This document shows, in pieces, positions 1 to 64,000 of a stretch of DNA of 64,000 bases. The notes under the pieces are model-generated. The model worked only from the letters and a program-made list of their open reading frames with translations. It did no database searches and was not told the origin of the DNA. A program made the position numbers and the translations under genes. The stretch comes from Flavobacterium segetis. Its GTDB lineage: Bacteria; Bacteroidota; Bacteroidia; Flavobacteriales; Flavobacteriaceae. The DNA is taken from contig NZ_FQWE01000004.1 in assembly GCF_900129575.1 (NCBI RefSeq), positions 124,001-188,000 on the forward strand, given 5' to 3'. Each line of letters starts with the position of its first letter. The first letter of the stretch is position 1.

Positions 1-135
1 TTACCTATAAACATTACAGGCTTTGAAATTCAAAATGAAATGCAAGCAATTGCTTTTATGGTAGTAACTGAGGAGAATATGATTGGTGTTCGCGATGCTT
101 TAAAACCTCATCGAGGTGAAATTTACGAGGCATAA
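1..135 (+). CDS. C-terminal 44 residues of an unidentified protein
   Basis: Frame 1 is open from the left edge to a TAA at 133-135 and ends with the residues KPHRGEIYEA. The start lies outside the window. The fragment is acidic to neutral, has no membrane segment and is followed directly by a strong bidirectional terminator, so it is the true 3' end of a plus-strand gene convergent with recQ. I do not recognise the family from these 44 residues and assign no function. Confidence 0.6.
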   Translation, partial: LPINITGFEIQNEMQAIAFMVVTEENMIGVRDALKPHRGEIYEA

Positions 136-148
136 ATTCCAAATATAA

Positions 149-192
149 AAATCCCAAATTCCAATATTTAACTCAATTGGAATTTGGGATTT
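149..192. terminator. Bidirectional terminator between convergent genes
   Basis: There is a perfect 17-bp inverted repeat, arms 149-165 and 176-192, with a 10-base loop. It is flanked by A-rich sequence on the left and T-rich sequence on the right. It lies between the plus-strand stop at 135 and the recQ stop at 214, so it can end transcription from both sides. Confidence 0.85.
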
Positions 193-213
193 ATCTTTAT
201 TGAAGTTTACTTT

Positions 214-2409
214 TTAATTGGCCACTTCACTTATAAACTTGATTCTCATCAATCTTAATTCATCAACATCGTAATCACCTTCGAATTCTTTCAGTGCTTT
301 TTCAATACTATCTGTTTCAGATTCCATAAAATAGTCATGAATTTCTTCTTGCTGATCGTCGTCCAGCATGTCATCAACCCAATATTTGATATTTAATTTA
401 GTTCCTGAATAAACAATCTGCTCCATTTCTTTTATTAGAGCGTCCATATTTATTCCTTTAGCGGAAGCAATATCAACTAGTGATAGTTTACGATCTATAT
501 TTTGAATAATATAAAGCTTATTAACTGAATTAACTCCAGTAGATTTTACTACTAAATCATCAGGACGAATGATTTCATTATCATCTACATAACGATTAAT
601 TAATTCTATAAATTCTTTCCCATATTTCTTTGCTTTACCCTCGCCTACCCCATGAATATTAATCATTTCTATTTGAGAAATTGGATATTTAAGTGCCATA
701 TCTTCAAGCGAAGGATCTTGAAAAACTACAAATGGAGGAACACCCACTTTTTTAGCTACTTTTTTACGCAAATCACGCAACATACTCATTAACAACTCAT
801 CAGCGACAGCTGATGATTTAGATGCAGAAATTATTGCTTCATCTACCGTTTCATTGTATTCGTGATCTTCAGACATCATAAAAGAATGTGGATTTTCGAT
901 AAAATCTAATCCTTTTTGGGTAATCTTTACGATGCCATAGGTTTCAATATCTTTAGATAAAAACCCTGAAACTAAAACTTGTCGCAACAAAGCCATCCAA
1001 TATTTTTCATCATGATTTGAACCACAACCAAAAAATTTCTGTACATCTGTCCTGTGCGCTTTTATGACTGCATTTACGCGCCCTATTAATGTAAAAACAA
1101 CTTCTTTTGACTTGTATAAATGTTTAGTATCTCTGACAACTTGTAATAATTTAACGACTTGATCTTGAGCCTCAACTTTCGTTTTTGGATTTCTAACATT
1201 GTCATCCATATTGGCTCCATCACCGGTGACATCGTCAAATTCTTCACCAAAATAATGGAGTAAAAATTTACGTCTTGACATAGAGGTTTCGGCGTAAGCC
1301 ACAACTTCTTGCAACAAAGCAAATCCTATTTCTTGTTCAGCAACAGGTTTGCCGGACATGAATTTCTCTAACTTCTCTACATCTTTATAGGAATAGTACG
1401 CTAGACAATGGCCTTCGCCTCCATCTCGTCCACCTCGCCCTGTTTCTTGATAATAACTTTCTAATGATTTTGGAATATCATGATGTATTACAAATCGCAC
1501 ATCGGGCTTATCAATTCCCATTCCAAAAGCAATTGTTGCCACCACCACATCCACATCTTCCATGAGAAACATATCTTGATGCTTGGCTCGAGTTTTTGCA
1601 TCTAAACCCGCATGATATGGAACCGCACTAATACCGTTCACTTGCAAAACTTCAGCGATTGCCTCCACTTTCTTACGACTAAGACAGTATATAATTCCCG
1701 ACTTTCCTTTATTTTGCTTAATAAATCGGATAATATCTGATTCGATATTTTTAGTTTTTGTACGAATTTCGTAGTATAGATTGGGTCTGTTAAATGATGC
1801 TTTAAAAGTTGTAGCATCAGTCATATCAAGGTTTTTTAAGATATCCTCTTGCACCTTTGGTGTTGCTGTAGCAGTCAAACCAATTATAGGAACATCTCCT
1901 AATTGTTTGATGATGTGCTTGAGATTTCTATATTCTGGTCTAAAATCATGACCCCATTCTGAAATACAATGCGCTTCATCAATTGCCACAAATGAAATTT
2001 TTACATTTTTAAGAAAATTAACGTACTCCTCTTTTGTCAAGGATTCGGGTGCTACATAAAGTAATTTTGTAATACCAGAAGTTATGTCTTTTTTAACTTG
2101 AGTAATTTCGGTTTTGTTTAATGATGAGTTTAAAACGTGAGCCACACCGTGTTCTGACGATAGGCTTCTAATCGCATCAACCTGATTTTTCATTAAAGCA
2201 ATTAAAGGTGAAACAACTATTGCAGTTCCTTCTTGAACTAAAGCAGGTAATTGATAACAAAGTGACTTTCCACCGCCTGTAGGCATGATGACAAACGTAT
2301 TTTCCTTATTGAGTATACTCTTGATAACTTGTTCCTGCAATCCTTTGAATTGGCTAAAGCCAAAATACTTCTTTAATTCCTTATATATATCAATTTCGTT
2401 TGGATTCAT
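214..2409 (-). CDS. recQ: ATP-dependent DNA helicase RecQ, 731 aa
   Basis: This is a superfamily 2 3'-5' DNA helicase of recombinational repair. Walker A PTGGGKS is at residues 43-49 and DEAH at 144-147, followed by CISEWGHDFRPEY. The GLTATAT motif is near 177 and the second RecA domain ends with QETGRGGRDG near 321-330. An RQC-type region, an HRDC domain at about 525-600 and a C-terminal helical extension follow. The four zinc-binding cysteines expected around residues 375-405 are absent: the stretch reads SRRKFLLHYFGEE then TGDGANMDDN. The ATG at 2409 is chosen because the reading frame upstream to 2475 runs through the recQ promoter, and MNPNEIDIYKELKKYFGF is a normal RecQ start. Confidence 0.95.
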   Translation of the reverse strand: MNPNEIDIYKELKKYFGFSQFKGLQEQVIKSILNKENTFVIMPTGGGKSLCYQLPALVQEGTAIVVSPLIALMKNQVDAIRSLSSEHGVAHVLNSSLNKTEITQVKKDITSGITKLLYVAPESLTKEEYVNFLKNVKISFVAIDEAHCISEWGHDFRPEYRNLKHIIKQLGDVPIIGLTATATPKVQEDILKNLDMTDATTFKASFNRPNLYYEIRTKTKNIESDIIRFIKQNKGKSGIIYCLSRKKVEAIAEVLQVNGISAVPYHAGLDAKTRAKHQDMFLMEDVDVVVATIAFGMGIDKPDVRFVIHHDIPKSLESYYQETGRGGRDGGEGHCLAYYSYKDVEKLEKFMSGKPVAEQEIGFALLQEVVAYAETSMSRRKFLLHYFGEEFDDVTGDGANMDDNVRNPKTKVEAQDQVVKLLQVVRDTKHLYKSKEVVFTLIGRVNAVIKAHRTDVQKFFGCGSNHDEKYWMALLRQVLVSGFLSKDIETYGIVKITQKGLDFIENPHSFMMSEDHEYNETVDEAIISASKSSAVADELLMSMLRDLRKKVAKKVGVPPFVVFQDPSLEDMALKYPISQIEMINIHGVGEGKAKKYGKEFIELINRYVDDNEIIRPDDLVVKSTGVNSVNKLYIIQNIDRKLSLVDIASAKGINMDALIKEMEQIVYSGTKLNIKYWVDDMLDDDQQEEIHDYFMESETDSIEKALKEFEGDYDVDELRLMRIKFISEVAN

Positions 2410-2432
2410 TCTGTAATTTGTGGTAATTTGTT

Positions 2433-2440
2433 TAAATTTG
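2433..2440 (+). promoter_or_regulatory. Possible -7 element for kdsD
   Basis: TAAATTTG fits the Bacteroidetes TAnnTTTG -7 consensus and lies 54 bases before the proposed kdsD TTG start. No TTTG sits at the right distance upstream. The same bases belong to three 10-bp-spaced AATTTG motifs (2411-2440), so the match may be fortuitous. Confidence 0.3.
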
Positions 2441-2447
2441 CGACATC

Positions 2448-2478
2448 TAAAGATACAAATTTCTTTGAAACACACAAA
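2448..2478 (-). promoter_or_regulatory. recQ promoter (TTTG-N19-TATCTTTA)
   Basis: On the minus strand TTTG (2478-2475) is followed after 19 bases by TATCTTTA (2455-2448), one mismatch from the Bacteroidetes TAnnTTTG -7 box. Transcription would start near 2441, about 30 bases before the ATG at 2409. This supports the shorter recQ start. The element overlaps the leader of the divergent kdsD gene. Confidence 0.55.
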
Positions 2479-2493
2479 TTTAAAAATTCTGTT

Positions 2494-3459
2494 TTGATTA
2501 CAAGAGAAAATATATTGGCTAGTGCCAAAAAAACAATCTTATCGGAAAGTCAATCTATCGCAAAATTAGCGGATTACCTTGATGAAAGCTTTATCGATGC
2601 AGCAGAAAAAATATATAATTCCACAGGACGATTAGTTATTACGGGGATAGGTAAAAGCGCAATAATAGCTCAAAAGATGGTTGCTTCATTCAATTCTACT
2701 GGAACTCCGTCACTTTTTTTACATGCTTCAGAGGCAATTCACGGTGATTTAGGCATGATTCAAAATGAAGATGTTATTATATGTATATCTAAAAGTGGCA
2801 ACAGCCCCGAAATTAAAGTTCTTGTTCCATTATTGAAACGATTTGGAAATATCTTGGTCGCTATCACAGGAAACATGACTTCTTTCTTAGCAAAAGGTTC
2901 AGATATTGTTCTCAACACAACCGTTGATTCCGAGTCCTGCCCTAACAATCTAGCACCCACAAATAGCACAACAGCACAGCTAGTTATGGGCGATGCTCTT
3001 GTGGTTTGTCTTATGGAAATGCGTGGTTTTCAGCCTCAAGATTTTGCTATTTATCATCCTGGAGGTGCTTTAGGTAAGAAACTATTACTAAAAGTAAAAG
3101 ACATGCTGGAAAACTCATTAAAACCCCAAGTGAATCCAGATGCACCAATAAAAAAAGTTATTTTCGAAATCTCTGAGAAGCGACTTGGAGTTACTGCTGT
3201 TGTAGATAATGACAAAGTAATTGGTATCATTACCGATGGTGATATCAGAAGAATGCTTAACGAGAGAGATTCATTTACCGAATTAACTGCAAAAGATATA
3301 ATGACAATAAATCCAAAAATGACCTCATCTAATGAAATGGTTGTTGAAGCACTAAATATAATGGAAGACTTTTCCATCACTCAACTAGTTGTTGTTGACA
3401 ACGGAGAATATAAAGGAGTACTGCATTTACATGATATTTTAAAAGAAGGAATAGTATAA
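2494..3459 (+). CDS. kdsD: Arabinose-5-phosphate isomerase (KpsF/GutQ/KdsD family), 321 aa
   Basis: The enzyme converts ribulose 5-phosphate to arabinose 5-phosphate, the first step to Kdo for lipopolysaccharide. An N-terminal SIS domain (about residues 25-165) carries TGIGKSAIIA, HASEAIHGDLG and SKSGNSPE, then HPGGALGKKL leads into two CBS domains (about 190-321). The TTG at 2494 is preferred to the ATG at 2428. It gives MITRENILASAKK, the usual family beginning and a 321-residue length, whereas the ATG adds 22 residues encoded by the recQ promoter region. The gene overlaps tatC by one base (TAATG), so the two are co-transcribed. It links this operon functionally to lptB downstream and to the polysaccharide locus. 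Confidence 0.9.
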   Translation: MITRENILASAKKTILSESQSIAKLADYLDESFIDAAEKIYNSTGRLVITGIGKSAIIAQKMVASFNSTGTPSLFLHASEAIHGDLGMIQNEDVIICISKSGNSPEIKVLVPLLKRFGNILVAITGNMTSFLAKGSDIVLNTTVDSESCPNNLAPTNSTTAQLVMGDALVVCLMEMRGFQPQDFAIYHPGGALGKKLLLKVKDMLENSLKPQVNPDAPIKKVIFEISEKRLGVTAVVDNDKVIGIITDGDIRRMLNERDSFTELTAKDIMTINPKMTSSNEMVVEALNIMEDFSITQLVVVDNGEYKGVLHLHDILKEGIV

Positions 3460-4274
3460 TGGCTAAAAAAAATTTAAACGAAATGTCGTTTTTAGATCAT
3501 CTTGAAGAGCTGAGATGGTTGTTGGTTCGAAGTACGGCTGCAATATTAATATTGGCAACTTTTACTTTTTTTGTAAGTGATTACATATTTGATGTTATCA
3601 TTTTTGGTCCTACCAGTCCAAATTTTATAACCTATCGTTTATTTTGTGATTTGTCAAATCAATTGGGTTTTACAGATATTATATGTGTGACTGAAATGCC
3701 TTTTATCATTCAAAATGTAAATATGGAGGGACAAGTTAATGTTTTAATTTGGACCTGTGTAACTGCTGGATTTATTCTTGGTTTCCCTTTCATTTTATGG
3801 GAAGTATGGAAATTTATAAGTCCTGCCTTGTATACAAAAGAGAAAAAAAATGCAAAGCTATTTATTTTCTCTTCCTCTTTACTTTTTTTTCTGGGTGTCC
3901 TTTTCGGGTATTTTCTGATTGTGCCGATGTCAGTTAACTTTTTTGCAACTTTTACAATTAGTAGTGTTGTACAAAATCAATTTAGTGTGGATTCCTATAT
4001 TGGAATGGTTAAAACCAGTGTTATTGCTTGCGGATTATTTTTTGAGTTACCTATAATCATCTACTTTTTAACAAAATTAGGTTTAGTAACTCCAGAATTC
4101 TTAAGAAAATATTGGAAATATGCGGTAATTGTAATTTTAGTGGTAGCAGCAATTGTAACGCCACCAGATGTTATAAGTCAAGTAATAGTAACAATCCCTA
4201 TGTTACTAATTTACGAAGTGAGTATTTTAATTTCAAAAGTAGTAGTAAAAAATCAAAACAAAATCAATGGCTGA
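3459..4274 (+). CDS. tatC: Sec-independent protein translocase subunit TatC, 271 aa
   Basis: TatC is the membrane core of the twin-arginine export system and recognises the RR signal peptide together with TatB/TatA-type subunits. The conserved cytoplasmic N-terminal motif MSFLDHLEELRW is at residues 8-19. The rest contains six hydrophobic membrane segments, with the typical FPFILWEVWKFISPALY stretch after TM2. A roughly 40-residue periplasmic insertion between TM1 and TM2 contains cysteines. The start codon overlaps the kdsD stop, and the last 8 bases overlap the next gene. No tatA or tatB homologue is present in this window. Confidence 0.95.
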   Translation: MAKKNLNEMSFLDHLEELRWLLVRSTAAILILATFTFFVSDYIFDVIIFGPTSPNFITYRLFCDLSNQLGFTDIICVTEMPFIIQNVNMEGQVNVLIWTCVTAGFILGFPFILWEVWKFISPALYTKEKKNAKLFIFSSSLLFFLGVLFGYFLIVPMSVNFFATFTISSVVQNQFSVDSYIGMVKTSVIACGLFFELPIIIYFLTKLGLVTPEFLRKYWKYAVIVILVVAAIVTPPDVISQVIVTIPMLLIYEVSILISKVVVKNQNKING

Positions 4275-4620
4275 TATTATAGAAGAATTTAATGAATATC
4301 GTTCTAAAATGAACGAAAAATTACTGGCTGACAATAATAAAATTGTTAAGCGAATTTTCAATTTAGATACTAATGCATATGCTGCAGGCGCATTAGATGT
4401 AAAAACTAAAGAATTACTTGGACTAGTTGCATCAGCAGTTTTGCGTTGTGATGATTGTGTAAAATACCATCTTGAAACTAGTCACAAAGAAGGTGTCACT
4501 AAAGAGGAAATGATGGAAGCTATGGGTATTGCTACATTAGTTGGTGGAACCATCGTAGTTCCTCATTTACGTAGAGCTTACGAATTTTGGGAAGCTCTTG
4601 AAGAAAATGCAACAAAATAA
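4267..4620 (+). CDS. Carboxymuconolactone decarboxylase / AhpD-like protein, 117 aa
   Basis: This is a small all-helical protein of the CMD/AhpD superfamily. It has the redox-type motif RCDDCVKYHLETSHKEG, with the CxxC cysteines about three residues before a conserved histidine as in AhpD. Length and the GGTIVVPHLRRAYEFW ending are typical of the short Bacteroidetes members. It overlaps tatC by 8 bases and is the last gene of kdsD-tatC-this gene, since a hairpin follows. A peroxidase-coupled disulfide reductase role is an inference from the CxxC; the substrate is unknown. Confidence 0.85.
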   Translation: MADIIEEFNEYRSKMNEKLLADNNKIVKRIFNLDTNAYAAGALDVKTKELLGLVASAVLRCDDCVKYHLETSHKEGVTKEEMMEAMGIATLVGGTIVVPHLRRAYEFWEALEENATK

Positions 4621-4633
4621 CTTAGTGAGAATT

Positions 4634-4684
4634 GAAACCGTTTAATTTTTATTTGAATATTCAGATATCTAATTGAACGGTTTT
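4634..4684 (+). terminator. Terminator after the kdsD-tatC operon
   Basis: Arms 4634-4647 and 4671-4684 pair over 14 positions with one G/T mismatch, enclosing a 23-base AT-rich loop. The right arm ends in TTTT. It lies just after the AhpD-like stop codon and separates that operon from lptB. Confidence 0.6.
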
Positions 4685-4719
4685 ATCGCTAATTGACTAA
4701 AAAGAAAAAACATAATCAG

Positions 4720-5460
4720 ATGAAATTAAGAGCCGAAAATCTTGTCAAAACTTATAAAGGACGCAGTGTTGTTAAAGGCATTTCGGTAGAGGTGAATCAA
4801 GGTGAAATTGTTGGACTTTTAGGTCCAAACGGTGCTGGCAAAACAACTTCTTTTTACATGATCGTGGGTTTAGTGAAGCCAAATTCAGGGAATATTTATC
4901 TTGATGATTTAGATATTACGGATTACCCAATGTATAAAAGAGCACAACAGGGAATTGGTTACTTGGCACAAGAAGCATCCGTTTTTAGAAAGTTAAGTAT
5001 TGAGGATAATATTTTAAGTGTCCTACAATTAACTAAACTTTCAAAAGCAGAACAAGAAGCTAAAATGGAAAGTTTAATAGATGAATTTAGCTTAGAACAC
5101 ATCAGAACAAATCGAGGTGATTTACTTTCAGGAGGAGAGCGAAGACGAACTGAAATCGCGCGATGTCTTGCAACCGATCCAAAATTTATATTATTAGATG
5201 AGCCATTTGCAGGAGTTGATCCCGTTGCTGTAGAGGATATTCAACGTATTGTGGCTCAGTTAAAAAATAAAAATATTGGTATTTTAATTACAGATCATAA
5301 CGTTCAAGAAACGCTAGCTATTACTGATAAAACGTACTTAATGTTTGAAGGAGGGATCTTAAAAGCAGGGATTCCAGAAGAATTAGTAGAAGATGAAATG
5401 GTGCGTAGGGTTTATTTAGGACAAAATTTTGAGTTGCGAAAAAAGAAATTAGAATTTTAA
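4720..5460 (+). CDS. lptB: LPS export ABC transporter ATP-binding protein LptB, 246 aa
   Basis: LptB is the cytoplasmic ATPase that drives lipopolysaccharide extraction from the inner membrane by LptFG. It shows Walker A GPNGAGKTTS, the Q-loop region YLAQEASVFRKLS, signature LSGGERRR, Walker B FILLDEPFAGVDP and switch ITDHNVQET. The EASVFRKL and FAGVDPVAVEDIQ stretches are specific to LptB within the ABC family. The ATG at 4720 follows an A-rich leader and gives MKLRAENLVKTYKGR; a TTG at 4693 in the same frame would add nine lysine-rich residues and cannot be excluded. No lptF/G gene is adjacent, which is common in this phylum. Confidence 0.93.
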   Translation: MKLRAENLVKTYKGRSVVKGISVEVNQGEIVGLLGPNGAGKTTSFYMIVGLVKPNSGNIYLDDLDITDYPMYKRAQQGIGYLAQEASVFRKLSIEDNILSVLQLTKLSKAEQEAKMESLIDEFSLEHIRTNRGDLLSGGERRRTEIARCLATDPKFILLDEPFAGVDPVAVEDIQRIVAQLKNKNIGILITDHNVQETLAITDKTYLMFEGGILKAGIPEELVEDEMVRRVYLGQNFELRKKKLEF

Positions 5461-5546
5461 TTTCAACAAAATTAGTCTCAACTTAAAAAGGAAAAACCGC
5501 AAAAAATTTTAAAGCTAAATAAATAATAACCTAAAAAGATAGACAA

Positions 5547-5771
5547 ATGTCAAATAATTCAGAACCCTCAGATGAAACTAAAAGAAGATGGCATCAAGAT
5601 CCAAACAATTGGTTTTTAGGATTCTTTTATTTTAATAGAGAAGACAAGCGGATTTTTCCTCCAAAAAGAATAGCGTGGATGGGCTGGACAATAAACTTTG
5701 CAAACCCTATTTCAGTAATTACATTATTGATTTTTTTATTATTAGTTTTCACCATGGTCAACCTAAAATAA
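5547..5771 (+). CDS. Small membrane protein, DUF5808-like, 74 aa
   Basis: The first 50 residues carry the pattern WHQDPNNWFLGFFYFNREDK then IFPPKRIAWMGWTINFANP, which I recognise as the DUF5808 type of motif (dry, aromatic, with PKR..GWT.NFANP). One hydrophobic segment of about 20 residues follows near the C-terminus (VITLLIFLLLVFTMV). The predicted topology is a single-pass protein with the conserved motif on one face of the membrane. Function unknown. It stands alone between lptB and the convergent lysozyme gene. Confidence 0.7.
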   Translation: MSNNSEPSDETKRRWHQDPNNWFLGFFYFNREDKRIFPPKRIAWMGWTINFANPISVITLLIFLLLVFTMVNLK

Positions 5772-5786
5772 AATTTTGCAAAACCG

Positions 5787-6650
5787 TTATTCAACTGTTA
5801 TAAATTGCAGTTGCTGCAAATCTCCATTATAAATGTTCACGTCAACATTTCCTTTTATTCCAGGAATACTCGCTTTCTCTGTAAACTGCCAAAAAAGCCA
5901 ATCAGATTCTATTTGCTCTCGATAGAAGTTATAATTGGCAATCCAAAAAAGATAATCGGAGAACTCCTCTTTTAAAAAATCATCATAGTAACGCTCGCCT
6001 GAATAAATTATGGGTTTAACACCATAATGCGCTTCTACAGCTTTCAGCCAGCGTCTCAATCCAATTTTTAGGTTAGCAATAGATTGATTTTTAGGCAATT
6101 TTTCAATATCAAGAACTGGCGGTAAATCTCCTTTCTCAAGTTTAACCATAGAAATAAATAACTCCGCTTGTTCAAGAGAGTTTTCATTTGGTCGGTAATA
6201 ATGGTAAGCTCCTCGAATCATTTTATTTTTTTTGGCGCCAAGCCAATTACGCTTAAATTGACGATCTAAACGATCTTTGCCCACTGTGGCTCGAATAAAA
6301 ACAAAATGTAATGGATATTTATTTTCTATTGTATCTACGTATGACCAACTAATTTGTCCTTGATATTCTGAAACATCAATTCCTATGCTCTGTCCTGCGT
6401 GCTTTTCCAAAACTTGAAAATTACGAACATCAGAAATCCTTTTTGCTTCACGTTCCTCTAATACAGCTTTGTTAGATTTAAAACTAAAGTAGTACGCTAA
6501 TCCGTTTCTGTAATGGTAACCCACTGCTAAAAGCACAAGCACTAAAAAACTTAGAAGAAGATACTGAACTATTTTACCAGAAAAAAAAGAACTTTTTTTC
6601 TGAGACTTTCGAAAAGTGTTATTTCGTTTTCTAATTATTTTCTTTCTCAT
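5787..6650 (-). CDS. GH25-family lysozyme (glycosyl hydrolase), membrane-anchored, 287 aa
   Basis: An N-terminal basic stretch (MRKKIIRKRN) and one membrane segment at about residues 28-46 anchor the protein. The rest is a glycoside hydrolase family 25 barrel that would cleave the MurNAc-GlcNAc bond of peptidoglycan. Key stretches are IGIDVSEYQGQISW (about 88-101), IRATVGKDRLDRQF, GAYHYYRPNE, the catalytic DLPPVLDIEK (about 174-183) with Asp and Glu, and WQFTEK with VDVNIYNGDL at the end. Nine bases separate it from pssA upstream, so the two are likely co-transcribed. Confidence 0.9.
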   Translation of the reverse strand: MRKKIIRKRNNTFRKSQKKSSFFSGKIVQYLLLSFLVLVLLAVGYHYRNGLAYYFSFKSNKAVLEEREAKRISDVRNFQVLEKHAGQSIGIDVSEYQGQISWSYVDTIENKYPLHFVFIRATVGKDRLDRQFKRNWLGAKKNKMIRGAYHYYRPNENSLEQAELFISMVKLEKGDLPPVLDIEKLPKNQSIANLKIGLRRWLKAVEAHYGVKPIIYSGERYYDDFLKEEFSDYLFWIANYNFYREQIESDWLFWQFTEKASIPGIKGNVDVNIYNGDLQQLQFITVE

Positions 6651-6658
6651 TCAAGAAG

Positions 6659-7375
6659 CTACTTTTTAATTCTTTTGTTGTTTACGATAGAAAGTAACAC
6701 ATAGAATAAAATCAATAAGGAAATTCCTAAATACTTAAAGAAAATCAATAAAAGAAGAGAAATTATGAGGAAAGAAATTTGTAACGTATTTTCTTTGAAA
6801 CCAAACTTTTTAATTTTTAAAGAAAAAAGTGGGATTTCAGCATTTAATATATAGGCACTGAGAATTGTAATTGCGAGTAAAACGAATGGATTTGTTAAAA
6901 ATTCAATCAGAAAAAGTGAATCAGTGAATTTTAAAACTAATGGTAAACTCAATATAAAAAGTGTATTTGCAGGAGTTGGCAAACCAATGAAGGAATCCGT
7001 TTGTCGCGTATCAATATTAAAATTTGCTAAACGATAGCATGATCCTAAAGTTATTATAAAACCTAGATAAGGAAACCATTGTAAATATCCTGCAACAATA
7101 GGTGACGAATAACTAATCATCATTTGAAACATAACTAATCCAGGAACCACACCACTTGTAACCATGTCAGCTAGTGAGTCTAATTGCAATCCAAGCGGAC
7201 TTGCTACTTTCCATAAACGAGCAAAAAAACCATCAAAAAAATCCAAAAATATACCTAAAGACACAAATAAAAATGCCATTTCAAACTGTTGATTGAAAGC
7301 GAACATTAGCGCGATACATCCCGAAAAAAGATTGAGTAAAGTGATTAAATTAGGAATGTGCTTTTTAATATTCAT
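6659..7375 (-). CDS. pssA: CDP-diacylglycerol--serine O-phosphatidyltransferase, 238 aa
   Basis: This integral membrane enzyme makes phosphatidylserine, the precursor of phosphatidylethanolamine. The CDP-alcohol phosphatidyltransferase signature D-x2-DG-x2-AR-x8-G-x3-D-x3-D is present from DFFDGFFARLW to LDSLADMVTSG at about residues 45-75. Six to seven hydrophobic segments follow. The start MNIKKHIPNLITLLNLFSGC is the standard beginning of the Bacteroidetes enzyme. It precedes the lysozyme gene in the same direction. Confidence 0.93.
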   Translation of the reverse strand: MNIKKHIPNLITLLNLFSGCIALMFAFNQQFEMAFLFVSLGIFLDFFDGFFARLWKVASPLGLQLDSLADMVTSGVVPGLVMFQMMISYSSPIVAGYLQWFPYLGFIITLGSCYRLANFNIDTRQTDSFIGLPTPANTLFILSLPLVLKFTDSLFLIEFLTNPFVLLAITILSAYILNAEIPLFSLKIKKFGFKENTLQISFLIISLLLLIFFKYLGISLLILFYVLLSIVNNKRIKK

Positions 7376-7747
7376 AGGTCTTCTATTTTGTTTTTTTTGT
7401 AATCAACCTTTAATAACGCAGAATAAACGGAAATATTAAAGTTTGAATTAATAACTAAGAATGGTTTTCATCAAATTATCAGTTCCCGCAAATTTAATGT
7501 AATAAGTTCAGCAGTTGTACGTTTTTTAACGGAGATTTAATTAAAGTAATTCGGATGATATTCAAAACGGACGAATTTTTCATAATAAAAGCAACTTCAT
7601 TAACAACAGTAGTTTGGTCAGTAATCAAAATACTTTTCTACCAAACAATTCCATTTTTATCCTTTAAATATTTTCAAAAAAGAAATAAATAACGGTAATA
7701 AATAGTATATTTTTGATAAAAATTAAAAAAATATTCTATTTGTAAAA
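7376..7747. other. 372-bp gap; one weak small ORF and a possible -7 box
   Basis: This AT-rich stretch separates the divergent pssA and PorV-like genes and must hold both promoters. TATTTTTG at 7708-7715 fits TAnnTTTG 33 bases before the PorV-like ATG, without a convincing -33 partner. An ATG at 7555 opens a 45-residue frame to 7692 with a hydrophobic middle. It is not preceded by any clear signal and I do not call it a gene. Confidence 0.4.
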
Positions 7748-8827
7748 ATGACAGCATTGAAAAGAAGCTTTTTACTCCTTACTTTACTTATAAATGTGTT
7801 TTCGTATGGTCAAGCTGTCCGAAAATACTCTAATGAGTTTATGAATATTGGCGTTGATGCTGCTGCACTTGGAATGTCTAATGCTGTCGTGGCCTCAACA
7901 AATGATGTGAATTCTGGATACTGGAATCCCGCTGGCCTGATTCGTCTTGAAGATCATCAAGCTTCAGTAATGCATGCCAATTATTTTGCTAACATTGCAC
8001 AGTATGATTATCTAGCCTACGCCAGTCCTATTGATGATAGAAGCGCATGGGGATTTTCAGTCATCCGGTTTGGTGTTGATGATATTCTTAATACAACTGA
8101 ACTTATCGACAGTCAAGGCAATATAGATTACAACCGTGTGAGTCTTTTTTCGACCGCTGACTATGGATTTACTTTTTCATACGCACGCAAACTTCCAGTT
8201 CCCGGATTTCAATATGGAGTTAATGCAAAAATAATTCGGCGCATCATTGGAGACTTTGCTAATTCATGGGGATTTGGCTTTGATGCTGGAATCCAATTCG
8301 AAAAAAATAACTGGCAATTTGGTTTAATGCTTCGCGATATTACTACTACTTATAACGTGTGGAGTATAGATGAAAAGGAATATCAAAAAATTGCAAATGC
8401 TATTCCTGGACAAAATCAAGATCTACCAGAAAGTACCGAGATTACAATTCCAAAAGCACAATTAGGGATTGCTAAGAAATTTATTATTAGATATGATTAT
8501 AGTGTTTTGGCTGCTGCTAATATAAATATGCGTTTTACAAGAACTAACGATATTATTTCAACTGATGTTGTAAGTATAGATCCAGCTATAGGTTTAGAAT
8601 TTGGATATACTGATTTAGTATTTCTTCGCGCAGGTGCGGGAAATTTTCAAAACATTCAACAGGTGGATAACACTGAAAAAATTGGTTTTCAGCCGAATAT
8701 AGGTCTAGGATTTAAATACAAAGGAATACAAATTGATTATGCCCTTACGGATTTAGGTAACCAGAGTGCCGCACTGTATTCAAATATATTTTCCATAAAA
8801 GTAGATTTAGGTTTATTTAGGAGGTAA
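7748..8827 (+). CDS. PorV/PorQ-family outer membrane beta-barrel protein, 359 aa
   Basis: A signal peptide (MTALKRSFLLLTLLINVFSYGQ) is followed by the typical opening RKYSNEFMNIGVDAAALGMSNAVVAS and SGYWNPAGLI, hallmarks of the PorV/PorQ family of FadL-like barrels. The remainder alternates amphipathic strands and ends in an aromatic/arginine tail. Family members act as shuttle or attachment components of type IX secretion, and several paralogues are usual per genome. Whether this copy is PorV itself or a paralogue cannot be told here. A sorting-domain cargo gene lies at the right edge of the window, showing that T9SS operates in this organism. Confidence 0.8.
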   Translation: MTALKRSFLLLTLLINVFSYGQAVRKYSNEFMNIGVDAAALGMSNAVVASTNDVNSGYWNPAGLIRLEDHQASVMHANYFANIAQYDYLAYASPIDDRSAWGFSVIRFGVDDILNTTELIDSQGNIDYNRVSLFSTADYGFTFSYARKLPVPGFQYGVNAKIIRRIIGDFANSWGFGFDAGIQFEKNNWQFGLMLRDITTTYNVWSIDEKEYQKIANAIPGQNQDLPESTEITIPKAQLGIAKKFIIRYDYSVLAAANINMRFTRTNDIISTDVVSIDPAIGLEFGYTDLVFLRAGAGNFQNIQQVDNTEKIGFQPNIGLGFKYKGIQIDYALTDLGNQSAALYSNIFSIKVDLGLFRR

Positions 8828-8932
8828 GATTTTAATTGATCTTTTATTCTATGATATGACTTTCAAAATAAACTTCTTTTTTTAATAAATCATTAATTCG
8901 ATATAAGCCGAAAAGGCATTACGTAAAATAAT

Positions 8933-10078
8933 ATGTTAGCACATTTCTTTCCCTTTAAAAAATATTTGATAGCAGCTTTACTACTATTTATTTCATTTAG
9001 TAGTTTTAGTCAAAGTATTATCCTTTCTCAAAACACACATATTAGCATTTTGACCTGTGGGACAGGAAATGAGGTATACTCTCTTTTTGGCCATACAGCC
9101 ATTCGAATTCAAGATACAGTAAATAACGTTGACTTGGTTTATAATTATGGAGCATTCGATTTCAATACACCAAATTTTGTCATGAAGTTTACTAAAGGAG
9201 ACTTACAGTATTTTGCAGTAATAAATTCATATCCAGATTTTATTAATCAATATCAATATGAAAAAAGAACTGTTTATGAGCAAGAATTAAATATTTCTCT
9301 TGAACTAAAACAAAAACTTTTTGATCAGCTAAACACTTCTCTTGCATCAGGAGAAAGTTATTATACTTATAAATTTATTGATAAAAACTGTACCTCGATG
9401 GTTGTCGATATTCTTAATAAAACTTTAGGAGGAAATATTGTTGTTAAAAAAGAAGATACTGACTTAAGCTATCGAAGCATTTTATATCCTTATTTTGATG
9501 GACATTTCTATGAAAAATTAGGAACGAGTATTATTTTTGGAACAAAAGTAGATCAAAAAGGTACTCAGATTTTTCTTCCACTTGAGTTAAAAAAGAGTTT
9601 GGAAAAAATTGTTTTTAATAAAATTCCATTAGCTAAAAAAAGTGAAACAGTTTTAGAGTTTACTTCAGAAACTCTTTTTTCGTGGTGGAATAATGTTTAT
9701 ATGTACATTTTACTTTTACTTGCAATTATAATAATAAACAAGAAAAGCACAACGGTATTTTATTTTACTATTATGGGAATTATAGGCTTATTTTTTACGT
9801 TAGTTGGTTTCTATTCTCAACATTTAGAATTAGGATACAACTACAATATACTACTTTTTAATCCTACATTGCTGGCGATATTATTTTTATATTGGAAAAA
9901 AAACAAGCAAGGACTTTATATTTTAGCATTACTAAATCTACTCTGCTTAGTAGTATATTTATCCGGCGTAATTAACAAAGCGCATTTGCTTATAGTTTTA
10001 CCTTTGATAATAACAAACGCAATATTGTTGATTAGAATCTTGATTGAGAACAGAACAAAAACTCCAGTTATTATCTAG
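8933..10078 (+). CDS. Lnb N-terminal periplasmic domain (DUF4105) membrane protein, 381 aa
   Basis: A signal peptide or first membrane segment (about residues 8-27) precedes a periplasmic DUF4105 domain. Its conserved parts are ILTCGTGNEVYSLFGHTAIR, VYNYGAFDFNTPNFVMKF and the NCTSMVVDIL cysteine motif (about 155-165). The C-terminal third has five to six membrane segments. The domain is related to NlpC/P60-like folds and contains Cys and His residues suggestive of catalysis, but no substrate is known for the Bacteroidetes protein. It lies 105 bases after the PorV-like gene in the same direction. Confidence 0.8.
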   Translation: MLAHFFPFKKYLIAALLLFISFSSFSQSIILSQNTHISILTCGTGNEVYSLFGHTAIRIQDTVNNVDLVYNYGAFDFNTPNFVMKFTKGDLQYFAVINSYPDFINQYQYEKRTVYEQELNISLELKQKLFDQLNTSLASGESYYTYKFIDKNCTSMVVDILNKTLGGNIVVKKEDTDLSYRSILYPYFDGHFYEKLGTSIIFGTKVDQKGTQIFLPLELKKSLEKIVFNKIPLAKKSETVLEFTSETLFSWWNNVYMYILLLLAIIIINKKSTTVFYFTIMGIIGLFFTLVGFYSQHLELGYNYNILLFNPTLLAILFLYWKKNKQGLYILALLNLLCLVVYLSGVINKAHLLIVLPLIITNAILLIRILIENRTKTPVII

Positions 10079-10106
10079 AATAATTACTAGGGCGTTAGCT
10101 TAATAA

Positions 10107-11510
10107 TTATTGACCTCGATAAAACAGAACGGTTGTTATCGTTTTAATTGCAATGTTTAAGTCGAGATAGATGCTTCGATGTTTTATATAATAAAGGTCA
10201 TATTGCAACTTTATTAAACTATCATTTATAGTCTCTCCGTAGGCATAATTAACTTGTGCCCAGCCCGTAAGTCCCGGTTTTATAATGTGTCGCGTTTCAT
10301 AAAAAGACATAAGTTCAGCGATTTCTTTTACAAATACAGGCCGTTCCGGTCGAGGTCCTATAACTGCCATATCTCCCTTTATGATATTAAAAAATTGTGG
10401 AAATTCATCAATTCGGGTTTTTCTTAAAAATTTACCAAAAGCAGTTACCCGAACATCATCGATAGAAGTAAAAACAGCACCATTTTTCTCAGCGTTTTGT
10501 ACCATTGTTCGGAATTTTAAGATGCGGAAAATTACACCATCTTTTCCTATCCGTTCTTGTGCATAAAATAATTTGCCTCTATTCCCGATTGTATTTCCAA
10601 GTAGTATTAATGGAACTAAAAACAATCCAACAACTAAGCCCACAATTGAGATTGCTATTTCCACAATACGAACAATTATTAAGTACAGTTTATTATGATT
10701 GCTTCGACTAAAAGGAAAAAATCGATAAAAATCTCGCGACATATACTGAACGGGAATACGCTGCGTTTTACTTTCATAAACCTGAGCATATTCACGAATA
10801 ATATTTCCCGACTCTAACAAATGAAGTAATTGTTGATACAAATCAGTTGTTATTCCATCAGTTTTTTGTGAAGCAATTACAATTTCGACTTTACCATTTT
10901 GTCTTACAAAGCTAAACATGTCGGCTTTGTTGATATGCGGTAGATATTGTAATTCAGAAGTATTTTCTTCGCTAAAATCAGTATTTACGTAGCCAATAAT
11001 TTTATAATGAGGATCAATGTTTTCTAATCCCCGCACTAATTCCTTAACTTGCTCTTGATCACAAATCAATATTGCTTTCTGAAAAAAGCGTTTTGATGCT
11101 AAAAACTTAACATACAACATCCTCCACATTATTAATGCCGAAAATGTAACAAAGAAAAACAAAAGGATTTGGAGACGATTAGAAGGTAATTGTGGTGAAA
11201 AAATTGGTGTTAATAGAAACACTAAAACAGTAGTAGAAACAGTTATCAGCGTACTTTTCAATACCTGAAACTGATTGCTCGCTACTTGTAGATTATACAT
11301 TTCGAAAATAGTACCAAATGCATTAATATAAATGGCTAAAACAATTATCCAATAATAATTAGATACAGAAATGACAAAATAATCAAAATTAAAAAAGATT
11401 CCTGTCAGATACAGAGCAGTTAAAACAAAAAGAACATCAAAAAGACGAAGAATCGTCTTTCGCTCAGAAATTTCAAAATGTATATTTTTGATCGAGAACA
11501 TCTTTAGCAA
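10107..11510 (-). CDS. Exopolysaccharide biosynthesis polyprenyl glycosylphosphotransferase (WcaJ/WbaP type), 467 aa
   Basis: This enzyme loads the first sugar-1-phosphate onto undecaprenyl phosphate and so starts repeat-unit synthesis. Four membrane segments (about residues 20-135) precede a CoA-binding-like cytosolic domain with RAILICDQEQ-type content. A further hydrophobic segment near 280-300 leads to the catalytic bacterial sugar transferase domain: FYAQERIGKDG, ILKFRTM, LRKTRIDEFPQFFNI, GDMAVIGPRPERP and KPGLTGWAQV. Length and domain order match the family. It is the last gene of the minus-strand polysaccharide locus, separated by 205 bases from the O-antigen ligase gene upstream, so it may have its own promoter. 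Confidence 0.93.
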   Translation of the reverse strand: MLKMFSIKNIHFEISERKTILRLFDVLFVLTALYLTGIFFNFDYFVISVSNYYWIIVLAIYINAFGTIFEMYNLQVASNQFQVLKSTLITVSTTVLVFLLTPIFSPQLPSNRLQILLFFFVTFSALIMWRMLYVKFLASKRFFQKAILICDQEQVKELVRGLENIDPHYKIIGYVNTDFSEENTSELQYLPHINKADMFSFVRQNGKVEIVIASQKTDGITTDLYQQLLHLLESGNIIREYAQVYESKTQRIPVQYMSRDFYRFFPFSRSNHNKLYLIIVRIVEIAISIVGLVVGLFLVPLILLGNTIGNRGKLFYAQERIGKDGVIFRILKFRTMVQNAEKNGAVFTSIDDVRVTAFGKFLRKTRIDEFPQFFNIIKGDMAVIGPRPERPVFVKEIAELMSFYETRHIIKPGLTGWAQVNYAYGETINDSLIKLQYDLYYIKHRSIYLDLNIAIKTITTVLFYRGQ

Positions 11511-11715
11511 TTTTTAATAGGGGGTGCAATTTACGGCTTTTGATATGCCTGTCTTTTAAAAAATTTATTTTTAATATACAAAAATCAGTAAAAAACCGGC
11601 AAGAGGAAGAATTTTAATAAAAAAGTAAGTAAATAATATCTATTTTAAATAACAGCAAATTAGGGTCACGTCAATTAAGTTAAAACACCTAAAAGTTTTT
11701 TTAATATGTTATTAA

Positions 11716-13056
11716 TTAATTTTCTTTACTTTTGGGTAGACTTAGTTGAATATTTAATAACGACAAAGCATATACGAAAGCGGGTGCTGCGATACGCATG
11801 GCCGCATGATTGATTGTTAAAAACCAAAAAAACACAAAACACAAAAGAAATAAGTTAAATTTGTTTTCAAGAAAGATTAATACAGGTGTCAAAAATAATA
11901 TCAATAAAGCTACAACACCCATCATTCCATGTTCTGCTAGAAGCCTAGTAATCTCATTATGTGACGCTGCTTTTATTCCCGTTTCTGCCTCTCTTTCCTC
12001 ACTTCCTTTACCGACTCCGACGCCAAAAATAGGATTTTTCAAGAACGTATTAATTTCGTTTTCTGCTATTTGTTCTCGACCTGTGAACTGGCTTTTTTTA
12101 ACTCTTCCTGCTGCATCTTGATTAGAATATCTTTTGTCAATAAGACCCCCAGTTTGAAGCGATGTATAGGTCCAAGTGCCAATCATTGCTAAAGCGACAA
12201 AAACAATAATAAAATTCATTTTTAATTTACCACCTTGATTAGACTTAAAATATAAAAAAGTCAACAATATAACTATCATAACAAATCCAGTGATCATTCC
12301 ACCACGAGAGAAAGTCAACATTCCGCGATAAGTTATGTTTAAGGCAAGAATTAAATTAACTGCGATTTGGAACTTAGTTTTAGATTCCAACATAAATCTA
12401 TAAAAAAAAATAAACATACCTAAACCTAAGACGGTCGCCACTTGATTAGGTCCAAAACCTCCCGAGGTTGTAAAATTAGATTCAGTTCCGGTAATTACTT
12501 CTTGGAGATTTGGCGTGTAAAATTTTAAGTACACCACGCAACTAACAATAGGCAGCCCCATACTGAGCAAAATTTTACTCATATCCTTTAGTAAAATTTT
12601 TCTTTTATAAGTATAGATAGACGCTAAGGCTAAACAAACTGGTCCCGAAAGATTGAATGCAATTGCTTTCCTAATGTTTGTGTCAAAATTGAGTGCTATA
12701 GTTGAAATAATTACGCTAGGAATTAATAGTACTATAAAAATCCAATAAGGTACAGCGCCCCGTGAAAAACCACTATAATACATTCCTATCAGCATAAAAT
12801 AGATCACGCCATATTTAGAAATCTCATAAAGGGGATTCCCGCCGGTCATTCTAAGAAAAACCTCGCTTCCTGCGATGTAAGCTGCGGCGAGAAGAACTTC
12901 ATTGTTTCTATTTTGTTTTGCGATGATGTAAATTGTCCAAAAAACAAAAATAGAGTAGCCGTAAATTTTTGATGTAAAAGGTAATAAGTAACCTAGTCCA
13001 CCTATTAGTACATGGAAAAGAATTAAATAGAGATAAGTAAGATCCTCTTTTTTCAT
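11716..13056 (-). CDS. O-antigen ligase/polymerase family membrane protein, 446 aa
   Basis: The protein has ten to twelve hydrophobic segments and a large external loop near residues 300-370. The loop ends in the Wzy/WaaL-type signature: NPIFGVGVGKGS, then ASHNEITRLLAEHGMMGV. WaaL ligases attach finished O-chains to lipid A-core, while Wzy enzymes polymerise repeat units; sequence alone does not separate them. Because an ABC exporter and no Wzx is present in the locus, a ligase role is the more economical inference. It is the last gene of a tight six-gene run (18952 to 11716). Confidence 0.85.
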   Translation of the reverse strand: MKKEDLTYLYLILFHVLIGGLGYLLPFTSKIYGYSIFVFWTIYIIAKQNRNNEVLLAAAYIAGSEVFLRMTGGNPLYEISKYGVIYFMLIGMYYSGFSRGAVPYWIFIVLLIPSVIISTIALNFDTNIRKAIAFNLSGPVCLALASIYTYKRKILLKDMSKILLSMGLPIVSCVVYLKFYTPNLQEVITGTESNFTTSGGFGPNQVATVLGLGMFIFFYRFMLESKTKFQIAVNLILALNITYRGMLTFSRGGMITGFVMIVILLTFLYFKSNQGGKLKMNFIIVFVALAMIGTWTYTSLQTGGLIDKRYSNQDAAGRVKKSQFTGREQIAENEINTFLKNPIFGVGVGKGSEEREAETGIKAASHNEITRLLAEHGMMGVVALLILFLTPVLIFLENKFNLFLLCFVFFWFLTINHAAMRIAAPAFVYALSLLNIQLSLPKSKEN

Positions 13057-13058
13057 TT

Positions 13059-14138
13059 TTAAGCTTTAATTGCCTTGTATTCTTGTAATAATAATTGAAT
13101 CCTTTTTTCCTTAGAATAGTTTTTTATCACTTCTTGCTGCAAATTTAAACCCATTTGAATTCGGATCGCTTGGTCATTAGTTAAATTAGTAAGTGATTGT
13201 TTTAACTCCTCTTTGTTATCAGGATTAAAAAGCAGTCCAGAAGAATTATGCGTGATAAGTGTTGAACAATAACCAACATTTGTCGATACTACTGCTAATT
13301 TTGCTAATCCGTATTCTAACAAGGCAACAGGAAAACCCTCATCTTTTGACGCAAGTATTCCAATTGTAGCTTGAGACAAAATATATTGTATATCATTTTG
13401 AGCATCATAAATGTAAACAGAGTTGTTCAATTCAGTTGTTTTGATGTAATCTTTTAACTCATTAGAATAATCATTGTAGAAATCTTTTCCTATAAAATGC
13501 ATACTCCATCCTAGTTGATCTAATCGCAATTCTTTAAAGGCGTTAAGTAGCGCAATATGATTTTTAGGCTTTTTTAGATTAGCTACACATACAATGCGCT
13601 TTCCTAATTGTCCTTTTAGTAAAGTTTTTTCAGAAATTAAAGTAATATTTTCTACAAAATTAGGTACAAAAACAACTTTTTTAGCAAATAAATGACTTTC
13701 TAACCATTTTTTCATTTCAAGATTCACAACAAAAATTGCTGAAAAAGATAGCGAAGTCATTATCAAGACAAGATTATCTCTTGTACTCTGTTTGACTCTG
13801 GCACCATAATGATCATGCCAAATCAATTTTACGCTTGGACAAATCAATTTCAATAAAAAAGCAAAAAAAAATGATGTTCCATGAGCATGAATAATTTCAA
13901 TTTTATTTTTTTTTACGTAGCTATGCAATTTAAATAAGGCATTAAAATCTATTGTTCTTTTTTTATTTAAAAATAAATAGGGAACATTATCATTAATTTG
14001 GTTTTTTAAATTTCCTTCTTTTCGGGTTACTACCAATGCCGAAAACTCGATTTCATTTGCTAAAGCATTCGCATAACTAACTGCCATACGCTCAGCACCA
14101 CCCGCTTCAAGAGAATCAATGAGTTGAACAACACGCAT
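13059..14138 (-). CDS. Glycosyltransferase family 4, 359 aa
   Basis: This is a retaining GT-B enzyme. The N-terminal motif is VVQLIDSLEAGGAERMAVSYA, where the GGAE loop contacts the nucleotide sugar. The C-terminal domain contains VCVANLKKPKNH and the E-x7-E nucleotide-binding motif in KDEGFPVALLEYG (about residues 280-292). No signal peptide or membrane anchor beyond a hydrophobic patch near 110. It overlaps the next upstream gene by one base and lies two bases before the ligase gene, so it belongs to the same transcript. Sugar specificity cannot be read from the sequence. Confidence 0.88.
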   Translation of the reverse strand: MRVVQLIDSLEAGGAERMAVSYANALANEIEFSALVVTRKEGNLKNQINDNVPYLFLNKKRTIDFNALFKLHSYVKKNKIEIIHAHGTSFFFAFLLKLICPSVKLIWHDHYGARVKQSTRDNLVLIMTSLSFSAIFVVNLEMKKWLESHLFAKKVVFVPNFVENITLISEKTLLKGQLGKRIVCVANLKKPKNHIALLNAFKELRLDQLGWSMHFIGKDFYNDYSNELKDYIKTTELNNSVYIYDAQNDIQYILSQATIGILASKDEGFPVALLEYGLAKLAVVSTNVGYCSTLITHNSSGLLFNPDNKEELKQSLTNLTNDQAIRIQMGLNLQQEVIKNYSKEKRIQLLLQEYKAIKA

Positions 14139-15253
14139 TATTGTAAAAGTTTTTTAATTTCTAATTCAAATACCTCAGTTGTGTATTTTCGCGACCATTC
14201 GGCTCCACTTCTTTGCATCCCATCATAAAGACTTTGATTATTTAAAACACTTTCAATTTGCAAAACATCATTTTCTAAATCCACATCAAGCAAAACACCT
14301 CGATTGCCATTATCTAACATATAGGGAACGCAGGAAACTTTAGTAGCAATAGGAACGCAACCCCAAAACATTCCTTCTGCAATCGCTTTAGGCCAGCCTT
14401 CACTTTTAGATGGTAAAATGACAAAATGACTTTTTTCAAATACTTTTTGAATTATTTCCTTATTTTGGTTTCCTTTACAAATAATATTACTTCTAAGATT
14501 CTTTTCATCGCAATAAAGCTCTAACTTGGCTCTCTCTAAGCCATCTCCACACAGCGTTAAAGTGACATTATATCCTTTTTCGATTAATTTTTCAATAATT
14601 TGAATAGCGTATAACGGATTTTTCCCTCCAACTAATGTACCTACAAAAACAAACTCAATAGTTTGATTCAAGTTTCTTTTATTGATCAATTTTTTATCCG
14701 CTTCAGCATAAGTTGCTGTAAAAAATGGTTTTATGTTTTTACTACTTCCCTCCCATTCACCATAAACTAAAACTTGCGTATTGCGGGTTAAAAAAGTGTT
14801 AGATAAAATCCATTGCTGCAATTTATAGGTCCACGGCTGTGTTGATTTAGGATCCCAATTTCCGGCGTATTTGGCCGTTTTTGGTTTAGAGGGAAATGCA
14901 ATTTGGACGAGGCACGCTAGCAAACCAATATTACCCGGACAGCGCAAATGAATGTGATCAGCGTGTTGCATTGCTTTATAAATGTACCAACTGATTTTTG
15001 GAATTTTTATAACGCTACGCAACAATCCTTCTAAACTTAAAATATCGAAAGTGTTTATTGCAATAAACTTAATTTTTGAGTGAGTGTAAGATCGATCAAT
15101 AGGAGTTAATTGAGCTTCATTTATTGGTGCAACTATAACTAATTCGCTTACTATTTTTGACCAAATATTCATTTCATCAACATATGGCGCATAAGCAAAA
15201 TATTGATCTTGCTCAATTATGTGAGGAACGTGAGTGATGATGGCAAATTTCAT
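14138..15253 (-). CDS. Glycosyltransferase family 4, 371 aa
   Basis: The GT-B C-terminal half is clear: FVFVGTLVGGKNPLYAIQII (donor domain start, about residue 206), CGDGLERAKLE, and the E-x7-E motif in PSKSEGWPKAIAEGM near 288-302. The N-terminal acceptor domain is more divergent, with HIHLRCPGNIGLLA near 105. It is cytosolic and likely acts on the lipid-linked glycan at the inner membrane face. Two bases separate it from the GT2 gene upstream, and it overlaps the following gene by one base. Confidence 0.86.
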   Translation of the reverse strand: MKFAIITHVPHIIEQDQYFAYAPYVDEMNIWSKIVSELVIVAPINEAQLTPIDRSYTHSKIKFIAINTFDILSLEGLLRSVIKIPKISWYIYKAMQHADHIHLRCPGNIGLLACLVQIAFPSKPKTAKYAGNWDPKSTQPWTYKLQQWILSNTFLTRNTQVLVYGEWEGSSKNIKPFFTATYAEADKKLINKRNLNQTIEFVFVGTLVGGKNPLYAIQIIEKLIEKGYNVTLTLCGDGLERAKLELYCDEKNLRSNIICKGNQNKEIIQKVFEKSHFVILPSKSEGWPKAIAEGMFWGCVPIATKVSCVPYMLDNGNRGVLLDVDLENDVLQIESVLNNQSLYDGMQRSGAEWSRKYTTEVFELEIKKLLQ

Positions 15254-15255
15254 TA

Positions 15256-16254
15256 CTATTTAATTTTCGGTTTGCTAAATAATAAACTCCACCATCCTAC
15301 AGTTCTTCCCACAGCTTCAGTAAAAGCCTCTTTGCGTTTAGTGCTGGTAAAGATATTGCTAAATCGAATCAACGTCAAAAGTAACGTAATTGAATGCCAT
15401 TTCAGTTTATGAATTAATAGTGGTTTTGGATTTTTAGTACGCCAAACGTACCATCCATTTCTTACCACCATTTTCCCATACAAATACTGGTTTGGTCTGC
15501 CAGAAACATCATGATGATGGTATAATTGTGCCGCACTGTTCAAATATAAATTTCCTGTTTTAGCCACTCGCAAAGTAAAATCGGCATCTTCATATAAACC
15601 ATAGCCTTCAAAATAAGTAGAAAATTGCATGGTTTCAAACACTTTTTTCTTAAAAGAAGAAACACCACCCATCAGCATTTCGACTTGGTATATTTTATTA
15701 CTTGGAGGCAAGAAACCTACACTTCGGCCATGCGAATACAACGATGAATATCCAGGCGGACAATCACTATCCAGTCCTAATATTTTTCGGAGCACAAAAC
15801 GACTTCCATCTTTGCGAGTATAACCGTCAAAAAAATATTCATCAACTTTAGGTTCATATTCGGATCCTACAAATTTGCATTTAGCTTCGTCAATAATATA
15901 TCCACCAGCGCCTAGTGCTTCAGGATAAATAATGTAAGTGTTTAACAATTCCTCAAAATAATTTTCCGTCAAAACCGTATCGTCGTCTAAAAAACAAATT
16001 ACATCAGTGTTTCCAGCAACTTTTTTAACCCCAAAATTCCTTTGCTTTGTTAAACCTCGAAATTCTTTGGCAACCAGAAAATATTTTAAATGAGTAAAAC
16101 TATTTTGATCAAGAATAACTTCAGTTTCTGCATTTGTAGAACCGTCAATTATTAAAATCTCATCAGGATATAAACTCTGTTCAGCGACTGATTGTAATAG
16201 TTTCAACAAAGGTAACGGACGCATGTAGGTGCAAATAATTAAAGAAAATGTCAT
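15256..16254 (-). CDS. Glycosyltransferase family 2, 332 aa
   Basis: This is an inverting GT-A enzyme. It begins MTFSLIICTYMRPLPLLKLL and carries the metal-binding DxD stretch VICFLDDDTVLTENYFEELL near residues 85-105. The acidic ED motif is in YGLYEDADFTLRVAKTG near 220-235. A hydrophobic helix near the C-terminus (about 285-300) may hold it to the membrane. The stop codon is followed after two bases by the GT4 gene start, and the start overlaps the upstream gene by four bases (ATGA type). Confidence 0.88.
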   Translation of the reverse strand: MTFSLIICTYMRPLPLLKLLQSVAEQSLYPDEILIIDGSTNAETEVILDQNSFTHLKYFLVAKEFRGLTKQRNFGVKKVAGNTDVICFLDDDTVLTENYFEELLNTYIIYPEALGAGGYIIDEAKCKFVGSEYEPKVDEYFFDGYTRKDGSRFVLRKILGLDSDCPPGYSSLYSHGRSVGFLPPSNKIYQVEMLMGGVSSFKKKVFETMQFSTYFEGYGLYEDADFTLRVAKTGNLYLNSAAQLYHHHDVSGRPNQYLYGKMVVRNGWYVWRTKNPKPLLIHKLKWHSITLLLTLIRFSNIFTSTKRKEAFTEAVGRTVGWWSLLFSKPKIK

Positions 16255-17786
16255 CCTTTTGCTTTTAATTGATTAGCCCAAAAGATACTTTGCTTCCATT
16301 GTTTTTGAAAATTAAAAAAGTAAACAATAGGATTTTTAATTTTCTGATGCCTGTAATACTTAAAAAATAAAGTTGTTTTGTAACCCAATAATTGCTGTTG
16401 CGTATTGTGGCTGAGAATAAATAACATAACTGTTGGAGACGGTTTAGGTTGTATCCTATCATCCTGCCAAAGTAATTGTGGTTTTGTTCTAAAGCCGCCA
16501 ATTGGTGCCTTCAAATGCAGAATTTCAGGGTGTGGTAAATACAAAACGTCGTGACCTTCATTTCGCAATTGCATACCAAAATCACTATCCTCGCCGTAAC
16601 CAAATTCAAAATCCGTTTTGAATTTGATGTTTAACACTAATTCTGATTTTATGAGACTGCAGCCCGAGCCAAAACTCCCCCATTGCATAACATTCTTATA
16701 TATTTGCTTATGCTCTTTTTGCAAACAACTGAAAGTCGCCACATTAGTTCCATAACTAATACTATTTTGAAAAGAATTCTGTAAAAAATCAGCAGAAATT
16801 CTGATATCATCATCAGCAAAAAAAATCCATTCACTTTGTATTTGGCTTAAAGCCAAATTTCTGGCATTGCACGCGCCTGATTGATGAATAAAAAAATGTT
16901 GGATCTTACATGGCCATTTCTCGGTGTAGATATATTCTAAATTACTTATACTATGTGGATCTGGATTTTGCTCTACAATAATTATTTTTGTGGGCAAGTG
17001 AGTTTGAACTGAAAAATCTTTTAGTACATCGTACAGATAGTTTTTCCGCCCTATTGTTGGAATGATAACATCAACTGTCTTTTTATCAGTCACTATTTTA
17101 TGTGATTTAACTTTTATATGCTCTAAATCAATTCTCTTGCTATTTCTCTTCCTGAAAAAAAAGGAAAACAGCAGGGGAAACAAAGGAAATTTAAACTCAT
17201 ATAGTATCAAATTAAAAAACAGTAAAAACACCCATCTTGTTTTATAATGTTGTTTTACAAAACGAAAAAGAGTGAAAAACGACGTCCTATTTTTAGAAAA
17301 ATGGTGTTGGTGTTTTAAAAGTTTAGGTTCTGAATAACACAATAATCCCAATGGCATTGCTAATTTAGCGAGAGAATTTAGAAAATAATCAAAATCTTTT
17401 TCTGGTCGAATTGTATCGCTTATTACATGAATTACTTTTGCATGAATAGCGCCTACTTCACTGCCCATTTGCCAAGTGGCAAAAGAAACTTTTTTATTCG
17501 GATTAGCAAATAACGACTCTTCAACATAGCCAATTTCAGTACTGATATAATTGTGAGATGCATAAGAGAGCATCATTTTATCATGATGCAATAAAATTGT
17601 TACTTCATCTAAATTCAAACTTTCCTTCAGTTCTAAGTGGCACCATACTAGTATTGTGTCAGGGAATTGCTTTGCTAGAACTAAAAAAACATCGGCAATT
17701 GTTTTTTTACTGTCAAATAGTATCGGTTGATTATCCGCTGCAACTACAGCTGAGACTTTGGAATTGGCATGGTAAACTACAATCAA
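16251..17786 (-). CDS. Two-domain glycosyltransferase family 2 protein with unknown N-terminal domain, 511 aa
   Basis: Residues about 235-440 form a GT2 domain: VDVIIPTIGRKNYLYDVLKD, HQSGACNARNLALSQ, the metal-binding WIFFADDDIRIS and GYGEDSDFGMQLRNEGHDVLYLPHPEILHLK. Residues 1-150 form a separate soluble domain that I do not recognise, starting MIVVYHANSKVSAVVAADNQ. A hydrophobic segment with phenylalanines (about 185-215) links them. The extra domain makes the protein about 200 residues longer than a single-domain GT2. It overlaps both neighbours by four bases and is within the six-gene operon. Confidence 0.85.
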   Translation of the reverse strand: MIVVYHANSKVSAVVAADNQPILFDSKKTIADVFLVLAKQFPDTILVWCHLELKESLNLDEVTILLHHDKMMLSYASHNYISTEIGYVEESLFANPNKKVSFATWQMGSEVGAIHAKVIHVISDTIRPEKDFDYFLNSLAKLAMPLGLLCYSEPKLLKHQHHFSKNRTSFFTLFRFVKQHYKTRWVFLLFFNLILYEFKFPLFPLLFSFFFRKRNSKRIDLEHIKVKSHKIVTDKKTVDVIIPTIGRKNYLYDVLKDFSVQTHLPTKIIIVEQNPDPHSISNLEYIYTEKWPCKIQHFFIHQSGACNARNLALSQIQSEWIFFADDDIRISADFLQNSFQNSISYGTNVATFSCLQKEHKQIYKNVMQWGSFGSGCSLIKSELVLNIKFKTDFEFGYGEDSDFGMQLRNEGHDVLYLPHPEILHLKAPIGGFRTKPQLLWQDDRIQPKPSPTVMLFILSHNTQQQLLGYKTTLFFKYYRHQKIKNPIVYFFNFQKQWKQSIFWANQLKAKG

Positions 17787-18952
17787 AATTTCTTTTTTAC
17801 TGTTTTATAAAATGCTATGCTTTGTTGAGCGACAATCTCAATACTAAATTTCTCCAGTACTTTTTTTCTAGCAGCATGACCAAATTGTTTTTGAAGCTCT
17901 TTATTCTCAAGCAAATCAACTATTCTGTTCGCATATTCTAAATGATCCGTAGGATGTACCAAAAAGCCGCTTATCCCGTTGTCAATAACCTCTTGTGACC
18001 AACCAACGTTTGAAGCTACTATCGCTTTTTCCATCGCCATCGCTTCAATCCAAGAAACCGGTAAAGCCTCTGCGAAAGATGGAAAAACACAAACTGCAGC
18101 TTGCTCAATCTGATTTTTTATCTCTTGATAGGGAATGCTTCCTATAAATTCAACTTGCAATAACGCTTCTTTAGTAAATAACGACTGCATCATTTTCCAA
18201 GTGGATGAATTTCCAGTGATCCTATCAGCAACATCTTTTCCAATTAATTTTAATGTAGCATTTGGAGTTTTCGATACAACCTGATTAAAAATCAACGGAA
18301 GTTCTAACAAACCTTTTTTTCTGATTAAACTTCCAAAATATAAAATTTCATTCGACTTTACATTTGGAATAACAGAACCAATGTGACTGAAATTAGTCTG
18401 AAACTTTGTTGTGTCAATACCGTTGGGAATGATTGTAAACTGTTTCTTTAAACTGAAAATTTGATTGGTTACTTGGGCAGTAAACTTGCTAACAGCTATT
18501 AATCCGTTTGCTTTTTCAAGTGCTCTCTTTTCATGAAATTTATTTTTCCATTTTACAGGACGGTTGTCTAAATGACAAAAATAAGTATCGGACCCATTTA
18601 ACCGAATAACGATGGGACATTTTTTTGGAGTAATAAAAGAGGTAATTCCTGTCCAATCTGGAGCTTCAACCAAATCAATTTGTTGTTTCTCGCATAGTTC
18701 ATTAATGATTCGCTCAAGTTTTTTTCGAGTGAAGAACCACGATAAACCTTTGAATTTTACGTTTTTTATTTGCTGAACGCAAATACCATTATCATCAAAT
18801 AATTTATCTTCCTTTTGACCATACACTAGAATGCAAACTGCACAACCTTCAGCCAAAAGACCAGCTGCCAAGTTCTTGATACTCGTTCCAATACCTCCAG
18901 AAGTACCTGTGTTCTCATGAGGATATTCAGGTGTTAAGAAAGCTATTTTCAT
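17783..18952 (-). CDS. Glycosyltransferase family 4, 389 aa
   Basis: The N-terminus MKIAFLTPEYPHENTGTSGG gives the typical glycine loop of GT-B enzymes (GTSGGIGTSIKNLA). The donor domain includes ILYFGSLIRKKGLLELP (about residue 205), FIGSIPYQEI and the E-x7-E motif in FPSFAEALPVSWIEAMAMEKAIVASN near 288-315. It is the first gene of the run 18952-11716, and 77 bases separate it from the SGNH gene upstream. Closest in appearance to starch-synthase-like GT4 members; donor and acceptor unknown. Confidence 0.9.
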   Translation of the reverse strand: MKIAFLTPEYPHENTGTSGGIGTSIKNLAAGLLAEGCAVCILVYGQKEDKLFDDNGICVQQIKNVKFKGLSWFFTRKKLERIINELCEKQQIDLVEAPDWTGITSFITPKKCPIVIRLNGSDTYFCHLDNRPVKWKNKFHEKRALEKANGLIAVSKFTAQVTNQIFSLKKQFTIIPNGIDTTKFQTNFSHIGSVIPNVKSNEILYFGSLIRKKGLLELPLIFNQVVSKTPNATLKLIGKDVADRITGNSSTWKMMQSLFTKEALLQVEFIGSIPYQEIKNQIEQAAVCVFPSFAEALPVSWIEAMAMEKAIVASNVGWSQEVIDNGISGFLVHPTDHLEYANRIVDLLENKELQKQFGHAARKKVLEKFSIEIVAQQSIAFYKTVKKKF

Positions 18953-19029
18953 TTAGTTTTGATCAATTATTGAATGATTTCAATGTTAGCAACTATTTAA
19001 TAGTATAAAAATTTGCGTTGTTAAAGGCG

Positions 19030-19902
19030 CTAGTTAAAAAAGTCTTCTATAATTCTTGTAGTAAACAGTGTGGCTCCTTTATCATTCAAGTGACCGCAGG
19101 AAGAGAAATAGTGATCATCAGTAACTACACTTTCGTAATTGTGTATTTCTGGATAGATGGCATTTACTTTTTCAAAATAATCAAGACCTTTCGTATTGCT
19201 GCACATTGGCGTCATAACTGCAATTAAGTTAATTTTATTAGCTGCACAAATTTGTTTAATTTCTTCGTAGTATTTATTTTTTATTGGCTTTAAAGCCCTT
19301 ATATCATTTTTCATTTTTCCTTTATTGCCTTTTAGGGCATAAAAACCACCATTATTTAAAGTATTAGTTGGCTGGAAAGTTAGACACTTATACATCTCCC
19401 GAAAGCCAATAGAAGCATCGAATTTCAAATAACGATAAAATGGAATATAATATAATTTTGAAAAATCATCTTCCTTACTGAAATGATTTTCTACTACCTT
19501 AGAGCTGTGAATGTAAGGCAAAAACTTAGAAGCAATGCCTTCTGCTCTTTTTTCATTAGACAAATTAAGATCCGCCTCTACTATTACGTTTTTAATTTTA
19601 TATTCTCTCTCTATCATCAATTTTAGCATTAAAGAAGCTTCAAATAAATGGCCGCCGCTCATTCCATAATTAAAAGCTTTCAATCCCTTCTCTTCAAATA
19701 AATGTGTAACAAAATGATTATTAGCTCTAGAAGATCCTAAAATAACGACATCATAAATTCTTGGCTTCGAATTGTAAACATAATCAATTTTACCACGGTT
19801 AGATGCTTGTAAATATACTACCGTGTAAAGCACATCTAGTAGCGCTAGGGTGAGAACTAGAATAACAGTTATTTTGGCAAAAAAGCCGAGAAATTTTTTC
19901 AT
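19030..19902 (-). CDS. SGNH/GDSL-like protein, probable polysaccharide O-acetylation partner, 290 aa
   Basis: A single N-terminal membrane segment (about residues 8-30) precedes a periplasmic domain. The SGNH-type block I motif VVILGSSRANNHF is near 52-64, with the serine after GS, and a late Asp/His block lies in SSCGHLNDKGATLFTTRI near 268-285. This architecture resembles DltD/AlgJ-like partners that work with MBOAT acyltransferases. The MBOAT gene is the next polysaccharide gene upstream, but a GxxExxY gene and repeats lie between them. Acetyl transfer to the surface glycan is an inference from this pairing. Confidence 0.7.
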   Translation of the reverse strand: MKKFLGFFAKITVILVLTLALLDVLYTVVYLQASNRGKIDYVYNSKPRIYDVVILGSSRANNHFVTHLFEEKGLKAFNYGMSGGHLFEASLMLKLMIEREYKIKNVIVEADLNLSNEKRAEGIASKFLPYIHSSKVVENHFSKEDDFSKLYYIPFYRYLKFDASIGFREMYKCLTFQPTNTLNNGGFYALKGNKGKMKNDIRALKPIKNKYYEEIKQICAANKINLIAVMTPMCSNTKGLDYFEKVNAIYPEIHNYESVVTDDHYFSSCGHLNDKGATLFTTRIIEDFFN

Positions 19903-20008
19903 TTAAGCGTTTGTTTTTTCTTGACAACCTAATTATATTATAAATTATAAAACTAGAATTTTTCAAAGTATTATTTTATTTGAAAAAGCTATGTTTCTTA
20001 AAATCTTA

Positions 20009-20024
20009 CCACATAAAATCATAG
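20009..20024 (+). repeat. Inverted, isolated copy of the 139-bp repeat core
   Basis: CCACATAAAATCATAG is the reverse complement, with one mismatch, of the core CTATGATTCTATGTGG found in the tandem units on the far side of the GxxExxY gene (for example 20959-20974). The gene therefore has the same core on both sides in opposite orientation. It lies in an otherwise featureless AT-rich gap (19903-20171). Confidence 0.5.
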
Positions 20025-20171
20025 ACTTCTTAAATATAGAAGACATTTCATTTATGATAGAAAAAAATAGTCTAATTAGTGCTTAGATTGGATTTATTAT
20101 TCTGATAAGATCTAATTTTTAAACAATTTTATATAATTTTCTGACCATCAGAATATCTGGTACTTGCGTTA

Positions 20172-20594
20172 CTATTTTTGTTCTATTGGTAATTTTCTAT
20201 AATATTCGTTTACAAAAGTTTTTTGTCCTTCTCTAAAAATATTGAAACAATTAAAATTTATCAAAACACCTTTTGGAGATTTCAATAAATTCAAATGATT
20301 CAAAAGCTTAGCATCAAAAGCAGGATGCATTTCTGTAACAGCTTTTAATTCAACAACTATTAAACCTTCAACAAACAAATCACATCTAAAATCGCAATCC
20401 ATCTCTTTCCCTTTAAAAACAACAGGAATTTTGAGTTCTGAAACAAAATTAATATTTCTCAATCTTAGCTCTTCTTTTAAACATTGGTGATAAACACTCT
20501 CTAGTAATCCTCTTCCCATAATTTTATGAACTTCAATTGCTACTCCAATTATTTTAAAGCTTAATTCGTTTAAATATTTCTGAGTAACCATCAT
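20172..20594 (-). CDS. GxxExxY protein, PD-(D/E)xK nuclease-like, 140 aa
   Basis: The family motif GLLESVY is at residues 29-35 after FKIIGVAIEVHKIMGRG. A probable nuclease core follows: CDFRCDLFVEGLIVVELKAV gives D72 and E82-x-K84, the D...ExK arrangement of the PD-(D/E)xK superfamily. Length is normal for the family. The biological role of these proteins is not established. The gene is an intruder in the polysaccharide locus, sitting between the acetylation genes SGNH and MBOAT in the same direction, with tandem repeats directly upstream from 20636. Translation could start at either of the two initial methionines. Confidence 0.88.
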   Translation of the reverse strand: MMVTQKYLNELSFKIIGVAIEVHKIMGRGLLESVYHQCLKEELRLRNINFVSELKIPVVFKGKEMDCDFRCDLFVEGLIVVELKAVTEMHPAFDAKLLNHLNLLKSPKGVLINFNCFNIFREGQKTFVNEYYRKLPIEQK

Positions 20595-20635
20595 AAATAT
20601 ATTTTAATTGGTTCATGAATTTATATTTTTTGTAA

Positions 20636-21133
20636 TCTCTTTTCTGTAAAAATGAAATGCCTTTTATTCATTCCCTCAATCCTATAATTCTATGTAGGCA
20701 AAAATCTTTCTTGTTTTATTCTTTTACGTAAGTTGTTTAAATGATACAAACCGTTGCAACTTGTTTAAAAACTCTCTTTTCTAAAAAAATTGAAATACCT
20801 TTTATTCCTTGCTACAATCCTATGATTCTATGCGGCTAAAAATCTATCTTGTTTTTATTCTTTTACTAAAGTTGTTTAGATGAAACAAACCGTTACACCT
20901 TGTTAAAAAACTATGTTTTCTATAAAAAAGGAAATACCTTTTTTTTATTAACACGATCCTATGATTCTATGTGGCTAAAAATCCTTCTTATTTTTATTCT
21001 TTTACTAATGCTGTTTCAATTAAACAAATTGTTTCAACTTATTTAAAAACTCTGTTTTCTATAAAAAATGAAATATTCTCTATTAATTCCTACAATCCTA
21101 TGATTCTATGCGGCTAAAAATCCTTCTAGTTTT
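20636..21133. repeat. Tandem array of about 139-bp noncoding units, three full plus partial copies
   Basis: The same block recurs with its CCTATrATTCTATG core at 20681, 20819, 20958 and 21097, giving spacings of 138, 139 and 139 bases. A partial unit begins near 20636, and the last copy is cut off at the MBOAT stop codon. Units are diverged (visible substitutions throughout), AT-rich, and contain stops in all frames. No conserved strong hairpin and no spacers are seen, so this is not a CRISPR array. It is directly upstream of the GxxExxY start codon and could be read through from the MBOAT gene. Confidence 0.9.
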
Positions 21134-22567
21134 TTAAAACTGAAAATAGATAAACTCCTTATAGTCGCTAAAAGTACCTAGCGCAACAATAGCTATCAAA
21201 CAAAAACTTAACTTCAACCAGGAATTTTTTCCTGAAATAGGTTCTACCTGATGTTTAAAATTCCACTCCACTGCAATAAAAGCAAAAATAAGTAATACCA
21301 ATTCATAATTGTAACGCTCGTTTTCAAGATATTGAGAGTCAAAACTAAGATCAGTAAACAGTCGCTTGATATAATCAAAAGCATCTCCAATCGATTTTGC
21401 TCTAAAAAATATCCAAGCTAAACAAGTCAATGCAAATGTGCTTAAAATATTAAAAAAGACTCGAACAGAACTAAAGTTCCAGCTCAACGAGACCATTTCC
21501 ATATTAGATCGATTCGTTTTCAATAATAGTAACGGCAGAAAATAAAGCGCATTTATAAATCCCCAGGCAATGAAAGTCCAATTAGCGCCATGCCAAAAAC
21601 CGCTTACTAAAAAAATTATAAAAGTGTTTCTTATTTTCATTGGCATTCCGCCATTGCTTCCCCCTAACGGAATATACAAATAGTCCCGAAACCAAGATGA
21701 TAGCGAAATATGCCATCGGCGCCAAAACTCGGCTATATCTCGCGAGAAGTAGGGATAATTAAAATTTCGCAACAAATCGATCCCAAATAATTTTGACATA
21801 CCTAATGCCATATCAGAATATCCTGAAAAATCTCCATAGATTTGAAAGGCAAAATATACCGCACCTAGAGCTAATGACAACGAATTCATCGATTCATGGT
21901 TGTCAAAAATAGCATTGGCGTAGGTAGCGCAAGTGTCAGCGATGACTACTTTCTTAACCAATCCCCATGTGAATTGAAAAACGCCTTCCTTCGCTTTTTG
22001 AAAATCAAAGTTGCGTTTTACTTTTACTTGCGGTAATAAATGTGTAGCTCTCTCAATGGGTCCGGCAACGAGCAAAGGAAAATAACTAACAAATAGAGAA
22101 TAATCAATAAAATTATATTCGGCCTTTATTCTTTTCAGATAAATGTCAATTACATAAGATAAACCGTGAAAAGTATAGAAAGAAATACCCACGGGAAGAA
22201 TAACATTTAACAGTAGCGGACTCGTTTGCAGTCCAAAACCGTTTAACATTGTAGAAAACGAATCGGCAAAGAAATTATAATATTTAAAAACACCAAGAAA
22301 ACCAAGATTGATAGTTATGCTTAACCAAAACCAAAATTTTCGAACGCCGTCTTTCTTTGCTTTTTCAATTTGAATTCCAGTATAGTAATCTAAGAAGGTA
22401 GAAAAAACTAGCAAGAATAAAAAACGCCAGTCCCAGCAAGAATAAAAATAATAACTAGCAATGATTAAAATAGCATTTTGGGTGCTTTTGTTTTTATTAA
22501 ATACAAACCAATATAAAACAAATACAATAGGGAGGAAAATGGCAAAAGATAGGGAATTGAAAAACAT
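21134..22567 (-). CDS. MBOAT-family O-acyltransferase (AlgI-like), 477 aa
   Basis: This polytopic enzyme has about eleven hydrophobic segments and begins MFFNSLSFAIFLPIVFVLYW, the standard start of AlgI-type proteins. Conserved stretches include LPVGISFYTFHGLSYVIDIY, FPLLVAGPIERA, the FWRRWHISLSSWFRDYLYIPLGG block (about 262-285) and the catalytic histidine in FLVSGFWHGANWTFIAWG (about 315-332). It would move acetyl groups across the inner membrane for O-acetylation of the glycan, with the SGNH protein at 19030-19902 as likely periplasmic partner. Nineteen bases separate it from the GT4 gene stop upstream. Confidence 0.93.
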   Translation of the reverse strand: MFFNSLSFAIFLPIVFVLYWFVFNKNKSTQNAILIIASYYFYSCWDWRFLFLLVFSTFLDYYTGIQIEKAKKDGVRKFWFWLSITINLGFLGVFKYYNFFADSFSTMLNGFGLQTSPLLLNVILPVGISFYTFHGLSYVIDIYLKRIKAEYNFIDYSLFVSYFPLLVAGPIERATHLLPQVKVKRNFDFQKAKEGVFQFTWGLVKKVVIADTCATYANAIFDNHESMNSLSLALGAVYFAFQIYGDFSGYSDMALGMSKLFGIDLLRNFNYPYFSRDIAEFWRRWHISLSSWFRDYLYIPLGGSNGGMPMKIRNTFIIFLVSGFWHGANWTFIAWGFINALYFLPLLLLKTNRSNMEMVSLSWNFSSVRVFFNILSTFALTCLAWIFFRAKSIGDAFDYIKRLFTDLSFDSQYLENERYNYELVLLIFAFIAVEWNFKHQVEPISGKNSWLKLSFCLIAIVALGTFSDYKEFIYFQF

Positions 22568-22586
22568 CTGGAGTAATTGCGGGGCT

Positions 22587-23666
22587 TTATTGAATTAATG
22601 TAAAGTGATTTTCTACCATTTGATTTAACGAAAAAGTATCGACGACTAATTGTCTAGTATTTTTCGAAATCTTTTTTTCGCCCAAATATACTTTTTTTAA
22701 AAGGTCTTGTAGTAAAAAAGTGTTTTTTGAATCAGTGATAAAACCATTTTCTCCATCGGTAATTGCTTCTTCATTGCCACCTACATTAGTAGTAATTACT
22801 GGAACATTTGCAGCTAAACTTTCTAATATTGAAAGACTAAAACACTCCATGTGTGTAGGTTGAAGCATATAATCATACTGACAATATAGCTCATTTAAGT
22901 TTGCAGAGCTACCCATAAACTGAAAGTTTGCCTGTAATTTCTTGTCTTTTATTTTTGCAATTAAATTGTCTTTAAAAGGTCCTTCTCCAAAAATAGCTAT
23001 TCTGATTTCGGTTTTAATAAAATCAGGTAATAACGAAACAGCGTCAATCAAATCCTGAATTCCTTTCGATTCTCTCAAATGGGAAGCAACGATGAATGTT
23101 GGATTAACCACATTTCTTGTTTTACGTACTTTTATATTTTCAATTGCAACGCCGTTATAGATGGTGATTATTTTGCGTTTTAAATATTCACCAAAATCTT
23201 TAACTATCTCTTTTTTTGTGTAATCAGAAACTCCAATAAAAGTATCAATATATTTAGAATTCAATAAACCTTTGATTCTTTTCTTTATTTTTTTTACAAA
23301 AGAATATCCGTTTATAGGTCTTGGATTGTGATCTACTACAATAATTTTTGCATTAGAAAATTTTTTGATTTTATAAAAAAAAGAAGTGCACAATTCTACA
23401 AAATGAGTAATAATATAAGCATAATCCGTTTTATTGTTATTACAAAAAGTAAGAAAAAAAGTTTCAACATTCTGTTCTTTACTCTCGATTATATTAAGCT
23501 TAAAATATTCTCCGTGCTGAGCATGGTTTGGAAAAAACCAATATACGTCCACGCCATTCTGCTTGCACTTAGCGTCAAATTGCCAGAAAAAATGATCCAT
23601 TCCACCCACTCTATCTGCAAGCAACTCATAGTTGCATAAAATTGCTACTTTTTTATTTATGACCAT
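22587..23666 (-). CDS. Glycosyltransferase family 4, 359 aa
   Basis: This is a GT-B enzyme with an N-terminal VGGMDHFFWQFD segment in place of the usual GGxE loop and IIVVDHNPRPINGYSF near residue 110. The donor domain shows FIVASHLRESKGIQDLIDAV, AIFGEGPFKDNL, and the E-x7-E motif in PTHMECFSLSILESLAANVPVITTN near 275-300. It overlaps the upstream gene by 10 bases, so the pair is translationally coupled. The acceptor and sugar are not predictable. Confidence 0.88.
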   Translation of the reverse strand: MVINKKVAILCNYELLADRVGGMDHFFWQFDAKCKQNGVDVYWFFPNHAQHGEYFKLNIIESKEQNVETFFLTFCNNNKTDYAYIITHFVELCTSFFYKIKKFSNAKIIVVDHNPRPINGYSFVKKIKKRIKGLLNSKYIDTFIGVSDYTKKEIVKDFGEYLKRKIITIYNGVAIENIKVRKTRNVVNPTFIVASHLRESKGIQDLIDAVSLLPDFIKTEIRIAIFGEGPFKDNLIAKIKDKKLQANFQFMGSSANLNELYCQYDYMLQPTHMECFSLSILESLAANVPVITTNVGGNEEAITDGENGFITDSKNTFLLQDLLKKVYLGEKKISKNTRQLVVDTFSLNQMVENHFTLIQ

Positions 23667-25048
23667 TCTAAAAGCTTTTCGGCGATCCTTTTTCCTGTAT
23701 GCTGCAAAGGTTTACTCACTTGCAATTGTAATAATTGCTTTCTGTTTTCTGAATCTAGATTTGGATTTAGCAAGTAATCATTTATTGCTAAAATTAATTC
23801 TCCTTCATTTTTTACAATTCTTGTTGCTTTACTGTTTACAACATTTTTAATATGTACATAGCTCAAAAATCGTTGGTCATCGTATAATCCGTTTTTCTCA
23901 TTACCAAATACACTGTTTATTACTGGTTTATCAAACTGCATAAAGTCTAAACTCATGGTAGACAACATATTTACATTTAGGTCTGAATAGGCTAAAATTG
24001 CTCTGAGGTCTTTTAAATCTTCTATCGTTGAGACTCTTTGTGACCATTCTTCTTGATGACCTTCCCGCGACAAACTCCACTTTGGATAATTCCATTTTAT
24101 AAAAGGAAATTTATTTACAAGTTTAGTAAATCGAATGGGATCTTCTGCTGGCGAAGTTCTTACTAGTAAATTAACAGTTTCTATCTTTCTATCTATAATA
24201 GCAGCAGCAATTGTTTCAATATACACTTCATCATTTTTACTGGTAGAAATATCTCCACAGCTAAAACAAATTGTTTTTTTGGATGCATCCAAAGCAAATT
24301 TAGAATGAAAATCTTCTTTACTAGAATGATAACGTTCCAGCACGTACGGTTCAAATTGTGGGGTTCCCACAACTGCAATATTTTCTTTACTAATCATAGC
24401 GTAGAATTGCTGTAATTCATTCTTCATTAAATCACTCCACACTAAATAATAATCGAAATTAGCAGCCATCCGACCTTTAGAGGCCAAATTATCCCACGAA
24501 AAAATAAAAGTAGCTGTCTTTATTTTCAGGTTTTCTGCCTGATATACCAAAGGAACAATATAAGGAGGGCGCTGATGTGTAAAAAATAAGATGTCAAAAT
24601 TTTCTTTCTCCAAAAGAGCCTTGTATTCCACAGAAATTTTAAGATTTTTAAAAGTTTGTTGCTGCATAAAGTTGAATCGAGTAATCCAGCTTTCGGAATA
24701 AAAAATGGAGGTGAATTGATAAATAAATTGCGTAGCATACCCTCGCCAGCTTTTAACTGCTGTTTTATTTACGTTATAATTGTCTAAAATACCGAAATTA
24801 TTTTCTTTATTCAAACGAAGGTGAGCGACCTCTTTAGCTTTTCTAAAAAACCATGTCGGAGGTTTTTCTGTAAAAATAGTGAGTTCAATAACTTTCGATT
24901 TTGAGATTAAATCCTTGTAAATTGCAGCTGGTAAACACGATAAAATCACAACCTCATCGAATGTTTTTTCGGCTTCAGCTAAAAAATCACTTAAAATAAA
25001 ATTTCTAAAACCTACGCCATCTGTAATTACAATACCTAATTTTTTCAT
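23657..25048 (-). CDS. Putative GT-B-fold glycosyltransferase of unassigned family, 463 aa
   Basis: There is no signal peptide; the protein begins MKKLGIVITDGVGFRNFILS. Residues around 180-215 (FIFSWDNLASKGRMAANFDY, then LVWSDLMKNEL) and the later TICFSCGDISTSKNDEVYIE and LNVNMLSTMSLDFMQFDKPV resemble the acceptor and donor halves of lipid-A-disaccharide-synthase or glycerophosphotransferase-like GT-B proteins. None of the classical family 4 motifs is present. Position inside the glycosyltransferase run and overlap with the GT4 gene support a role in glycan assembly. The exact family is uncertain. Confidence 0.6.
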   Translation of the reverse strand: MKKLGIVITDGVGFRNFILSDFLAEAEKTFDEVVILSCLPAAIYKDLISKSKVIELTIFTEKPPTWFFRKAKEVAHLRLNKENNFGILDNYNVNKTAVKSWRGYATQFIYQFTSIFYSESWITRFNFMQQQTFKNLKISVEYKALLEKENFDILFFTHQRPPYIVPLVYQAENLKIKTATFIFSWDNLASKGRMAANFDYYLVWSDLMKNELQQFYAMISKENIAVVGTPQFEPYVLERYHSSKEDFHSKFALDASKKTICFSCGDISTSKNDEVYIETIAAAIIDRKIETVNLLVRTSPAEDPIRFTKLVNKFPFIKWNYPKWSLSREGHQEEWSQRVSTIEDLKDLRAILAYSDLNVNMLSTMSLDFMQFDKPVINSVFGNEKNGLYDDQRFLSYVHIKNVVNSKATRIVKNEGELILAINDYLLNPNLDSENRKQLLQLQVSKPLQHTGKRIAEKLLEWS

Positions 25049-25129
25049 GCTTGTAACCTGTTTTTTTTAAAATTTAACCAACCCTTTCAAAGTTTATTAC
25101 TCTGAAATGGTTAAAAACGGTAAAGGAAC

Positions 25130-26839
25130 TTAAAGAACAGAAATCGAATTGATCCATTGCCAGAGATAAAAACTATTATCTTGATTTCCATTTAAGTAAT
25201 CCTTCCATATCTCTCGTACTTTATCTTCATCAATGTTTTCTAATTTTGCAAACAATTCTATTTTTTCATTAAAATAACTTGACAATTCATTTGCAATCCA
25301 TTCCCGTTGCGGAATTTGCAATGCTCGTTTAGGTGCTAGTGCAATAGCATCTCCTAATTTTTTTTTTACTAAATCTCGCAGTAGCCATTTGCTTTTACCG
25401 TCTTGAATTTTCAAGGTTTCGCTTTGGGCAAAAGCAAGTTCTACTAATCTGTAATCTAAAAAAGGTTCGCGCAATTCAATACTATGCATCATACTAATCC
25501 TGTCATTAAACCGTAAAGCTCTTGGGATTTTAGTGTAAAACAAATCTCGATATTGTAGATTCTGTAAGTCATTATCAAATGGACGTTCATATTCCTCTTT
25601 TATAGCCAATGCTCTGAAAGATTCAATTAATACTTCCGGTCGCACCGGACTAGAATTTAAGCCCTGAATAACGTGATTGCTGTTATTAAAATAATAATCA
25701 TATCCCGCCCAAGCTTCATCCATACCTTGACCGTCTAAAATCACTTTGATACCCTTTTTTCTTGCTGCTGCAAATAATAAGCTATAAGCCAATGTTGGAA
25801 AACCACCAAAAGGTTCATCTTGAAACCAACTCACAGCATCAATTAATTTTGGAATTTCTTTGTAATCAAAAAGTACTTTATTCAGCGGGTATGAGGTGGT
25901 TTTTATTACTTCTTCAACCCACGGTAATTCATCATATTCTTTATTGTTCGAATAAAAAGTAAAGGCTTCAATAGATTGTTGTGATGATAAGTTTTCATGA
26001 ACTAAATTGATCAACGTTGAAGAATCTAATCCCCCGCTGACGTTCATTCCTAGAGGAACGTCAGCTTTAAAACGCAATTGAATTGCATCATTAAGTAACG
26101 CTGTATATTTTAATTTTAATTCAGCCACAGTTGACGGAACAATTTTTTTTATCCTATTCGCAAAGTCATACCATTTTTGTAATTTAATATTCGAATATTT
26201 AAGATTTTCATCAAAGTATACTTCAAAATAATGACTTGCTGGTAACTGATGTATATTTTCCCAAAAAGTTTCATTGGGCATTCCATAAGTTCCATAAACA
26301 TAATAATTAGCCCAAACTTTTTGATTTTTAAATTTTGGCACTCCTGCAGTAAACAACGTTTTTATTTCACTACTAAAAAATAACTGATTTTGGAAAATTG
26401 TATAATAGAATGGCTTCACACCAAAACGATCACGAACTGCAATTAATTTATGGTCTTGGCAATCCCAAATAGCAAAACTAAACATACCATTCAGTTGCTG
26501 TAGAGCTGCAATTCCCCACTGAATGTATGCAGCCAGTACTACTTCGGTATCTGAATTAGTTTTAAAATTATAATGTTCTTTGAGTTGCTCTTTGATTTCG
26601 AGATAATTATAAATCTCTCCATTATATACAATTGTAAATCTCCTACAAATACTAACCATTGGCTGATTAGCATTTTCTGATAAGTCAATGATGCGCAATC
26701 GGTTGTGTCCTAAAGTTATAAAAGCATCATCCCAGAGGGCCTTAGCATCGGGACCTCTGTGCTGTTGAACATCAAGCATTGCACAAATAATTTTGCTGTT
26801 ATTACTGTCTTTGCCTAAAATTCCTGCAATACCGCACAT
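25130..26839 (-). CDS. asnB: Asparagine synthase (glutamine-hydrolysing) type amidotransferase, 569 aa
   Basis: The N-terminal class II glutaminase domain begins with Cys2 in MCGIAGILGKD and has QHRGPDA, the RLRIIDLSENANQPM loop and YNGEIYNY. The synthetase domain has the PP-loop VSGGLDSST near residue 265-275 and LDGQGMDEAWAGYDYYF. Length is normal. In surface polysaccharide loci, such enzymes often amidate a uronic acid or another sugar acid rather than make free asparagine; that role is inferred from the location. The start overlaps the neuA stop by one base, coupling it to the nonulosonate genes. Confidence 0.88.
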   Translation of the reverse strand: MCGIAGILGKDSNNSKIICAMLDVQQHRGPDAKALWDDAFITLGHNRLRIIDLSENANQPMVSICRRFTIVYNGEIYNYLEIKEQLKEHYNFKTNSDTEVVLAAYIQWGIAALQQLNGMFSFAIWDCQDHKLIAVRDRFGVKPFYYTIFQNQLFFSSEIKTLFTAGVPKFKNQKVWANYYVYGTYGMPNETFWENIHQLPASHYFEVYFDENLKYSNIKLQKWYDFANRIKKIVPSTVAELKLKYTALLNDAIQLRFKADVPLGMNVSGGLDSSTLINLVHENLSSQQSIEAFTFYSNNKEYDELPWVEEVIKTTSYPLNKVLFDYKEIPKLIDAVSWFQDEPFGGFPTLAYSLLFAAARKKGIKVILDGQGMDEAWAGYDYYFNNSNHVIQGLNSSPVRPEVLIESFRALAIKEEYERPFDNDLQNLQYRDLFYTKIPRALRFNDRISMMHSIELREPFLDYRLVELAFAQSETLKIQDGKSKWLLRDLVKKKLGDAIALAPKRALQIPQREWIANELSSYFNEKIELFAKLENIDEDKVREIWKDYLNGNQDNSFYLWQWINSISVL

Positions 26840-27540
26840 TAGATAAGTCGTTGAATTGTTGGTAATTTTTCTTCCGCTTTTTCCCAGTCAGACGCACTAT
26901 CAATGTTGATATAAAGTTCAGGATTACTCTCAACATAACTTATTGAATTTCCATATAAACTACCTTTTTTAATAGTCTCAACTTTTGTTAAATAGATTGA
27001 GCCATCCCTGATAAAAGCCTTTGGCAATTTCTGCCTGTGTGTGATAATTTCTTTTTCTCCAGTGGCTATATTTAAAAATCCTTTTTCATCACCCTCAAAA
27101 ACCCAATGCGGATTGTATTCATCAGGAACTCGAATAACACTTACTAACGAGTCTGATTTTTTTTCACTAAAAATAGAAATAGCTTTACTAATAAATCCTA
27201 TTTCCCGAAAAGGAGAAGTAGGCTGTAACAAACAAACCGCATCGAAATACTCTCCTTTTTCCTCAAAAAAATTAACAGCATGTTGCACCACTGAAATACT
27301 TGTAGCAGTATCAGTCGCTAATTCTGTCGGTCTCATAAACGGAATTTCCGCGCCAGAACTCCTTGCTATTGTCGCTATCGTATCATCGTCTGTGGAAACA
27401 ATTATTTTAGTAAAACAATTGCATTTAACGGCTTGATTTATAGTAAAAGAAATCAGAAATTGCTTTCCAAGTTGTTTTGAGTTTTTCCCTGGTAGTCCTT
27501 TGGAACCTCCTCTCGCAGGTATTATAGCTAAGATTTTCAT
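26839..27540 (-). CDS. neuA: CMP-sugar synthetase, acylneuraminate cytidylyltransferase family, 233 aa
   Basis: The enzyme activates a nonulosonic acid with CTP to give the CMP-sugar. It begins MKILAIIPARGGSKGLPGKN, the nucleotide-binding signature, followed by IVSTDDDTIATIARSSGAE, LLQPTSPFRE and EYNPHWVF, which are typical of NeuA/LegF/PseF enzymes. Length matches the single-domain form. The end overlaps asnB by one base, and the start coincides with the last base of the neuC gene. The exact nonulosonic acid (Neu5Ac or a relative) cannot be told from this gene alone. Confidence 0.88.
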   Translation of the reverse strand: MKILAIIPARGGSKGLPGKNSKQLGKQFLISFTINQAVKCNCFTKIIVSTDDDTIATIARSSGAEIPFMRPTELATDTATSISVVQHAVNFFEEKGEYFDAVCLLQPTSPFREIGFISKAISIFSEKKSDSLVSVIRVPDEYNPHWVFEGDEKGFLNIATGEKEIITHRQKLPKAFIRDGSIYLTKVETIKKGSLYGNSISYVESNPELYINIDSASDWEKAEEKLPTIQRLI

Positions 27541-28697
27541 TAATAAGAAATTGTTTTGTGAAATTGTAAAGGTAATGTCGCTAACAAATCTGCTATAGTG
27601 TTTCCTGATTTACCACCGCCATAAATTGATGAAGGTGTGCATTTGCCATTTTTTAAAATAACTTTTATAGCACTGCTGATTTCGTTTTTATCGTAAGCAA
27701 CATCAGTTACATTACCGCCCCTATCGCGACGATTTTGGCGAGATCCAATGTTGACTACAGGAACACCTAAATAGGCACATTCGCGAATCCCAACACTAGA
27801 ATTTCCAATTAAACCTATTGCATTATTTAATAAAACTAGAAAATCACTGCCTTCCATGTTTTTAAAAAAATGAACATTTTTAATTTTATTTTTTTCTCTA
27901 AAACTTCGAATCCCAGTTGAAGTTCCATCGGCTCCTGCATCTACATTGGGCCAAAACCACAATGTTGGTAAATTCAATCCCTTTATTGCCTCCAATGTCT
28001 CTTCAATATGTTTACGCGAATCTTGATATTCTGTAGTTACTGGATGTTGCATTACAATTAGGTAACCATTTTCTAAATCAGGCTGGGCACCTACACCACC
28101 GTATTTTTGATACGGATTAAAATTAAGTATTTTTATTTTTTTTATTTCCGATGCAATGTCAATAGATGGGCAACCAGTATTAAAAACAAAATCAGGATTT
28201 TCTCCTAATTTTAAAACGCGATACTTCGCATTTTCTGAAGCTACAAAATGATAGTCAGCAAGTTTTGTGATAGCATGACGTACTTTTTCATCAATGTTTC
28301 CCGTGACTTCTCCTCCTTGAATATGTGCTAAAGGAATATTCATGTACGAAGCTGCAATAGCGGTGGCCATGGTTTCAAACCGATCTGCAACCGTAACTAC
28401 AATATCTGGTTTTAGATTATCAAAAACGGTAGATAATTCCAGAATTCCAATTCCTGTAGTTTTGGCGGCAGCAGTCAAATTTTCTCCCTCTAAAACATTA
28501 AAAACTTTTGCTGCTATAGTAAAACCATCTTTTTCAATATAATTCACTGCTGATCCATAACGTTCCAACAAGGCTGAAGCCGCGACAATCAGCTGTAATT
28601 CTAAACCAGAATGCTCTTCAATAGCGGCTAGAACTGTTTTTACTCGGCTATATGATGGTCTCGCAGTAATTACTACTGCTATTTTTCTTTTTTGCAT
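27540..28697 (-). CDS. neuC: Hydrolysing UDP-GlcNAc 2-epimerase family enzyme (NeuC/LegG type), 385 aa
   Basis: This GT-B-fold epimerase would produce ManNAc (or a diacetyl analogue) and UDP for the sialic-acid-type pathway. It begins KIAVVITARPSYSRVKTVLA and includes TVADRFETMATAIAASYMNIP, HIQGGEVTGNIDEKVRHAITKLADYHFVASE and GNSSVGIRECAYLGVPVVNIG. These motifs set the hydrolysing NeuC group apart from WecB. It lies in order neuB-neuC-neuA on one strand; 277 bases with repeats separate it from neuB upstream. Confidence 0.87.
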   Translation of the reverse strand: MQKRKIAVVITARPSYSRVKTVLAAIEEHSGLELQLIVAASALLERYGSAVNYIEKDGFTIAAKVFNVLEGENLTAAAKTTGIGILELSTVFDNLKPDIVVTVADRFETMATAIAASYMNIPLAHIQGGEVTGNIDEKVRHAITKLADYHFVASENAKYRVLKLGENPDFVFNTGCPSIDIASEIKKIKILNFNPYQKYGGVGAQPDLENGYLIVMQHPVTTEYQDSRKHIEETLEAIKGLNLPTLWFWPNVDAGADGTSTGIRSFREKNKIKNVHFFKNMEGSDFLVLLNNAIGLIGNSSVGIRECAYLGVPVVNIGSRQNRRDRGGNVTDVAYDKNEISSAIKVILKNGKCTPSSIYGGGKSGNTIADLLATLPLQFHKTISY

Positions 28698-28759
28698 TTT
28701 TCTGTGTTATTCTTGGCTTTAAAAGTAAATAAAAAAGAAGAGGTAAGAGCTCATGAAAA

Positions 28760-28974
28760 CCTCAATTATAAAACGGATCGTAAGCCTGAGCTCAGTCTTT
28801 CTAGAGATTGACGAAAAGTCGAAGACTTCTTCTGTAATAACTAAAATCGCTTTTATATCAAAATACTTTGACAGGCTCAGTGTGACAATTTTAAACAAAC
28901 CTTAATTATAAAGACAAGGCTTTAATATAAACCACTTCGACAGGCTCAGCGTGGCAATTTAAATTAGCTATTAA
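28760..28974. repeat. Degenerate flavobacterial intergenic repeats between neuC and neuB
   Basis: Two related copies, 28865-28890 and 28934-28960, share the core GACAGGCTCAG(T/C)GTG at 69-base spacing. Each is followed by TTAATTATAA-like sequence, which also occurs near 28761. A third, more diverged relative (GAGCTCAGTCTTTC) is near 28788. Such CTCAG-core sequences are common repeat remnants in Flavobacteriia. The block fills most of the only large gap in the neu operon. Confidence 0.65.
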
Positions 28975-30021
28975 TTATAAAAACGACTGTCGGTCTGCGC
29001 TTGTTGAAGATAAATCCTCCTGATTCAAAAAATCCCACTGATTTAGGTTTCTATTTAAAACCTTTCCTATAACTTCTTGAAATCGTGATGCGTCAATACC
29101 GTATCCTTTTGGCTTTTTAGCTTCTAAATCATCAAAGGTCAGAATATGATTTAGAGGCAAATCCCTGTTTACTGCTAATGATTTTTCAAATATTTGTTTT
29201 AAGTCTGTAAAGTTTTCATTTGAATTCTTATCAGTTGGATTTTGCATTGCTAATGCTATATTTCGAACGGAAATCACCAATTCTTTGATTTCATGAATAG
29301 TTAATGATGACGTGGAGTCGGGACCATAAAGTTGCCTATCAAAAACGACGTGAAATTCTAAAATTTCAGCACCTAGAACAGTTGCTGCAATACAGGTTTC
29401 AACCCTAGCTGAATGATCCGAAAAACCTACCGCAACTCCATATCTTTCCTTTAATTCTTGAATTATATTTAAACCAAATTGTTCTGGTTTTGTGGGATAA
29501 GCCGTGGTACATTGCAAAATAGAAAATTCGATATTTTTATTTTTTAGAAAAGCAACCGTCTCATCTAACTCTGTATACGAACTCATACCTGATGATAACA
29601 TCACAGGCTTGCCCGTTTGTGCAATTTTTTCTAAAATCAAGAGATTATTAATCTCACCAGAACCCAATTTATACTGTAAAACTCCCATTTCTTCAAGCCA
29701 ATCGACGGCCAAATTACTAAATGGGGAACAGATAAAATCTAATCCTAATTTATCACAATATTGTTTAATGCCTTTCCATTGCTCTAAGGAAAAACCCATA
29801 CGCTTCCAATAATCAAAACGAGTTTTGTCTTCTTTCGAAAACTGCACTCTAAAAGGTTCGTATTCGCTGCTTTCCGCTTCAGCAATATGCATTTGAAATT
29901 TTACTGCATCAACTCCAGTTTTTGCTACAGCATAAATATAAGAATATAATATTCCTAAACTTCCTTCGTGCGCTTGACCAATTTCGGCGATGATATAGGG
30001 TGATTGCTTTTTGATTGCCAT
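28975..30021 (-). CDS. neuB: N-acetylneuraminate synthase family protein, 348 aa
   Basis: The enzyme condenses phosphoenolpyruvate with ManNAc or a similar hexosamine. The barrel domain contains PYIIAEIGQAHEGSLG, DAVKFQMH, FICSPFSNLAVDWLEEMGV, YKLGSGEINNLLILEKI, PVMLSSGMSSYTELDE and GFSDHSARVETCIAATVLGA with EFHVVFDR. A C-terminal SAF/antifreeze-like domain follows (about 270-335; KSLAVNRDLPLNHILTFDDL). Substrate choice between Neu5Ac, legionaminic and related acids is undetermined. The last residues (after NQEDLSS) are encoded next to the intergenic repeats and may be repeat-derived. Confidence 0.88.
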   Translation of the reverse strand: MAIKKQSPYIIAEIGQAHEGSLGILYSYIYAVAKTGVDAVKFQMHIAEAESSEYEPFRVQFSKEDKTRFDYWKRMGFSLEQWKGIKQYCDKLGLDFICSPFSNLAVDWLEEMGVLQYKLGSGEINNLLILEKIAQTGKPVMLSSGMSSYTELDETVAFLKNKNIEFSILQCTTAYPTKPEQFGLNIIQELKERYGVAVGFSDHSARVETCIAATVLGAEILEFHVVFDRQLYGPDSTSSLTIHEIKELVISVRNIALAMQNPTDKNSNENFTDLKQIFEKSLAVNRDLPLNHILTFDDLEAKKPKGYGIDASRFQEVIGKVLNRNLNQWDFLNQEDLSSTSADRQSFL

Positions 30022-30090
30022 GGGATGCTTATGTTTGATTTTGAAAGCAGATGTAACTATTTTTATTCTTAATATTACGACTAGATTTAT

Positions 30091-30975
30091 TTAAAATTTC
30101 GGATTACTTAGTTGCTTCATTTTTTGTAAAATTTCAGGTTTTACAGGAGCACGAAATTTTAATACGAATAAAAAGTGAGAAAAAACGAGATAAATAGATT
30201 TGAAAAACAACTTAAAACATTGAAAATCAGATAAAGCATATTTTTTAAAATTATGCCAAAATAATCTTATTATTTTTGGTATCGGAGAAGGATAATAAAC
30301 CAAGTAGTAAAAAGTTATATTCTTTAATTGTTTTCCAAATCTAAAATAGTTCTGCTTATTTAATTTTCGTTGCTGTTTATTTATTCTATGGTTTACTTTT
30401 ATTGCATTCGTATATAAAATATCATAGCCTCGCGCAATCACTTCAATTGACAAGCAAGATTCTTCTCCATAAATATCAATCCAAACTGGAAATCCGTTTG
30501 TCATATCATAAACTGATTTACGAATGGCAAAACCACAACCAATAAATTCTGAACAAAGGAATTCTTTTTTATTTACTTCAGATCCTGCTAAAGCCTCTTT
30601 ATCTGAACCAAAAACACCCTTTACTTCCTCAAAAGCAAGAATTCCAACATTGGGTTTTGCTGCAAATAATTTTTCTATTTCAGATAGAAATTCTATGGTT
30701 AATGGATGTGCATCATCATCTAAACCTATTAAAATAGCGGAATTAGCCAATGGATAAATATGGCGTCGCGCTGCAGATGCCCCAATCGATTTTTCAGAAA
30801 TAAACCATCTAACCCAGCCTAATTCATTCTGCAAATACTGAGAATCATCTGTACATCCATCTAAAAAAACTAATACCTCAACTTCAGTTGTATCAATTAA
30901 TGATTCAATACGATTCAAAGTTATGGTTAAATCTTCTTTCCTGTTTTTTGAAACTATAAGGATTGAGGCTTTCAT
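30091..30975 (-). CDS. Glycosyltransferase family 2, 294 aa
   Basis: This GT-A enzyme begins MKASILIVSKNRKEDLTITL, with VFLDGCTDDSQYLQ near residue 37. The metal-binding motif is AILIGLDDDAHPLTIEFLSE (about 79-98), and GEESCLSIEVIARGYDILYT lies near 169-188. The C-terminal 70 residues are aromatic and basic, probably a membrane-associating helix pair. Four bases overlap the upstream GT gene. Donor sugar unknown. Confidence 0.86.
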   Translation of the reverse strand: MKASILIVSKNRKEDLTITLNRIESLIDTTEVEVLVFLDGCTDDSQYLQNELGWVRWFISEKSIGASAARRHIYPLANSAILIGLDDDAHPLTIEFLSEIEKLFAAKPNVGILAFEEVKGVFGSDKEALAGSEVNKKEFLCSEFIGCGFAIRKSVYDMTNGFPVWIDIYGEESCLSIEVIARGYDILYTNAIKVNHRINKQQRKLNKQNYFRFGKQLKNITFYYLVYYPSPIPKIIRLFWHNFKKYALSDFQCFKLFFKSIYLVFSHFLFVLKFRAPVKPEILQKMKQLSNPKF

Positions 30976-32000
30976 TTAGAACCTATTGAATTGAAATTAT
31001 TTATCATTCCCTTTGGTAGTTTCTTCCATTTTAAAAAAAGTTTCATCATCCACCTTACCGAAATAAATTTGACAAACAATCTATTTTTTAAAAAAAAACA
31101 GAAAGAATTAATCTTTCTTTGCTTTTGAAAATTACTAGGCATTATTGGTTTATCAACAATTGAATCATGTTTTATTTGCATCCAATCTTCTAAAACATTG
31201 CCCATATGATAGGCATAATTATCCTGAGTTGTTAATCGCCAATAATCTTTATCCAGTGGCAAGCGATCTAAATACCCTTCGCTATGTCCACCCATTTTAA
31301 AACCAATAAAACTAACTACCGTTTCAAAAATATCTTTTTTGTAAGTAGCTACAAAATGACCTGATCCTATTAAAGCAGTATGCTTATCATCTATTTTTAA
31401 TGCTAAATTACACTGTAAATAATCCTGATTGTATTTTCGATCCCATCCTAAACTATCGTAAAAGCGAATTAATGCTAGTTTATTTTTTACAGCAGTAAAA
31501 CGAATTTTAGCATTAAATAAATTATTAAATAATACATTACCGCAATTACTCTCATACATTTTAAATTGAGGTACAATCCCAACTACACCAGCTTTAGGAA
31601 CTTTAGCAAAAATATTCACCGTTTCCATTTGCCAGTTGGGTAAAAAAAGCACATCAGCATCTGAGATAGTGACCAACTCAATATTGTTTCCTACAATACC
31701 TTTTAAAATAGCGTTTAACTTTCCTATATTTTCGGTATTTATGAGCTCCTGAATTTGATTGGATTGAAATAAATATTTTAAATGAGCATCGACAGCGTTA
31801 CTACTACCATTGTTCACAACAGTAATAAACGTTTTTGAATGCACGGTACTTAACAACGATTGCAAACACAACTTTAATATAGCGAGACTATCTTTAAAAT
31901 ACCCTTCATGATTAGGTATATATACGGGAATAACAATCTGATGCAAATATTCAGTTGTCGCTATCGGCATATCTTTATGAGGGTTTGATCCTACGCGCAT
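30972..32000 (-). CDS. Glycosyltransferase family 2-like protein, 342 aa
   Basis: The GT-A core starts at VIPVYIPNHEGYFKDSLAIL (about residue 24) and has TVVNNGSSNAVDAHL, NTENIGKLNAILKGI, and the DxD motif in TISDADVLFLPNWQM near 111-125. A C-terminal segment contains TTQDNYAYHMGNVLEDWM. The first 20 residues (MRVGSNPHKDMPIATTEYLH) are extra relative to the fold, and the true start could lie slightly later. One base separates it from the WbsX-like gene upstream, so both are read together. Confidence 0.8.
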   Translation of the reverse strand: MRVGSNPHKDMPIATTEYLHQIVIPVYIPNHEGYFKDSLAILKLCLQSLLSTVHSKTFITVVNNGSSNAVDAHLKYLFQSNQIQELINTENIGKLNAILKGIVGNNIELVTISDADVLFLPNWQMETVNIFAKVPKAGVVGIVPQFKMYESNCGNVLFNNLFNAKIRFTAVKNKLALIRFYDSLGWDRKYNQDYLQCNLALKIDDKHTALIGSGHFVATYKKDIFETVVSFIGFKMGGHSEGYLDRLPLDKDYWRLTTQDNYAYHMGNVLEDWMQIKHDSIVDKPIMPSNFQKQRKINSFCFFLKNRLFVKFISVRWMMKLFLKWKKLPKGMINNFNSIGSK

Positions 32001-32001
32001 A

Positions 32002-33105
32002 TTAAAACGTAATATCTTGAAATAATCTTATTTTCTCTAAATTTTGAAAGCCTATTCTATGATCTGGCTCAAGATAATTCCCTTCTGCCCATTCATTCCA
32101 AGCTTTTATAAAGATAATCTTTTCATCCATTTTATAATTTTCAATTCTCTTGTAACAGTTCAACAAGTTTTGATAAAATAACTCTGGATTTGTCTCAACA
32201 ATTACTTGTCCTTTATTCCCGCTACGTGGCGTATGATCCCAATTAGGGCTGCAACTAGGAAGAAATTTGATATCGATAGCGACATCTCTGTAGTCACTCG
32301 CTTCAACAATTTGTTTGTGCGTATAAATATTACGTAGTTTCAACGTTCTATATTTTAATTGATTTAGCTTATAACCCACAAATTTATTAAGTAACTTATC
32401 TAAAAATGAAAACTTTACTCTATTAAAAAGATGACTTGGACTTGGTGGTGTTAAAGCATCAAAACCATGTTCTCGATAAGAAAAATTAAAATGCTGATAA
32501 GCAATAAAATATACCCCTTCCAAACCATTATCAACAGCCAATTTATTCCATAGAGAGATAAAATAATTGGAGTCAGGTAAACCCAAAGGATTATAAATTG
32601 TAAAGATAGGTTTATTATCAATTTTCAAATAACGTTCATCCTTAAAAGCAGGCAATACTTCATAAAAATGTTTAGTAAAATCCTCTAGGCCAAGATATTT
32701 TTGGTCTATTAATAAACGCTGGTACTTATCACCATAATCTAAGCCTCCCCATTTTACATTCGCCCATGCTAACGAAAAACCAACATCTTTTATTTTTGAA
32801 TTTAAATGAGCTTGAAAGGGTTTTTCTAACAATCTCTTCCCATCACCGAACCAATAATGCCAGTAACAGAAACCGTCAACACCATATTCCTTAGCTATTC
32901 TAGCTTGTTCTTCTAAAATAGAAGGCAATCGCAGATCATAATAACCTAAATCAGCAGGAAGCTTTGGTTGATCATGCCCTTTGAACAGAGGTTTAGCTTT
33001 AGCAACATTTGTCCACTCCGTAAATCCTTTTCCCCACCAAATATCATTTTCAGGAATTGGATGAAACTGTGGTAGATAATAAGCTATTATTCTTGCCTTT
33101 TTCAT
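32002..33105 (-). CDS. WbsX-family (glycoside hydrolase 99-like) protein, 367 aa
   Basis: It begins MKKARIIAYYLPQFHPIPEN and continues DIWWGKGFTEWTNVAKAKPL, the unmistakable opening of the WbsX family found in O-antigen and capsule loci. Further conserved stretches are EYGVDGFCYWHYWFGDGKRL, LAWANVKWGG, and IIFIKAWNEWAEGNYLEPD at the end, with candidate catalytic acids. The family shares the barrel of endo-mannosidase GH99. Its reaction in polysaccharide assembly (transfer or trimming) is not settled. No signal peptide, so it acts in the cytosol. Confidence 0.88.
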   Translation of the reverse strand: MKKARIIAYYLPQFHPIPENDIWWGKGFTEWTNVAKAKPLFKGHDQPKLPADLGYYDLRLPSILEEQARIAKEYGVDGFCYWHYWFGDGKRLLEKPFQAHLNSKIKDVGFSLAWANVKWGGLDYGDKYQRLLIDQKYLGLEDFTKHFYEVLPAFKDERYLKIDNKPIFTIYNPLGLPDSNYFISLWNKLAVDNGLEGVYFIAYQHFNFSYREHGFDALTPPSPSHLFNRVKFSFLDKLLNKFVGYKLNQLKYRTLKLRNIYTHKQIVEASDYRDVAIDIKFLPSCSPNWDHTPRSGNKGQVIVETNPELFYQNLLNCYKRIENYKMDEKIIFIKAWNEWAEGNYLEPDHRIGFQNLEKIRLFQDITF

Positions 33106-33129
33106 TTAAAAAATAATTATATTTAATTT

Positions 33130-33948
33130 TTACTTTAAAAGAATATTTTTCAATTTTATAAATGGTTTCAGAATTACACTTCCTAGTTTAAAAGTTGTAG
33201 AAGATCTTATATAATTTATATTGTCCTCATTTATTTTTTTTGAGATTGTTTGACCATCAAATATTGATAAATCGACATCATCTAAAAATTGTTCAGATGC
33301 AATTATTATGTTATATAATGCAGAAATTTTTTTTGTATAAATATTTTCAAATGTTCCAGAAAAAACTTTTAAATTTTCAAATAAAATAATAGGTGCAATA
33401 ATTGAGCTTCCATTAATACAATTTTGAAAATATGTTTTCACATTAGTAAAATGTTTTTTAGACAAATCTTCAAATTCCTCCAAGTACAATTCCTTGATGT
33501 GATAGGGATTGTTCTTTTGTAAATTGGAATAAAATTGTTTATCAGGAGAAGATATTATTAAAATTCCATTTGGTTTCAAAACTCTCTTTATTTCTAAAAA
33601 CATTTCTTCATGTTTATCATGGTGTTCAATTGTTTCAAAACTTATTAACACATCTACACTATTGCTCTCTAGTGGAATACAGTCAGTACTACCTACTAGA
33701 AAATCTAAATTATCATTTTTATACTTTTCCCTAGCTAGATTAACAACATCTGTATCTATGTCAACACCTATCACCTTTTTTGCAGTTTTTGCCATTAAAA
33801 AAGAACCATAGCCTTCTCCTGAAGCTATATCAAGGACTATCTTATCCTCAACAAGGACTGAAGACATTGCATACCTATGTAAGTGTTCAACTGAAACATC
33901 ACCGTAAATATCTGTTTCAAGTCTTTCTCCTGACCATTTTTTTTTCAT
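33130..33948 (-). CDS. SAM-dependent class I methyltransferase, 272 aa
   Basis: The Rossmann SAM-binding motif is VLDIASGEGYGSFLMAK (about residues 38-54), with the acidic ribose-binding VIGVDIDTDVV near 59-69. SVDVLISFETIEHHDKHEEM and RVLKPNGILIISSPDK follow, as in the Methyltransf_11/25 group. The N-terminal GERLETDIYGDVSVEHLHRY is common to methyltransferases of surface glycan clusters. It probably methylates a sugar hydroxyl or a lipid-linked glycan. Three bases separate it from the gene upstream. Confidence 0.85.
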   Translation of the reverse strand: MKKKWSGERLETDIYGDVSVEHLHRYAMSSVLVEDKIVLDIASGEGYGSFLMAKTAKKVIGVDIDTDVVNLAREKYKNDNLDFLVGSTDCIPLESNSVDVLISFETIEHHDKHEEMFLEIKRVLKPNGILIISSPDKQFYSNLQKNNPYHIKELYLEEFEDLSKKHFTNVKTYFQNCINGSSIIAPIILFENLKVFSGTFENIYTKKISALYNIIIASEQFLDDVDLSIFDGQTISKKINEDNINYIRSSTTFKLGSVILKPFIKLKNILLK

Positions 33949-33951
33949 TTT

Positions 33952-35157
33952 TTAATCTTTAAATAAAATCTTGTTTATCATCAATTTAAATTTTTCATCG
34001 CTAAAATAATCTTGAAAAGGATACGCAGGTTCTTTAGAATTAAGCCTATCAATAATTAAAGCTTCTAATTTTTGTTTTACTTCTTCTTTATTATTACAAT
34101 CAGCAATGTATTTTTCGTCTTTAATGATTGTTCGTAATTCACTCTTTGGTGGCGAAATTGATAAAACTGGTTTATAATAAGCTGCTAAAAAAGGGGCTTT
34201 ACCAACTAAAATATTACAATATAATGGTCCATTTTCGAGAATAATAGTAATATCAGTTTCGTGAATTTGCTCGAACGATGAATTAGAAAAATTCAAACAA
34301 TCCAAAATTAAAATATTGGGAGTTTTGGCATACTTTATTCTTAAGTTTTCCAGATTTACCCCTTTAATTCTTACAACAAACTCACTTTGCTCCTGATATA
34401 TTTGGTTTGAATTTACCAACTCTTCATAACTATCTAACAAAATATCTATATTCCTCCCGAACTGTATTGCTCCATGGTAGGAAATAGTCACTTTTTTATT
34501 CTTTTTAAGGATTTGGCTAGTATCGGACAAATCAAAAACTTTTTCAGTATACTGATGCGGTAAAGCGTAAAACTTTTTTTGAGAACCATATAAATACTGC
34601 ATGTCTCTCGCTAAAAAAGCTGTAGCGATGCAACTTTTAGCCTGGGCAACAACTTGATTCATCATTTTCATCCTAAAAAGTTCTAAATTTGTCAAATAAC
34701 TTGTCGACCCTGCACACCAAAAGAAAGGAAATGGTTCATGAAAATTAATTATGGCATGTTTTAAAATCGGCAAGTCTCTGCTAGCCAATAGCATTTCGTG
34801 CTCCAAACCTGCGCTCCTAATAAATATATGGTCATACCTTTTATAGTCAATCTTTGCAATCTCAGTTGCATATACTTTATGAATGTGTTTTTCTTTGAGT
34901 GAAATATTAAATAATCTCCAGTATATTTTATTGAGCAATAACGTCGAAAACGGTATATTTAAGTCCAATACTTTTTCTAGAATAGAGTTTATTGGAAGCA
35001 AATCTAATCGATCTTCACTTGCATATTGTTTCAAATAAACAACATCAATTATAGACTCAGGATAAGTTATACGTAGCTTTGCTAAAAAAGAACGAGAAAT
35101 AATCCCTTGACTAGTTCCCGAAACTCTTAAATCTTGTTCTATTACTAAAAATTTCAT
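33952..35157 (-). CDS. Glycosyltransferase, GT-B-like, 401 aa
   Basis: Beginning MKFLVIEQDLRVSGTSQGII, this has a GT4-like glycine/serine loop, HAIINFHEPFPFFWC near residue 140, and a C-terminal donor half with KVTISYHGAIQFGRNIDILL and TPNILILDCLNFSNSS. The classical E-x7-E motif is missing; its place is taken by ILENGPLYCNILVGKAPFLA. I therefore call a divergent GT-B transferase and not a family 4 enzyme with certainty. Position between a methyltransferase and GT2 genes in a tight run supports glycan assembly. Confidence 0.65.
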   Translation of the reverse strand: MKFLVIEQDLRVSGTSQGIISRSFLAKLRITYPESIIDVVYLKQYASEDRLDLLPINSILEKVLDLNIPFSTLLLNKIYWRLFNISLKEKHIHKVYATEIAKIDYKRYDHIFIRSAGLEHEMLLASRDLPILKHAIINFHEPFPFFWCAGSTSYLTNLELFRMKMMNQVVAQAKSCIATAFLARDMQYLYGSQKKFYALPHQYTEKVFDLSDTSQILKKNKKVTISYHGAIQFGRNIDILLDSYEELVNSNQIYQEQSEFVVRIKGVNLENLRIKYAKTPNILILDCLNFSNSSFEQIHETDITIILENGPLYCNILVGKAPFLAAYYKPVLSISPPKSELRTIIKDEKYIADCNNKEEVKQKLEALIIDRLNSKEPAYPFQDYFSDEKFKLMINKILFKD

Positions 35158-35161
35158 AATC

Positions 35162-36070
35162 CTATTTTATTTTTTTTACTACCATTTTCATCGCTTTACA
35201 GATAAACAAAAAATAGCTTTTTATGTATAATTGAGAAAAATATAATATTGTAAATAATCTCCAAAAACGGATATTTTTTTTATTATCTAAAAACGTTTTC
35301 TCCAATTTTTGCTTCAAAACAGCAATTTCGCTTTCATTAAAAAAAGCACTTTTTTCTTTTAATAGATAATGGTAAAATCCAAAAGTACCTACATTCTTTA
35401 AAACCAAGTTATCAGTTTTAGAAGTGATATTATCACCACTTAATCTAAAATAAACGACTACTTCATTAATGGTGTAAAGCAACTCAAAATTAGAAACCTC
35501 CACTACTGCTAAGATATCCGAATACCAGGCAAGCGGGAAGTTTTTGAACTGTACTTCTTTTAAGACCGAAGTTTTGAAAATAAATTCGCTCAGGGAACTA
35601 CGTGTTCCTCCTTTAAATTTTCGCATTAAGAAATCAGTGGATCGCTCCAATTCTGGATGTTTATAAACGTCTGATAAAGGCAAATTATTTTGATCAATAA
35701 CCACAGTGGCGTACCGAATTACATTGACCTTGTTTTTTATAATTTCGTCTAAATTTTTATAAAAACTAGTTACACAATTGGAATCAAGAACATCATCATC
35801 ACATAAAAACATCACCCATTCTTCTTCCTGAACTTGTGTTAAACAACGCTCCCATTGTTGTGTTAAATAGATGGATCCCAAATTATTATTATAATATTGA
35901 TAATCAAAATCAAATTGATTTTGATATTTTTCTAAAAGTGCAGCTGGATTATCTTTACTAGCATCATTACCAATGTAAACTTTAAATCGTTTGTCTTTTT
36001 GATCGGCTAAAGACTGTAAAGTAGCTTCAAAAAAACGAATTTTATAATAAGGGATAACGATGGCTAACAA
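35162..36070 (-). CDS. Glycosyltransferase family 2, type A of a duplicated pair, 302 aa
   Basis: The GT-A fold begins MLAIVIPYYKIRFFEATLQS, with YIGNDASKDNPAALLEKY and the DxD stretch MFLCDDDVLDSNC near residue 90. It contains TRSSLSEFIFKTSVLKEVQF and LAWYSDILAV. The C-terminus is hydrophobic (YFSQLYIKSYFLFICKAM), so it is probably membrane-attached. It is clearly paralogous to 36977-37879 over its full length. The ten-base gap to the type B gene shows common transcription. Confidence 0.88.
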   Translation of the reverse strand: MLAIVIPYYKIRFFEATLQSLADQKDKRFKVYIGNDASKDNPAALLEKYQNQFDFDYQYYNNNLGSIYLTQQWERCLTQVQEEEWVMFLCDDDVLDSNCVTSFYKNLDEIIKNKVNVIRYATVVIDQNNLPLSDVYKHPELERSTDFLMRKFKGGTRSSLSEFIFKTSVLKEVQFKNFPLAWYSDILAVVEVSNFELLYTINEVVVYFRLSGDNITSKTDNLVLKNVGTFGFYHYLLKEKSAFFNESEIAVLKQKLEKTFLDNKKNIRFWRLFTILYFSQLYIKSYFLFICKAMKMVVKKIK

Positions 36071-36080
36071 AACGAATATT

Positions 36081-36980
36081 TTATTTGATTAACTTTTCAA
36101 AAAAGTATTTACAAGTTTTTAAGATGCGTAGTTTAAGTACTATTTTTTTTAACAAAAACCCCAACCTGTAAGTATTGGTTACCTTTACTTGATTGAGTCG
36201 ACCCTTAAAATAACCTGCTGATTTATAATATCTAGTTAATAAAACTATTGTGAGCTTTTGGTACTCCTCAGCTGACAAATAAGGTTTTAGATACTGATAT
36301 GCTCTAATAAAGTCATCTAACATATCCACTGATTGTGTCATACTGTTCGGATTCTTTCTATAGAGAGCCAAAGGTCTATCGATAAAAATAGTTTTACAAT
36401 TGTTTTTATAAATAAGAATCCATAATATCCAATCTTCCTTTGCCTTTAACTCCTCTGGAAACCGAAAGTGTAGAAACAAGGAAACCGCAAAAAATCCGCA
36501 ATGGATCGGTATGGTAAAGCCATTTTCCCAATCGTACAATAGCTTGTCAAAATTAAATAAATCAGCAGACAATTTACAATAGGGTATTGAGGACTGAGCA
36601 GGATCATTAACAAACATTCTGAAGTTTGAAATTATAATATTATTCTCAATATCAAATTGAACTGCTTTTAAAGAGAATTCTAGTTTCCTTGAATCTAAAT
36701 AATCGTCAGCATCTAAAAACTGAATAAAATCACCCATTGCTACTCTAAGTCCTGCATTTCTAGCACTACTTAAACCACCATTTTCTTTGTAAATATATTT
36801 AAACCGATTATCTCTATCTAACCACACTTTAGCAACTTCGTCAGTGATATCAGGACTACCATCATTTACAATAATACATTCCCATTTATCATATGTTTGC
36901 GCCAATACTGATTGCAAGGTTTCATCAAGGTATTGTGCTTGAATGTAACAAGGGATAATTATGGAAACTAGTGAATTCAT
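36081..36980 (-). CDS. Glycosyltransferase family 2, type B of a duplicated pair, 299 aa
   Basis: The GT2 core reads SIIIPCYIQAQYLDETLQSV, WECIIVNDGSPDITDEVAKV, GGLSSARNAGLRVAMGDFIQ and FLDADDYLDSRKLE (DxD near residue 91). ELKAKEDWILWILIYKN supplies the ED motif. It is a full-length paralogue of 37885-38778, and overlaps the type A gene upstream (36977-37879) by four bases. The A-B-A-B order of these four genes indicates a two-gene duplication. Confidence 0.9.
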   Translation of the reverse strand: MNSLVSIIIPCYIQAQYLDETLQSVLAQTYDKWECIIVNDGSPDITDEVAKVWLDRDNRFKYIYKENGGLSSARNAGLRVAMGDFIQFLDADDYLDSRKLEFSLKAVQFDIENNIIISNFRMFVNDPAQSSIPYCKLSADLFNFDKLLYDWENGFTIPIHCGFFAVSLFLHFRFPEELKAKEDWILWILIYKNNCKTIFIDRPLALYRKNPNSMTQSVDMLDDFIRAYQYLKPYLSAEEYQKLTIVLLTRYYKSAGYFKGRLNQVKVTNTYRLGFLLKKIVLKLRILKTCKYFFEKLIK

Positions 36981-37879
36981 CGAACTAATTGAATTAAAAA
37001 TCGTCTAATAAATTTTAAAATAGCAATTGCAGAAAAAATATAAATATACTCATATGCAAGCTGTAACCATTCTACCAAAGTAAGTTTTTGTTTTCGTTTC
37101 AAAGAAACCTCTGTTTCATACAACAATTCAATTCTTTCTTTTTTTGTTAGTTTAATAATTCGTGAATTCATTAAATCTTTTAAAAACATAAGCTGCGAAG
37201 TGTTTTTCTCCTTTAAATTATCCTTTTTCCCTGAAATACTCAGATGTGTTTGCCTAACCAAAACGACAGTAGAATTAATTGTATAAATATCCTTAAAATC
37301 AGAGAACATTAGCCATGCCATGTCATCACTATTCCAAGCTAATGGATACTGTCTAAATTTAAACTGTAAGTATATATTTCTTTTAAAAATATACTCGGAT
37401 AATGAACTTCTTGTTTTTCGTTTTAATTTTCTCCAATATGAGGATTTAGCTGTTTCCAGTTTAGGATGTAAAAAAACATTTGAAAAAATTTCTCCAATTC
37501 CATCAATCAATTGACTTGCAAAACGAACTAGATTACTTTCTTCTTTAATTATTTCAGATAAATTCTCATAAAAAGATTCAACAACATTTTCTCCCAAAAC
37601 ATCATCATCTCCCAAAATCATTATCCATTCTTCATTTCTAGACAAATCTATGCAACGTTCCCATTGCTTTGTTAATGAAGTACCACCTAAATTACTATCA
37701 AATCTTTTGTAAACAATATTAAATTTTCTAATGTATTTTTCTAATAAATTACTCGGATTTTCGATACTAGCATCGTCACCAATATAAACATTAAAGCGTT
37801 GATCAGTTTGATTAGCCAATGACTTCAAAGTATCTTCAAAAAAAGTTAATTTATAGTACGGGATAATTATAGCGAGCAT
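36977..37879 (-). CDS. Glycosyltransferase family 2, second type A copy, 300 aa
   Basis: It starts MLAIIIPYYKLTFFEDTLKS, with YIGDDASIENPSNLLEKY, GGTSLTKQWERC and MILGDDDVLGENV (DxD near residue 90). TRSSLSEYIFKRNIYLQFKF and LAWNSDDMAWLMFSDF match the other type A protein position by position. A hydrophobic C-terminal helix is present. It overlaps the type B gene 36081-36980 by four bases and follows 37885-38778 after five bases. Confidence 0.88.
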   Translation of the reverse strand: MLAIIIPYYKLTFFEDTLKSLANQTDQRFNVYIGDDASIENPSNLLEKYIRKFNIVYKRFDSNLGGTSLTKQWERCIDLSRNEEWIMILGDDDVLGENVVESFYENLSEIIKEESNLVRFASQLIDGIGEIFSNVFLHPKLETAKSSYWRKLKRKTRSSLSEYIFKRNIYLQFKFRQYPLAWNSDDMAWLMFSDFKDIYTINSTVVLVRQTHLSISGKKDNLKEKNTSQLMFLKDLMNSRIIKLTKKERIELLYETEVSLKRKQKLTLVEWLQLAYEYIYIFSAIAILKFIRRFLIQLVR

Positions 37880-37884
37880 TTAGT

Positions 37885-38778
37885 TTATTTATATTTCTTT
37901 ACTATTAATTTAAATAAATCTAATATTCCAATTTTATCTGATAAATCACGAATTTTAAAACCCAGCTTGTAACTATTTGAATTTTTTATATTTTGAAATT
38001 TTAGTTCATTATAAATAATTTTATCGTTTAAAAAACTAATCTTTTTAGTCAACAATTTTTCAAAATCAGAGTCCTTAAGTCTGTTTTTCAAATAAATTAA
38101 AGAAGCAAAATAATTAGTCTCCATTATCTTTTTATCCTTTGTCATACTAGCTTGGTGAAGTCTATAACCTACTAAAACCTCATCAATAAATATACTCTTG
38201 GGATTATTTTCAAATATTGATATCCACATCATCCAATCTTCTTTGGCTTTTAATTCGATTGGAAACCTAAAAACATCAAAAAAAGATTTTTTAAAAAAGC
38301 CACAATGAATTGGTATTGAAAATTGTATATCCCAATTTAATAGAATGTTTTCATAATTCAAATACTCTGCTTTCAAAACGCAAAATGGCTCGGTACTTTC
38401 ATCACAATCATTTGTAAACATTCTAAAATTAGACACTACAATTAGAGCATTCTCTCTGATAATGTTAGTTAATGACAATTCTAATTTGTTACTAACTAAA
38501 ATATCATCTGAATCCAAAAACTGCATAAATTCTCCCTCTGCTATTTCAATTCCAGCATTCCTAGCACTACTTAAACCCCCATTTTCTTTATAAATATATT
38601 TAAATCGAGGATCCTTGCGCAACCATTCTTGCGCAACTTTATCAGTATCATCTGGACTTCCATCATTGACAATAATACATTCCCAATTACTATACGTTTG
38701 ATCTAAGACAGATTGCAACGCTTCAGGTAAATACTGTGCTTGATTGTAGCAGGGAACTATTATGGAAACTTTAGTCAT
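37885..38778 (-). CDS. Glycosyltransferase family 2, second type B copy, 297 aa
   Basis: The core is SIIVPCYNQAQYLPEALQSV, WECIIVNDGSPDDTDKVAQE, GGLSSARNAGIEIAEGEFMQ and FLDSDDILVSNKLE. Here the usual DAD triad is written DSD, still with the two metal-binding aspartates. ELKAKEDWMMWISIFENN matches the other type B copy. It overlaps the next upstream GT gene by four bases. Its close similarity to 36081-36980 supports recent duplication. Confidence 0.9.
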   Translation of the reverse strand: MTKVSIIVPCYNQAQYLPEALQSVLDQTYSNWECIIVNDGSPDDTDKVAQEWLRKDPRFKYIYKENGGLSSARNAGIEIAEGEFMQFLDSDDILVSNKLELSLTNIIRENALIVVSNFRMFTNDCDESTEPFCVLKAEYLNYENILLNWDIQFSIPIHCGFFKKSFFDVFRFPIELKAKEDWMMWISIFENNPKSIFIDEVLVGYRLHQASMTKDKKIMETNYFASLIYLKNRLKDSDFEKLLTKKISFLNDKIIYNELKFQNIKNSNSYKLGFKIRDLSDKIGILDLFKLIVKKYK

Positions 38779-39800
38779 TTTATACTATAATTGATAAAAG
38801 ATTTACAAGTGAATTTAAAAAACTCCTTAAAATTTAAGCGTTCATTTATGTTTGTAAAAACTTTTAAATAGTCTATCAAATTAGACATCGAGTAAGATTT
38901 TTTACTCTTGAAGTAATATTTTATAAATCTGGATTCTAGATTTGTCCAGTAATTATAAAAACTAACTTTATTAAAAAATTCACTTTCATTGGCAACAATC
39001 ACTATTTTTTTTAATAGTAAAAATTTTAAAAAATCTTCGAAACTTAATTTTTCCCTACTATCAATTGCTTTTAAATAAATTTTCTTTTGATCAGCATTAA
39101 TGTTTGGGCTCATGTAAGTCAGTAATTTAAAACGCACTAATTTTGCGATTTCTAGCTGTCTGTCCGATTGACGACGCGATACTTGTCCATTATGTGAACG
39201 ATACAATAACAAAGATTCTTGAATATTATATAATTTTCCAATCATTAATAATTTAATCCACAAATCATAATCTTCAGCAGGCTCCATATTTGGATCGTAA
39301 GTCAACTTATGTTTAAACAGTGTACTTTTTCTCAGCATTACACTCGGATGTACGATACAATTACCAGATAAGAGACTGATTTTTATGTCTTCATGGAATT
39401 GTGGTAAATTTATAAATCCATCGTCGCCGATAATAGAAAAATTAGAACCACAAAGCACAACGTCTTCATTTGCTTCCATAAAGGCGACCTGCTTTTCAAA
39501 ACGAGTTGCTAAACAAATATCATCTGCATCCATTCTACCTATGTACCTACCTTTGGCAATAGACAAAAGATAATTTAAGCTATTAGAAATTCCAGTGTTT
39601 TCTACTTTTTCAAAAATTATAATTCGTTCATCTTGATAAGATTTGCAAATTTGCAACGTCGCGTCTGTTGAGCAATCATCAATAATAAGAAATTCAAAAT
39701 CGGTATAAGTTTGATTTAAAATGCTGTCAATAGCTTCCTTTACGTACATCGCACAATTGAATACAGGCATTAAAACAGATATTTTAGAACGCAAAAGCAT
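38775..39800 (-). CDS. Glycosyltransferase family 2, 341 aa
   Basis: A canonical GT2 start, KISVLMPVFNCAMYVKEAID, is followed by FEFLIIDDCSTDATLQICKS, NTGISNSLNYLLSIAKGRYI and GRMDADDICLATRFEKQ (DxD near residue 93). AEDYDLWIKLLMIGKLYNI then SLLLYRSHNGQVSRRQSDRQ close the catalytic domain. The last 90 residues are lysine/phenylalanine rich without clear motif. Three bases follow the methyltransferase gene upstream. Confidence 0.9.
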   Translation of the reverse strand: MLLRSKISVLMPVFNCAMYVKEAIDSILNQTYTDFEFLIIDDCSTDATLQICKSYQDERIIIFEKVENTGISNSLNYLLSIAKGRYIGRMDADDICLATRFEKQVAFMEANEDVVLCGSNFSIIGDDGFINLPQFHEDIKISLLSGNCIVHPSVMLRKSTLFKHKLTYDPNMEPAEDYDLWIKLLMIGKLYNIQESLLLYRSHNGQVSRRQSDRQLEIAKLVRFKLLTYMSPNINADQKKIYLKAIDSREKLSFEDFLKFLLLKKIVIVANESEFFNKVSFYNYWTNLESRFIKYYFKSKKSYSMSNLIDYLKVFTNINERLNFKEFFKFTCKSFINYSIK

Positions 39801-39803
39801 AAG

Positions 39804-40595
39804 TTATTTAGTTAGCTTTTTCTGAACCTTATCTTTCAAAGCACTAATAAACAAATTATAATAAAATTTAATTGATTCTTTCAAATTTAGAATTCCATCA
39901 TATTTTCTATTCATTTGTTCTAATCCACCTTCCTTAATCCTTAAAAGTTCTGGGTGCACTAGATGCGCACCGGAAAAACTATTCATAATGATTATTTTTT
40001 TTATCAGTTCTGGATTTTTAGAAAATAATAATATATTTTGCTTATACCAACAGTCCACGTTTGTATTTTCCCAAAACATAGGTCTTATAACATCATAGCA
40101 AATAAAACCTTGTTTTTGAAATTTAGAAATCCAATAAGCTGGCTCTCTTTCGTTTAAATGATTTTGACCACCTTGATTAGGAATCGCTGCTGAAAAAATT
40201 ATGGTATCACCCAATTTAGTTAATGTTTCCACAAAGATATCCGCACTGTCCTCTTTTAAATGTTCCGCTACTTCTAAAGAAATAACCAGATCAAAATTCC
40301 TATCAGAAATATAAGGTGTTTCAAGATTATGTTCGATAAATAAATTAATATTGATTTTCAAGGATTGTTTGTTGACATAGTCACCATCTATACCTATAAA
40401 GTCAGAAACCTTATTATCGTTGAATACTTTTAACCAGGTTCCAGTACCGCACCCTACATCAACCACAGATTTTGGATTTACTAGATCCATAATAAATGGT
40501 ACTATTTCCCGTGCGGCGGAAAAGTTGTGAACACTCTCGTCATGCACATATCTTACTTCTTCGCTTAATATATTATTGAAATTTAATTTCCTCAT
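39804..40595 (-). CDS. SAM-dependent methyltransferase, 263 aa, overlapping the Wzt gene
   Basis: The SAM motif is VVDVGCGTGTWLKVF (about residues 43-57), with FIGIDGDYVNKQSL and LVISLEVAEHLKEDSADIFV after it. The stretch FSAAIPNQGGQNHLNEREPAYW near 134-155 is typical of a methyltransferase group found in glycan loci. The start lies 23 bases inside the Wzt gene. Close coupling to Wzt suggests, without proving it, a chain-end methylation role as in O8/O9-type O-antigen systems. No kinase domain is fused. Confidence 0.83.
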   Translation of the reverse strand: MRKLNFNNILSEEVRYVHDESVHNFSAAREIVPFIMDLVNPKSVVDVGCGTGTWLKVFNDNKVSDFIGIDGDYVNKQSLKININLFIEHNLETPYISDRNFDLVISLEVAEHLKEDSADIFVETLTKLGDTIIFSAAIPNQGGQNHLNEREPAYWISKFQKQGFICYDVIRPMFWENTNVDCWYKQNILLFSKNPELIKKIIIMNSFSGAHLVHPELLRIKEGGLEQMNRKYDGILNLKESIKFYYNLFISALKDKVQKKLTK

Positions 40596-41859
40596 CGTAA
40601 AAAAAATTTAACTTTTCTTGAATAGGTTTGCGTTCATCGAGAACTGTTAACACATTAAAATAAAAAGCATCGGTTACTATGTCAACGTTACTCTCTTCGT
40701 CACCAAAATAAATATCAACAGTATATTTTTTTGACTTTATAATTCTAAAAACAGGAAACAATAAACTAATTGAATCTTCTGCATTTTTAGATTTTAAATT
40801 ATCTTTAGTATTTCTATTGTTCAGTCCTAAAATCTCTAGACCATTAATATCCTTAATTACAATTCCAAGGACTGGCTCTCTATATTTGTAAGGGTTTTTA
40901 AATTTAAATTTAAACTGTACTAAACTGCCTGTCAATAAAGTGCTTGTTCTGAAATTATTGCAAAATAATTCCACACCAATAATTCCAAAATTTTTATTTT
41001 GTTTAGATGGGTGGTTGCTAATATCGAAATATCCATTTTCCAGTTGGGTATTAGTAGTTAATTTTTCATTTGACATTAAATAATAATCGACTGCTTCGTC
41101 AATTTCATCATCGAGAACTACTCCCCCATTCTCCAAAACAATTCCTCTTGTGCACAAGCTCTTAACAGCCGCCATATTATGACTCACAAACAAAACCGTC
41201 CTGCCTTCACCTTTAGAAATATCCTGCATTTTACCTATCGCTTTCTTCTGAAACTCGGCATCACCCACGGCTAAAACTTCGTCTATTACTAAAATTTCCG
41301 GCTCTAGAAATGCGGCAACTGCAAAGGCGAGTCGCACCGTCATACCAGAACTATAGCGTTTTACAGGTGTATCTATATAACGCTCACAACCAGAGAAGTC
41401 TATTATTTCGTCCAATTTTGAAGTGATTTCTTTTTTGGTCATTCCTAAAATAGCTCCGTTCAAAAAGATATTTTCTCTACCGGTCATTTCGCCATTAAAT
41501 CCTGTCCCCACTTCGAGCAATGAAGCAATACGTCCACGAGATTTTATACTACCTGTTGTAGGTGCTGTAACTTTAGATAAGATTTTTAAAAGTGTCGACT
41601 TTCCTGCACCGTTTTTACCAATTATCCCTAGCACTTCCCCCCGTTCTACCTCAAAATTAATGTCCTGCAAAGCCCATACATAATCAGTAGAACCTTTTGT
41701 GCTGCGATCATTAACATCACCTATTTTTAAATACGGATTTTCCTTTCCACGCACCTGATGCCACCAGCGGTTTAGGTCGTGACTCAACGTACCAGTCCCC
41801 ACTTGGCCCAAGCGGTATTGTTTCGAAATGTTCTCTGCTTTAAGAATGATGTCTTTCAT
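40573..41859 (-). CDS. wzt: Polysaccharide ABC exporter ATPase, Wzt type, 428 aa
   Basis: The ATPase domain (about 1-245) has Walker A GIIGKNGAGKSTLLKIL, the TAPTTGSIKSRGRIASLLEVGTGF-type region, signature YSSGMTVRLAFAVA, Walker B ILVIDEVLAVGDAEF and switch VLFVSHNMAAV. A further 180 residues form a C-terminal beta-rich domain (about 260-428). In Wzt proteins this domain binds the modified end of the O-chain and so selects finished polymers. The gene follows wzm after 219 bases and overlaps the methyltransferase gene. Confidence 0.92.
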   Translation of the reverse strand: MKDIILKAENISKQYRLGQVGTGTLSHDLNRWWHQVRGKENPYLKIGDVNDRSTKGSTDYVWALQDINFEVERGEVLGIIGKNGAGKSTLLKILSKVTAPTTGSIKSRGRIASLLEVGTGFNGEMTGRENIFLNGAILGMTKKEITSKLDEIIDFSGCERYIDTPVKRYSSGMTVRLAFAVAAFLEPEILVIDEVLAVGDAEFQKKAIGKMQDISKGEGRTVLFVSHNMAAVKSLCTRGIVLENGGVVLDDEIDEAVDYYLMSNEKLTTNTQLENGYFDISNHPSKQNKNFGIIGVELFCNNFRTSTLLTGSLVQFKFKFKNPYKYREPVLGIVIKDINGLEILGLNNRNTKDNLKSKNAEDSISLLFPVFRIIKSKKYTVDIYFGDEESNVDIVTDAFYFNVLTVLDERKPIQEKLNFFYDEEIKFQ

Positions 41860-42078
41860 TTTTTATTTGATATTCTAATGCTGCAAATCAATACTAATTA
41901 ATAAAATTTGAAATTAATTTTAATCACTTAAACTGTTTGTATCAAGGATATTTAAATAGTTTCTACCGCTTCGCACTCTAAATCCCAATTTGTATTGACA
42001 CTAGATACTTTTCGTAACGATATTATTTTTTGTTAGAATTAAAAGTTAATTCTCTACGATTTTAGGATTCCTTTTTAT

Positions 42079-42948
42079 TTAAACGGTATCAATAAAACTC
42101 TTCTCTGTTTTATTAAAAATCAAGATACCTATTAATAACAAAACTACTGTTACTATAGTTGTGTAAGTCAATCCTAATATGGAAATCTCACCTACATTAA
42201 GTAACATAAATCGTGTTGTTTCAATGATATATGCCAGTGGATTATAATGTACGAGCCACGCATAATTAGGTATTTTTTCTTCAATTAATGCTAAAGGATA
42301 CATCACCGCCGAAACGTACATTAATAATTGCACACCGAAATTTATTAGGTAACTAAAATCTCTATATTTAGTAACTAGAGAAGAAATAAACATTCCTAAT
42401 CCTAGTCCTAATATACCCATTAATACAATCAATAATGGGAAAAATAGCACCGCAGGATTAAGACTAATTGCTGCACCTTGAACGAAATAGTAAATATAAA
42501 AAACGACGAAAATAAAAAACTGAATTCCGAATTTAATCAAATTAGACACTACAATTGATATAGGTACAATTAATCGTGGGAAATAGACCTTACCAAAAAT
42601 TCCAGCATTACTGCCAAAGGTATTTGAAGTTCCAGTAAGACAAGCGGTGAAATAATTCCAAATAGTGATTCCTGCTAAATTAAATAAAAACGGCGGGACG
42701 GTTCCTGTACTGATTCCTGCTAAATTATTAAAAATAATGGTAAATGTAATAGAGGTAAATAAAGGTTGTATCAAGTACCAAAGCGGCCCTAAAACGGTTT
42801 GTTTATACATGGTGACCACATCTCTTTTTACAAAAAGAAATAGCAAATCTCTATATTGCCAAACCTCCTTTAAATTGAGAGTGAAAAATTTATTTTTTGG
42901 TGTTATTTCAAACAACCAAGTGGTGTTTTTTTGTTCTAAATTATTCAT
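42079..42948 (-). CDS. wzm: Polysaccharide ABC exporter permease, Wzm type, 289 aa
   Basis: This ABC-2 type permease has six membrane segments. The N-terminal amphipathic stretch LKEVWQYRDLLFLFVKRDVV then YKQTVLGPLWYLIQPLF is characteristic of Wzm/TagG. SAVMYPLALIEEKIPNYAWLVHYNPLAYIIE near residue 215-245 is the usual loop before the last segments. With Wzt it forms the exporter that moves lipid-linked polysaccharide to the periplasm. It is the first gene of the large minus-strand locus. The 219-base gap to wzt is AT-rich with no evident feature. Confidence 0.92.
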   Translation of the reverse strand: MNNLEQKNTTWLFEITPKNKFFTLNLKEVWQYRDLLFLFVKRDVVTMYKQTVLGPLWYLIQPLFTSITFTIIFNNLAGISTGTVPPFLFNLAGITIWNYFTACLTGTSNTFGSNAGIFGKVYFPRLIVPISIVVSNLIKFGIQFFIFVVFYIYYFVQGAAISLNPAVLFFPLLIVLMGILGLGLGMFISSLVTKYRDFSYLINFGVQLLMYVSAVMYPLALIEEKIPNYAWLVHYNPLAYIIETTRFMLLNVGEISILGLTYTTIVTVVLLLIGILIFNKTEKSFIDTV

Positions 42949-43127
42949 TAATAGATGCTCAAATATAATTTAAGTACTTGCAATTAAGGTGTTTAAATTT
43001 TAAAATATATAATAAAGATAAGGCTGTGGCAAAAGTTTAAATATACGGCGAATATAGAAAAGAAATAAGAAGTGCTAAAATTTTAAGTAATAATTCTATT
43101 AAAGATTATTTACTAAGGATTATAAAT

Positions 43128-43161
43128 AAAAAAGCATCCAGATTGAACTGGATGCTTTTTT
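43128..43161. terminator. Terminator downstream of susD
   Basis: There is a perfect 14-bp stem (43128-43141 and 43148-43161) with a 6-base loop. The arms begin with six A and end with six T, so it can work in both directions. It sits 62 bases past the susD stop and ends the susC-susD transcript before the wzm promoter region. Confidence 0.9.
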
Positions 43162-43223
43162 ATTTAAATCTCATTTATATTATAAAATACTAGATAAAAA
43201 GGTCTTTGATACTTTAAAATTTA

Positions 43224-44720
43224 TTAATTCGGGTTTTGTACTATTGCTGGATTTGCATTAATTTCTGCCCTTGGGAACAACCATTGCCATCTTTTGTCAC
43301 CAGCAGGAATACTCATTACATTTGCAACTGATGTGATGTGATTAGACGTTGTAGCCGGAAGCGTTGTAGGTCCAGTTCTATCCAAAGCTGAATTAGTTCT
43401 TTTTAAATCGTAAAATCTAAATCCTTCGCCCCATAATTCAATTCTTCTATTTAATAAAACTTCGTCAATTAGCGCTTGACCAGTAGCTGTAGATCTAACA
43501 TAAGCGGCATTTCTTGCTGTAACTAAGTTAAACAAAATTTGAGATGCTGTTGGGTCATTTAACCTTGCTTTTGCCTCAGCTTCGATAAGGAACATTTCAG
43601 CAATACGCATGTAAGGAACGTCACATCTACTGTCTCCAGTGCTAACCGATAGAAATTTTTGACTTGTGAATGGAAATGAACGTGCTGTAGAAACTAAAGT
43701 AATATTAGGATGTGCTCCAGTTCTACTAAAAAGTGTAGAACGTACATCTGTCGCTGGAAAACGATCTAATAATTTATTAAAAATAGCTTTAGGGCAAGAA
43801 CGAATCACCGTTGAACTATAATTACGTGACATGTAAGCTCCAAAATTAGCAAAGGATTCTGATTGAAGTTCATTAACAAAACTTCCCCACATCCATTCAG
43901 AATTCGTGTACGAATTGAAACCTGAGGTATAAGCAGCCGGTGTCATTAATGTTTTGCCTGATCTTGCTGCTGCAGCAAATGTAGAGGCTGCTGGCCAATT
44001 TTGTTGAACTAATGCCACACGAGCTTTTAAACCCTGAGCAACTCTTAAATCTAAATGAGAATTATTAGGCTTGTTATAACCAACTAATAACAATAGGGCT
44101 GCATCGATATCTTTATTGATTTGCGTATAAACATCCTCAACAGTAGATCTTGGCAATTTTTCATTCGATACTTTTAGAGCAAGTGGAATTCCCAATTGAG
44201 AATTTGGAATCGCTGTTGCATCATATCTTTTTCCGTATAGTTGTACTAACTGGAAATGACAAAATGCTCTATACAATAACGCTTGTCCTTTGATTATCTT
44301 TTTATCAGCCTCAGGTCCATTTGCAATATCAACAGCGTCTAGTATTGTATTTGCATTTCGATTGATTCTATAAAAAGTTCTGTATGGAAATGCAACATCT
44401 TGAGAATTTTCATTGCTTAAACCCGTCCAGTTGTAAACGCCTAGGAACCAACCATTAGATATTGGATACACGATGTCCTCGCCAGCGATATCTACTGCTT
44501 GCATAACGCCCGCAATTCCGGTTTCATTTTGTCCTTCATATCTAATATATAAAGAACGGTGTATTCCATTTAAAGAGGAATATAAATTAGCTGTTGTTGC
44601 AGTAGCAGATGCATAATCAACAAATTCTGTTGGTTTTTTTACTAAAAAATCTTCTGAACAGGAGCTTAATGATAGTACCGATAATACCATCAATAAAAGT
44701 TTTTTGTTTTGTATTTTCAT
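43224..44720 (-). CDS. SusD/RagB-family outer membrane lipoprotein, 498 aa
   Basis: A lipoprotein signal peptide ends in LSLSSCSEDFL, with the acylated Cys at about residue 22. The mature protein has the helical TPR-rich N-terminal half (RTFYRINRNANTILDAVD, KIIKGQALLYRAFCHFQLVQLYG) and the C-terminal MRIAEMFLIEAEAKARL plus RRIELWGEGFRFYDLKR, all diagnostic of SusD. It forms the lid on the SusC channel and binds the incoming glycan or peptide. Nine bases separate it from susC. No glycosidase gene neighbours the pair, so the substrate is unknown. Confidence 0.95.
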   Translation of the reverse strand: MKIQNKKLLLMVLSVLSLSSCSEDFLVKKPTEFVDYASATATTANLYSSLNGIHRSLYIRYEGQNETGIAGVMQAVDIAGEDIVYPISNGWFLGVYNWTGLSNENSQDVAFPYRTFYRINRNANTILDAVDIANGPEADKKIIKGQALLYRAFCHFQLVQLYGKRYDATAIPNSQLGIPLALKVSNEKLPRSTVEDVYTQINKDIDAALLLLVGYNKPNNSHLDLRVAQGLKARVALVQQNWPAASTFAAAARSGKTLMTPAAYTSGFNSYTNSEWMWGSFVNELQSESFANFGAYMSRNYSSTVIRSCPKAIFNKLLDRFPATDVRSTLFSRTGAHPNITLVSTARSFPFTSQKFLSVSTGDSRCDVPYMRIAEMFLIEAEAKARLNDPTASQILFNLVTARNAAYVRSTATGQALIDEVLLNRRIELWGEGFRFYDLKRTNSALDRTGPTTLPATTSNHITSVANVMSIPAGDKRWQWLFPRAEINANPAIVQNPN

Positions 44721-44729
44721 GATATTAAA

Positions 44730-47700
44730 TTAAAAGTTTAAATTGATTCCTAATGAAATTATTCTAGAAGGTGCAAACCTATTTTGTGTAGTTCCATTAA
44801 AATTAGCTTGAGGATCCATTCCTGATCTTTTTGTGAACAACGCTAAATTTTCACCATTTACGTAAAATTTAGCTGCATCAATATTTAATTGTGAAATTAT
44901 ATTTTTAGGTAACTTGTATGATAATGATACTTGTCTCAAAGAAATATAGTCTGAATCAATTAACCAACGATCAGAGGCTGCTGAATTTTGTGGGTTTCTA
45001 CTGATATTGACTGCTGGAACATTTGTAATATCGCCTGGCTTTTGCCATCTGTTTAAGATGTCACTATGCAACGCAGAACCATACGTAATTCCTGAGTGCA
45101 TTAATGCAGCATAATTAGAATCGTATGTTTTACCTCCTACTTGATAGGTCATCAAAACATCCACTTGAAAACTACCAAGTTTGAAAGTATTTGAAACACT
45201 ACCAAATAAGTCCGGTAGAGCAGATCCGTGATATTTATATAATGCTTTGTTTTGGTTTATAGTAACATTTACTCCATTCACTACTCTAGAATCAGTGTCA
45301 GTTGGATTTGTCAGTAAAGGATCTACTACATATAAAGCATACCCGTCTGCAGCATCTACACCATACCAGTCTCTCAACCAATAATCATAAATCGAGGAAC
45401 CTACAGTGTATTTTTTAGTTCCAGTAATAATTTCTGCTTGTGGTAATGCAGTAATTTCATTTTTAATAGTAGAAGCATTTACATTGATGTTCCATGAGAA
45501 GTTATTTGTTTTCACGATCATTGCGTCAACTCCAACTTCAATACCTTGGTTGAACATAGAACCAATGTTTTCAACCTTTGAATCTAAACCGGATGAAACT
45601 GGAACTGGCACATCAAAGATTAATCCGTCAGTAGTTCTATTATAATATTCTACTGCACCTCGTAATCTACCATTGAAAAATGAAAAATCTAATGCGATAT
45701 CCTTTTGTGTATTTTTCTCCCATTTTAAGTTTGGTGCACCTTGATCATTTGTAATAACACCGCCTTCATTAGCATTGTTAAATCCTAATGAAAATGTAGG
45801 TGCTCCAATATAGTAACTCAATCCACCATTACTAATGTGCGAATCATTACCCACTTCACCAAAAGATCCTCTAAGTTTCAACTCATCAGCCCAAGTCACT
45901 CCTTGCATAAATGATTCCTTTGTGATATTCCACGCAGCTCCTACAGAATAAAAATTACCCCATTTATTAGCTTCTGCGAATTTAGAAGAACCATCTCTAC
46001 GGAATGAACCGGATAGGATATAACGACCATCATAATCATAACCAACTCTAGAAAAGAATGATTCCGTAGCGTAATTTCTTGTATAAGAAGTTAGATCAGA
46101 AACCGTTATATAATTGATGAATTCTGTATTATTAGGAACATTCTGAATCCTTTTTGAACCAAATAAATAATTAAGTTCATAATCAAAACTTTCATGTCCA
46201 AATAATGCGCTAAAATTATTTTTATTTACACTTTTAGTGTATTCTAATAATTGATTAAATGTTATACCAGTTTGAATCGTATTTGATCGGGAGGCGTATC
46301 CGTCAGGTGCTCCATCTCCAATTAATTTATTCCAAAAAACATTGTTGTTTGAATGTGTATTATCAAATGCAAAATTGGTAGTGAATTTAAAATCATTCAG
46401 GAATCTAAATTCAGCGTAAGTACGTGCATTTACAGTAAGAGCTTTGTTTCTGTCAATATTGTTTAATGTTTCATAGACAACGTTTCTTCCATTTGAAGCT
46501 CCAGATCCACGTATTTGAGAATAAACCGGCTGTCCTATAGCATCTAAAACTACCGCTCCAGTTGCGTCATGCTCAAAAACTGGGTAAATTGGACCCATGT
46601 AACGATTTGTTCTAAAAGGATTGTTGAAAGATGAGGTGTTATTTGCTCCATCTACAGCTTGGTTAGAATTAGTGTAAATTCCAGTGAGGTTTAAACCAGT
46701 CTTAAACCATTCTTTCAATTTCGTATTTACATTTAAACGAGCAGTTGTTCTCTTAAAATCTGAATTTTTAATTGCTCCCTCCTCACTTAAATCACCTAGC
46801 GATACGAAATAATCTGTTTTTTCTGTTCTACCTTGGTAATTAAAGTCAACGTTACGTCTAACACCTACTCTTTCTAATTGCTTTTCCCAACTTAAATCAT
46901 CAGGATATAGCAATTGTGCAGCAGGATTCAATTTTCCGTTAGCATCAAATAAATTAGTAGTTGCTACGTTAAAAGGATTGGTAACAAGGTCTAGTGGAGT
47001 TCTAGTCGATGCAAAAGCGTTAGCAGTTGCAAGAAGTGCAGGAGTACTCATAGGTCTACTGTTTCTGATTGCTTCCCAAGTGATTGGGTAATAATCAAAA
47101 GCATTAATCCTATCATATTCAGGAATACCACGAGAAGACAAACCAGTGCTTACGTTTAGAGTAAATTTATCTTTATCTGAAGTTCCTTTCTTTGTTGTGA
47201 TTATAATAACCCCATTAGCCGCCTTAGAACCATATAAAGAGGTTGATGCTGCATCTTTTAAAATAGTTTGACTTTCAACATCAGCCGCATTGATATTACT
47301 GATATCTCCTGTAAACGGTACACCATCAACAATATATAAAGGAGTATTAGATCCACTTATAGAACTAAAACCTCTAATTCGTATTGCTGGTTGAGAACCT
47401 GGCTGACCTGCACCACTTTGAAATTGAACACCTGAAACGGCGCCTTCCAATCCAGCAAGAACGTTTGTAGTAGGTCTATTAACTAAGGCTTCCCCTTTTA
47501 CAGAAGTTGCCGATCCTGTATACGAGGACTTCTTAGCCTGACCGTATGCAATTATTACTACTTCTTCTAGATTTTGCGAATCAGATACTAATTTAACGTT
47601 CACTGTGTTAGAAGCTCCAACTGTTACAGAGGAATTGTTCATCCCTACAAATGAGAAGATCAAAACATCTCCTGCTTTCGCTCTAATGGAATATTTACCA

Positions 47701-47870
47701 TCAAAATCAGTTTGAATTCCGTTTTTTGAACCTTTAATAATAACATTCGCTCCGGGAATAGCACCACTGGCATCCGAGACCACACCTGAAACAGTTTTCT
47801 CTTGTGCAAAAGAAAGCTGAATAGAGAACACTATTAATAGTGTTAGAATCCAATTGATTTTTAATTTCAT
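44730..47870 (-). CDS. SusC/RagA-family TonB-linked outer membrane protein, 1046 aa
   Basis: A signal peptide (MKLKINWILTLLIVFSIQLS) precedes a carboxypeptidase-like regulatory domain (KTVSGVVSDASGAIPGANVI), then the plug with TNVLAGLEGAVSGVQ, IRIRGFSSISGSNTPLYIVDG and YGSKAANGVIIITTKKG, and a 22-strand barrel. The end MDPQANFNGTTQNRFAPSR and ISLGINLNF is the standard SusC terminus. The start at 47870 is chosen because it begins the signal peptide. The in-frame ATG at 47912 would merely translate the short tandem repeat upstream. It exports nothing itself; it imports substrate using TonB energy together with SusD. Confidence 0.95.
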   Translation of the reverse strand: MKLKINWILTLLIVFSIQLSFAQEKTVSGVVSDASGAIPGANVIIKGSKNGIQTDFDGKYSIRAKAGDVLIFSFVGMNNSSVTVGASNTVNVKLVSDSQNLEEVVIIAYGQAKKSSYTGSATSVKGEALVNRPTTNVLAGLEGAVSGVQFQSGAGQPGSQPAIRIRGFSSISGSNTPLYIVDGVPFTGDISNINAADVESQTILKDAASTSLYGSKAANGVIIITTKKGTSDKDKFTLNVSTGLSSRGIPEYDRINAFDYYPITWEAIRNSRPMSTPALLATANAFASTRTPLDLVTNPFNVATTNLFDANGKLNPAAQLLYPDDLSWEKQLERVGVRRNVDFNYQGRTEKTDYFVSLGDLSEEGAIKNSDFKRTTARLNVNTKLKEWFKTGLNLTGIYTNSNQAVDGANNTSSFNNPFRTNRYMGPIYPVFEHDATGAVVLDAIGQPVYSQIRGSGASNGRNVVYETLNNIDRNKALTVNARTYAEFRFLNDFKFTTNFAFDNTHSNNNVFWNKLIGDGAPDGYASRSNTIQTGITFNQLLEYTKSVNKNNFSALFGHESFDYELNYLFGSKRIQNVPNNTEFINYITVSDLTSYTRNYATESFFSRVGYDYDGRYILSGSFRRDGSSKFAEANKWGNFYSVGAAWNITKESFMQGVTWADELKLRGSFGEVGNDSHISNGGLSYYIGAPTFSLGFNNANEGGVITNDQGAPNLKWEKNTQKDIALDFSFFNGRLRGAVEYYNRTTDGLIFDVPVPVSSGLDSKVENIGSMFNQGIEVGVDAMIVKTNNFSWNINVNASTIKNEITALPQAEIITGTKKYTVGSSIYDYWLRDWYGVDAADGYALYVVDPLLTNPTDTDSRVVNGVNVTINQNKALYKYHGSALPDLFGSVSNTFKLGSFQVDVLMTYQVGGKTYDSNYAALMHSGITYGSALHSDILNRWQKPGDITNVPAVNISRNPQNSAASDRWLIDSDYISLRQVSLSYKLPKNIISQLNIDAAKFYVNGENLALFTKRSGMDPQANFNGTTQNRFAPSRIISLGINLNF

Positions 47871-47872
47871 TT

Positions 47873-47903
47873 TTGTTTTGTTTGATTTTGTTTGATTTTG
47901 TTT
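47873..47903. repeat. 10-bp tandem repeat in the susC leader
   Basis: TTTGATTTTG occurs twice exactly (47881-47900), with partial copies on both sides. It lies just upstream of the susC ATG on the minus strand, where it reads CAAAATCAAA. It sits in the 5' untranslated part, so copy-number change could alter spacing of leader elements. Confidence 0.7.
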
Positions 47904-48046
47904 ATGACGCAAAACTCACAATAAAATATTAAATAAGCAATAATTAACATAAAATATATTTTTATTTAACATTTGTCCAATAAAAAACTGTTTAAGTCCG
48001 AGAATTATTGAATTAAAAATGACTTATTTTGCATAAAAAAACATTG

Positions 48047-48724
48047 ATGCTACTCCCTTTTTTCGTAATAAATAATTTGGAATGCGGCACAGATGAAGCC
48101 GGTCGTGGCTGTCTCGCAGGACCAGTAACAGCTGCAGCAGTGATACTTCCCAGAGGTTTTAAAAATGAAATTTTAACAGATAGCAAACTGTTGAATGAGA
48201 AGACTAGAATAGAGCTAAGACCTTTGATAGAGGAGCAAGCGATAACGTTTTCGTTAACATACATAGACTCGTCAGAAATTGACTCCATAAATATATTAAA
48301 CGCATCAATAAAAGCGATACAAGAATCTATTTTAAATTTAAAACCTGAACCAAAATATATTATTGTTGATGGAAATACCTCGATAAATCACATTCCCTTA
48401 ATTTGTTCAGCCAGTGGTATTATTTTAAATACGGCAAAAAAATTCACTACAGATGGAGATAATTTTTTCAATGGAATTCCTTTTAGCTGTATCGTAAAAG
48501 GAGATTCAAAATATTTGAGTATTGCCGCAGCTTCAATTTTAGCAAAAACGTATCGTGATGATTATATGAACACCATACATGAGGAATTCCCGATGTATAA
48601 CTGGAAAAAAAATAAAGGATATCCCACTAATGAACATCGTGAAGCGATAAAAAAATACGGAGTGACAAAGTACCACCGGAAGAGTTTTAAGTTACTGCCG
48701 GAGCAACTAAAATTGGAAATTTAA
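48047..48724 (+). CDS. rnhB: Ribonuclease HII, 225 aa
   Basis: The enzyme nicks RNA in RNA-DNA hybrids and removes single ribonucleotides from DNA. The active-site acids are in [20 protein letters not shown] (Asp and Glu at about residues 15-16), [10 protein letters not shown] (Asp) and [17 protein letters not shown] (Asp). [15 protein letters not shown] ends the protein in the usual way. The ATG at 48047 is used; the TTG at 48029 adds six residues without homology value. It is divergent from susC, with an AT-rich gap between. Confidence 0.95.
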
Positions 48725-48889
48725 TCAGGTCTCCTCTCGATTTTTAATACTTACAAAATAAAAGTGAGTAGATCTATAAAAAATGTATTTATGAAGGAAT
48801 AAATTACAATAAAATAATATACAAATTAATTCCGCAAAAAAACAAAAGGATACTTTATGATATTAGTGGTTTCTTTGTAATATTTGTGG

Positions 48890-49591
48890 TTAATAGATGA
48901 ATTCGGCTTCAAATAATTCTTTAAAATGCTTGACAATTTTTGCTTTTACTTCCTCTTCGCTTACGCTTTCAACACCCAGTTCAACTTGTAAAGAAGTGAC
49001 CGCTTTTCCACGTATACCACACGGAATAATATTATCAAAATAACCTAAATCAGCATTGACATTCAATGCAAAGCCATGCATAGTTACCCAGCGGGAAGCG
49101 CGAACTCCCATGGCACAAATCTTTCTTGCAAATGGTGTTCCTGCACCCAACCAGACTCCGGTTTCACCCGCGCTACGACCGGAAGTAATTCCATATTCAG
49201 CAAGAGTTAGGATAATAGCTTCTTCAAGCAATCGCAAGTATTTATGAATATCAGTAAAGAAATTTTCTAAATCAAGAATGGGATACCCCACAATTTGTCC
49301 TGGTCCGTGGTACGTAATATCGCCACCACGATTTATTTTGTAAAAAGTCGCTCCTTTAGCTTCCAATTGTTTTTCTGAAAGCAACAAATTACTTAAATCA
49401 CCGCTTTTTCCTAAAGTATAAACATGAGGATGCTCTACAAAAAGGAAATAATTAGGTGTTGGCAAATTTAATTCCTCTCTCCTATTTCTAATTTTTAAAT
49501 CAACAATTTCTTTGAATAACTCTTCTTGGTATTCCCAAGTTGCTTTATAATCATTGTTTCCTAAATCTTGAAGTTGGATCGTTTTATTCAT
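48890..49591 (-). CDS. lipB: Octanoyltransferase LipB, 233 aa
   Basis: LipB transfers octanoyl groups from acyl carrier protein to lipoyl domains. It has VEHPHVYTLGKSGDLSNLL, the signature NRGGDITYHGPGQIVGYPI (about residues 86-104), the catalytic lysine in RKICAMGVRASRWVTMHGFA and the catalytic cysteine in NIIPCGIRGKAVTSLQ. Length is typical for the Bacteroidetes enzyme. It is convergent with rnhB; the 165-base gap contains two near-repeats of an AAT-rich TTAGTGGTTTCTTTGT type. No lipA is nearby. Confidence 0.95.
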   Translation of the reverse strand: MNKTIQLQDLGNNDYKATWEYQEELFKEIVDLKIRNRREELNLPTPNYFLFVEHPHVYTLGKSGDLSNLLLSEKQLEAKGATFYKINRGGDITYHGPGQIVGYPILDLENFFTDIHKYLRLLEEAIILTLAEYGITSGRSAGETGVWLGAGTPFARKICAMGVRASRWVTMHGFALNVNADLGYFDNIIPCGIRGKAVTSLQVELGVESVSEEEVKAKIVKHFKELFEAEFIY

Positions 49592-49671
49592 TTCTTAAAA
49601 GAGGCAAAGGTTTGGAGCGGTAAAGGTACAAAGTTTTTAAGAAGGAATAAGTCGTTATAATTACACTTCTG

Positions 49672-49726
49672 TCAAGTCGAGCGCAGCAGAGACTAATTAA
49701 ATGAGTCTCGGCTGCGCTCGACTTGA
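49672..49726. repeat. 23-bp inverted repeat, flavobacterial GCGCTCGACTTG type
   Basis: Arms 49672-49694 and 49704-49726 are complementary at 22 of 23 positions, with a 9-base loop. The GC-rich core (CGAGCGCAGC / GCTGCGCTCG) stands out against the AT-rich surroundings. No run of T follows, so it is a dispersed palindromic repeat more than a terminator, though it could end transcription of the lipoprotein gene. Confidence 0.8.
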
Positions 49727-49756
49727 TAACAAAAGCGATTACTTAATTCAAACTTG

Positions 49757-50491
49757 TTAATCCAAAATCACTTCAAGTGCCGTAATTTCTGGATTTTGAT
49801 AACAGTCAGCTAACGCAAACTCAATTCTCAAGCTTTTCTTGTCGTCACTGAGTATTGCTCTAGAATTTGAGACCGATTTTATTTTTTGTGAAAAATGGTA
49901 GCATAGAGCATACGTTTGCACTAATTTAAATCCCGCTAATTGAGATTGTATTTCTTGAATTTTTTTTTGCTGTTTCGTTAATTCTTCTTGATCAGTAATG
50001 ATTATTTTTCTTTTAAAAGTATTTCCAATAAATGTGTAACTCACTGCGTAATAATGTTCCTCAGCAGCTAAAGCATAATTGTGTTTTAAATTATCAGCGT
50101 AATTTTCTGTTTTATAGAGGTCTGGAACATTCTCTATTTTATCAAAATTTAAAGAAATTGTGGTGCGGAATTCTTTATCGAAAGAACTTTTTTTGATGTG
50201 TACTTTTACGTCTTTATATTTGTTGAAGATCTCCTTTTCGTTCACAGGAAGTTTTACAAAATCAGCTGCATACTTAGTTATATATTCAATAAAAACGTAG
50301 GTTGTGTCAATAAATTTTTCTTCAGCAGCATAATCACTACCCATTAGTTGCATGTAACTTTGTTCATCACGAAGGTTTACTGTTTCTATTGTTCCGCTTC
50401 CATCTGGGTTGATGTGAATGGTTTCAGTGACTTGACAACTTACGATTAATATCAAAATAACGAATGAGAGGAAGCAGCGTTGCGTTTTCAA
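49757..50491 (-). CDS. Putative lipoprotein, 244 aa, TTG start
   Basis: With the TTG at 50491 the protein begins MKTQRCFLSFVILILIVSCQ, a clean lipoprotein signal with lipobox IVSC (Cys at residue 19). After it comes VTETIHINPDGSGTIETVNL, a glycine/aspartate motif seen in Bacteroidetes lipoproteins. No enzyme motif is present; the sequence continues as predicted alpha/beta with a lysine/glutamine helix (ELTKQQKKIQEIQSQL). The ATG at 50653 would add 54 residues and run into the lysS promoter, and is rejected. Function unknown. Confidence 0.7.
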   Translation of the reverse strand: MKTQRCFLSFVILILIVSCQVTETIHINPDGSGTIETVNLRDEQSYMQLMGSDYAAEEKFIDTTYVFIEYITKYAADFVKLPVNEKEIFNKYKDVKVHIKKSSFDKEFRTTISLNFDKIENVPDLYKTENYADNLKHNYALAAEEHYYAVSYTFIGNTFKRKIIITDQEELTKQQKKIQEIQSQLAGFKLVQTYALCYHFSQKIKSVSNSRAILSDDKKSLRIEFALADCYQNPEITALEVILD

Positions 50492-50646
50492 ATTATCTAT
50501 GCTTTTTTTGAGTTCATATTTAGTGACGAATGTATGAATTATGTGGGATTTATAGCCCAGATTGAAGTGAAAATCCTTTTTATTGCGGTAGCGAATAAAA
50601 AGATTGCAACGGAAAGCTGGAAAGGGCTCCAAAAAAACAGTCTCAT

Positions 50647-50678
50647 TTTGCAACTTTAAGACAGATAGAGTATCTTTG
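50647..50678 (+). promoter_or_regulatory. lysS promoter, TTTG-N20-TATCTTTG
   Basis: TTTG at 50647-50650 and TATCTTTG at 50671-50678 match the Bacteroidetes -33/-7 consensus exactly, with 20 bases between. Transcription would begin about 50685, some 15 bases before the lysS ATG at 50701, giving a short leader. Confidence 0.8.
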
Positions 50679-50700
50679 CGCTCTTAAAAAATAGCATAAA

Positions 50701-52398
50701 ATGGCCTTATCAGAACAAGAAATCATCAGAAGAGAAAAACTTCAATCTTTACGCAATTTAGGAATCAATCCTTATCCTGCCAATCTTTTTCCTGTAAATC
50801 ATACTTCGAAACAGATCAAGGAGCAGTTTGAAGACGGTAAGAAGGTGATTGTTGCTGGGCGTTTGATGAGTGTTCGTGACCAAGGAAAAGCTTGTTTCGC
50901 TGAATTACAGGATAGTGAGGGACGAATACAGCTGTATTTGAACCGCGATGTTTTATGTCCTGGTGATGATAAAATGATGTATAATCAGGTTTTTAAAAAA
51001 TTAACTGATTTAGGTGATTTTATAGGAATTGAAGGGGAATTATTTACCACTATGGTTGGCGCTCAATGTATTCGCGTTGATGTATTTACTTTTTTAAGTA
51101 AAACATTGCGTCCCTTACCATTACCAAAAGTAGATGAAGAGGGTAAAATTCACGATGCTTTTAACGACGCAGAACTGCGTTACAGAATGCGTTATGTCGA
51201 TTTAACGGTCAATGAGCATGTAAAACAAACGTTTATTAAGCGTACTAAATTGTTTAATGCCATGCGTACCTTTTTTAATACTGCTGGATATCTAGAAGTA
51301 GAAACTCCAGTTTTACAGCCTATTGCGGGTGGAGCGGCAGCACGACCATTTACAACGCATCACAACTCACTTGACATTCCGTTGTACATGCGTATTGCAA
51401 ACGAATTATATTTAAAAAGACTAATTGTAGGTGGTTTTGACGGCGTTTATGAATTTTCTAAAAACTTCCGCAATGAAGGAATGGATAGAACGCACAATCC
51501 TGAATTTACTGCCATGGAAATATATGTAGCCTACAAAGACTACAACTGGATGATGGAATTTGCTGAGGAGCTTTTAGAATATTGTGCCGTTGCAGTCAAC
51601 GGAACTTCGGATGTTACTTTTGGTGAACACCAAATTAGCTTTAAAGCTCCTTATGCCCGTATAACCATGACAGATTCTATCAAACATTTTACTGGTTTTG
51701 ACATTTCAGGAAAGAGTGAGACGGAACTTTTTGATGCTGCAAGAGGCATGGGAATCGATGTGGATACAACAATGGGTAAAGGTAAATTGATTGATGAGAT
51801 TTTTGGCGCTAAATGCGAAGGGAATTATATTCAGCCCACGTTTATCACTGATTACCCAAAGGAAATGTCGCCTTTGTGCAAAGAGCACCGCGATAATCCT
51901 GAATTGACAGAACGTTTTGAATTAATGGTTTGTGGAAAAGAAGTGGCAAACGCCTATTCTGAATTGAACGACCCTATTGATCAAAGAGCCCGTTTTGAGG
52001 ACCAAATGCGACTTGCGGAAAAAGGGGACGATGAAGCCACTGGAGTGATAGATGAGGATTTCCTAAGAGCATTAGAATATGGAATGCCACCAACATCAGG
52101 AATGGGAATAGGAATGGATCGATTGATCATGTACTTGACAAATAACGCTTCGATTCAAGAAGTATTATTATTTCCACAAATGAGACCGGAGAAAAAACAA
52201 GTGCAATTAGAAGAAGATGAGAAATTAATTGTTTCTATTTTGAATGCTAACGGCAATGTTATGGAATTTGGAGCACTTAAAACTAAATCAGAACTGAGCG
52301 GGAAAAAATGGGACAAAGCCATGAAAAACTTATCAGGACTTGGAATGACTGAGGTTGTGGTTGAAGGTGATGTTAAGGCTTGTAGGTTGAAAGGATAA
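50701..52398 (+). CDS. lysS: Lysyl-tRNA synthetase, class II, 565 aa
   Basis: The N-terminal OB-fold anticodon-binding domain (about 50-150; AGRLMSVRDQGKACFAELQD) is followed by the class II catalytic core. Motif 2 is in FRNEGMDRTHNPEFTAMEIY near 255-275 and motif 3 is GMGIGMDRLIMYLTNNASI near 470-488. About 60 residues beyond the E. coli length form a C-terminal extension (EEDEKLIVSILNANG onward) that is normal in this phylum. A strong promoter and a terminator show a single-gene transcription unit. Confidence 0.97.
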   Translation: MALSEQEIIRREKLQSLRNLGINPYPANLFPVNHTSKQIKEQFEDGKKVIVAGRLMSVRDQGKACFAELQDSEGRIQLYLNRDVLCPGDDKMMYNQVFKKLTDLGDFIGIEGELFTTMVGAQCIRVDVFTFLSKTLRPLPLPKVDEEGKIHDAFNDAELRYRMRYVDLTVNEHVKQTFIKRTKLFNAMRTFFNTAGYLEVETPVLQPIAGGAAARPFTTHHNSLDIPLYMRIANELYLKRLIVGGFDGVYEFSKNFRNEGMDRTHNPEFTAMEIYVAYKDYNWMMEFAEELLEYCAVAVNGTSDVTFGEHQISFKAPYARITMTDSIKHFTGFDISGKSETELFDAARGMGIDVDTTMGKGKLIDEIFGAKCEGNYIQPTFITDYPKEMSPLCKEHRDNPELTERFELMVCGKEVANAYSELNDPIDQRARFEDQMRLAEKGDDEATGVIDEDFLRALEYGMPPTSGMGIGMDRLIMYLTNNASIQEVLLFPQMRPEKKQVQLEEDEKLIVSILNANGNVMEFGALKTKSELSGKKWDKAMKNLSGLGMTEVVVEGDVKACRLKG

Positions 52399-52420
52399 TT
52401 TATTATATATCAGAATATTG

Positions 52421-52453
52421 AAAGGAACTTCGTGATGGAGTTCCTTTTTTTTA
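52421..52453 (+). terminator. lysS terminator
   Basis: A 9-bp stem (52421-52429 and 52439-52447) with a 9-base loop is followed by a run of T to 52452. It begins 22 bases after the lysS stop codon. Confidence 0.85.
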
Positions 52454-52587
52454 TGCTTGTTTGCGATTTTAATTTCTTTACGCTTGAAAAAAATTATAAC
52501 CTTAATCTCATAAGGTTAAATAAGTCATAAAATTCATACGCTAATCAATTTTAAAACTACATTTGGATGAACAAAAAACATACTAAC

Positions 52588-53103
52588 ATGAAAAAAATTA
52601 CTATATCGATTTTAGCCTTATTTGCTTTTGCCTTTGCCAATGGTCAAGCCAAAGAAGGTCAAGTATCAAAAGGCAAATGGCTTATTGAAGCCAATACTGG
52701 TTTTGGAAGAAACGTAGGAACTACCGCCATATATTTTAGTTCTTCGGACGGGATCACTTCCTACAACATTGGAGCTGAAGGAGGATTTTTTATCAAAGAC
52801 AATCTAGCACTTAAGTTAGGCTTAGGATATGGAGAAATAGATGGAGTCGGCGAACCGATTGCTTATAAAATTGGAGCCAAATACTACTTGAAAACAATGA
52901 TTCCTATCGAGATTTCTTATAATGGAGTCGGTTTTGGTGACGCAGATGCTAATCCAACCTTCATAGGCGCTCAAGTTGGTTATGCAGTATTTTTCGGTAA
53001 GAATGTCAGTATCGAACCTGGAATTCGTTATAACATGGCTACACACAAACAATATTACGATAATAGTTTACAATTTAACATTGGGTTTGCGCTACATTTT
53101 TAA
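52588..53103 (+). CDS. Small outer membrane beta-barrel protein, 171 aa
   Basis: A signal peptide (MKKITISILALFAFAFANGQ) is followed by an eight-strand-like barrel with GKWLIEANTGFGRNVGTTA, GAEGGFFIKDNLALKLGLGY and GAQVGYAVFFGKNVSIEPGI, and a terminal LQFNIGFALHF ending in Phe. This is the OmpW/OprF-N type opacity-like barrel. TACATTTG at 52558-52565 fits a -7 box and would place transcription start near 52572. That rules out the ATG at 52567 and supports 52588. Substrate unknown. Confidence 0.8.
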   Translation: MKKITISILALFAFAFANGQAKEGQVSKGKWLIEANTGFGRNVGTTAIYFSSSDGITSYNIGAEGGFFIKDNLALKLGLGYGEIDGVGEPIAYKIGAKYYLKTMIPIEISYNGVGFGDADANPTFIGAQVGYAVFFGKNVSIEPGIRYNMATHKQYYDNSLQFNIGFALHF

Positions 53104-53188
53104 AACAGTAATGAGCGCACTATGCAGCCCACCATAAAAAAGGAACAATAGTCTCACAGATGTCATATCGTGTTTAAATTATAAATTA

Positions 53189-53227
53189 AACTCCATTAAT
53201 AATTTAGACTAAATTATTAATGGAGTT
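53189..53227. terminator. Long perfect hairpin between the barrel gene and the copper receptor gene
   Basis: A perfect 19-bp inverted repeat (53189-53207 and 53209-53227) is separated by one base. On the minus strand it follows the TonB receptor stop at 53273 and is succeeded by T-rich sequence. It is the likely terminator of that operon, and may also serve the plus-strand barrel gene. Confidence 0.7.
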
Positions 53228-53272
53228 CTAGATACAAACAATAATTTGAGCGATTGATGCACCAAGTTGTGT

Positions 53273-55270
53273 CTATAAACCAAAACTAATATTCAAAAAG
53301 AAATTTATTCCTTTTCGAGGAATAGCGTTCCAATCTGAAAAAGTAGTGTAATATTGATCTAAAATATTCTCTGCGCCTGCTTTTACATACCATTTACTGT
53401 GATCCACTTGAAAGGCATAACTCGACGCAAAGTTTAGAATAGCATAATCCGGCGTTCTTTTTTCTCCGTAAAAAAGACTGTATTGGGCGTGAACCGCATT
53501 TCCTTGAACAGAAATTTCCGAGGAAAATTTTTCTACTTTATATTGGAATGAAGCAGAGTAACGCAACGGACTTATAAAAGGTAAATTCTCTTTTTCATAA
53601 TCTTGTCCGTAGCTGTAAACCAACTGCCCAGCCCATCTAAAGTTCATGTCAAATTGATATTCGATATCCAAATCAGTATTAAAAATAGTAGCATAATTTA
53701 GTGCACTATAAATTTTTATTCCGCTTGCGCCAATAGTCATCGGAATCATATTCTCGGTTGGTTTACCAACGATATAATTCGAGATATGAAAATAGGAAGA
53801 CGAGATTTTAGTGCTTAATTTTTTGGTTCTGAAACCAATAAAAGCATTCGCTTCTGATGATTTTTCATTTCTTAATTCTGGATTTCCGATATAATCGTAT
53901 CTATCAAAACTATTGAACAAATAAAATCCATATCCCTCAGAAACCGATGGCGCACGCTCCCCATAAGCCAGTCCAAATCCATATTGAAATCCATTTTTAT
54001 TGTAGGTGTAATTTGACGAAATACTTTTTAAAATTCTATTTTTACTAGCTTTCATAGTGGGATAGAAAATTTGTAAACTTTCAAGTCCTAAATCATTAGC
54101 AATTACATTAGAATGATTTGCGGCACTTACTGAAAACTTCAAACTGGACTGACTGTTCAAAAGAATCGAATCCTCTACAAACAACCCATTATAAAGTGTT
54201 CGCACATCTGGCCAAGTAAACATGAACATCAAACTTTCGTTTGGATCGCTCGGATACATCGTCATTTCAGCAACAGATCGGTTATAAAATGAATTCAAAT
54301 CAACCGTAAAATGATGGCTTTTAAAAACTCCTTTGGCTTTTGAATAGAATCCGTACGTATCGCTCCAGCCGGGCATATCCATGTGAATAGGTACAAAAGG
54401 ACGTTTAGTATCATCCATCCTGTGAGTGATGGTGTTGTAATAAATTTTAGTTTCCCAATTTTTAATATTCGAAGCCTTTGGAACATACTCAAATTTCAAT
54501 GAAGTGATTAAAGCTTCCGCTAAAGAAACATCCATAGGAAGGGCCGGATAGCCCACATCAGTTGCTTTATCATAGATTAAGGATGCTTCTAACATTTTAT
54601 TTTCATCAAAAGAAAAACCAGAGGTAGCAGAAATATTAAATTTTCTAAACTGCGAAAATAAAACTTCTTGATTGTTACCCGCAGTATAATTTTCGGCATC
54701 GCGATACATGAAATCAGTATCGATATAAAATCGATTGTTTGCGTAATTGACCGCCGATCCTAAAATTTTTTGATTGCTGTTGCTTTCAAAACCGGAATTT
54801 ATTAAAACATCCCAACCAGAATTAACAAATCCGCTGCGGCTTCTTTTTAAATCAATAGATCCACCAATGGTCGCCCCGTGATTCCCACCCTGCTGCCCTG
54901 ATGTAATTGTGGCTTCCGATAAATTTGAAATCTCAACATAGGAAGTTATTGGATCCATTTTATCAGTACAAGCCCCAAAAACACGCATTCCATCTATGGT
55001 TATTAACGTTCGTTCGGTAGTCATATTATTAAGGATAGGCTCCCAAGCATAACTGCCCCTTTTAATCATTCCCACTTTTCCCGACTGTTGCAAATACTCC
55101 TCCACTGCAGCCAGTGGCTTATTTTGCTGCTGGTATAATTGCGTTTTTTTTCCAATTACAATCACTTCTTTTAGTGTTTTTGGCACGACAGTATCTGTAA
55201 CTTGGTCTTGTGCAAAAAGAGGTATCGAAGTAAAATATAATAGTACAAAGCCGTATAATTTCTTTTTCAT
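53273..55270 (-). CDS. TonB-dependent receptor, OprC/NosA-like copper receptor, 665 aa
   Basis: A signal peptide (MKKKLYGFVLLYFTSIPLFAQ) precedes a plug with TERTLITIDGMRVFGACTDK and MDPITSYVEISNLSEATITS, then a barrel ending in FFLNISFGL. C101-x3-M105 in the plug and H283-x-M285 (THRMDD) in the barrel match the CxxxM/HxM copper ligands described for OprC. YFNTI-type strands and HMDMPGWSDT add further Met and His. It lacks the SusC regulatory domain. The next gene upstream is a Met-rich lipoprotein, which fits copper uptake. The start at 55270 begins the signal peptide; an ATG at 55315 falls in the terminator hairpin upstream. Confidence 0.82.
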   Translation of the reverse strand: MKKKLYGFVLLYFTSIPLFAQDQVTDTVVPKTLKEVIVIGKKTQLYQQQNKPLAAVEEYLQQSGKVGMIKRGSYAWEPILNNMTTERTLITIDGMRVFGACTDKMDPITSYVEISNLSEATITSGQQGGNHGATIGGSIDLKRSRSGFVNSGWDVLINSGFESNSNQKILGSAVNYANNRFYIDTDFMYRDAENYTAGNNQEVLFSQFRKFNISATSGFSFDENKMLEASLIYDKATDVGYPALPMDVSLAEALITSLKFEYVPKASNIKNWETKIYYNTITHRMDDTKRPFVPIHMDMPGWSDTYGFYSKAKGVFKSHHFTVDLNSFYNRSVAEMTMYPSDPNESLMFMFTWPDVRTLYNGLFVEDSILLNSQSSLKFSVSAANHSNVIANDLGLESLQIFYPTMKASKNRILKSISSNYTYNKNGFQYGFGLAYGERAPSVSEGYGFYLFNSFDRYDYIGNPELRNEKSSEANAFIGFRTKKLSTKISSSYFHISNYIVGKPTENMIPMTIGASGIKIYSALNYATIFNTDLDIEYQFDMNFRWAGQLVYSYGQDYEKENLPFISPLRYSASFQYKVEKFSSEISVQGNAVHAQYSLFYGEKRTPDYAILNFASSYAFQVDHSKWYVKAGAENILDQYYTTFSDWNAIPRKGINFFLNISFGL

Positions 55271-55284
55271 GATAGAAAAATTAC

Positions 55285-55335
55285 AAAAAGGCCAATACGA
55301 TTGCTGCCAATACATTCAATTATACTGGCCTTTTT
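55285..55335 (-). terminator. Hairpin between the lipoprotein and receptor genes
   Basis: Arms 55285-55294 and 55326-55335 are a perfect 10-bp inverted repeat with outer A and T runs and a 31-base loop. On the minus strand it ends in a T run just after the lipoprotein stop (55358). It may stop or attenuate transcripts before the receptor gene. Confidence 0.6.
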
Positions 55336-55357
55336 TAGTTAAGGAAATGAAATAGAT

Positions 55358-56206
55358 TTAGAATTCAATCTCAAAATAAATACTACTTGCCGGAACTAAA
55401 TCTGTAATGGCTTCGCCTTTCAAAACAATATCAGAGGCGTTGAGGAGCTGTAAATTAATTTTCCATAAACCGGTCATCGTCAATGCTAATTTTCCGTGGT
55501 ATAATTTATCCGAAGTAGACTGTGTTAAATCAACATTATTAGGCGAACCATGATTCCCCATGCTTGGCATTCTTGGATCAATTTTAACTTTAAAATTGTC
55601 CACTAATGGAAAACTCATCATCGATTCCATTTTATAAACCCCAACCATCATATCATTCACCGCCACTTTTGGATTATGTGGTTCAACATAAGCCACAATA
55701 TATTTTGCAGTATCAGAACCGGTGAAAGTAGTCACTCGTTGTTTCGCAGACGCTGGAACATCTATTACGGAAGTTGCCGTGTAAGCGGCTCCATTAATCG
55801 TATAATCTATTTTTAAATCCCAATATTCTGTAGCATTTTGGGGCATTTGAAAAACAATAGTTCCTTTGTACAAAGTTCCATCAGCGGTTATTTTTTCCAC
55901 TCCCGATTTTGGGCATGAATGCGTCATCATAGTCATGTGCATCAATGGCATCCAAGTAATAGTCGCATTTTTTACGTAATCCCCACTAGCTTTATCTTTA
56001 ATTCGTAGACTAATTTCATTATGGCCTTGTTCTAAAGCTCCCTTATGAGCATACAATTCGATTGTATGGGTGGAGTTGATGATTTCTTTGAATTTGGTTA
56101 ATTCTGCCAACTCATCAACAATCAGCGTGTCACTATCTGAGGAACAGGAGGAAAATGCAAGCGTTAGAGCCATTACAGCTAGTATATTTTTTAATTGAAA
56201 TTTCAT
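55358..56206 (-). CDS. Met/His-rich lipoprotein with YtkA-like domain, probable copper-related, 282 aa
   Basis: The lipoprotein signal is MKFQLKNILAVMALTLAFSS with Cys at about residue 21, then SSDSDTL. A beta-sandwich, YtkA-like domain follows: HNEISLRIKDKASGDYVKNA then the metal-friendly stretch TWMPLMHMTMMTHSCPKSG near 83-101. A second half repeats the pattern with MVGVYKMESMMSFPLVDNF and MPSMGNHGSP. Met, His and Cys density and the copper-type receptor next to it point to periplasmic or surface copper binding. This role is inferred. Related to FixH/YtkA folds by pattern only. Confidence 0.7.
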   Translation of the reverse strand: MKFQLKNILAVMALTLAFSSCSSDSDTLIVDELAELTKFKEIINSTHTIELYAHKGALEQGHNEISLRIKDKASGDYVKNATITWMPLMHMTMMTHSCPKSGVEKITADGTLYKGTIVFQMPQNATEYWDLKIDYTINGAAYTATSVIDVPASAKQRVTTFTGSDTAKYIVAYVEPHNPKVAVNDMMVGVYKMESMMSFPLVDNFKVKIDPRMPSMGNHGSPNNVDLTQSTSDKLYHGKLALTMTGLWKINLQLLNASDIVLKGEAITDLVPASSIYFEIEF

Positions 56207-56339
56207 TTCTTAAAATTTATTTTAATTATTAGGTTTTGATTTGCATGCTGTTTTTTGGATATTTATTTCCAAAAAAAGCAAACAGAATCTCATCCGTTGT
56301 ATAAAACGGAAGTAAAAAGCACCCGATGTGCCTAAAAAT

Positions 56340-56714
56340 TTAAGAAATAAAAGTGGGTGGATGAAAAACCGAATCACTATTCAAATAGAAATATAAATCA
56401 GAGTAGTATTGATTACTATTTGCTTTAACGTAAAAAATATTTGATGCTGCTACAAAAGTGTTAATTTCTTCAAAAATCATCACATCGAGAATCGAACTAG
56501 CAGCTTTTTTATCAGTAGATAGCGGTTTTTCGGCATCAGAGGCTTTTGCCAATTCTTTCATCAAATGACATTTTCCGTTACATTGCATCTTTGGTTTATC
56601 TTTATTAATACAAAGTACCTTTGAGATGTATTCATAATTGAGAACATACTCTAATACCGGAAGAACTGGTTTTACGAGCATGAATAATACAATTATGAAT
56701 ATGATTTTTTTCAC
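56340..56714 (-). CDS. Small membrane protein with CxNKDKP...C...C motif, 124 aa
   Basis: An N-terminal hydrophobic segment (IIFIIVLFMLVKPVLPVLEY) is followed by the motif LCINKDKPKMQCNGKCHLMK near residues 34-53, three cysteines spaced C-x9-C-x3-C with a nearby His. The protein ends SVFHPPTFIS. I have seen this motif pattern in Bacteroidetes proteins located near copper or cytochrome genes, but no function is established. It precedes the Met-rich lipoprotein in the same direction after 133 bases. Confidence 0.65.
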   Translation of the reverse strand: MKKIIFIIVLFMLVKPVLPVLEYVLNYEYISKVLCINKDKPKMQCNGKCHLMKELAKASDAEKPLSTDKKAASSILDVMIFEEINTFVAASNIFYVKANSNQYYSDLYFYLNSDSVFHPPTFIS

Positions 56715-56807
56715 GGTGCAAATTTAAAAACAAAAGCATCAAAAAGCATATTTGAAATCAAATAATTTTACAAAAATGATTCAATCTCAAATAAATGCCA
56801 AATACTG

Positions 56808-58622
56808 TTAAGTTAGCTGTAGTGTTGGAATTTCAATTTTATTTAATTCTAGCTGATAAAATTTAAACTGGTTTAAAATTTCATTTTTTGTTATTTGAAA
56901 AAATGGGTTATTTGAAAAGAAATCTTGATAGTAGGTAATTCCAATAATCAAATTATTTCTAAACGCATTCCATTTTTTAATTTGTCCCGCTGTAACAACA
57001 TCAGAGACGGTTTCAATTTCATTTTTTAAATAATCTAAGTACATTTTCAACTCTTTGACAAATAAATTAGGACGGTTTCCATCTCGTAAAATTGATGCAT
57101 TTCCATAAATGTGTTTTACCATTGTGGCAAGCGAAACTTCGTGATCAAAATAAGCCATATTAGGTCCAGGACAAATAATTACGCCCTGCGCTTGACCTTT
57201 AATTTTAATATCATTTTCCAAATACGAAGCATTGGCTAAACCCACACAAAGACAAGCTTTATCAGTAATACTATTTTTCTTTTTTTGGAAATCTTTCTCA
57301 GATAGTGATGCTATCTGAAGTTGTAATTCATCTAATTTTAAATCTTGATACTTTTTAGAAGAGGTGCAAATTCCTTTAGCATCATATTCTTTGCTTAACG
57401 CCAAAAATCTCTTTGGACATGAACTACCCGCTTTATTATCGTTGATTCGTTTTTGCTTTAAAACTTCATTTGTAGTTCCACGTAAAGTGTTAAAAGGAAT
57501 TCCTAAAGGGGAAATATGACTTAAATATAAATCTTCTTCTTTGGCTGCAGCCAGTAAACTTCTAGTATGATTATCTACCGAAGTTGCTTCTGGCACTAAT
57601 AAAAATGGCGAACCCCAACCTACAGAATCTACACCATAATAATCAAGTAGAAAATCATGCTCTTCAGCAGTCCCTACCCCGCCTTGTACCGTGATTTTCA
57701 TATCTAAGGGCTGGCTAGGAATAGCTGTACCTTTTTGTCCCAAAGCCTTCACCATCAACTCATGTGATGATTGAATCAACTGCTGTTTTTTATTTTTAAA
57801 TTCTTCTAAAATTGGCCCTAATAAAAAGCCTTCTGTTGCAAACGCATGCCCACCGCAGTTTAGTCCTGATTCAATTCGATATTCAGAAACCCACAAACCC
57901 TTTTTAGCTAAAAAATTTCCTTGAATCATTGCCGAACGAAAATCACTTACTTTCAGTGTAATTTTCTTTTTCAATGTGTTATTTGCGTCCGGAAAGAAAG
58001 CCGAAAAACTTTCAAAATAACTGTACAATCGTGGATTCATTCCCGCAGACAGCACAACAGAGGATTCTAATGTACTGTTGACAAATCCGCGCAATGCAGC
58101 ATGAGCATCATTAAACTCAATTGGTAATTGTTCGTCCTTGATAAAATTATCCTTATCCAATTTGGTCATAATATTGACATCAATCTCACCCGGATAAAGA
58201 TTTTTCTCTAGATAATTTTTGAGATTTTCTTTGAAAGCGAAACCGTCTTCCATCAAGTTTTGCAAACCTGCTTTAATCGCTGATTTGTTGGGTAGCATGG
58301 CAATGTAATTTTCCAAAGCTGATTTACTTTCCAACAATTCCGTTTTCAAATTTTCAAATTTTTCCGTCACAATTTTATCTACCAAATTCAGATACGAAGT
58401 GATGCGCTCTGCGCGATAATCATTTATTTTTTGCGTAATTTCCTGATAAGGGAGATTAAACTTTTTGCTGTAAAAAGCGTTCATCTTCTCTATTAGTTCA
58501 TCATCCATAATAGAAATTACAGACGAAATTCCATATTTTGCGACACGTATTGGACTATCAATTGTATACGCAAGTCCCATAACGGGAATATGAAAGCTAT
58601 GGATTGGTTTAAGTGTTGTCAT
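56808..58622 (-). CDS. Uncharacterised TIM-barrel-like protein with conserved cysteines, 604 aa
   Basis: It begins MTTLKPIHSFHIPVMGLAYT and continues IDSPIRVAKYGISSVISI, resembling the first strands of nitronate monooxygenase or IMP dehydrogenase barrels. Residues about 308-345 (MKITVQGGVGTAEEHDFLLD, then GVDSVGWGSPFLLVPEAT) look like the phosphate-binding end of a flavin barrel. Six cysteines, 256 (NCGGHAF), 402 (SSCPKRF), 419, 457 and 459 (KACLCVGL) and 484 (IICPGP), could bind an iron-sulfur cluster. A helical insertion of about 150 residues separates the barrel halves. No known family is assigned. The ATG at 58622 starts the homologous part. Confidence 0.6.
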   Translation of the reverse strand: MTTLKPIHSFHIPVMGLAYTIDSPIRVAKYGISSVISIMDDELIEKMNAFYSKKFNLPYQEITQKINDYRAERITSYLNLVDKIVTEKFENLKTELLESKSALENYIAMLPNKSAIKAGLQNLMEDGFAFKENLKNYLEKNLYPGEIDVNIMTKLDKDNFIKDEQLPIEFNDAHAALRGFVNSTLESSVVLSAGMNPRLYSYFESFSAFFPDANNTLKKKITLKVSDFRSAMIQGNFLAKKGLWVSEYRIESGLNCGGHAFATEGFLLGPILEEFKNKKQQLIQSSHELMVKALGQKGTAIPSQPLDMKITVQGGVGTAEEHDFLLDYYGVDSVGWGSPFLLVPEATSVDNHTRSLLAAAKEEDLYLSHISPLGIPFNTLRGTTNEVLKQKRINDNKAGSSCPKRFLALSKEYDAKGICTSSKKYQDLKLDELQLQIASLSEKDFQKKKNSITDKACLCVGLANASYLENDIKIKGQAQGVIICPGPNMAYFDHEVSLATMVKHIYGNASILRDGNRPNLFVKELKMYLDYLKNEIETVSDVVTAGQIKKWNAFRNNLIIGITYYQDFFSNNPFFQITKNEILNQFKFYQLELNKIEIPTLQLT

Positions 58623-58674
58623 TTTAAGTAATTTAATAAAGTACAAAATTGAAAAAACTAAATTGAAAAAAAAC

Positions 58675-58686
58675 TGATAAATGTCA
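58675..58686. promoter_or_regulatory. FNR/CRP-type site in the shared control region
   Basis: TGATAAATGTCA has the TGA-N6-TCA arrangement of the Crp/Fnr family (FNR consensus TTGAT-N4-ATCAA), within CTGATAAATGTCAT. It is 53 bases upstream of the 604-residue gene's start and 68 bases upstream of the divergent membrane protein gene, so it could control both. A single match is weak evidence. Confidence 0.35.
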
Positions 58687-58753
58687 TAACGGATCGGACT
58701 TTATATAAATACCTTAGCCGACAAAAACACCGAATCATTAGAAAAATTTAACA

Positions 58754-59977
58754 ATGAAATTAAACCTCCAATTATGGTTAAAATTTTCTCTACTAAACCT
58801 CTGTCTTGTTGCACTTCTTGGACTTATAATGCGGTCTAAAATTAGTTTTGGATTTATTTACTTTGATTTTAATTATCTCCTACATTCGCATTCTCATTTT
58901 GCTTTTTCTGGATGGATCACTCACACGATAATGACTCTGATGATTTTTTTAATTCAAGACAAAATATCAAATTCCCGATTAAAAACTTATAAAGCAATAA
59001 TCATCGCAAATCTAGTTTGCTCTTATGGAATGCTTATTTTCTTCATATTACAAGGGTATGGCATGATCTCAATAATTTTTTCAACAGGTTCTATTTTTGT
59101 TTCATACGCTTTTGGATTTTATTATTGGAAAGATTTAAAAAAATTAGATTCAAATTTAGCAGCAATAAATTGGTTTAGAGCTGCTGTTTTATTTAATATT
59201 ATTTCATCAATGGGTACGTTTTATCTTGCTTTCATGATGGCTACTAAGAGCATTAATGAAGATTTGAAATTAGCATCCATATACTATTTTCTACATTTTC
59301 AGTATAATGGATGGTTCTTTTTTGGTTGTATGGGCTTGCTATTTTGGTATCTAAACATAAAAAAAACAGATAACACAATTTATGATTTAGCATTTAAACT
59401 TTTTGCAATTGTATGTGTTCCCGCCTATATCTTATCTTTATTATGGTTGCACATTCCAAGTTGGATCAATGTTTTAGCAATAATGGCGGCTGTTATTCAA
59501 GTTTTAGCTTGGTTTAAATTATTAGTTGTTTTGACCCAAACTTACAAACACATTTTTAAAAACACCGATTTCTTGTTGCGTTCAATTCTTATATTCGTGT
59601 GCGTAGCTCTTTCTATAAAATTTATTCTGCAACTTGGTTCAACTATACCTTATTTCAGCCAAATTGCCTCTTCTTTCAGACCTATTGTTATTGCGTACTT
59701 ACATCTAGTTCTTCTTGCTGTAATCTCATTGTTTTTACTTTGCTACATTTATACTAACCATTTTATTATGTTAACTAAAAAAATTAAAGTTGGATTACTT
59801 ATTTTTTCTCTCGGAGTATTTTTAAATGAGTTAGTTTTAGCTCTTCAAGGTTTACTCCCATTTAATTTTCCCGCAGTTCCTAACGTTAATATGATTTTAT
59901 TTGGACTGGCAATGTTTTTATTAATTGGCATCACTATTATCACTTATTTCTCGATTAAAAATAAGTATGTCAAATAA
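58754..59977 (+). CDS. Polytopic membrane protein with histidine-rich segments, possible haem-copper oxidase relative, 407 aa
   Basis: About twelve hydrophobic segments cover nearly the whole protein. Conserved-looking histidines are placed inside membrane helices: YLLHSHSHFAFSGWITHTIM (about 40-59), YYFLHFQYNGWFFFGC (about 177-192) and VIAYLHLVLLAVISLFLL (about 309-326). This arrangement resembles haem-copper oxidase subunit I or NnrS-like haem proteins, but the catalytic pattern is not complete enough to name either. It is divergent from the 604-residue gene and shares the FNR-like site, suggesting response to oxygen or nitrogen oxides. Confidence 0.6.
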   Translation: MKLNLQLWLKFSLLNLCLVALLGLIMRSKISFGFIYFDFNYLLHSHSHFAFSGWITHTIMTLMIFLIQDKISNSRLKTYKAIIIANLVCSYGMLIFFILQGYGMISIIFSTGSIFVSYAFGFYYWKDLKKLDSNLAAINWFRAAVLFNIISSMGTFYLAFMMATKSINEDLKLASIYYFLHFQYNGWFFFGCMGLLFWYLNIKKTDNTIYDLAFKLFAIVCVPAYILSLLWLHIPSWINVLAIMAAVIQVLAWFKLLVVLTQTYKHIFKNTDFLLRSILIFVCVALSIKFILQLGSTIPYFSQIASSFRPIVIAYLHLVLLAVISLFLLCYIYTNHFIMLTKKIKVGLLIFSLGVFLNELVLALQGLLPFNFPAVPNVNMILFGLAMFLLIGITIITYFSIKNKYVK

Positions 59978-60072
59978 AATATTCGTAATGCATTCTACTC
60001 CTTTTTTTACGCATGATTAAACTTTTTAAAGTATTGATTGTCTTATATCTATAATTTTAAAAAAATAAAAAT

Positions 60073-60519
60073 ATGAAAAGATTTGTGGTAGCTGCATTAT
60101 TAGTTGTAGGAATAACAACTTATGCACAAGTTAAGAGAGAAAGTCCTCAACAATCTAATATCGAGCGAATGAGTCCCGAAGAGCGTCAAGAGAAGCAAAT
60201 AAAAAGGATGACAGCTGAATTAAACCTAAATAGCACTCAACAATTTCAAATAAAGCAACTTCTAGCTGATCAATCAGCAAATAGGGAAAAGAAAATTAAC
60301 CGCAATGATTTATCAAAAGCAGAAAAGAAAGATAAGCGTGAGACTAAAATAAGAAAGATACAAGAAAATCAAAAAATAATGGAAGAGAAAATGACAGCGA
60401 TTTTAAGTCCAGAGCAATTTACTACTTGGAAAACCAATCAAGAAAAGATAAAACAAAAGGTAGCAAATCGTGTCAAAGATAAAAGAGACGGAACATTAAG
60501 AAATGAAATAGAAAATTAA
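60073..60519 (+). CDS. Spy/CpxP-like periplasmic protein (DUF4890-like), 148 aa
   Basis: A signal peptide (MKRFVVAALLVVGITTYAQV) is followed by a wholly helical, charged protein with RMSPEERQEKQIKRMTAELN, LNSTQQFQIKQLLADQ and MTAILSPEQFTTWKTNQEK. The paired LNSTQ..QI and LSPEQF..W segments are the LTxxQ-like repeats of the Spy/CpxP group, which act as ATP-independent periplasmic chaperones or metal-stress proteins. Chaperone activity is inferred. A terminator follows directly. Confidence 0.75.
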   Translation: MKRFVVAALLVVGITTYAQVKRESPQQSNIERMSPEERQEKQIKRMTAELNLNSTQQFQIKQLLADQSANREKKINRNDLSKAEKKDKRETKIRKIQENQKIMEEKMTAILSPEQFTTWKTNQEKIKQKVANRVKDKRDGTLRNEIEN

Positions 60520-60521
60520 AT

Positions 60522-60553
60522 AAAAAGCTTCGGATTGTTTTCCGAAGCTTTTT
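60522..60553. terminator. Bidirectional terminator between convergent genes
   Basis: There is a perfect 13-bp stem (60522-60534 and 60541-60553) with a 6-base loop, outer A run and T run. It lies between the Spy-like stop at 60519 and the hemL stop at 60561. Confidence 0.93.
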
Positions 60554-60560
60554 GTTATGT

Positions 60561-61847
60561 CTAAAATGTTTTTGAAACTTTGTCAACCGCTTTTATCGTA
60601 ATATCTAAATCCTCGTAAGAAAGTGCGTCAGTAAGAAACCAACTCTCGTAAGCCGATGGTGCAATATATATTCCCTCGTTTAATAAGCCGTGGAAGAATT
60701 TTTTAAAGTTTTCATTATCCCCTTTCGCAGCCGATTTAAAATCAGTGACAGGATTTGCATCAAAGTGAACTGATATCATAGATCCAATTCTATTAATTGT
60801 AAAATCTACCTTATTCGCTTTTAAAACTTTATCCATTCCTGCATGTAAATAAGCTGTTTTTTCGGCTAAACTTTTAAATACAGCACGGTCATTATTTAAA
60901 GATTGAAGCATTGTTAATCCTGCAGCCATCGCCAGTGGATTTCCAGATAATGTTCCGGCCTGATAAACGGGTCCCAGAGGAGCTAGATAATTCATAATTT
61001 CTTCACGAGCTGCAAAAGCACCTACGGGTAAACCACCACCAATTACTTTTCCAAAGCAGACAATATCAGCATTTACGTTTAGTAATTCTTGAACGCCACC
61101 TGCAGCTAACCTGAAACCTGTCATAACCTCATCAAAGATTAAGAGAATTTCATTATCAGTACACATTTGGCGCAAGCCTTCTAAAAAACCTGCAACTGGT
61201 GGAATACAGCCCATGTTTCCAGCAACTGGCTCCACAATAATACAGGCAATTTCGTTTTTATTAGCCTCAATTAATGTGGCTACGTTTTCTAGATCATTGT
61301 AAGTTGCTAGCAAAGTATCTTTTGCAGTTCCAGCAGTAACACCTGGACTATTAGGTGAACCAAAAGTGATAGCACCACTTCCAGCCTGAATCAAAAACGA
61401 ATCAGAATGACCGTGATAGCATCCAGCAAATTTAATTATTTTATCTTTTTTAGTGAAACCTCGTGCTAGTCTTACCGCACTCATACAAGCTTCAGTTCCT
61501 GAATTTACAAATCTAATTTTATCAATATTTGGAACCATGGAAACAGCCAAAGCAGCAATTTGAGTTTCTAGCTCTGTTGGCATGCCAAAAGAAGTTCCTA
61601 ATTTTGCTTTTTCAATTACTGCTTGAACAACTGGCTCATAAGCATGCCCTAAAATCATTGGACCCCAAGAATTAATATAATCAATTAAACGGTTTCCGTC
61701 TTCATCATATAAATAAGCTCCTTTTGCACTTTTTACAAAAATAGGCGTTCCACCCACTGCTTTAAATGCTCTCACTGGTGAATTTACACCTCCAGGAATG
61801 ACTTTTTCTGCTTCAGCAAAAAGCTGACTACTTCTTTTGTATAACAT
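60561..61847 (-). CDS. hemL: Glutamate-1-semialdehyde 2,1-aminomutase, 428 aa
   Basis: HemL makes 5-aminolevulinate, the first committed tetrapyrrole precursor in the C5 pathway. It starts [20 protein letters not shown] and has [60 protein letters not shown] and [12 protein letters not shown]. The pyridoxal-phosphate lysine is in [17 protein letters not shown] near residue 265. Length is normal. Twenty-nine bases separate it from the glucosaminidase gene upstream. Confidence 0.96.
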
Positions 61848-61876
61848 TGATATATTTTTGAATTTTCGTTTTTTAA

Positions 61877-62785
61877 CTAATTTACTACTAGTCGCTGACC
61901 AATAGACAATGTATTATCTGTTAAATTATTTTTTTGTTTTAAATCCTCTACTTTTAATTCGAATTTTTTAGAAATTGAATACAATGTATCGCCTTTTTGA
62001 ACTACGTAAGAAGCTAGCGCATTTCCTATATTTCGAGATTCTAACGTTAGCTCTTCCACTAAATGATCTTCGCTTAGTACATAATTGATATCTAGCACTT
62101 TACTGTCATATTGATGTAAATTATAACGGTCAATATAGGATATTAATTTGTCAGGATATTTAGGATCTGTAGCATATCCTGCAGCACGTAAACCTCGCGC
62201 CCAAGCTTTATAATCGCCTTTTGTATATTCAAAAAGTTTAGCATATCTACTTCTACTAGTCAAAAACAATGCGTGGTCTTGAAAAGATTCTGCCGGGCTA
62301 TCATATTTCCGAAAACATTCTTGCGCCGCATCATCGTCATGATTTACGCTCTCTCCAGTCCAACCTGCATGACATTTTATCCCAAAATGATTATTTGATC
62401 GTGTTGCTAAATCTCCTCTTCCCGCACCTGATTCTAAAATTCCTTGCGCTAAAATAATACTTGCAGGAATTCCGTATTGCTTCATATTAGCCATTGCTAT
62501 CTCCTTAAATTGATAAACATATAATTTAATAACATCATTTGTTACAATAGTTTTTGATGTAGAAACAATAACCTCCGTCTGAGAATTTTTAGTATTTCTT
62601 TTGATTGTTTTTGAAGCTGTCGACTTATTAGCTGTTGCAGATTTTGAATTCGTCCTCTTACTAGTTCTAACTACTTCAGAATTTGTTTTGGATGGAGCTT
62701 TCTTTGTTGTAACAATCACTGGTTTTGAGGCATTACACCCTATCAACGTAATTATTGTAAGTAGTAGCAGAATTTTTTTAATCAT
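61877..62785 (-). CDS. Glucosaminidase-LysM lipoprotein, 302 aa
   Basis: The lipoprotein signal is [20 protein letters not shown], with Cys17. A Ser/Thr/Lys-rich linker (about 20-75) leads to a GH73-type N-acetylglucosaminidase domain (about 90-225): [20 protein letters not shown], with the probable catalytic Glu, then [15 protein letters not shown] and [20 protein letters not shown] LysM peptidoglycan-binding module closes the protein (about 255-302; [16 protein letters not shown]). The 8-base overlap with the gene upstream suggests coupling. Role: cell-wall remodelling. Confidence 0.93.
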
Positions 62786-63674
62786 TGATTACTATTGTTG
62801 GTAGTTGTTTCTTTTTTAATTTTAAATTCATCCCTGAAATCCCTTGAAGTCCTCCAGTGTGAATGACTAAGATTTTTGAATTAGCAGGGAAATAATTATT
62901 TTTAATCATATCTATAACGCCAAAAACCATCTTTGCGGTATAAACGGGATCTAGTTGAATTTGGTTTTCTACAGTAAACTTATTTATAAAATGTATTAAA
63001 AGCTCATTTACTTTCCCATATCCACCAAAATGATAATCAGTTATTAATTGCCAATTTTTATGCTGTACAAAATTACTAATTTCCTCTTTTAAAAAATCAC
63101 CTTTTAATGCTGGAAATCCCAAAACTTTTTGATGGGGTAAAATACTATTGATAACTCCTGAAATAGTTCCGCCAGTTCCCACTGCACAACAGATATAATC
63201 AAATTCGGAATCGCTTTCTGTTAAAATTTCTTCACAACCTTTTATGGCTAATTGATTCGTTCCTCCTTCTGGAATTAAGTAAAAGTCGCCAAATTCTTCT
63301 TTTAGATTTTCCAAAAATGATATTTCACTTTTTAATCGGTAGAATTCTCTTGAAACAAATTTAAATTGCATTCCACAGCTTTGCGCAAATTTTAGTGTGG
63401 GATTTTCATTTATTTTATCAAATAACTCGTGGCCTCTAATAATCCCTATAGTTTTAAATCCTTTTTCTTTCCCCGCGTAAGCAACAGCAGCAATATGATT
63501 AGAAAAAGCTCCTCCAAATGTGAGGATTGTATTTTGATTTTCGATGAAAGCTTGAAGCAAATTATATTTAAGTTTTCTAAACTTGTTTCCCGATACAAAA
63601 GGATGAAGTAAATCTTCCCTTTTGATTTGTACGGAAATAGAATTTGATAACGATAAATTTAATTTTTGGTTCAA
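62778..63674 (-). CDS. 1-aminocyclopropane-1-carboxylate deaminase/D-cysteine desulfhydrase-like PLP enzyme, 298 aa
   Basis: This fold-type II pyridoxal-phosphate enzyme has the Schiff-base lysine in KREDLLHPFVSGNKFRKLKY near residues 18-37. TFGGAFSNHIAAVAYAGKEK, IPEGGTNQLAIKGCEEI and CCAVGTGGTISGVINS (phosphate loop) follow. The family deaminates ACC or desulfurates D-cysteine; the sequence does not decide between them, and in this phylum D-cysteine desulfhydrase or a related reaction is plausible. It overlaps the glucosaminidase gene by 8 bases. Confidence 0.88.
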   Translation of the reverse strand: MNQKLNLSLSNSISVQIKREDLLHPFVSGNKFRKLKYNLLQAFIENQNTILTFGGAFSNHIAAVAYAGKEKGFKTIGIIRGHELFDKINENPTLKFAQSCGMQFKFVSREFYRLKSEISFLENLKEEFGDFYLIPEGGTNQLAIKGCEEILTESDSEFDYICCAVGTGGTISGVINSILPHQKVLGFPALKGDFLKEEISNFVQHKNWQLITDYHFGGYGKVNELLIHFINKFTVENQIQLDPVYTAKMVFGVIDMIKNNYFPANSKILVIHTGGLQGISGMNLKLKKKQLPTIVIND

Positions 63675-63716
63675 CTGTTACTGGATTTGTAACAAAGGTA
63701 AAATTTAATATATAAA

Positions 63717-63741
63717 AAATGCAACCATTTAGATTGCATTT
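63717..63741 (-). terminator. Terminator of the rightmost gene
   Basis: An 8-bp inverted repeat (63717-63724 and 63734-63741) with a 9-base loop is followed on the minus strand by a T run. It lies 22 bases past the stop of the T9SS cargo gene. Confidence 0.7.
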
Positions 63742-63763
63742 CATTTTTATCCGTCGAAAATAA

Positions 63764-64000
63764 TCAGTTTTTAACTATTACTTTTTTTCCAACTACCTGT
63801 TTATCTTTTGTCATAATTTTTAAAATATAGATTCCAGAACTCAATCCCGATGTCGACATCCGGTAAGTAGAATCAGCACCTAAATCTTTTTTGATAAAGA
63901 TCAATTTACCAGCCACATCATAGAGCCCACAATTATCAAGATCTTTTAAAAGAGGATTATCAATTACTAAATTTTTTAATGAATTATCTTGATAAATAAG
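63764..64000 (-). CDS. C-terminal part of a T9SS type A sorting-domain protein, partial
   Basis: The minus strand is open from the right edge to a TGA at 63766-63764, giving 78 residues. They read as a type A C-terminal sorting domain: DNPLLKDLDNCGLYDVAGKL, then LSSGIYILKIMTKDKQVVGK and KVIVKN at the end. Such domains direct export by type IX secretion and are cut off during attachment or release. The passenger part lies beyond the window. Confidence 0.88.
   Translation of the reverse strand, partial: LIYQDNSLKNLVIDNPLLKDLDNCGLYDVAGKLIFIKKDLGADSTYRMSTSGLSSGIYILKIMTKDKQVVGKKVIVKN

Follow-up and report, generated by a model that had tools for sequence, protein, structure and literature searches.

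A GxxExxY nuclease gene and its inverted repeat arms in Flavobacterium segetis: probable copy of a REPIN/RAYT-like selfish system

Introduction

Do a small nuclease gene and the repeats that bracket it belong to one element, and what could move such an element? This question is raised by a locus of Flavobacterium segetis located in a stretch of 64,000 nucleotides, called here the window. A preliminary description of this DNA had proposed that a gene coding for a GxxExxY protein and the repeats on its two sides move or act together. A search of the open-licence literature (preprints excluded) found neither a function for GxxExxY proteins nor a link between them and repeats; in the same literature, the arm sequences described below appeared in unrelated contexts only and no connection of these arms with MITEs was found.

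Results

The window gene lies between a tandem array and a single inverted unit

The GxxExxY gene, identified from the ORF list and by profile searches, is located at 20172..20594 on the minus strand. It is intact and codes for a protein of 140 aa that matches TIGR04256 (GxxExxY; E 2.4e-35, 121.4 bits against a cut-off of 35) and PF13366 (PDDEXK_3; E 2.9e-34, 118.4 bits against a cut-off of 22), which bears out its earlier assignment to the PD-(D/E)xK type. Residues G29, E32 and Y35 form the GxxExxY motif, and D72, E82 and K84 the triad. On the 5' side of the gene, a tandem-repeat search delimited an array of 3.6 units with a period of 139 bp (20636..21134, 82% matches), referred to here as the 5' arm. 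Four cores, all on the minus strand, were read in this array at 20681..20698, 20819..20835, 20958..20974 and 21097..21113; on the plus strand, the first reads CCTATAATTCTATGTAGG, the second and the fourth CCTATGATTCTATGCGG, and the third CCTATGATTCTATGTGG. The 3' arm is a single inverted partial unit on the plus strand (20009..~20064) made of the core CCACATAAAATCATAG (20009-20024) and an adjoining ATTTCAT block, and was delimited from the sequence and by self-comparison. Both the array of about 139-bp units before the gene and the inverted core beyond it are therefore as originally described. However, the asymmetry of an array on one side and a single copy on the other proved to be only one case of a more general layout, in which inverted arms lie on both sides of the gene.

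The window element sits in a glycan cluster, between an MBOAT gene (21134-22567, minus strand), the stop codon of which marks the end of the array, and a gene coding for a 290-aa protein without a Pfam match (19030-19902); it is not in 23S rRNA. Pfam identified MBOAT, glycosyltransferase, Wzy-like, asparagine synthase and cytidylyltransferase proteins among the neighbours, mostly encoded by glycan-synthesis genes. As previously noted, no transposase or integrase is found nearby; the Pfam scan covered 13 proteins of the window. A scan of 19800-21300 against Rfam matched no family up to E 5, and a long DNA query with the array returned the array itself as the sole match in its own genome. Elsewhere in the window, two direct copies with a period of 69 and a GACAGGCTCAGYGTGRCA motif (28849-28981) resemble the repeat flanking a GIY-YIG gene (L113, 2080-2374); no GIY-YIG-like ORF of at least 80 aa was noticed beside them in the ORF list.

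D72, E82 and K84 are invariant in all 36 proteins compared, and E32 nearly so. The window gene and its homologue in genome G029 differ by a dN of 0.097 and a dS of 1.11, and the protein is kept by purifying selection in this one pair. The AlphaFold2 model of the window protein (pLDDT 96.7, pTM 0.90) has as its nearest solved fold SSO0001, which we take to be a Cas4 (Z 9.2, 100 residues, rmsd 3.9, 20% identity, VIA comparison). Many other chains, nucleases among them, follow at Z 5-7.5. Foldseek returned no match to the model at E <= 0.001; its list includes I-Bth0305I, presumably a homing enzyme of the PD-(D/E)XK type. A sequence search of solved structures gave no match, the top chains being S100 proteins at E 0.16 and above.

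Inverted arms bracket GxxExxY genes in the host and its relatives

Five further GxxExxY loci and one fragment are present in the host genome; one of the five is broken and one has an in-frame stop. In self-comparisons, four of the five genes proved to be bracketed by inverted repeats, whereas the last locus has downstream direct repeats and a weak inverted match (score 28). Arm sequences differ from locus to locus, and include AATTCGT, CACAAATT, CGCAGATT, CATATAAG and CAAAG/CTAAG types. Overall, the family was matched in 36 of 60 genomes (the host included), often in several copies, relatives being understood here by kinship as assigned by the search tool. By hand count, 119 near-full-length rows were obtained, 8 of them with in-frame stops, and 100 regions selected from these rows were fetched. 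They contain 109 distinct loci, 106 with both flanks, in a set that over-represents the best-scoring homologues.

Each locus was given an arm score by local alignment of its upstream flank with the reverse complement of its downstream flank. The threshold of 32, like those used below for other phyla (30) and for core counts (24), was picked after the data had been seen. Inverted arms reached a score of 32 at 88 of the 106 GxxExxY loci versus 11 of 346 neighbouring genes. The score across the window gene is 40 and the other five host copies score 28-39; the 99th percentile of the neighbouring-gene scores is 45.55, in a tail that holds an N-run artefact and other repeat-bracketed genes. When flanks were mispaired, 450 of 11,130 pairs (4%) scored at least 32, as did 18 of the 106 loci when the flanks were compared in the same strand orientation. 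Furthermore, the true partner was the best of the 106 downstream flanks for 38 loci and among the top three for 75. Since mispaired flanks use the same DNA, chance adjacency, composition and low complexity are ruled out as the source of the signal: GxxExxY genes and inverted repeats are associated. The 88 armed loci fall into 35 context groups and are thus not independent of each other.

The armed loci have a median arm length of 33.5 and median distances from the gene model of 45 upstream and 32 downstream. Internal direct repeats occur in 64 of 84 upstream arms (59 with a lag of 8-10) against 13% of shuffles, and by eye the arms consist of 2-4 direct units of ~8-10 bp, as in the runs ACACATAGAAACATAG and CGCAGATTCGCAGATT. 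Among the 11 loci scoring below 28, two have sub-threshold arms and about nine appear by eye to be armless even in 1.5 kb. An ACC-type start as an outer-end motif was weak (35/88 vs 23% of shuffles) and is not claimed.

Arms of another type than those of the window gene also occur on their own: the host genome contains 19 matches to CRCARATT-N0-4-CRCARATT (control 4), among which 12 distinct sites are gene-less by hand count. At L002, 10-bp AATTCG units surround an rfbB-like gene and, again, a GxxExxY gene (199-225, 303-391, 1442-1459, 1855-1933), and it is possible that arms spread around neighbouring genes.

Arm type follows the protein subfamily

Arm similarity rises with protein identity among pairs of loci from different contexts (3,666 of 3,828 pairs; rho 0.25, 0/999 permutations), and also when each of the 35 context groups is represented by a single locus (rho 0.32, 0/999 permutations). 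Arms were also compared among 30 homologues for which DNA was available, window copy included; 16 of them are at least 59% identical to the window protein. With falling identity, the arms pass from CATAG to CATATAAG and on to CATTAAG. The CATAG core is inverted on both sides in 11 of the 16 homologues at 59% or above; in this group, it is degenerate in L353 and L362, found on one side only in L354, and missing from L355, the downstream flank of which is cut by the contig end, and L364 (60% identical) has CATATAAG arms. All eight other homologues at 53-59% are of the CATATAAG type and all five at 41-45% of the CATTAAG type. A homologue from G022, 50% identical, carries CATAG-core arrays on both sides, in the form of runs of ~81-bp hairpin-like units with the window core.

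Homologues that lack the window core do exist: distant ones have another core, which changes by degrees as the proteins diverge, and no arms at all are seen at about 9 of the 106 loci. Such grading would be expected of a site recognised by the protein. Joint descent would give part of it too, and similar arms on similar proteins could reflect this descent rather than recognition.

The layout recurs in other phyla and around other small genes

A pattern scan of named genomes yielded at least 80 GxxExxY loci, 73 of which have both flanks. Among these listed loci, 39 of 73 reached a score of 30 and 37 reached 32, compared to 4.7% and 2.9% of 1,095 mispaired pairs, respectively. The other 34 fell under 30, a lower rate of armed loci than in the relatives of the host. 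Using phylum labels assigned by hand from record titles, 22 of the 41 listed loci from Bacteroidota and 17 of the 32 from elsewhere scored at least 30; two of these 32 are unclassified bacteria, both positive, leaving 15 of 30 without them. Positive loci outside Bacteroidota among the matches listed belong to Planctomycetota, Alphaproteobacteria, Acidobacteriota, Gemmatimonadota and Methanosarcinales, with arms such as ACCACAGAGACACAGAG, ACCACGAAGGACACGAAG and similar.

The 11 neighbouring genes above threshold comprise two S23 genes (PF05635), one GIY-YIG gene, one DUF559 gene, one N-run artefact and six others. In a direct test, 15 of 30 S23 copies scored at least 32 versus 1.1% of mispaired flanks; by eye, their arms are made of short, mostly heptamer-like units. 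Among the fetched loci, arms were found at one of two GIY-YIG genes, one of one DUF559 gene and two of three S23 genes. At L041, two S23 (PF05635) genes located near a GxxExxY gene each lie between inverted AGT-type arms (2351-2726, 5247-5619), and at L112 a DUF559 gene lies between 39-nt inverted arms GGTTTCCCCTCC...GGGGT (2809-3226). An array of TAACCGATAACAGACAAC-type units that resembles S23 heptamer arms follows an rfbA-like gene at L002 (3033-3286; C16 of the host genome).

The window core is amplified in relatives as gene-less inverted doublets

Matches to the 16-nt core, with two mismatches at most, were counted across 61 genomes, using the reversed pattern as a control (0-3 matches per strand). 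Ten of the 61 genomes are rich in the core, with 73+86, 53+60, 50+53, 35+43, 33+35, 29+38, 29+30, 27+18, 19+19 and 15+9 matches on the two strands, hence up to 159 matches per genome. The host genome has 1+5 matches (control 1+0), five of which belong by reading to the window locus, so the core is not multiplied there. Amplification of the core is a feature of relatives and not of the host. A homologue at least 58% identical is present in 8 of the 10 core-rich genomes (at least 24 matches) versus 8 of the 51 others (Fisher p 1.5e-4, with counts made by eye and thresholds set after the data were seen). The gene is broken in the core-rich genomes G006, G015 and G080, and G004 and G008 have no close homologue.

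Many core matches listed for G006 and G075 form inverted pairs. Reading of 19 fetched regions provided 24 complete doublets, 22 of 119-147 bp and two of 241 bp. The 22 shorter ones were aligned, one of them (L262) in the orientation opposite to that proposed by the script. Their 16-nt ends are nearly invariant, and conservation extends to the inner blocks AAAGGCGTTTCAC, CACATAG..CTATGTG and GAAACTAGTTTC. The ends of the gene-less doublets also enclose a GxxExxY gene in G006; a stop replaces its catalytic Glu codon, and this long form encodes only the GxxExxY gene, with no DDE transposase. Hence the core is indeed widespread without the gene, yet the copies read are inverted doublets that have the ends of the gene-bearing copy.

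The window array resembles a diverged run of doublet-type units, with a CATAGAATCATAG core and a AAAGGTATTTCAT block. Aligned with the 24 doublets, it gave local scores of 25-41; shuffled sequences have a 99th percentile of 29.6, exceeded by 11 of the 24, and a maximum of 42. Judged from these alignments, homology of the array with the doublets over the whole unit is likely but not proven. A two-sided change was found in only 1 of 16 outer-stem pairs of the doublets, hence covariation does not independently argue for a structure, be it RNA or cruciform.

Insertion sites empty in relatives and turnover of the repeats

The comparison of empty sites suggested in the preliminary description yielded two G006 insertion sites that are empty in relatives, but none for the window copy. 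At site 1, the orthologous spacers of G072, G076, G004 and G075 lack the doublet seen in G006. In G080, this site holds a decayed copy flanked on both sides by AAAATAAC, a sequence that the empty G072 and G076 alleles contain once; G006 lacks the duplicate on the right, and G065 has a different repeat pair at the same place with an imperfect ~16-bp duplication. At site 2, G006 harbours a shortened copy with the left 16-nt end only, flanked by AAACAATAA (15 bp, one mismatch), which is single in G072, G015, G065 and G076. By reading, the target at both sites includes the stop codon of the preceding gene. Because the lengths of the duplications vary (8 bp, 9 bp exact or 15 bp with one mismatch, and ~16 bp imperfect) and ~14-24 bases separate the duplication from the arm, the true ends of the element are not fixed; in both respects the insertions differ from those of a classical cut-and-paste element. 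No repeat is present at either of the empty sites read; there, the repeat thus arrived with the insertion.

Site B of G006 and one further site are empty in relatives and have no clean duplication. Of the other candidates, site C was read in two relatives, one of which has it filled and one of which carries a different repeat there. Three relatives have other inserts at site D, and the flank of a fourth is too diverged; site E is filled in all four relatives read.

Gene-bearing copies of the high-copy subfamily occupy one orthologous place in eight species, by reading between two ABC-transporter genes, suggesting that the gene itself may rarely move. The gene is all that the window copy has in common with its 82% identical relative in G029 over the 11 kb and 8.3 kb compared. 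In the asnS|rpoN and miaB|regulator spacers (30 loci each), elements are variously present, absent or replaced by different repeat pairs, and turnover at the asnS|rpoN site is rapid. Some species have a GxxExxY element in this spacer (L139-L168), others an inverted pair of the CTAAG type without a gene, and still others a heptamer-like palindrome. Some elements are nested inside other repeats. Paired ACCTAACAGGTTT...AAACCTGTTAGG palindromes, another class of repeats that differs between species, were observed at L251 (7262-7320) and L300 (3119-3172).

Discussion

Together, these observations make it probable that the window locus represents one copy of a REPIN/RAYT-like selfish system composed of a GxxExxY nuclease and of inverted arms recognised by the protein or its complex. 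Gene and repeats together have the appearance of a single small mobile element, since the arms match the protein subfamily, gene-less copies are scattered and the layout recurs. Of the initial proposal that they move or act together, the first requirement, that they belong together, is sustained by the controls, the subfamily-following arms and the G022 arrays; mobility of the window copy, like catalysis by its protein, is inferred. By analogy with known systems, GxxExxY proteins would recognise, cleave and copy DNA and act in trans. The GxxExxY protein, or a complex containing it, would recognise the inverted arms, the nuclease would cut within or beside either the arms or the target, and repair would install a copy and leave a short duplication. 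Because gene-less units have multiplied in some genomes, both solo arms and 119-147-bp doublets are probably mobilised in trans, as is proposed for REPINs and RAYT proteins. The 5' arm of the window copy would later have expanded into the 139-bp tandem array.

In REPIN-RAYT systems, REP doublets accompany a Y1/HUH TnpA_REP protein (PMC3116915). There, too, a nuclease gene is flanked by cognate repeats, which are also scattered as singlets or inverted doublets and clustered beside the gene; there is a single gene per type, and gene copies differ in repeat type within one genome (PMC3116915). All of these features are shared with GxxExxY elements. Dispersal of the gene-flanking repeat as inverted doublets is seen here in relatives and not in the host genome. 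Conversely, the GxxExxY enzyme is of the PD-(D/E)XK type and not HUH (Pfam and NCBIfam give only PDDEXK_3 and GxxExxY), and because it belongs to a different protein family, it is not a RAYT. Its arms are runs of 8-10-bp direct units instead of single palindromic REPs, and its gene lies between inverted arms in many phyla as well as in archaea. REP palindromes reportedly carry a GTAG or CGTC tag; palindromes tagged in this way were not seen by eye in GxxExxY arms. GxxExxY elements are thus best read, by analogy, as a variant on the REPIN/RAYT plan with an unrelated enzyme.

The 23S rRNA intervening sequence of Coxiella has tandem heptamers (GACAGAT) before an S23 ORF (PMC4990558). It too is a small selfish insert with one small ORF, and orphan S23 genes also lie between inverted arms at 15 of the 30 copies examined here, but its protein has an unrelated fold and the sequence sits in rRNA, from which RNase III removes it (PMC4990558). 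Cas4/RecB-like PD-(D/E)XK proteins include the solved fold closest to the window model, SSO0001; identity over this alignment is 20%, and a shared fold does not amount to a shared function.

MITEs and TIR transposons also resemble the elements described here, with inverted ends common to gene-bearing and short gene-less forms and with direct duplications at two sites. The arms could accordingly be the ends of elements moved in trans by an unlinked DDE or HUH transposase, with GxxExxY as cargo, for instance a defence or repair nuclease. TIR-like arms and duplications of 8-16 bp do resemble DDE products. Yet the arm type tracks the GxxExxY subfamily over 35 context groups, and each subfamily would therefore need its own transposase. 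Furthermore, no transposase was found among the window proteins scanned, the layout recurs across phyla with the GxxExxY family, duplications vary in length, and additional bases lie outside the arms. The absence of a DDE enzyme from the long form read also indicates that this is not a classical TIR transposon, and we regard movement by an unlinked transposase as unlikely.

Alternatively, the arms could be palindromic transcription terminators or mRNA-stability hairpins between which a small gene survives. In many of the asnS|rpoN and miaB|regulator spacers, gene-less palindromes directly follow a stop codon, which is in keeping with such a role. However, terminators would predict neither subfamily-specific arms nor high-copy, near-identical doublets nor empty sites, and they fit poorly with the low rate at neighbouring genes (11/346) and with the single two-sided change in 16 outer-stem pairs, which makes this explanation very improbable. 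Least plausible of all is a homing or hotspot scenario in which the nuclease cuts pre-existing dispersed repeats and the GxxExxY gene is copied in, as the solo arms at 12 host sites, the nesting of some elements in other repeats and the presence of I-Bth0305I in the Foldseek list would allow, because the two empty sites carry no repeat and gene-bearing copies keep both arms, inverted.

A broader and considerably more tentative proposal can be made: a single-domain PD-(D/E)XK nuclease may, on its own, mobilise a class of elements in bacteria and archaea, with a lineage-specific code of 8-10-bp arms and doublets copied in trans, and GxxExxY, S23 four-helix-bundle and perhaps GIY-YIG/DUF559 proteins could be parallel inventions of this lifestyle. 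Were this true, the lifestyle of GxxExxY, S23 and perhaps GIY-YIG/DUF559 genes would explain many of the short interspersed repeats in such genomes. For GxxExxY, a curated but orphan family, a cognate DNA partner would suggest where short repeats of the CACAGAG, CGCAAAG and CACGAATT types come from and would provide REPIN/RAYT with a counterpart that is neither HUH nor DDE. It would also make of the family a testable enzyme-substrate pair, for which the correspondence between subfamily and arm may serve as a ready specificity code for biochemistry.
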